The notes under the pieces were generated by a model that had not been told where the DNA came from, did not search any database, and worked only from the letters and a program-made list of their open reading frames with translations. Below, piece after piece: positions 1 to 20,233 of a stretch of DNA of 20,233 nt (position 1 is its first letter; each line of letters begins with the position of its first letter). Source of the stretch: a virus. The stretch lies in the IMG/VR virus record IMGVR_UViG_3300030060_000196, positions 1 to 20,233 of that record. One strand, 5' to 3'. Both the position numbers and the translations under genes were made by a program.

Positions 1-66
1 TACATAAAAAGATTGTGGTGTGCGATTATCAATCGTAAGTGTCACCCAGAATGTGATTGCTGTTAA
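1..66 (+). CDS. 3' end of a Cys-rich small protein (partial)
   Basis: Frame 1 is open from the window edge to a TAA at 64-66; the other two forward frames stop early. The 21 visible residues end in a cysteine-dense tail (CHPECDCC, with another Cys upstream at WCA), which could bind a metal, but no family can be assigned. The stop lies 15 bases before the next start, matching the tight gene packing that follows. Only the C-terminus is visible, so this could also be a chance open frame. Confidence 0.4.
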   Translation, partial: YIKRLWCAIINRKCHPECDCC

Positions 67-81
67 TAAGGGTATAAGATA

Positions 82-348
82 ATGGCGTATATGGGATATG
101 AAGATCTTAACAAGTCAACTAGGTTAAGCAGAAGACAAGTAGAAATGTTAGCTATAGAAAATGGGTATGAAGTTGAAGATACAGATAAAGGTGGCATAAG
201 ACTTATAGGATATGGAAGTTCTCGTACTTTTGGTAGTAATCCTAAAGCAGGTACTATAGGTGGTTTTATGGGTTACTCAGAAGGGGGTTTAACAAAAAGT
301 AAAACACCGCATTTGATACCTAGTAAAAGAGGCGTCCTTTCAAAATGA
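82..348 (+). CDS. Hypothetical protein, 88 aa, with GY-x-x-GG motif
   Basis: I do not recognise the family. The ATG at 82 is preceded by an AAGGG ribosome-binding site (68-72). The N-terminal half (residues 1-45) is charged and could form a small helical/beta domain. The C-terminal half is Gly-rich and basic and contains GYSEGG near residues 64-69, a motif that recurs in the 93-aa and 497-aa proteins of this window. The stop overlaps the next start as ATGA (345-348), implying translational coupling. First clear gene of an accessory small-gene run upstream of the terminase; role unknown. Confidence 0.8.
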   Translation: MAYMGYEDLNKSTRLSRRQVEMLAIENGYEVEDTDKGGIRLIGYGSSRTFGSNPKAGTIGGFMGYSEGGLTKSKTPHLIPSKRGVLSK

Positions 349-680
349 AAGCGCCTCAGAAGTCATTAAAGAAGTGGGGGGATCAGAAGTGGAGGACCAA
401 GAGTGGTAAACCTTCTACGCAAGGTCCTAATGCTACTGGTGAACGTTACCTCCCTTCTAAGGCTATCAAGTCTCTTAGCAGCAGTGAGTATGCCGCTACA
501 ACCAGAGCTAAACGAAAAGGCAAGGCGTCAGGTAAGCAGCATGTATCTCAACCTAAGAAAGTCGCAGATAAAACTAGACGATTTAGAGCGAACAAAGGTG
601 GTGTCGCTAAAAGCCCTAGACAACAAGCTGCAATAGCTGTTAGTATGAAGAAGAAAGGTAAAAAGCCGAAAGGGAAGTAA
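345..680 (+). CDS. DUF5872-like basic protein, 111 aa
   Basis: A strongly basic protein (Lys/Arg throughout, ending in a KKKGKKPKGK tail). Residues 10-60 contain W-G-x-Q-K-W-R-T-K-S-G-K-P-S, then ATGERYLPSKAIKSLS and EYAATTRAKRKGKASGKQ. This is the pattern I know as DUF5872, a domain of unknown function found in phages and large DNA viruses. The composition and predicted charge suggest nucleic-acid binding, possibly as a packaged or DNA-condensing protein, but that is inference. Start overlaps the preceding gene (ATGA) and the stop overlaps the next start (TAATG at 678-682), so it is co-translated with both. A forward ORF in another frame at 403-636 is a shadow. Confidence 0.85.
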   Translation: MKAPQKSLKKWGDQKWRTKSGKPSTQGPNATGERYLPSKAIKSLSSSEYAATTRAKRKGKASGKQHVSQPKKVADKTRRFRANKGGVAKSPRQQAAIAVSMKKKGKKPKGK

Positions 681-1384
681 TGCCGTTTCTTACTAGCAGT
701 ATACCGTACTTCAAAGCATGGGTACGTAGAGAATACACGAAGAACTTAGAAGAATACCACGGAGAGTTTTTACATTGTATGGTCATAGGTGTAACCACCA
801 TGCCAAACAGAACATTAAGCTTTCAAGTTATATTCACTGGATGCGAGTCAGACTTTGATGACTCAGAAAATGTACATGGTGGTGCGATGTGGGCTAGGAT
901 GCCTTTGACTGCACTTGTAGCTGATACGCCCTTAGAGGAATGGCCTGAAGAGTTACCACCATATATGGCGCAGCCTTGGGATTGTATGTCTCATACACAC
1001 TCAGTGTATAAGTTAGAAAGAGCAAGCCCAGCGCCTTGGATAGCTAAAGTAGATGGTGAGTTCTATCCTGCAAAGTATTACTTTACGGTAGACTACACAG
1101 ACAATGAAGTAGCAGATGATCCTGCACAACACAAACAGTCACATGTACTGGAGTTGTTAGATGCAGGTAAGTACACAGGTAACATAGTTGCGTTGCCCAA
1201 TAATAGAGTGAGAGTAACTCACCCAGCTTGGTTTGAAACTGGACAAGGCGCTCCAGACTTTAGACCTAACCAAAACATATATAACTCAAAAGAAGACGTA
1301 GACTATGTATGGGATACGCAACGAGTCTTTAACAATCTATACAGTGAGGATATAACAGATGATGAAGAAGAAGGGATACGCTAA
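680..1384 (+). CDS. Conserved phage hypothetical protein, 234 aa
   Basis: No enzyme motif is recognised. The protein is acidic and aromatic-rich with alternating beta-like segments. Notable patches are SFQVIFTGCESDFDDSENVHGG (about 47-68), the His-containing MSHTHSVYKLERASPAPW (about 102-119), and VTHPAWFETGQGAPDFRPNQN (about 179-199). It ends in an acidic tail, DITDDEEEGIR. There is no signal peptide or membrane segment. The start shares one base with the previous stop (TAATG). The last 26 bases are also read by the next gene in another frame. I have the impression that this family sits near structural genes of uncultured marine phages, but cannot verify that; function unknown. Confidence 0.85.
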   Translation: MPFLTSSIPYFKAWVRREYTKNLEEYHGEFLHCMVIGVTTMPNRTLSFQVIFTGCESDFDDSENVHGGAMWARMPLTALVADTPLEEWPEELPPYMAQPWDCMSHTHSVYKLERASPAPWIAKVDGEFYPAKYYFTVDYTDNEVADDPAQHKQSHVLELLDAGKYTGNIVALPNNRVRVTHPAWFETGQGAPDFRPNQNIYNSKEDVDYVWDTQRVFNNLYSEDITDDEEEGIR

Positions 1385-1640
1385 AGGCGGCATGAAGAAA
1401 AAAGGTTATGCTGCAGGTGGCTTGAAAATGGTCAAAGGCAAAGATGGAAATATGGTTCCGTTTTACGCTGCTGATGGCAAAGGCAAAATGGCTAACGGTG
1501 GTATGGCTAAAAAGAAAAAGAAAAAAGGTATGGCTAATGGCGGTGCTATGATGATGAAGAAAAAAGGAATGGCTAAAGGCGGTAAAGTTAAAGCTAACGC
1601 AGGTGCATCAGTTCCACCAAATAGAAAGGCTCGTAAATAA
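1359..1640 (+). CDS. Lys/Gly/Met-rich low-complexity protein, 93 aa
   Basis: About a quarter of residues are lysine, a fifth glycine and an eighth methionine. The sequence is built from short variants of KKKGYAKGG and KKGMANGG: two GYA-x-GG units at residues 6-21 and MANGG/MAKGG units at about 46-75. There is one non-repetitive insert, KDGNMVPFYAADG (about 28-40). The protein is probably disordered and very basic. It could bind DNA or RNA, or act as a peptide tag or partner; nothing in the sequence decides. It overlaps the previous gene by 26 bases and its stop shares a base with the next start (TAATG at 1638-1642). Two adjacent ATGs (1359, 1362) could both serve as start. Confidence 0.8.
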   Translation: MMKKKGYAKGGMKKKGYAAGGLKMVKGKDGNMVPFYAADGKGKMANGGMAKKKKKKGMANGGAMMMKKKGMAKGGKVKANAGASVPPNRKARK

Positions 1641-1930
1641 TGACTGATTTAACTAAAGAGCAAGAAGAAGCTATAGAATCTCTAGGTTACACTGTAATGG
1701 GTAACACAGTTATAGATAGCAATAAAGCAGTAGTAATGGATAAGCCAGATCGTGACGGTGGTTTTATAACTGAAGTACCAGAACTAGAAGCCTTGATGTC
1801 AGGAACTGCTGAAGTAGAAACTGTGCGTTCAAGAAACGATAAAGGTCACTACATTGCTGATGATCCTGATACACCTGAGAACGAAGCTTGGACAACTAAA
1901 GTAGTTAAAAAAGTTAAAGGTAAAAAGTGA
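1640..1930 (+). CDS. Hypothetical protein, 96 aa
   Basis: Family not recognised. Residues 1-55 look like a small folded alpha/beta domain (LTKEQEEAIESLGYTVMGNTVIDSN, then KAVVMDKPDRDGGF). They are followed by an acidic stretch with GHYIADDPDTPENEAW (about 69-84) and a basic tail, TTKVVKKVKGKK. The ADDPDTPENEAW stretch is a pattern I associate with phage proteins of unknown function placed near structural genes. Coupled on both sides: TAATG overlap upstream and GTGA overlap downstream. Confidence 0.8.
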   Translation: MTDLTKEQEEAIESLGYTVMGNTVIDSNKAVVMDKPDRDGGFITEVPELEALMSGTAEVETVRSRNDKGHYIADDPDTPENEAWTTKVVKKVKGKK

Positions 1931-2292
1931 CAATACTATCAGACGCTAAATTTTTCTCAGCAGCTAAAGACCTTACTGCAACTTCGGGTGCGGCTAGTGG
2001 TAACGTTATATATACCTGCCCCAATAATTTTGTTAGTCTGATTAGATTTTTGCATGTATCAAATGGGGCATCTTCAACTAAGAAGTATAGTCTTCAGTGG
2101 TACGAGGCTTCAACGACAACCTATCATTTAATTGTAGATGAAGGTAGCCTTGCAGCTAACACACTGCAAAACGTAATAGAAGGTGGGTCATATATAGCCC
2201 TATCTGCAGGAGATAAAATTGTAGGTTTTGAAGAGTCTAGTTCAGACTTTCATGTAACACTTTCTGGAGAGGAGCATTACCAACCTACATAA
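1927..2292 (+). CDS. Beta-rich putative virion protein, 121 aa
   Basis: Starts with GTG overlapping the preceding TGA (GTGA at 1927-1930); no other start is available nearby in frame, and the reading frame is continuous to TAA at 2290-2292. The protein is Ser/Thr/Gly-rich with no long helices. It shows the layout NVIYTCPNNFVSLIRFLHVSNG, then KYSLQWYEASTTTYHLI, then GGSYIALSAGDKIVG and HVTLSGEEHYQ. This order of elements matches the 120-aa protein at 16847-17209 (I-x-N-x-x-G, W-x-x-x-S-x-x-Y, x-L-x-x-x-D-x-I, x-V-x-L-S-x-E-E). I infer a small beta-sandwich that attaches to a virion structure such as a fibre or capsid. Exact role unknown. Confidence 0.75.
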   Translation: MTILSDAKFFSAAKDLTATSGAASGNVIYTCPNNFVSLIRFLHVSNGASSTKKYSLQWYEASTTTYHLIVDEGSLAANTLQNVIEGGSYIALSAGDKIVGFEESSSDFHVTLSGEEHYQPT

Positions 2293-2439
2293 CGGCTATT
2301 CCGTATTGTCTCTACTAACCTAGTAACATTTATGTACAACTATGTAAGCCTAAGAAGGTAGGCATAACATAGGAGTACAAACAAATTAACAAACAAATAA
2401 TGATTTTAATGATGCTAGGAGTACTTTTGGAGGAGGCTC
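2293..2439 (+). other. Non-coding gap with direct repeats and weak hairpins
   Basis: The gap of 147 bases holds two copies of TAGGAGTAC (2370-2378 and 2416-2424), a small hairpin GCCTA/TAGGC (2348-2363) and an even smaller ACGG/CCGT hairpin (2292-2304) without a T-run. No convincing sigma70 promoter was found; the best -35-like TTGTCT at 2306 has a poor partner. It ends in a very strong ribosome-binding site for the next gene. Confidence 0.5.
2429..2436 (+). promoter_or_regulatory. Strong Shine-Dalgarno site (GGAGGAGG)
   Basis: GGAGGAGG sits immediately before the GTG at 2440. Read as GGAGG at 2429-2433 the spacing is 6 bases. This decides the GTG start, because the upstream frame has no ATG before an in-frame TAG at 2416. 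Confidence 0.8.
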
Positions 2440-2898
2440 GTGGACCCAGTAACAATTATCGGTGGTGCAACCGTAGCTTTCAATGCGTTGAAGAAAGGCT
2501 TTCAAGTAGGTAAAGACCTACAATCTATGTCAGGACAGTTGACCCAATGGGCAGGTGCTATGAGTGATCTGTCTTACGCTGAACAAAAAAATAAGAACCC
2601 TCCTTGGTGGAAAGCAATGAATGGAGGGTCTGTTGAAGCAGAAGCTCTGGCTATATTTACGGCTAAACGAAAAGCCGAAGCCATGAGAAAAGAGCTAAAA
2701 GACTGGATCAGTTTTAGTATGGGTCCATCCGCATGGGATGAACTGGTAGCCACTGAGGGACGTATACGTAAGCAGAAGAAAGACCAAGAGTATCGCAAAG
2801 CAGAGATACAAGAAGCAATAGTAACTTGGACTCTCTCAATATTAATAGTATTAACTGGAGCAGGAATGCTAGGGTTTATAATTTACATGGTGACATAA
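2440..2898 (+). CDS. Conserved phage protein with C-terminal membrane anchor, 152 aa
   Basis: Begins at GTG with a very strong ribosome-binding site. Residues 1-40 carry MDPVTIIGGATVAFNALKKG and QSMSGQLTQWAGAMSDLSYA. The middle (about 45-125) is helical and charged, with NPPWWKAMNGGSVEAEALAI and GPSAWDELVATEGRIRKQKK. Residues about 128-151 form a hydrophobic segment (WTLSILIVLTGAGMLGFIIYM) that reads as a single transmembrane helix at the extreme C-terminus. I recognise this as a family commonly left as 'hypothetical' in marine myo- and podophages. A tail-anchored inner-membrane protein made with packaging genes might act in assembly at the membrane, lysis or DNA entry; none is demonstrated. 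Stop and next start overlap as TAATG. Confidence 0.85.
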   Translation: MDPVTIIGGATVAFNALKKGFQVGKDLQSMSGQLTQWAGAMSDLSYAEQKNKNPPWWKAMNGGSVEAEALAIFTAKRKAEAMRKELKDWISFSMGPSAWDELVATEGRIRKQKKDQEYRKAEIQEAIVTWTLSILIVLTGAGMLGFIIYMVT

Positions 2899-3269
2899 TG
2901 GCAAGAAACCTAACAGAAAAACAACAGAAGTTCCTTGAAGTCTTGTTTGAAGAAGCAGGTGGGGATGTCGTACAAGCTAAGAAACTTTCAGGATATGGCG
3001 AGTCTTCTAGTACTACAGCTATTGTAGAATCTCTGAAAGATGAGATAGGTGATCGTACACGTAGTTACTTTGCACGTACAGCACCTAAAGCTGCTATGGC
3101 TATGGTGGGTGCATTGAGTGATCCAACAGAGCTAGGTATACGAGATAAGATGTCTGCAGCTAAAGACTTGCTTGACAGAGCAGGACTTGGTAAAGTAGAA
3201 AGAGTAGACGTATCGTCATCTAGCGGTGGCGTATTTATACTACCATCTAAAGAAGGAACAAACGAATAA
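2898..3269 (+). CDS. terS: Putative terminase small subunit, 123 aa
   Basis: Probable DNA-recognition subunit of the packaging motor. The N-terminus, LTEKQQKFLEVLFEEAGGDV, followed by VQAKKLSGYGESSSTTAIVE (about residues 4-45), is the helix-turn-helix style opening of small terminases ('T-x-K-Q-x-x-F'). A helical oligomerisation region follows (RTRSYFARTAPKAAMAMVGA, then RDKMSAAKDLLDRAGL, about 55-103), and a Ser/Gly-rich tail ends in GGVFILPSKEGTNE. I chose the ATG at 2898 because it overlaps the previous stop (TAATG). The frame is open further upstream to 2826, but that extension lies inside the membrane-anchored gene and looks like a shadow. Position just before terL supports the call. Confidence 0.8.
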   Translation: MARNLTEKQQKFLEVLFEEAGGDVVQAKKLSGYGESSSTTAIVESLKDEIGDRTRSYFARTAPKAAMAMVGALSDPTELGIRDKMSAAKDLLDRAGLGKVERVDVSSSSGGVFILPSKEGTNE

Positions 3270-3691
3270 GTGTAAATCGTGAATCCCTTGGCTATTGGGA
3301 ACTACCTAGACCACACAAGGGTGCAGAAAAACAATGGCACGTAATAGCTAGAGTAACTAGAACAATACCGTTTGGTTATGAAGTTGACCCTGACAATGAT
3401 AAGCTACTTAAGCCTATCATCCCTGAGCTAGAAGCATTAGAACTTGCAAAGAATCATATCTTGCAATACACTTATAAAGAAGTAGCACTGTGGTTAACAA
3501 AGCAAACAGGTAGGTACATATCTGGTAAAGGACTTAAGAAAAGGGTAGACATTGAGCGAAAACGTAAGAAAGCAGCTACAATTAAGCGCAAGCTTGCCAA
3601 GCGGCTCCAAGAAACGTTACAAGAAATCAAGAACCTTGAAGAAGAAAGAATCGGAGCCTACACAGTTAAGTCCAGAGCAGCCACAGCCTAA
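3266..3691 (+). CDS. Conserved HTH protein between terS and terL, non-canonical ATA start
   Basis: The frame is open from 3251 to TAA 3689-3691 and encodes about 141 residues beginning (I)SVNRESLGYWELPRPHKG. It then has EKQWHVIARVTRTIPFGYEV, LLKPIIPELEALELAKNHIL and a helix-turn-helix-like segment, YTYKEVALWLTKQTGRYISG, followed by a very basic helix rich in K-R-K-K-A. I recognise the opening as conserved in marine phages next to terL. There is no ATG/GTG/TTG before TTG 3461, which would remove the conserved first half. The likely start position is ATA at 3266, overlapping the terS stop exactly where an ATGA junction would be expected. Alternatives are -1 frameshifting from terS, or a point mutation/assembly error. 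Probably a DNA-binding packaging accessory. The last 140 bases overlap terL in another frame. Confidence 0.65.
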   Translation: MSVNRESLGYWELPRPHKGAEKQWHVIARVTRTIPFGYEVDPDNDKLLKPIIPELEALELAKNHILQYTYKEVALWLTKQTGRYISGKGLKKRVDIERKRKKAATIKRKLAKRLQETLQEIKNLEEERIGAYTVKSRAATA

Positions 3692-5141
3692 AGTACAAAC
3701 TGTAGCAGCAGAAGTTAAAGTGCCTGAGTTTGATGTTGACATTGCTCAAGAAGTAGTGTTTAAACCAAACGCAGGACCACAGACAAGCTTCCTCTCTGCC
3801 TCTGAAAGGGAAGTCTTGTATGGAGGGGCAGCAGGTGGTGGTAAGAGCTTTGCAATGCTTGCTGACCCCCTTCATGGTCTAAACGATCCAAACTTTAGTG
3901 GTTTACTTGTTCGCCATACTACTGAAGAACTTAGAGAGCTTATACAGAAGAGCCAAGAGCTTTACCCTAAAGCTATTCCTGGTATCAAGTGGAGTGAACG
4001 TAAGTCACAGTGGATTGCACCTAGAGGTGGTAGACTGTGGATGTCCTACTTAGATAAAGACATGGACGTAACACGATATCAAGGACAAGCTTTTAACTGG
4101 ATAGGTTTTGACGAACTTACACAGTGGCCTACACCCTACGCTTGGGATTATATGAGATCCCGACTTCGTTCAGCGTTTAGTTCTCAGCTAGGTTTGTACA
4201 TGAGAGCTACTACAAACCCAGGCGGTAATGGACACGGTTGGGTAAAGAAAATGTTTATTGATCCTGCCCCTGCTAATGATCCTTTCTGGGCAACGAACAT
4301 TGAAACTGGTGACACTATAAGATTTCCTAAAGGGCATAGCCGTGAAGGTGAACCCTTATTTAGGCGTAGGTTTATACCTGCTAGTTTGTTTGACAACCCT
4401 TACCTAGCAGACAGTGGTGACTACGAAGCAATGCTACTATCATTGCCTGAACACCAAAGAAAACAGTTACTAGATGGTAATTGGGATATTAATGAGGGAG
4501 CAGCATTCCCTGAATTTGATAGAAGCATACACGTTGTGGAGCCATACGATATTCCAAGATCATGGGCTAGATTTAGAGCTTGCGACTATGGTTACGGTTC
4601 CTACACTGGAGTTTTATGGATAGCTGTTTCACCAGATGAACAGTTGGTTGTTTACAGAGAGTTATATTGTTCTAAGGTTACAGCTACAGATTTAGCTGAC
4701 ATGATACTAGATGCAGAATCAGAAGATGGTACAATGAGGTACGGTGTACTGGATTCATCCCTCTGGCATAAAAGAGGTGATACTGGCCCATCACTAGCAG
4801 AGCAAATGAACATGAAGGGTTGCCGTTGGCGTCCATCAGATCGCTCTCGTGGCTCAAGGGTTGCAGGTAAGAACGAGATACACCGTAGGTTGCAGGTGGA
4901 CGAGTTCACCGAAGAGCCAAGGCTTGTGTTCTTTTCCACCTGCACGAATACAATAGCGCAAATCCCTACGATTCCGCTAGATAAAAAGAACCCTGAAGAC
5001 GTAGATACTAATGCAGAAGATCACTTGTATGATGCTTTACGTTACGGTATAATGACTAGACCAAGAAGTTCTATATGGGATTTTGATCCTTCAAAACAAC
5101 GATCTGGCTTTCAAATGTCAGACCCTACCTTTGGCTACTAA
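3552..5141 (+). CDS. terL: Terminase large subunit, 529 aa
   Basis: ATPase and nuclease of DNA packaging; docks on the portal. Walker A is GGAAGGGKS (residues 91-99), Walker B is WIGFDEL with D187/E188, and the coupling motif ATTNPGG is at 219-225. The C-terminal RNase H-like nuclease shows its acidic residues in RACDYGYGSYTGVLW (D345), YGVLDSSLWH (D401) and EDHLYDALRYG (D490 and D494 region). Length and motif order are normal for the family. I chose TTG 3552 because AAAAGGG (3539-3545) precedes it by 6 bases. TTG 3636 or GTG 3720 would also leave the ATPase intact. Residues 1-50 are Lys/Ser/Gln-rich, overlap the upstream HTH gene and are probably not part of the ATPase fold. Confidence 0.96.
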   Translation: MSENVRKQLQLSASLPSGSKKRYKKSRTLKKKESEPTQLSPEQPQPKVQTVAAEVKVPEFDVDIAQEVVFKPNAGPQTSFLSASEREVLYGGAAGGGKSFAMLADPLHGLNDPNFSGLLVRHTTEELRELIQKSQELYPKAIPGIKWSERKSQWIAPRGGRLWMSYLDKDMDVTRYQGQAFNWIGFDELTQWPTPYAWDYMRSRLRSAFSSQLGLYMRATTNPGGNGHGWVKKMFIDPAPANDPFWATNIETGDTIRFPKGHSREGEPLFRRRFIPASLFDNPYLADSGDYEAMLLSLPEHQRKQLLDGNWDINEGAAFPEFDRSIHVVEPYDIPRSWARFRACDYGYGSYTGVLWIAVSPDEQLVVYRELYCSKVTATDLADMILDAESEDGTMRYGVLDSSLWHKRGDTGPSLAEQMNMKGCRWRPSDRSRGSRVAGKNEIHRRLQVDEFTEEPRLVFFSTCTNTIAQIPTIPLDKKNPEDVDTNAEDHLYDALRYGIMTRPRSSIWDFDPSKQRSGFQMSDPTFGY

Positions 5142-5143
5142 GT

Positions 5144-5344
5144 ATGAAATCATTTGTTGTTGTAATAAGTATGTGGGGAAACACAGGAACAGAATGGGTC
5201 TACACAGGTAACCAGTACATAATGCAAGAACTATTTACTAAAGAGCAATGCCAACAAATAGTGCAAAGCTCTAACTGGGAAAAATTTGAAACTAATGAAT
5301 ACTATGGCTTACAATTTGATTGCTTTAATAAGGATGATCGCTAA
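5144..5344 (+). CDS. Small conserved hypothetical protein, 66 aa
   Basis: Begins 2 bases after the terL stop and ends sharing a base with the portal start (TAATG at 5342-5346). The sequence looks like a small alpha/beta domain: MKSFVVVISMWGNTGTEWVY (beta strands with a conserved-looking W-G), then MQELFTKEQCQQIV (helix) and a C-terminal YYGLQFDCF strand. Two cysteines (in KEQCQQ and FDCF) could pair but the protein is probably cytosolic. Tight placement between terL and portal suggests a packaging or head role. Function unknown. Confidence 0.8.
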   Translation: MKSFVVVISMWGNTGTEWVYTGNQYIMQELFTKEQCQQIVQSSNWEKFETNEYYGLQFDCFNKDDR

Positions 5345-7449
5345 TGGCTGAAATAGAAGACTTATCATTTGAAACAGATGATGTAATAGCTGCAGAGAGT
5401 GAAGAAGACAAACTCTTTGAAAGTGTAAGTAGTATAGTATCCTTTGTAGGTGATCGCTACAAACGTGCTGAAGATGCTCGTCTAGGTGATGAAGAGCGTT
5501 GGATGAGAGCATACCGAAACTACAGAGGTATATATGGTCCTGATGTACAGTTTACTTCTTCAGAAAAGTCTAGAGTATTTGTTAAGGTTACTAAGACCAA
5601 AACACTAGCTGCATACGGACAGATAGTAGATGTACTATTCGGTAACAATAAGTTTCCTCTTTCTGTAAATCCTTCTGTATTACCTGACGGTGTGGCAGAG
5701 GCAGTACACATTAATTTAGATCCCAACGCAGACAAAGCTTCAGAAGAATTAAAAACTACCTTTACTACTGAAACAAACAAACCTTATCTAATTACACCTG
5801 AAACTAAACTAAAGCCAGGTGAAACATTATATGACCTAGAAAAAAAGATGGGTAGTGTAAGTGATAAGCTTTCATCAGTATCTGAAAAAGTAATAGAAGG
5901 TGACGGTACAACTCCTACGAGTGTGACATTCCATCCTGCTATGGTAGCAGCTAAGAAGATGGAAAAGAAGATACACGATCAACTACAAGAAAGTGGGGCA
6001 TCTAAGCATCTACGTAGTATGGCATTTGAGATGGCATTGCTAGGCACAGGTGTAATGAAAGGCCCATTCGCTATAGATAAAGAGTATCCTAACTGGGATG
6101 ATGAAGGTGAGTATGATCCGCTAATTAAAACTGTACCATCAACTAACCATGTATCTGTATGGGACTTCTACCCTGATCCTGAAGCTACATCTATGGACGA
6201 TGCAGAGTACGTTGTTCAGAGACACAAGATGTCACGTAATCAAATACGTGCACTAAAAGATAGACCATACTTTATGGAAGATGCTATTGAAGACGCTGTA
6301 GCTTCAGGTTCAGACTATGTGCGTAAGCATTGGGAAATGAAGATGGAGGACGATGATAGTATATCTACAGATAGTGAGCGTTGGGAAGTACTAGAGTTCT
6401 GGGGCTTTGTTGATAAAGATATACTTGAAGAGAATGGTATTAAGATACCTAAAGAATATAATGACTTGTTTGAAGTCAATGCTAATATATGGACAGTCAA
6501 CGGTAAAGTAATTCGTTGTGTGCTTAACCCCTTCAAACCTGCACGTATACCTTACTACGCAGTACCCTTTGAGCATAACCCTTACTCCTTCTTTGGTGTA
6601 GGTATTGCTGAGAATATGGATGACACACAGACCCTAATGAACGGCTTTATGAGAATGGCTGTTGACAATGCTGTATTATCTGGTAATCTTCTTATTGAGA
6701 TAGACGAAACTAACTTAGTCCCAGGTCAAGACCTATCCGTACATCCAGGTAAGGTCTTTCGCAGACAAGGTGGTGCACCTGGACAAGCTATCTTTGGCAC
6801 TAAGTTTCCAAACGTTGCAGGTGAAAACATGCAGCTATTTGATAAGGCAAGGGTACTAGCAGATGAATCAACTGGCTTTCCATCTTTCGCACATGGTCAA
6901 ACAGGCGTGTCGGGTGTGGGCCGTACTGCTTCTGGTATTAGTATGCTTATGTCTGCTGCCAACGGTAGTATCAGGACTGTTGTAAAGAATGTAGATGATT
7001 ACCTTATTGCCCCAATGGGTAAATCTTTCTTTGCATTCAACATGCAGTTTGATTTTGATGAAAGTATAAGGGGTGACCTAGAAATAAAAGCTAACGGTAC
7101 TGAAAGCCTGATGGCAAATGAAGTACGTAGCCAACGCTTAATGCAGTTCTTACAAGTAGCACAGAATCCAGTACTAGCTCCGTTTGCAAAAATGGATTAC
7201 ATTATTAGAGAGATTGCTAAGAGCATGGATCTAGACCCTGACAAAATTACTAACTCTATGCAAGACGCAGCAATACAAGCTGAGATAATGAAAGGCTTTC
7301 AACAACCCATGACACCACCACCAATGCCACCTGAAGGTGCTCCAGCAGGTGCAGACGTTCAAGATCCAACTGGCGCAGGTGGCGGTAATATTGGAACAGG
7401 CATAGCACCAGTACCAAATGAACAAGGGTTTAGTGGTAATGTCGCTTAA
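5344..7449 (+). CDS. Portal protein, P22-like, 701 aa
   Basis: Dodecameric ring at the capsid vertex through which DNA is pumped and released. Supporting sequence: an N-terminal helical region with DRYKRAEDARLGDEERWMRA and YRNYRGIYGP (about 37-66), MALLGTGVMKGPF (about 230), the strand-rich VSVWDFYPDPEATSMDDAEY (about 272-291), the stem/clip region with WEVLEFWGFVDKDIL (about 347-361), then YYAVPFEHNPYSFFGVGIAE and TASGISMLMSAANGSIRTVV (about 533-552). The C-terminal 45 residues are Pro/Gly-rich and probably disordered (PPPMPPEGAPAGAD). Length and motifs fit the P22-type portal family. Its position after terL and before scaffold and coat is the standard order. It overlaps the next gene by 11 bases. 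Confidence 0.93.
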   Translation: MAEIEDLSFETDDVIAAESEEDKLFESVSSIVSFVGDRYKRAEDARLGDEERWMRAYRNYRGIYGPDVQFTSSEKSRVFVKVTKTKTLAAYGQIVDVLFGNNKFPLSVNPSVLPDGVAEAVHINLDPNADKASEELKTTFTTETNKPYLITPETKLKPGETLYDLEKKMGSVSDKLSSVSEKVIEGDGTTPTSVTFHPAMVAAKKMEKKIHDQLQESGASKHLRSMAFEMALLGTGVMKGPFAIDKEYPNWDDEGEYDPLIKTVPSTNHVSVWDFYPDPEATSMDDAEYVVQRHKMSRNQIRALKDRPYFMEDAIEDAVASGSDYVRKHWEMKMEDDDSISTDSERWEVLEFWGFVDKDILEENGIKIPKEYNDLFEVNANIWTVNGKVIRCVLNPFKPARIPYYAVPFEHNPYSFFGVGIAENMDDTQTLMNGFMRMAVDNAVLSGNLLIEIDETNLVPGQDLSVHPGKVFRRQGGAPGQAIFGTKFPNVAGENMQLFDKARVLADESTGFPSFAHGQTGVSGVGRTASGISMLMSAANGSIRTVVKNVDDYLIAPMGKSFFAFNMQFDFDESIRGDLEIKANGTESLMANEVRSQRLMQFLQVAQNPVLAPFAKMDYIIREIAKSMDLDPDKITNSMQDAAIQAEIMKGFQQPMTPPPMPPEGAPAGADVQDPTGAGGGNIGTGIAPVPNEQGFSGNVA

Positions 7450-7633
7450 GGCTTTTGTAAACAATAAAGCACAGTGGGATGCATTCTGTGAAGAACTAGA
7501 CATTTTAATTCTTGAGCAGCATAGAAGACTAGAGCAGTCAGAGGTGGCAATAGACTTGCATCGTTGCCAAGGTTCAATAGCTACATTACGAAGGCTAAAA
7601 TATTTGAGGGATAAAGTTAATGGCACTAAATGA
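7439..7633 (+). CDS. Small helical protein between portal and 497-aa gene, 64 aa
   Basis: Starts at ATG 7439, giving MSLKAFVNNKAQWDAFCEEL. The frame is open further upstream to 7418 but that would only re-read the end of the portal gene. The product is almost entirely helical (LDILILEQHRRLEQSEVAID, then IATLRRLKYLRDKV) and could form a coiled-coil or helical hairpin. Overlaps the portal by 11 bases and the next gene by 14. I have the impression that short proteins of this style commonly sit directly after portal genes of marine phages. Role unknown, perhaps assembly. Confidence 0.78.
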   Translation: MSLKAFVNNKAQWDAFCEELDILILEQHRRLEQSEVAIDLHRCQGSIATLRRLKYLRDKVNGTK

Positions 7634-9113
7634 CGATGAACAAATGACTATGGTGTTTATGGCAGAAGACAAGGACGTAGACCCAGTATCAGGTAATGAA
7701 GTACCCCCAGGCTCACTACCTGAAGAAGTACGAGATGACATTCCTGCACAACTAAGTGAAGGTGAATATGTAGTACCTGCTGATGTTCTTCGTTTTTATG
7801 GCATGAAGTTCTTTGAAGATTTACGAAAGAATGCTAAGATAGAGTTAGCTAAGATGGAAGCTAATGGAAGAATAGGTGGGCAACCTGTAGACGCAGCAGT
7901 AGGTGGCTACATTACAGAACAACCTACACAAGCCACAATGTCTGACCCTTATAAGCAACAACAGATGATGTACCGACAAGGTGCACCTGTTGCTATGGGC
8001 AATGCAGGTTATGCTCCAGGTGGTACTGTAGCTCTTAACCCTTATGGTAATCCAATTAATAACCCTTTCTCAAATATTTCTAGCCCTACATTTAACGTAG
8101 GTGATCCTGCTTCAAATACTGCAAACACAAATATAAATACAAACATACCAAAACCTATAATAAAAGATGGTATAACATATATGCCTCCTAGTAATTATTA
8201 TGTAGGATCTAGCTTGTTTGGTCCTGCACCTAGTCTTAAGCCTCCGTTTACTCCTGTAACTTTGTATGGGCCTAACGGTGAAATAGTTACAGCTAATACT
8301 CAGGCAGAGTATGATGACTATGTAAATAATAAAAATTACAAAACAACTCAGAGCATTACAACTGAACAACAACCAACTATTATTGCAGATGATAATTCTG
8401 GAGAGCAAGAATTAGAATCCATGAAACCTTATACATCTTCTAATTTTCAAGCATCTTATGATAAGGTATTAGGAGGAAATGCAAGCACTGAGGAAGTTGC
8501 TACAGTTTTTCAACAACTACAAAGCCAGCAAGCTGGTTTAACACCGATGTTATTAACTCCTGTATCACCAGCAGCAGCAGCTTTAAAATTAAAACTATTA
8601 AACCAACAAAAGGAATTAGAAAAAACTATACTTGAAAAGTATAAAAATATTAATTTGGAAACCGATGAAGCATTTCAAAAGCCCTCTATTTTAGATAGTT
8701 TAAAAAATACTTTTGCGGATATAAAAGATTCATTTTTAAATCTTGGCAACTTTGATAAAGATAAATTTTATGCAGAATATGATCCTAAATATAATATATA
8801 CGATCATAGCTTAGGAGGTAATCAATCAGACCCTACTATTCAAATGGCTTCACAAGCTATATCAGACGATGATACACTAAATAATGTGGTAGCTGGAACA
8901 GCCTTGTCTCCACAAGAACAACAAGCTTATGATAATGCCGTTGCAAGTGGAAACGTTAATGTAGCAAATCATTACGCTATAGTTAATAATGCCAGATTAA
9001 ACAGAGTAAATGAAGCAGGTGGCACAAGTGGACTATTAGAAGGGGATGTAGTTAACTTAACAACTGAGGGTAATAATGCGGCACAAGACGCAGATAACAT
9101 AGAAGATCTATAA
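7620..9113 (+). CDS. Putative virion-associated protein, 497 aa, conserved N-terminus
   Basis: Residues 1-95 look conserved and include DVDPVSGNEVPPGSLPEEVR, then DDIPAQLSEGEYVVPADVLR and FYGMKFFEDLRKNAK. The I-P-A-x-L-S-x-G-E-Y-V-x-P-A-D-V motif occurs in a range of phage structural proteins of unknown function. GYAPGGT (residues about 130-136) repeats a motif seen in two small proteins upstream. Residues about 140-497 are Asn/Thr/Ser/Gln-rich, much AT-richer in DNA (from about 8040 to 8900) and look weakly constrained, apart from a helical part (about 300-345). The ribosome-binding site is GAGGG near 7603-7607. Possible internal virion or head-completion protein between portal and scaffold; a protease or lysin is not indicated. 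Confidence 0.78.
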   Translation: MALNDDEQMTMVFMAEDKDVDPVSGNEVPPGSLPEEVRDDIPAQLSEGEYVVPADVLRFYGMKFFEDLRKNAKIELAKMEANGRIGGQPVDAAVGGYITEQPTQATMSDPYKQQQMMYRQGAPVAMGNAGYAPGGTVALNPYGNPINNPFSNISSPTFNVGDPASNTANTNINTNIPKPIIKDGITYMPPSNYYVGSSLFGPAPSLKPPFTPVTLYGPNGEIVTANTQAEYDDYVNNKNYKTTQSITTEQQPTIIADDNSGEQELESMKPYTSSNFQASYDKVLGGNASTEEVATVFQQLQSQQAGLTPMLLTPVSPAAAALKLKLLNQQKELEKTILEKYKNINLETDEAFQKPSILDSLKNTFADIKDSFLNLGNFDKDKFYAEYDPKYNIYDHSLGGNQSDPTIQMASQAISDDDTLNNVVAGTALSPQEQQAYDNAVASGNVNVANHYAIVNNARLNRVNEAGGTSGLLEGDVVNLTTEGNNAAQDADNIEDL

Positions 9114-9140
9114 AGTAATTCCATATAACAATAAGGATAC

Positions 9141-9154
9141 CCAGCTTCGGCTGG
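9141..9154 (+). promoter_or_regulatory. UUCG-capped hairpin upstream of scaffold gene
   Basis: CCAGC / GCTGG form a perfect 5-bp stem closed by TTCG, an exceptionally stable RNA tetraloop of the C(UUCG)G class. It is followed by CCCCAACA rather than a T-run, so it is not an intrinsic terminator. It lies 9 bases before the scaffold ribosome-binding site and could define a stable mRNA 5' end or an RNase boundary. Inference only. Confidence 0.65.
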
Positions 9155-9163
9155 CCCCAACAT

Positions 9164-9169
9164 AAGGAG
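9164..9169 (+). promoter_or_regulatory. Shine-Dalgarno site of scaffold gene
   Basis: AAGGAG lies 7 bases before the ATG at 9177, inside a 19-base leader (9162-9180) that differs at only one base from the leader of the coat gene (10347-10365). Confidence 0.85.
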
Positions 9170-9176
9170 AAACAAA

Positions 9177-10124
9177 ATGGTAGAACAAACAGCAGCAGCA
9201 ACGGAAGAAGCAAAGCCTATAATGGTAGACTCTGCAGCACATCGTAGAAATGCAGAACGTGCTAAACGTGATGAAGAAGAGCTAAAACAACTCTTAGAGG
9301 AACACACAGGTGACTCAGAACAGGAAAAAGAATCCAGTAGCGAAGCTGTTAAGGACACCAAAGTTCAGGCAGAGAGTAGTTCAGAACAAAAAGAAGAACC
9401 AAAAGCTGAAGCACAAGAAGAAGCTGCAGACGATGACTTAAGTGCAGAAGAAAAAACATTTAAGCAACGCTATGCTGACATCCAACGCCACATGCAAGAT
9501 AAAGCGGAAGAGCATAAGGCACAAATAGAAAAACTAAAAAATCAACTAGACTCAGCCGCTAAAAATGAGCTTGTACTACCTAAGTCAGACAAAGAGATAG
9601 AAGCTTGGGCTAAGAAGTACCCTGATGTAGCAGGAATAGTAGAGGCTATAGCAGATAAGAAAGCCCAAGAGCGTTCATCAGATATAGATAAGCGTTTAAA
9701 AGAAGTAGAAGAGTTACGTGTAAATGCTAAACGTGAGAAGGCTGAAGCTGAATTACTGAGTATGCACCCTGACTTCCAAGAAATACGTTCTAACGATGCG
9801 TTTCATGGGTGGGCTAAAGAACAGCCTAAGTGGGTACAAGACGCACTATATGAGAATGTTGATGATGCTAAGTCTGTAGCGAGAGTAATAGACTTGTACA
9901 AAGCAGACAATGGTATCACTACAAACAAACGTAGCACAAGCGATAAGGATGCAGCTAAAGCTGTTAAGGCTCGTGTACGTAATACACCTGAAACTGAAGA
10001 GAGTAATACATATCTTCGTGAGTCTCAGGTTAATAAGATGTCCACTAGAGAATACGAGAAACGATCTGATGAGATCATGGAAGCTATTCGTAGTGGAAAG
10101 TTTATTTACGATATGTCTAAATAA
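9177..10124 (+). CDS. Capsid scaffolding protein, 315 aa
   Basis: Directs coat-protein assembly and leaves the procapsid before or during packaging. The protein is highly charged, Glu/Lys/Ala-rich and helical. An acidic, Ser/Glu-rich disordered N-terminus (about 35-95) is followed by a coiled coil (about 100-130, AEEHKAQIEKLKNQL). A small domain follows with DKEIEAWAKKYPDVAGIVEA and LLSMHPDFQEIR (about 140-200), then WAKEQPKWVQDALYENVDDA (about 210-229). The C-terminus, MSTREYEKRSDEIMEAIRSG, is basic and helical, as expected for a coat-binding tail. The position directly before the coat gene is the classic scaffold position. No protease motif is visible, so removal is presumably by exit rather than self-cleavage. 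Confidence 0.88.
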   Translation: MVEQTAAATEEAKPIMVDSAAHRRNAERAKRDEEELKQLLEEHTGDSEQEKESSSEAVKDTKVQAESSSEQKEEPKAEAQEEAADDDLSAEEKTFKQRYADIQRHMQDKAEEHKAQIEKLKNQLDSAAKNELVLPKSDKEIEAWAKKYPDVAGIVEAIADKKAQERSSDIDKRLKEVEELRVNAKREKAEAELLSMHPDFQEIRSNDAFHGWAKEQPKWVQDALYENVDDAKSVARVIDLYKADNGITTNKRSTSDKDAAKAVKARVRNTPETEESNTYLRESQVNKMSTREYEKRSDEIMEAIRSGKFIYDMSK

Positions 10125-10128
10125 TTAC

Positions 10129-10156
10129 TTGACAATAATAAATTCGTAAGTATAAC
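10129..10156 (+). promoter_or_regulatory. Sigma70-type promoter for coat gene
   Basis: The -35 box TTGACA (10129-10134) is a perfect consensus. The -10 box TATAAC (10151-10156) matches 5 of 6, with a 16-base spacer. Transcription would start near 10163 and run into the coat gene with a leader of about 200 bases. This suggests the host RNA polymerase transcribes the coat operon. Confidence 0.7.
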
Positions 10157-10165
10157 TACTAACAT

Positions 10166-10194
10166 GATAAGAGTGACTTAAATGTTACTCTATC
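10166..10194 (+). promoter_or_regulatory. 5' leader hairpin of coat transcript
   Basis: AGAGTGAC (10170-10177) pairs with GTTACTCT (10184-10191) with one G-U pair and a 6-base loop, TTAAAT. GAT/ATC extends the stem by 3 bp across a bulged A. It begins within a few bases of the predicted transcription start. No T-run follows, so a stabilising 5' hairpin is more likely than a terminator. Confidence 0.6.
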
Positions 10195-10348
10195 GTGTGA
10201 CTAACACTAAGCCACAATAAGAACTACCCAGACATATAGGCCCAGTAGCTATGAAGTAGGCCAACTGATTAGCAACACTGACTACCCTAAAATGAACGGC
10301 CTCTTTCGTGGATATGACGTGTACATTTTAACATAGCCATATCTATAT

Positions 10349-10354
10349 AAGGAG
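10349..10354 (+). promoter_or_regulatory. Shine-Dalgarno site of coat gene
   Basis: AAGGAG lies 7 bases before the ATG at 10362, in the same leader sequence used by the scaffold gene. Confidence 0.85.
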
Positions 10355-10361
10355 AAACATA

Positions 10362-11432
10362 ATGGCTTTCGCAACCGCATCAGGTTATGGCAATTTACCT
10401 AACGGTAATTTTTCGCCAATAATCTATTCCAAGCAGGTACAACTTGCGTTCCGCAAGAGTGCCGTAGCTAATGCGATTACAAACTCTGACTATTTTGGAG
10501 AGATCGCAAACCAAGGTGATACTGTTAAGATTATTAAGGAGCCAGAAATTTCTGTATCCTCATACTCTCGCGGTACACAAATCTCAGCACAAGATCTTGA
10601 TGACGAAGAGTTTCAATTGACTGTTGATAAAGCTAACTACTTTGCTTTTAAGATGGACGATATTGAAGAAGCTCATAGCCATGTAGATTTTATGCAACTT
10701 GCAACAGATCGTGCAGCATACAGACTTGCTGATCAGATGGACCAAGAAGTTCTAGGTTATCTGTCAGGTTTTAAACAGTCTGCGTTACACGCAAATGCAG
10801 GTACAGCAAATGACGTGGTAAACGGCACTAAAGCTGTATCAACTGCAGGTTCAGACGAACTTCTTTCTTCTATGAAGCTAAAGAAGGGTTCCTTTGGAAA
10901 CATCACTACAGGTTCTGCTGATGATCACTCAATTCCATTGAAACCACGTCTAGGTGGCGCAACTGCTGCCGATACTGCAACAGCAACCCCATTACAAGTT
11001 ATTGCTCGTATGGGACGCCTTTTAGATCAACAACAAGTTGATACAAGAGGCAGATGGCTAGTTGTTGACCCTGTGTTTGTAGAACTACTCAAAGACGAAG
11101 ATTCAAGAATGTTAAATTCTGACTTCGGTGGAGCAGGACTACAAAACGGTTTGGTATTGAATAACATTCACGGTTTCCGTATGTATACTTCATCAAACCT
11201 TCCTTCAGTAGGAACTGGTCCAGGCACAACAGGTTCGGCTAACCAAAACAGTAACTATGGTGTAATCGTAGCAGGTCACGACTCTTCAGTAGCAACTGCA
11301 GAGCAAATCAACAAAGTTGAGACTTATCGTGATCCAGATAGCTTTTCGGACATTGTTCGGGGTATGCACCTATATGGTAGGAAGATTCTTCGTCCAGAAG
11401 CAATCGTTACTGCCAAGTACAACGCAGCGTAA
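10362..11432 (+). CDS. Major capsid protein, 356 aa
   Basis: Forms the icosahedral shell; HK97-type coat fold expected. Evidence: position after scaffold, length of 356 residues typical of coat proteins, and the N-arm/E-loop region with DTVKIIKEPEISVSSYSRGT (about 53-72) and DLDDEEFQLTVDKANYFAFK (about 78-97). The long spine helix is DFMQLATDRAAYRLADQMDQ (about 109-128), followed by the P-domain/A-domain part ARMGRLLDQQQVDTRGRWLV (about 215-234). The C-terminal strand-rich part contains GFRMYTSSNLP and RDPDSFSDIVRGMHLYGRKI. There is no N-terminal protease-cleaved delta domain. Strong promoter, leader hairpin and ribosome-binding site upstream fit very high expression. The start is fixed by the ribosome-binding site 7 bases upstream. 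Confidence 0.93.
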   Translation: MAFATASGYGNLPNGNFSPIIYSKQVQLAFRKSAVANAITNSDYFGEIANQGDTVKIIKEPEISVSSYSRGTQISAQDLDDEEFQLTVDKANYFAFKMDDIEEAHSHVDFMQLATDRAAYRLADQMDQEVLGYLSGFKQSALHANAGTANDVVNGTKAVSTAGSDELLSSMKLKKGSFGNITTGSADDHSIPLKPRLGGATAADTATATPLQVIARMGRLLDQQQVDTRGRWLVVDPVFVELLKDEDSRMLNSDFGGAGLQNGLVLNNIHGFRMYTSSNLPSVGTGPGTTGSANQNSNYGVIVAGHDSSVATAEQINKVETYRDPDSFSDIVRGMHLYGRKILRPEAIVTAKYNAA

Positions 11433-11446
11433 GGGGGGATTGAATA

Positions 11447-11983
11447 ATGGCTACTTATGACATGACTTCAAAAGCCACTGTTGGTGTTAACTCAGACAGC
11501 AGTGCAACAGCTACCTCTCGCCATCAAGCAATGGGAATGTACATGCGTGAAGCACGTCTTGACATTGCTAAGTTGGTTGCAGCAGGGTACTCAAACGCAG
11601 ATGGAGACATCTTTCAACTTCTAGAAATACCAGCAAATACATTAGTATTGTTTGCAGGTGCTGAAGTTGAAACTGCTTTTAATGGTTCCTCACCAACTGT
11701 GGATATTGATTTCGCAGCAGGTGATGACATCGTTGACGGTGGAGATGTTTCTTCTACTGGCTTCTTAGCAAGTGGTACAAACGGTCAAGCTATGGTCGTT
11801 AATACTGCTGCTGCAGATACGTTTACGGCACACGTAACAACTACAGACACAATTGACGTTAAGTTGATTGCAGGTTCTGCAGATGTTACATCTGGTATCC
11901 TACGTGTTGTTGCATGTTGCATTGACACAGGTGCTAGAGGTGGACGTGCTCCTGATGAAGTAGATAGAGATCTACTTGCGTAA
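11447..11983 (+). CDS. Putative capsid decoration/head-associated protein, 178 aa
   Basis: Placed 14 bases after the coat gene behind a purine-rich AAGGGGGG ribosome-binding site (11431-11438). The protein is Ala/Thr/Asp/Gly-rich and beta-dominated: GDIFQLLEIPANTLVLFAGA (about 53-72), TVDIDFAAGDDIVDGG (about 84-99), then TFTAHVTTTDTIDVKLIAGS (about 125-144) and ILRVVACCIDTG. No signal peptide or enzyme motif. Proteins of this size and composition directly after a coat gene often bind the capsid surface; that role is inferred from context. It is the last gene before a strong hairpin, so it probably ends the head transcription unit. Confidence 0.75.
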   Translation: MATYDMTSKATVGVNSDSSATATSRHQAMGMYMREARLDIAKLVAAGYSNADGDIFQLLEIPANTLVLFAGAEVETAFNGSSPTVDIDFAAGDDIVDGGDVSSTGFLASGTNGQAMVVNTAAADTFTAHVTTTDTIDVKLIAGSADVTSGILRVVACCIDTGARGGRAPDEVDRDLLA

Positions 11984-11998
11984 CATAACCTAAAAGGT

Positions 11999-12022
11999 GG
12001 GGGGCTGGGAAACTAGCCCCTC
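11999..12022 (+). terminator. GAAA-capped GC-rich hairpin between head and tail genes
   Basis: GGGGCTGG (12001-12008) pairs with CTAGCCCC (12013-12020) around a GAAA loop; one pair is G-U and two further outer pairs are possible. The next bases, TCTACTTACATCT, are only moderately T-rich, so termination may be partial. It lies between the end of the capsid genes and the ribosome-binding site of the adaptor gene. It could equally stabilise the 3' end of the coat mRNA. Confidence 0.6.
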
Positions 12023-12046
12023 TACTTACATCTAAAGGGCATCAAT

Positions 12047-12775
12047 ATGGCTACTACATATCTTACACTTGTTAATGAACTATTACGTAGATTAAATGAA
12101 GTTACTCTAGACACTGCAGGTGATGGTTTTACAACTGTACGTAATGTACAAGCTTTAGCAAAAGATGCAATCAATAATAGTATTAGACTCATTGTTCAAA
12201 CTGGACAAGAGTTTCCTTTTTTAAAAACAACAGAAACACAAACACTTACTGCAGGTACTAGGCAGTATAGTTTTCCTACTGATTACTCTAGCACAGATTG
12301 GGATACGTTTTATCTTAAAAAATTAACTTCTAAAGATAATTCCCCTGTAAGACTAAAGCCAATTAGTTATGATGACTATATTCAAAACCACAGAAATATT
12401 GATGACACAGGCGATCAAACAGATGGAGATGGTGCTCCAGTATATGTATACCAAACACTAGAAGAAAAGTTTGGTGTAACTCCTGTACCAGACGCAGCCT
12501 ACCAAGTAGAGTACATCTACTGGTCTTTCCCCAGTGACTTAACTAACTTTAATGATACTTCAGTTATACCTGATAGGTTTAACCACGTTGTTATTGATGG
12601 CGCTATGATGTTTATGATGCGCTTTCGTAGCAACGAACAAAGTGCTGCCATGCATCAAAATAACTTTGATCAAGGCATAAAGCAGATGCGTAGAGTTCTA
12701 GTTGATGATCCTCTTATTGTAAGATCCACAGTAATAACAAGATCTAATACAAGCACATTCGGGAGATTTATTTAA
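12047..12775 (+). CDS. Head-to-tail adaptor, P22 gp4-like, 242 aa
   Basis: Likely forms the ring below the portal. The N-terminus, YLTLVNELLRRLNEVTLDTA, followed by RNVQALAKDAINNSIRLIVQ (about 5-54), is the helical opening I associate with gp4/gp11-type tail adaptors. The strand-rich middle has QTLTAGTRQYSFPTDYSS (about 65-82), and VYQTLEEKFGVTPVPDAAYQ (about 134-153) precedes VEYIYWSFPSDLTN. A C-terminal helical part is MMFMMRFRSNEQSAAMHQNN. An AAAGGG ribosome-binding site (12034-12039) fixes the start. Position between coat and hub genes agrees with podophage order. The P22-type assignment is by pattern, not alignment. Confidence 0.82.
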   Translation: MATTYLTLVNELLRRLNEVTLDTAGDGFTTVRNVQALAKDAINNSIRLIVQTGQEFPFLKTTETQTLTAGTRQYSFPTDYSSTDWDTFYLKKLTSKDNSPVRLKPISYDDYIQNHRNIDDTGDQTDGDGAPVYVYQTLEEKFGVTPVPDAAYQVEYIYWSFPSDLTNFNDTSVIPDRFNHVVIDGAMMFMMRFRSNEQSAAMHQNNFDQGIKQMRRVLVDDPLIVRSTVITRSNTSTFGRFI

Positions 12776-12777
12776 CA

Positions 12778-14331
12778 ATGGCAGATAATCTAGCCTCGTT
12801 TAAGATATTCTGTCAGGGTGGGCTAAACACTAGTAGAGATGTTTTATCCCAAGGTGAAACTGCACCTGGTTCTGCTATAAAACTTACAAACTATGAGCCA
12901 TCTGTTACTGGTGGTTATCGTAAGATAAACGGATTTAGTAATGACTATGGGACAGTAACAGGTACAGGAAATGTTCTTGGAGTCTGCGTAGCTAATGGTA
13001 TTAATGATGGTATACTAGCTTGCCGTACTCCCTCTAGTGGTAATAACTATTTACATCATTGGAGTACTTCTGGCTCATCTTGGACTGCTGTATCTACTTC
13101 AGGTTCTCCTACAATGTCGGGAGTTACTAAAGTTAGATTTACAAAGTTTAACTTTGGTAGCCCTAAAGTTATTTTAACTGATGGTGTAAACCCTGCTGCT
13201 ACATATGATGGATCAACATATACTCAAATAACACACGCCAACGCTCCTGATGACCCTAAAGTATCTGCTGTATTTCAAAACCATATGTTCTTAGCAGGTG
13301 ACCCTAATGAGGATACCAACCTATACTTTAGTGCTCCTTTAGCAGAAACAGATTTTAGTGCAGCTAATGGCTCTGGTGTAATAAATGTAGGTTACCCTAT
13401 AGTAGCTATAAAGACGTTTCGTGATGCTTTGTTTATTTTTGGCAGTAACAACATTCGTAAGCTTGTTGGTAATAATATTTCTAATTTCGTATTAGAGTCT
13501 GTTACAGATAATCTTGGATGTTTAGCTACAGATAGTGTTATAGAGATAGGTGGTGACTTACTATTCTTATCTCAAGATGGCCTACGCCCAGTTTCAGGAA
13601 CAGACAAAATTGGTGATGTAAATCTAGAGACTGTATCAAAAGACATTCAATCAGTCTTTACAGATGTTGTTTTTGATATTGACTTAGATGGTTTAAACGC
13701 TGTTGTTATTAGAGGTAAGACCCAGTTCAGATACTTCTTTGCTGCTGCAGATACTCAAGGTGTTATAGGAGGTTTTAGACAAACACCTAATGGACTACAG
13801 TTTGAGTACGGACAATTATTAGGTATCACAGCTACTTGTGCAGACAGCGGTTACATAGGACAAAACGAATTTGTATTACATGGAGACAGTACAGGTAAAG
13901 TTTATAGACAAGAAAAAGGTAACAGCTTTGGAGGAAGTGATATATTCAGTGCTTTCCAAACTCCTTACTTGTATATGCAAGACCCAGAGCAACGTAAAAT
14001 ATTTTATACTATAGCAACTTATTTACGTTCTGAAGGTGATAATGAAATACTAATGTCAGCAGTATATGATTACGAAGATGTAAATGTATTAAACCCAAAT
14101 GACTTTACAATAAGTAATACGAATGCTGCAGCTTATTACAACGAAGCTGCGTATGCTGCTGCTGATGCTACTAGTGGTGCTGTTTACGATGGTAGTCCTG
14201 CGCCTATACGGAGAACAAATGTGTCAGGATCAGGAAAATCAGTTTCAGTAAGATACGTTACAAATGACACGAAACCGTCACACAGTATACAAGGTTTAGT
14301 AATTACATTTGGGGTAGGAGATAGGTTATAA
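12778..14331 (+). CDS. Tail hub/nozzle protein, P22 gp10-like, 517 aa
   Basis: Probably the packaged-DNA stabilisation protein that closes the tail below the adaptor. It starts with FKIFCQGGLNTSRDVLSQGE, then KLTNYEPSVTGGYRKINGFS (about 38-57), the usual opening of this family: an N-terminal 'G-G-L-N' followed by 'N-x-E-x-x-x-x-G-x-x-R-x-x-G'. The body is a beta-propeller-like series of short strands with KVRFTKFNFGSPKVILTDGV, KVSAVFQNHMFLAG, IVAIKTFRDALFIFG and LLFLSQDGLRPVSG. It continues to RYVTNDTKPSHSIQGLVITFG, where the last strand resembles a fibre-binding C-terminus. No membrane or signal sequence. It follows the adaptor gene by 2 bases and precedes the fibre gene by 1 base. Confidence 0.82.
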   Translation: MADNLASFKIFCQGGLNTSRDVLSQGETAPGSAIKLTNYEPSVTGGYRKINGFSNDYGTVTGTGNVLGVCVANGINDGILACRTPSSGNNYLHHWSTSGSSWTAVSTSGSPTMSGVTKVRFTKFNFGSPKVILTDGVNPAATYDGSTYTQITHANAPDDPKVSAVFQNHMFLAGDPNEDTNLYFSAPLAETDFSAANGSGVINVGYPIVAIKTFRDALFIFGSNNIRKLVGNNISNFVLESVTDNLGCLATDSVIEIGGDLLFLSQDGLRPVSGTDKIGDVNLETVSKDIQSVFTDVVFDIDLDGLNAVVIRGKTQFRYFFAAADTQGVIGGFRQTPNGLQFEYGQLLGITATCADSGYIGQNEFVLHGDSTGKVYRQEKGNSFGGSDIFSAFQTPYLYMQDPEQRKIFYTIATYLRSEGDNEILMSAVYDYEDVNVLNPNDFTISNTNAAAYYNEAAYAAADATSGAVYDGSPAPIRRTNVSGSGKSVSVRYVTNDTKPSHSIQGLVITFGVGDRL

Positions 14332-14332
14332 A

Positions 14333-16831
14333 ATGGCAGGTTATTCAAGACAATCCTCATCAACAATACAACCTAATGAGGTTATTAAAGCTGCACCAGT
14401 AAATGCAGAGTATAACGCAATACGAGATGCGTTTGCTTTGTCAGGTGGGCATAAACATGACGGTAGTTCAACTGAAGGTGCATACGTACCTCTCATAGCT
14501 GACACTGATGCTTTAAATAAAATAGCAGTAGATACTAGCAACAATAGGCATGGTGTGTTTGTTGAAGTTTCTTCCTCAGCAGTAGAGCAGCTTAGGTTTC
14601 AAGACGGTGTAATTGTACCTGTAACAGATAATGATATAGACTTGGGTACAAGTTCTGTAGAGTTTAAAGATTTATATCTAGATGGTACAGCTACGGTAGA
14701 TACACTTCAAGTGGATGAGAACGCTACAGTAACAGGTAATCTTTCTGTAAATGGAAACACTACACTTGGTAATGCAGCTACAGATACAGTTACGTTAACT
14801 GCTGATGTTGCTTCTGCTATTTTACCCTCTGCAGATGATACACATGACTTGGGTGCTACAGGTTCTGAGTGGCGTGATTTATACATAGATGGGCAAGCTA
14901 ACATAGATACTCTTGCTGTTGATGCAAATGCTACGGTGGCAGGTACACTTGTAGTGACAGGAGCTACGACACTAAACGGTGGTCTTGTCATGGACTCAGA
15001 TAAGTTTACCGTTGCGGATACAAGTGGTAACACTTCTATTGGGGGTACTCTTACAGTTGCAGGTGCAACTACATTAGCTGCTACATCTTTTGGTGATGCA
15101 AACATTACTAATGTAGGAGACATAGCGTTAGACAGTATTAGTGCAGATGGTAGCACAATTACTATTACTGGTAACACTACGTTTGCTGATGGCTCTTTTG
15201 ATTTTAATATAGCATCTCACGATGGTACAAATGGACTTGCTCTTGGTGGTACAGTAGTAACAGCAACTGCTGCAGAACTAAACATCATGGATGGAGTAAC
15301 TGCAACTACTGCTGAACTTAATATTATGGATGGTGTTACAGCCACTACTGCAGAGTTAAACATACTTGATGGGGTAACTTCAACAGCAGCAGAGTTAAAT
15401 ATATTAGACGGTGTTACTGCCACTGCTGCAGAGCTTAATACACTAGATGGCATTACAGCAGTTGTTGGCGAACTTAACACACTAGACTTAGGAAGCACTG
15501 CAGTTGGTACTGCTATTGCATCTAAGGCTGTAGTGTTAGACTCTAATAAAGACTACACAGGCATTCGTAACTTTACAATAACAGGCAACTTGACCGTAGG
15601 GGGTACTACCACAGTTGTAGATACTGTTACTATGAATGCACAGAATGCTGTGGTATTTGAAGGTGCTACTGCTGATGATCACGAAACTACACTTACGATT
15701 GTAGATCCTACAGCAGACCGCACAATCAACTTGCCAAATCAAAGTGGTACTATCCCTGTACTAGCTGCAGTAAGTGCCACTCAAATTAGTGCTACACCTG
15801 AAGAGCTAAACATCATGGACGGTGGCACTTCTGCCACATCAACTACACTTGCAGATGCAGATAGGGTTGTAGTTAATGATGCAGGAACTATGAAGCAGGT
15901 AGCCCTTACTGATTTTGAAACATACTTTGAATCAGCACTTGATACATTATCAAATGTAACTACAGTAGGCGCACTAAATAGCGGTAGCATCTCAAGTGGT
16001 TTTGGTGCTATAAACAATGGCTCAAGTGCTATTACTACAACAGGCACTGTAACTTATGGTAGTTTGTCAGACGGAACTATAACTATTACAGGCTTTGTTG
16101 ATGAAGACGATATGTCATCTAATAGTGCAACATTAGTTCCTACACAACAGTCAGTAGAAGCTCGTATCCAAGCTGTAAACGCAACTGCTAATAATGTAAC
16201 AGGTCTTAATGCTACAGGTGCAGAGCTTAATACTGTAGCAGATGTATCAGCAATTAGTCCTGACACTTCTACAGCAGTAGCGAACAATGATGCAATATTA
16301 ATGTTTGATAATTCAGCTACAGGATTAAAATATTTTGATGTTGATTTATTAGATACTTATTTTGCGGCTACTACAAAAACTTTAACGAACAAAACACTTA
16401 CTAGTCCTGTTGTAACAGGCTTGCATTTTAATGATGCAGGTTTTACTGTAGAAGGTTCTAGTGCTGACGGTAATGAAACTACTGTAGCTTTCACTAATCC
16501 AACTGCAGACAGAACTATTACATTTCCTGATGCTACAGGTACGGTTGCTTTACTAGCGAGTCCTACTTTTACAGGAACATTAACTGCTCCCACCATAAAT
16601 GCATCAACTGCTTTACAAATAGGTGGAGTAGCAGTAACATCTACAGCAGCAGAATTAAATATATTAGATGGTGTAACAGCAACTGCTGCAGAATTAAATA
16701 TATTAGATGGTGTAACAGCAACTGCTGCAGAATTAAATCACGTAGATGGTGTAACCTCTGCAATACAAACACAATTAGACGCTAAGGCATCAACTGGTAA
16801 GGCGATTGCAATGGCAATGGTATTTGGATAA
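14333..16831 (+). CDS. Tail fibre protein with AAELNILDGVT repeats, 832 aa
   Basis: Likely trimeric fibre attached to the tail hub. Residues 1-60 form an attachment region with GGHKHDGSS (39-47), an HxH pattern seen in fibre/collar proteins. A duplicated beta segment follows: LGTSSVEFKDLYLDGTATVD (about 104-123) and LGATGSEWRDLYIDGQANID (about 173-192), 69 residues apart. Next come tandem 13-residue units, A-T-A-A-E-L-N-I-L-D-G-V-T. Two copies of an ETT...PTADRTI...P...GT...LA segment lie at about 445-480 and 720-750. A second group of 13-residue units stands near the C-terminus, which ends STGKAIAMAMVFG. This architecture is common in marine phages. Receptor unknown; no enzymatic domain seen. 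Confidence 0.9.
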   Translation: MAGYSRQSSSTIQPNEVIKAAPVNAEYNAIRDAFALSGGHKHDGSSTEGAYVPLIADTDALNKIAVDTSNNRHGVFVEVSSSAVEQLRFQDGVIVPVTDNDIDLGTSSVEFKDLYLDGTATVDTLQVDENATVTGNLSVNGNTTLGNAATDTVTLTADVASAILPSADDTHDLGATGSEWRDLYIDGQANIDTLAVDANATVAGTLVVTGATTLNGGLVMDSDKFTVADTSGNTSIGGTLTVAGATTLAATSFGDANITNVGDIALDSISADGSTITITGNTTFADGSFDFNIASHDGTNGLALGGTVVTATAAELNIMDGVTATTAELNIMDGVTATTAELNILDGVTSTAAELNILDGVTATAAELNTLDGITAVVGELNTLDLGSTAVGTAIASKAVVLDSNKDYTGIRNFTITGNLTVGGTTTVVDTVTMNAQNAVVFEGATADDHETTLTIVDPTADRTINLPNQSGTIPVLAAVSATQISATPEELNIMDGGTSATSTTLADADRVVVNDAGTMKQVALTDFETYFESALDTLSNVTTVGALNSGSISSGFGAINNGSSAITTTGTVTYGSLSDGTITITGFVDEDDMSSNSATLVPTQQSVEARIQAVNATANNVTGLNATGAELNTVADVSAISPDTSTAVANNDAILMFDNSATGLKYFDVDLLDTYFAATTKTLTNKTLTSPVVTGLHFNDAGFTVEGSSADGNETTVAFTNPTADRTITFPDATGTVALLASPTFTGTLTAPTINASTALQIGGVAVTSTAAELNILDGVTATAAELNILDGVTATAAELNHVDGVTSAIQTQLDAKASTGKAIAMAMVFG
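15263..15487 (+). repeat. Tandem 39-bp/13-aa repeats in fibre gene, cluster 1
   Basis: Five full units starting at 15263, 15302, 15341, 15380 and 15419, plus a partial sixth at 15458. They encode variants of A-T-A-A-E-L-N-I-M/L-D-G-V-T. The protein units are almost identical but the codons have drifted, so the array is old and kept by selection at protein level. Confidence 0.9.
16640..16756 (+). repeat. Tandem 39-bp/13-aa repeats in fibre gene, cluster 2
   Basis: Three units starting at 16640, 16679 and 16718. Unlike cluster 1, units 1 and 2 and the start of unit 3 are nearly identical in DNA as well, suggesting a recent tandem duplication or gene conversion. Confidence 0.9.
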
Positions 16832-16833
16832 TA

Positions 16834-16839
16834 AAGGAG
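16834..16839 (+). promoter_or_regulatory. Shine-Dalgarno site of 120-aa gene
   Basis: AAGGAG lies 7 bases before the ATG at 16847, immediately after the double stop TAATAA of the fibre gene. A strong site for an internal gene, suggesting the small product is made in quantity. Confidence 0.8.
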
Positions 16840-16846
16840 TTTTTAA

Positions 16847-17209
16847 ATGGCAAATCCAAATGTAGTAGCAGTCACTAGTATTCTAGCTCAAACAGTTTTA
16901 GATGCTGATGTTGCTGCAAGCGCAGTTAGTTTACTAACTTGTGCATCAGAAAAACTATGTAAAATTAATTCGTTGGTTATAGCTAACATAGACGGCACTA
17001 ACGCTGCTGATATATCTGTGTGGATTACACGATCAAGTGTAGACTACTACATAGCTAAAGGTATTACAGTCGCAGCAGGTAGTACCTTACTTCCTATTGA
17101 TAAAAACATGGGATTATACTTAAATGAAAGCGACATACTAAAAATACAAGCAAGTGCAGCAGGAGATTTGTCTGCTGTTCTTTCATATGAAGAAATAGAT
17201 GACGCTTAA
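16847..17209 (+). CDS. Beta-rich fibre-associated protein, 120 aa
   Basis: Strand-rich, Ala/Ser-rich protein with no signal peptide: SLLTCASEKLCKINSLVIAN (about 28-47), then ISVWITRSSVDYYIAKGITV (about 56-75), GSTLLPIDKNMGLYLNESDI and LSAVLSYEEIDDA. Its layout parallels the 121-aa protein at 1927-2292: a CP/CA-containing strand, I-x-x-L-x-V-x-N, W-x-x-x-S-x-x-Y, an x-L-x-x-x-D-x-I turn and a V-L-S-x-E-E ending. I infer a paralogous small beta-sandwich. Location between two large fibre genes suggests a distal fibre or baseplate accessory. Function unknown. Confidence 0.8.
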   Translation: MANPNVVAVTSILAQTVLDADVAASAVSLLTCASEKLCKINSLVIANIDGTNAADISVWITRSSVDYYIAKGITVAAGSTLLPIDKNMGLYLNESDILKIQASAAGDLSAVLSYEEIDDA

Positions 17210-17223
17210 TAGAAAGTAGCTTA

Positions 17224-19797
17224 ATGAAAGCTTTCGGTAATATTGCAAAGGATAGCCAGGTCAGGGCAGTCGCTTCTGGTACTTTACCTAGTGGTAAACC
17301 AGTAGTTATAAACTCTGATGGGACTGTAAGTGAAGTCTCAGGAGCAGATGTGGCTTTAGGCACTGAAGGTGCTTTTAATTCAATAACCTCAAGTATGTTT
17401 GCTTCTGTTTTTGATAGCTCTAACAATAAACACATAATTGTTTATCGCACTAGCAGTAACATGAGATATGTAGTTGCAACTGTGGCGTCTGATGGTGGTG
17501 TTACTTTTGGTACTGATGCGGTTGCAGAGTCAGGTGATAATCAACAAATTAGTGCGTGTTTTGATAGCACAAACAACAGGATTGTTGTTGCCTATAGACG
17601 TGGTGCTGACAGCGATCATGGTCATGCAATTGTTGGTTCTCTGTCAGGAACGACAGTAACTTGGGGAAGTCCTACAGAATTTCAAAGCGCAGCAAAACAG
17701 ATAGATCTTGATTTTGACAGTACAGCAGGAAAAGTTGTCATTGCTTATGCAGGAACATCTGAGTATGGAACGGCAATCGTTGGAACGGTTTCTGGCACAT
17801 CTATTTCATTTGGCACTCCTGTCGTCTATGAGAGTGGTCGTGCTCAACTGAATAGAGTTGTCTACGACAGCACCAACGACAAAACAGTTATTGGATTTAT
17901 GGATCAAGATGATGGAGAATTTGGCAAAGCTGTAGTTGGAACAGTAAGCGGTACATCTATTTCTTTTGGATCAGCGGTAACATTTCATAGTGGTGAAATG
18001 AATCGTTGTGGAGGTACATTTGATAGCTCAAATGGCAAAGTAGTTTTTGCTTATGGGGATAAGGATAATAGTCAGAAAGGGACAGCAATAGTGGGGACTG
18101 TTTCTGGTACATCTATTTCATTTGGCTCACCTGTAGTCTTTGCGAGTGCAGGAACTTATGGAGAAGCCTCACCCGACAATGTTGTGTTTGATAGCAACAC
18201 TAACAAAGTTATTGTTGTCTTTCCATACACCGTAAGTGGAAGTTATTCAAATCGTGGTTTTGTGTTCTCATTAAGTGTTTCTGGTACAACGATTTCTGCT
18301 GATACAGGAACAGATTTTGCAGGAGCAACAGCGGTCTATCCTGCCATATCGTTTGACAGCAATGTAAACAAAAGTCTTATAGCTTTTGGTGATGCAGGTA
18401 ACAGTGAATACGCAACAGCAGTTTCTTTTTCACCTGCTTCCACAACTCTTACCTCAGAAAACTACATTGGTATGTCTAGTGGTGTGGCTTTTCAAACTTC
18501 AGTTACTCAGGCGTTAGGCACACCTGTTGCATATGAAGCAGATTCTGTAGAACACCAAGCTATTGCCTATGACAGCAATTCAAATAAAGTTGTTGTAGCT
18601 TATGTGGATACTGGAGACAGTAATAAAGGTAAGGCTGTTGTTGGAACAGTAGATTCTTCTGATAACTCTATAAGTTTTGGAACACCTGTTGTTTTTGAAA
18701 GTTCTAGTCAACCTAGATACTGTGCTGCAACATTTGACTCAAATTCAAATAAAGTTGTTGTAGCTTATAGTGATGGTGGTAACTCAAGTTATGGTACGGC
18801 TCTTGTCGGAACTGTTAGTGGAACGTCAATAAGTTTTGGATCAGAGGTTGTTTTTGAAAGTGCCTCAGTAGACGAAATGAATGCAACCTTTGATTCTAAT
18901 TCAAATAAAGTTGTTATAGCTTACAGGGATAAAGGAAATAGCAATCATGGAACTGCTATTGTTGGTACAGTAAGTGGGACATCCATTTCGTTTGGAACAG
19001 CAGTTGTATTTCTATCGGAAGACAGCCGTAATAATGCTATATCTTTTGATTCTACAGCTAATAAAGTTGTCATAGCTTATGCTGACAATAGTAGCACTTA
19101 TAGAGGTACTGCTATTGTTGGCACAGTTTCAGGTACTGGCATTAGCTTTGGTACTCAGGCTGTATTTGCGAATGCTTCTACAACACACATTGGTTGTGCC
19201 TATGATTCAAATTCCGATAAAACAGTTATAGCTTATGCTGATGCACAGGATGATGGGACAGCTATAGTAGCAACTGTGTCTGGAACGTCTATTTCGTTTG
19301 GAACAGCAGTTGAGTTTGATGGTGATGCATCTCTACAAAACAAGATTGTCTTTGATTCTAATATCAACAAAGTAGTAAATATGTACAGGGATGGTGGTAA
19401 TTCAAATCGTCCAACTATGATTGAGGGAACTGTCAGTGGGACATCTATCTCGTTTGGAACAGCGGTTACATTAAGCAACAGCGGTAGTAATCACTATGCA
19501 AGTGTTTTTGATACGACTAGTAAAAAGGTAATAACAGCTTATCAAGACGATACAAACACAGCAGGAACTGCTGCTGTTTTTCAGGCTTCGGGTACAATAA
19601 CCACTAGAGGACAAACAGCAAACGGTGGTAAAGCAGTAATAGATTCAACAAACACAATATCAAGAAATCAAATTGGACTTACAGCAGGACAAACTTTATA
19701 TGTGCAAACAGATGGCACATTAAGTGAAACAGCAGACGATCCCTCAGTAACAGCAGGAACTGCTATATCAGCTACGGAACTAATAGTGAAAGGTTAA
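17224..19797 (+). CDS. Propeller-like repeat protein, 857 aa, putative receptor-binding protein
   Basis: Residues 1-49 form an attachment head: AVASGTLPSGKPVVINSDGT followed by ADVALGT. Then 14 repeats of about 50 residues each follow the plan F/Y-D-S-x-x-N-K-V-V-I-A-Y-x-D, x-G-T-A-I-V-G-T-V, S-G-T-S-I-S-F-G and V-F-E-S. Seven lie in residues about 50-411 and seven in about 440-790, separated by an ENYIGMSSGVAFQ linker ending ALGTPVAY. The C-terminal module (about 795-857) contains LTAGQTLYVQTDGTLSETAD and ends AISATELIVKG. Such repeats suit seven-bladed beta-propellers that bind glycans or surface proteins; the fold and ligand are inferred. No signal peptide. The start has only a weak GAAAG site. 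Confidence 0.85.
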   Translation: MKAFGNIAKDSQVRAVASGTLPSGKPVVINSDGTVSEVSGADVALGTEGAFNSITSSMFASVFDSSNNKHIIVYRTSSNMRYVVATVASDGGVTFGTDAVAESGDNQQISACFDSTNNRIVVAYRRGADSDHGHAIVGSLSGTTVTWGSPTEFQSAAKQIDLDFDSTAGKVVIAYAGTSEYGTAIVGTVSGTSISFGTPVVYESGRAQLNRVVYDSTNDKTVIGFMDQDDGEFGKAVVGTVSGTSISFGSAVTFHSGEMNRCGGTFDSSNGKVVFAYGDKDNSQKGTAIVGTVSGTSISFGSPVVFASAGTYGEASPDNVVFDSNTNKVIVVFPYTVSGSYSNRGFVFSLSVSGTTISADTGTDFAGATAVYPAISFDSNVNKSLIAFGDAGNSEYATAVSFSPASTTLTSENYIGMSSGVAFQTSVTQALGTPVAYEADSVEHQAIAYDSNSNKVVVAYVDTGDSNKGKAVVGTVDSSDNSISFGTPVVFESSSQPRYCAATFDSNSNKVVVAYSDGGNSSYGTALVGTVSGTSISFGSEVVFESASVDEMNATFDSNSNKVVIAYRDKGNSNHGTAIVGTVSGTSISFGTAVVFLSEDSRNNAISFDSTANKVVIAYADNSSTYRGTAIVGTVSGTGISFGTQAVFANASTTHIGCAYDSNSDKTVIAYADAQDDGTAIVATVSGTSISFGTAVEFDGDASLQNKIVFDSNINKVVNMYRDGGNSNRPTMIEGTVSGTSISFGTAVTLSNSGSNHYASVFDTTSKKVITAYQDDTNTAGTAAVFQASGTITTRGQTANGGKAVIDSTNTISRNQIGLTAGQTLYVQTDGTLSETADDPSVTAGTAISATELIVKG
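17371..18456 (+). repeat. First block of seven propeller-like repeats
   Basis: Seven F/Y-DS-type units, beginning FDSSNNKHIIVY, FDSTNNRIVVAY, FDSTAGKVVIAY, YDSTNDKTVIGF, FDSSNGKVVFAY, FDSNTNKVIVVF and FDSNVNKSLIAF. The outer units are more diverged than the inner ones. Block ends where ENYIGMSSG begins. Confidence 0.85.
18541..19593 (+). repeat. Second block of seven propeller-like repeats
   Basis: Seven more units, beginning YDSNSNKVVVAY, FDSNSNKVVVAY, FDSNSNKVVIAY, FDSTANKVVIAY, YDSNSDKTVIAY, FDSNINKVVNMY and FDTTSKKVITAY. The first three units are more alike than any others in the protein. Confidence 0.85.
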
Positions 19798-19800
19798 AGA

Positions 19801-20061
19801 ATGAAAACTATCGTAGAAACATCAACTAAGTTAAGCAAGTATTTACTTGCAGATGACGTAGTAATCACAGCGACATCAGATAATATCACAGTAGGTGATC
19901 CTGCTCAGTTTATTATCGCTGATCTTAATAGTGGCAATACGACTATTACTGAGAACGTGACCAACGCACCAGAAGATTGGACAGGTAACAAGTATAAGTT
20001 AGATGGCACAACGTGGTCAGCTAATCCTGATTGGGTAGATCCGACTGAAGAAGAAGAGTAG
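19801..20061 (+). CDS. Small fibre-module protein, 86 aa
   Basis: Starts 3 bases after the previous stop, with GAAAGG near 19788-19793 as a ribosome-binding site overlapping that stop. Strand-rich N-terminus (MKTIVETSTKLSKYLLADDV), a central Gly/Thr-rich part and a C-terminus with PEDWTGNKYKLDGTTWSANP, ending in acidic residues. The W-x-G-x-K-Y-x-x-D-G-T-T-W-x-x-N-P pattern is one I associate with small proteins beside fibre genes of marine phages. A fibre tip, chaperone or attachment role is possible; none shown. Confidence 0.8.
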   Translation: MKTIVETSTKLSKYLLADDVVITATSDNITVGDPAQFIIADLNSGNTTITENVTNAPEDWTGNKYKLDGTTWSANPDWVDPTEEEE

Positions 20062-20070
20062 GACTCAATA

Positions 20071-20233
20071 ATGCGTATCATTGGTAACGATCCAAGCGTA
20101 CCAAGACAGACACAAGAAGTCGCCAGTGGTACGTTGCCAAACGGCAAGCCTGTTATTGTGAATGCTGATGGGACTGTGAGTGTTGCAGGTTTATCAACAT
20201 TAACTCAAGGCGTTGGCAGTGCAACTGTGTATG
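20071..20233 (+). CDS. 5' end of a further fibre-like gene (partial)
   Basis: ATG at 20071 with a weak AGGA site upstream; open to the window edge, 54 residues visible. Residues 17-38 (EVASGTLPNGKPVIVNADGT plus VS) match AVASGTLPSGKPVVINSDGT plus VS near the start of the 857-aa protein, including a near-identical DNA stretch GATGGGACTGTGAGTG. It is therefore a paralogue of that attachment head, so a second fibre or propeller protein probably follows beyond the window. Confidence 0.82.
   Translation, partial: MRIIGNDPSVPRQTQEVASGTLPNGKPVIVNADGTVSVAGLSTLTQGVGSATVY

Follow-up and report, generated by a model that had tools for sequence, protein, structure and literature searches.

A marine phage gene for two seven-bladed propellers predicted to occupy separate loops of one small beta domain

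The 20,233-base stretch of viral DNA analysed here (the window) contains an 857-aa reading frame with two successive blocks of similar repeats, and the question it raises is how one protein came to hold both blocks and what they might do. A preliminary description, made from the letters alone, counted exactly seven plus seven units, read them as a tandem double beta-propeller, and proposed that a gene of the form head + propeller + tail had duplicated internally to give a two-headed receptor-binding protein. The terminase of the window phage has 89% identity to that of Roseobacter phage CRP-603, and its capsid protein has up to 76% identity to those of other CRP phages. Judged from these two proteins, the window is a fragment of an HMO-2011-type phage, and the double-propeller gene is a marine phage gene. 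The gene lies directly downstream of a tail-fibre gene and the J gene. Complete cassettes of the common type have the order J-A-K-B-C, in which slots A, B and C hold three genes sharing what we call the chassis, and divergent cassettes (L143, L154, L184 and L195) likewise have three chassis genes in a row. Slot B of the window is represented by its first 54 codons, the rest of B and slot C lying beyond the contig end. The features are as follows.

14333-16831, + strand: upstream tail-fibre-like protein with TAAELN repeats and a KAIAMAMVFG end (phrog_38058, tail fiber protein)
16847-17209, + strand: protein J, 120 aa, conserved first cassette gene (cassette comparison)
17224-19797, + strand: putative double-propeller virion protein, 857 aa, chassis slot A (slot from the gene order J-A-K-B-C and the chassis tree)
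17224-17343, + strand: head (N-terminal) half of the proposed chassis, residues 1-40 (head HMM 79.6 bits, single match)
17344-18435, + strand: predicted propeller 1 (P1), closing strand and seven units, residues 41-404 (motif count, AlphaFold, structural match)
18436-18489, + strand: opening segment of the C-terminal module (around TSENYIGMSSGVAFQ), residues 405-422 (tail HMM, positions 1-21)
18490-19599, + strand: predicted propeller 2 (P2), closing strand and seven units, residues 423-792, nested in the C-terminal module (motif count, AlphaFold, structural match)
19606-19794, + strand: rest of the C-terminal module, residues 795-857 (tail HMM, positions 14-76; 90.2 bits)
19801-20061, + strand: protein K, 86 aa, conserved between slots A and B (cassette comparison)
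20071-20233, + strand: slot-B propeller gene, start only (MRIIGNDPSVPRQTQEVASGTLPNGKPVIVNADGTVS...), cut by the contig end

In HTVC033P, a pelagiphage of the same group, the relative of J is followed by Gly-rich adhesin-like proteins (gp64 and gp62; L210 7391-11466). A relative of K adjoins the propeller gene of Lentibacter phage ICBM2, where the names tail assembly chaperone and tail fiber protein come from annotation only. Elsewhere in the window, a 152-aa ORF (2440-2898), matched by eye, appears to be a relative of the ORF lying just behind slot C of the T7-like L070 (9125-9613), and is apparently another gene common to different backbones.

The 857-aa frame has 14 copies of the motif [FY]D[ST], seven at residues 63-377 and seven at 449-762; in 2000 shuffles of the protein the mean was 1.2 and the maximum 6. 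The units are spaced 50-56 residues apart, with a single exception of 72 across the linker, and a blade HMM made from the units recovers the same 7+7, in agreement with the earlier count. The similar residues said to precede the two blocks, DVALGTEGAF and TQALGTPVAY, are present as well. As read from the sequence, an extra strand precedes each block (ALGTEGAF, ALGTPVAY) and the last unit of each block is without that strand, as is usual where the N-terminus closes a ring. AlphaFold, given the full-length protein and 40 aligned sequences, modelled two separate seven-bladed propellers with pLDDT mostly >90, a typical unit having four strands; in the same model, pLDDT was <50 for the head and C-terminal chassis pieces. 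In VIA-align, both blocks (residues 57-406 and 430-792) matched solved seven-bladed propellers with Z about 29-32 over roughly 300 residues, the best matches being YncE (Z 32) and the PLL/PHL lectins (Z 29-31) at 8-11% identity, and the best Foldseek match of the protein model was Elp2, a two-propeller protein. Pfam and PHROGs scans of the 857-aa protein gave no useful match, and a sequence search of solved structures gave no relative. A single 14-blade ring or a solenoid is rejected on the AlphaFold model, with its two rings. The models thus place two independent seven-bladed propellers in one protein, as the tandem reading held, and it is plausible that such a candidate two-propeller binder takes two ligands.

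IMG/VR was scanned three times and yielded about 200 loci, some of them repeat fetches of one contig; identical proteins were counted once, and the tally is of distinct complete genes with a C-terminal module. By this tally 110 homologues have a single seven-unit block, the kind of gene (one block ending ENYIG plus LTAGQ-YVQ-DGTL) that had been proposed as the object of a search, and 54 have 7+7, a ratio that means little because sampling started from a double-propeller query. Three more short genes have fewer units by profile. Several genes with an apparent 6 or 13 units were inspected and proved to have a degenerate seventh unit that the HMM had overlooked, while apparent counts of 8 or 15 were false HMM matches in head or linker. 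Apart from overlooked degenerate units, arbitrary repeat numbers were not found among the 164 distinct complete genes and no continuous 14-unit ring was modelled, these being outcomes that the preliminary description had named as telling against it. A tblastn search of cultured phages with the 857-aa protein found ICBM2 only, and one with the tail module found one single-cell virus only; the protein was not found in the cultured HMO-2011-type members, and ICBM2 was its only match in the phage collection. The sole match among bacterial genome contigs was a remote relative (27%) on an Acidimicrobiaceae MAG contig (L213). Within a literature search that had most subscription papers and bioRxiv outside its range, the protein was not described in work on HMO-2011-type phages, metaviromic islands or domain mosaicism.

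A head profile of about 62 positions and a profile of the C-terminal module, with 76 positions, were built from single-propeller genes. P2 interrupts the C-terminal module in 49 of the 54 doubles, the start of the module lying between P1 and P2 and the rest after P2; the head module is split around P1 in five doubles, all of slot A. The window gene has its tail module once, split around P2. Its ENYIG linker corresponds to tail profile positions 1-21 and the remainder follows P2, which accounts for the likeness, remarked on earlier, between the linker and the start of a C-terminal module. Residues 1-40, 405-422 and 795-857 would then together form one small beta domain of about 115 aa, the chassis, which we consider likely as part of the whole explanation given below. 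The chassis fold was read not from the full-length window model but from a propeller-free homologue: L172 (5878-6231) has a natural 117-aa gene, between K and slot C, consisting of head and C-terminal modules without a propeller. Slot A is absent before K in L172. Prediction of the 117-aa protein with 101 aligned singles gave one domain (pLDDT 85, pTM 0.74), whose best structural matches in Foldseek (best E 1.7e-4) and VIA-align (Z 7-12 over 93-109 residues) were, with few exceptions, decoration or head-fibre proteins of phages. The top match was to Haloferax tailed virus 1 (Z 11.8), the other matches included FCWL1, XM1, Adjutor, Pam3, TW1, E217 and the phi29 gp8.5 base, and MoeA and herpesvirus capsid proteins ranked lower. 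A review gives the same membership for the beta-tulip fold, describes its decoration proteins as trimers and phi29 gp8.5 as one that aids attachment, and places the fold also in the phi29 preneck appendage (PMC7602432). Against the Pfam cement family PF09956 the chassis scored 16.3 bits (E 0.013), below the cut-off of 24, and therefore does not belong to Phage_cement by sequence; in predicted structure it resembles the beta-tulip decoration fold (Phage_cement, DUF2190-like).

The chassis model has strands at 14-19, 28-31, 37-39, 50-54, 63-67, 84-87, 102-107 and 113-115, and five of its loops carry propellers, as assigned by sequence alignment to the model. The loop after the first strand holds a propeller in the head-insert doubles, loop 40-49 is the usual propeller site (P1), and loop 55-62 is the site of the window P2. 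Loop 68-83 has a different propeller type of five repeats (L020, L066, L067), putative from sequence, with Pfam SGL above cut-off, and loop 88-101 has SGL-type repeats in L143, L146, L154 and L188 and the seven-unit type in L187. A second chassis type, with a SNLSELLPAGAG start, carries an SGL-type propeller in its last loop in L143 (1122-5616), L154 (63-6819) and L188 (265-2532), and in L143 two genes have this as their only propeller.

The explanation that we favour, and hold to be probable, is that one chassis carries two self-closing propellers in two of its loops, the chassis and its gene slot being constant and the propellers exchanged, in a form of modular adhesin display. The chassis would anchor the protein to the virion, as the trimeric decoration-protein fold suggests, and the propellers would present variable, probably glycan-binding faces for host adhesion, a double propeller doubling the binding heads per anchor. 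Within the blade, positions 17-24 and 46 to 4 vary most and positions 30-40 least; standard propeller topology, rather than coordinates, assigns the two variable stretches to the BC and DA loops on one face. At five loci (L064 5483-7627, L038 8598-10706, L190 5075-7900, L199 967-2856 and L212 5655-8942) a fibre-like N-terminus is joined to chassis + propeller, and these fusions may point to anchoring at the fibre tip. Some of the fusions are an extra gene after slot C, and no fibre N-terminus is present on the window protein chain. The anchoring site on the virion, the trimer, the ligand and adhesion itself are what we infer.

With the same anatomy, the protein might instead decorate the capsid and its propellers be capsid-surface adhesins like T4 Hoc or the phi29 head fibres, a possible reading to which we give distinctly less weight than to the favoured one. 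In structure the chassis is best matched by capsid decoration proteins (Z about 10-12), beta-tulip decoration proteins trimerise and some, e.g., phi29 gp8.5, aid attachment (PMC7602432), and the cassette is found on phages with different tail genes, which suggests a tail-independent anchor. Set against a capsid location are the position of the genes behind a tail-fibre gene, the fibre-like N-termini of the five fusion loci, the Gly-rich adhesin-like proteins in the same place in HTVC033P, and the phi29 preneck appendage, which shares the fold. A further suggestion, also tentative, is that the chassis paralogues A, B and C make one heterotrimeric beta-tulip anchor with three to six different, independently exchangeable propellers, i.e., a combinatorial adhesin, whole propellers being the mobile unit common to unrelated marine phages. 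Exactly three chassis genes occur in complete J-A-K-B-C cassettes and also in the four divergent ones, and known members of the chassis fold trimerise, but L172, without slot A before K, speaks against a strict need for all three. Surface glycans are often degraded by phage recognition proteins, and the propellers might on that ground be enzymes (a glycosidase or depolymerase) and not only binders; given that no Pfam enzyme match was found and that the best folds were YncE, lectins and WD40 proteins, we regard this as unlikely.

The slot label shows 5 changes (minimum 2, shuffled 68) on the head + tail (chassis) tree, which was built from 94 columns only, and 60 changes (shuffled 69) on the propeller tree for these genes; both are FastTree trees with many weak forks. 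By these comparisons the chassis type tracks gene slot A, B or C, and the propellers do not. Propellers of 89-96% DNA identity are shared between loops, between slots and between backbones, and the similarity stops sharply at the domain edge. The slot C propeller of L039, in the C-terminal loop, and the slot A propeller of L029, in the head loop, have 95.7% DNA identity over 1104 bp that end at the ring edges; the nested slot B propeller of L025 and the single slot C propeller of L070 have 93.4% over 1092 bp; and the nested slot C propeller of L042 and the single slot B propeller of L059 have 89%. L070 is a T7-like phage, with a T7-type fibre N-terminus and internal virion protein; L172 has a lambda-gpJ-like tail-tip protein; HMO-2011-type tail genes are present at twelve loci, and most other loci are without a backbone assignment. 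The phages appear to swap propellers like interchangeable binding heads.

The window P1 has 92% identity to the sole propeller of an L002 gene. The two DNAs match at 91.6% over window positions 17207-18484 and then at 85% over 19638-20153, and between these segments the window has about 1,150 bp (18485-19637) where L002 has about 25 bp. This alignment shows L002 to have an empty P2 site in a close relative of the window gene. The two similar blocks and the tail-start likeness of the ENYIG linker are what the internal duplication of a head + propeller + tail gene would explain, but the head profile found a second head module in none of the 54 doubles, and the tail module is split once rather than doubled. 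Compared blade by blade, P1 and P2 gave a mean score of 92.4 in register versus 74-94 at other shifts, i.e., no register signal, where a truly homologous block gave 241.7 in register. Further, among the pairs listed from a 218-block tree, P1 and P2 from the same gene were never nearest neighbours, and the nearest relatives of the window P1 and P2 differ. This part of the preliminary description did not hold up, and we now think duplication very improbable; on the evidence of the sequences, P2 is a nested insertion with a separate origin. Fusion of the neighbouring slot A and B genes through intergenic loss, which three similar genes in a row might suggest, should have left P2 preceded by a complete first tail and by a head, both of which are absent, and slots B and C are still there in complete arrays with a double A (JDKSD, JDKDD), so that we give fusion hardly any credence. 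The close relatives are all metagenomic contigs, but a mis-assembly uniting unrelated propellers has a negligible probability because the common propellers are 89-96% and not 100% identical, with boundaries at domain edges, and because the pattern recurs in different samples, with the same split positions in 54 distinct proteins from many assemblies.

In the favoured explanation of one chassis with exchangeable propellers, P1 would sit at the usual site, in the loop that joins the head half to the C-terminal half, and P2 would be nested in the next loop. The ends of a closed propeller meet, and a whole ring (about 1.1 kb) could be inserted or exchanged with the chassis undisturbed; counts of exactly seven and exactly seven plus seven would be expected because a closed ring moves whole, its two ends together. 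The chassis and gene slot (A, B or C) would stay fixed while propellers move between loops, slots and phage types. The anatomy, the counting in sevens, the nesting, the exchange and the modelled folds are what the computation shows. If the explanation is true, the family is a natural case of one small domain that takes up complete self-closing rings at five of its loops, and of a recognition domain that moves intact from loop to loop, from gene to gene and from one phage family to another. It would connect decoration folds of the capsid type with tail fibres and with lectin-like propellers, offer a concrete candidate for host-range diversification in HMO-2011-type marine phages, and provide a natural display scaffold with a known empty form.

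The predicted chassis fold is like that of the beta-tulip decoration proteins (TW1 gp56, Pam3, Adjutor, E217 gp24 and the phi29 gp8.5 base), but the descriptions of these that were consulted have no propellers, whereas the window family uses five loops as insertion sites; in addition, the window gene lies behind a fibre gene, and its sequence match is below the Pfam cut-off. Both window blocks share the seven-bladed fold of the PLL/PHL lectins and YncE-type propellers (Z 29-32), a likeness of fold only, the identity being 8-11% and the window propellers being nested in a putative virion protein. The receptor-binding protein of the phi11 host-recognition device is a phage recognition protein with a propeller, which is reportedly five-bladed and belongs to a trimer; mobile nested rings are not known in it. 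The only cultured relative found, the hypothetical protein AYP28108 of Lentibacter phage vB_LenP_ICBM2, has blade and tail-module matches and adjoins a K-like gene; unlike the window protein, it has one block, about 30% identity and a different N-terminus. Phage receptor-binding proteins have been described as domain mosaics, their recognition domains being exchanged modularly between phages (PMC10684548). The text of that paper names neither propellers nor decoration proteins, whereas in the window family it is a closed ring that appears to move, among several loops of one domain.
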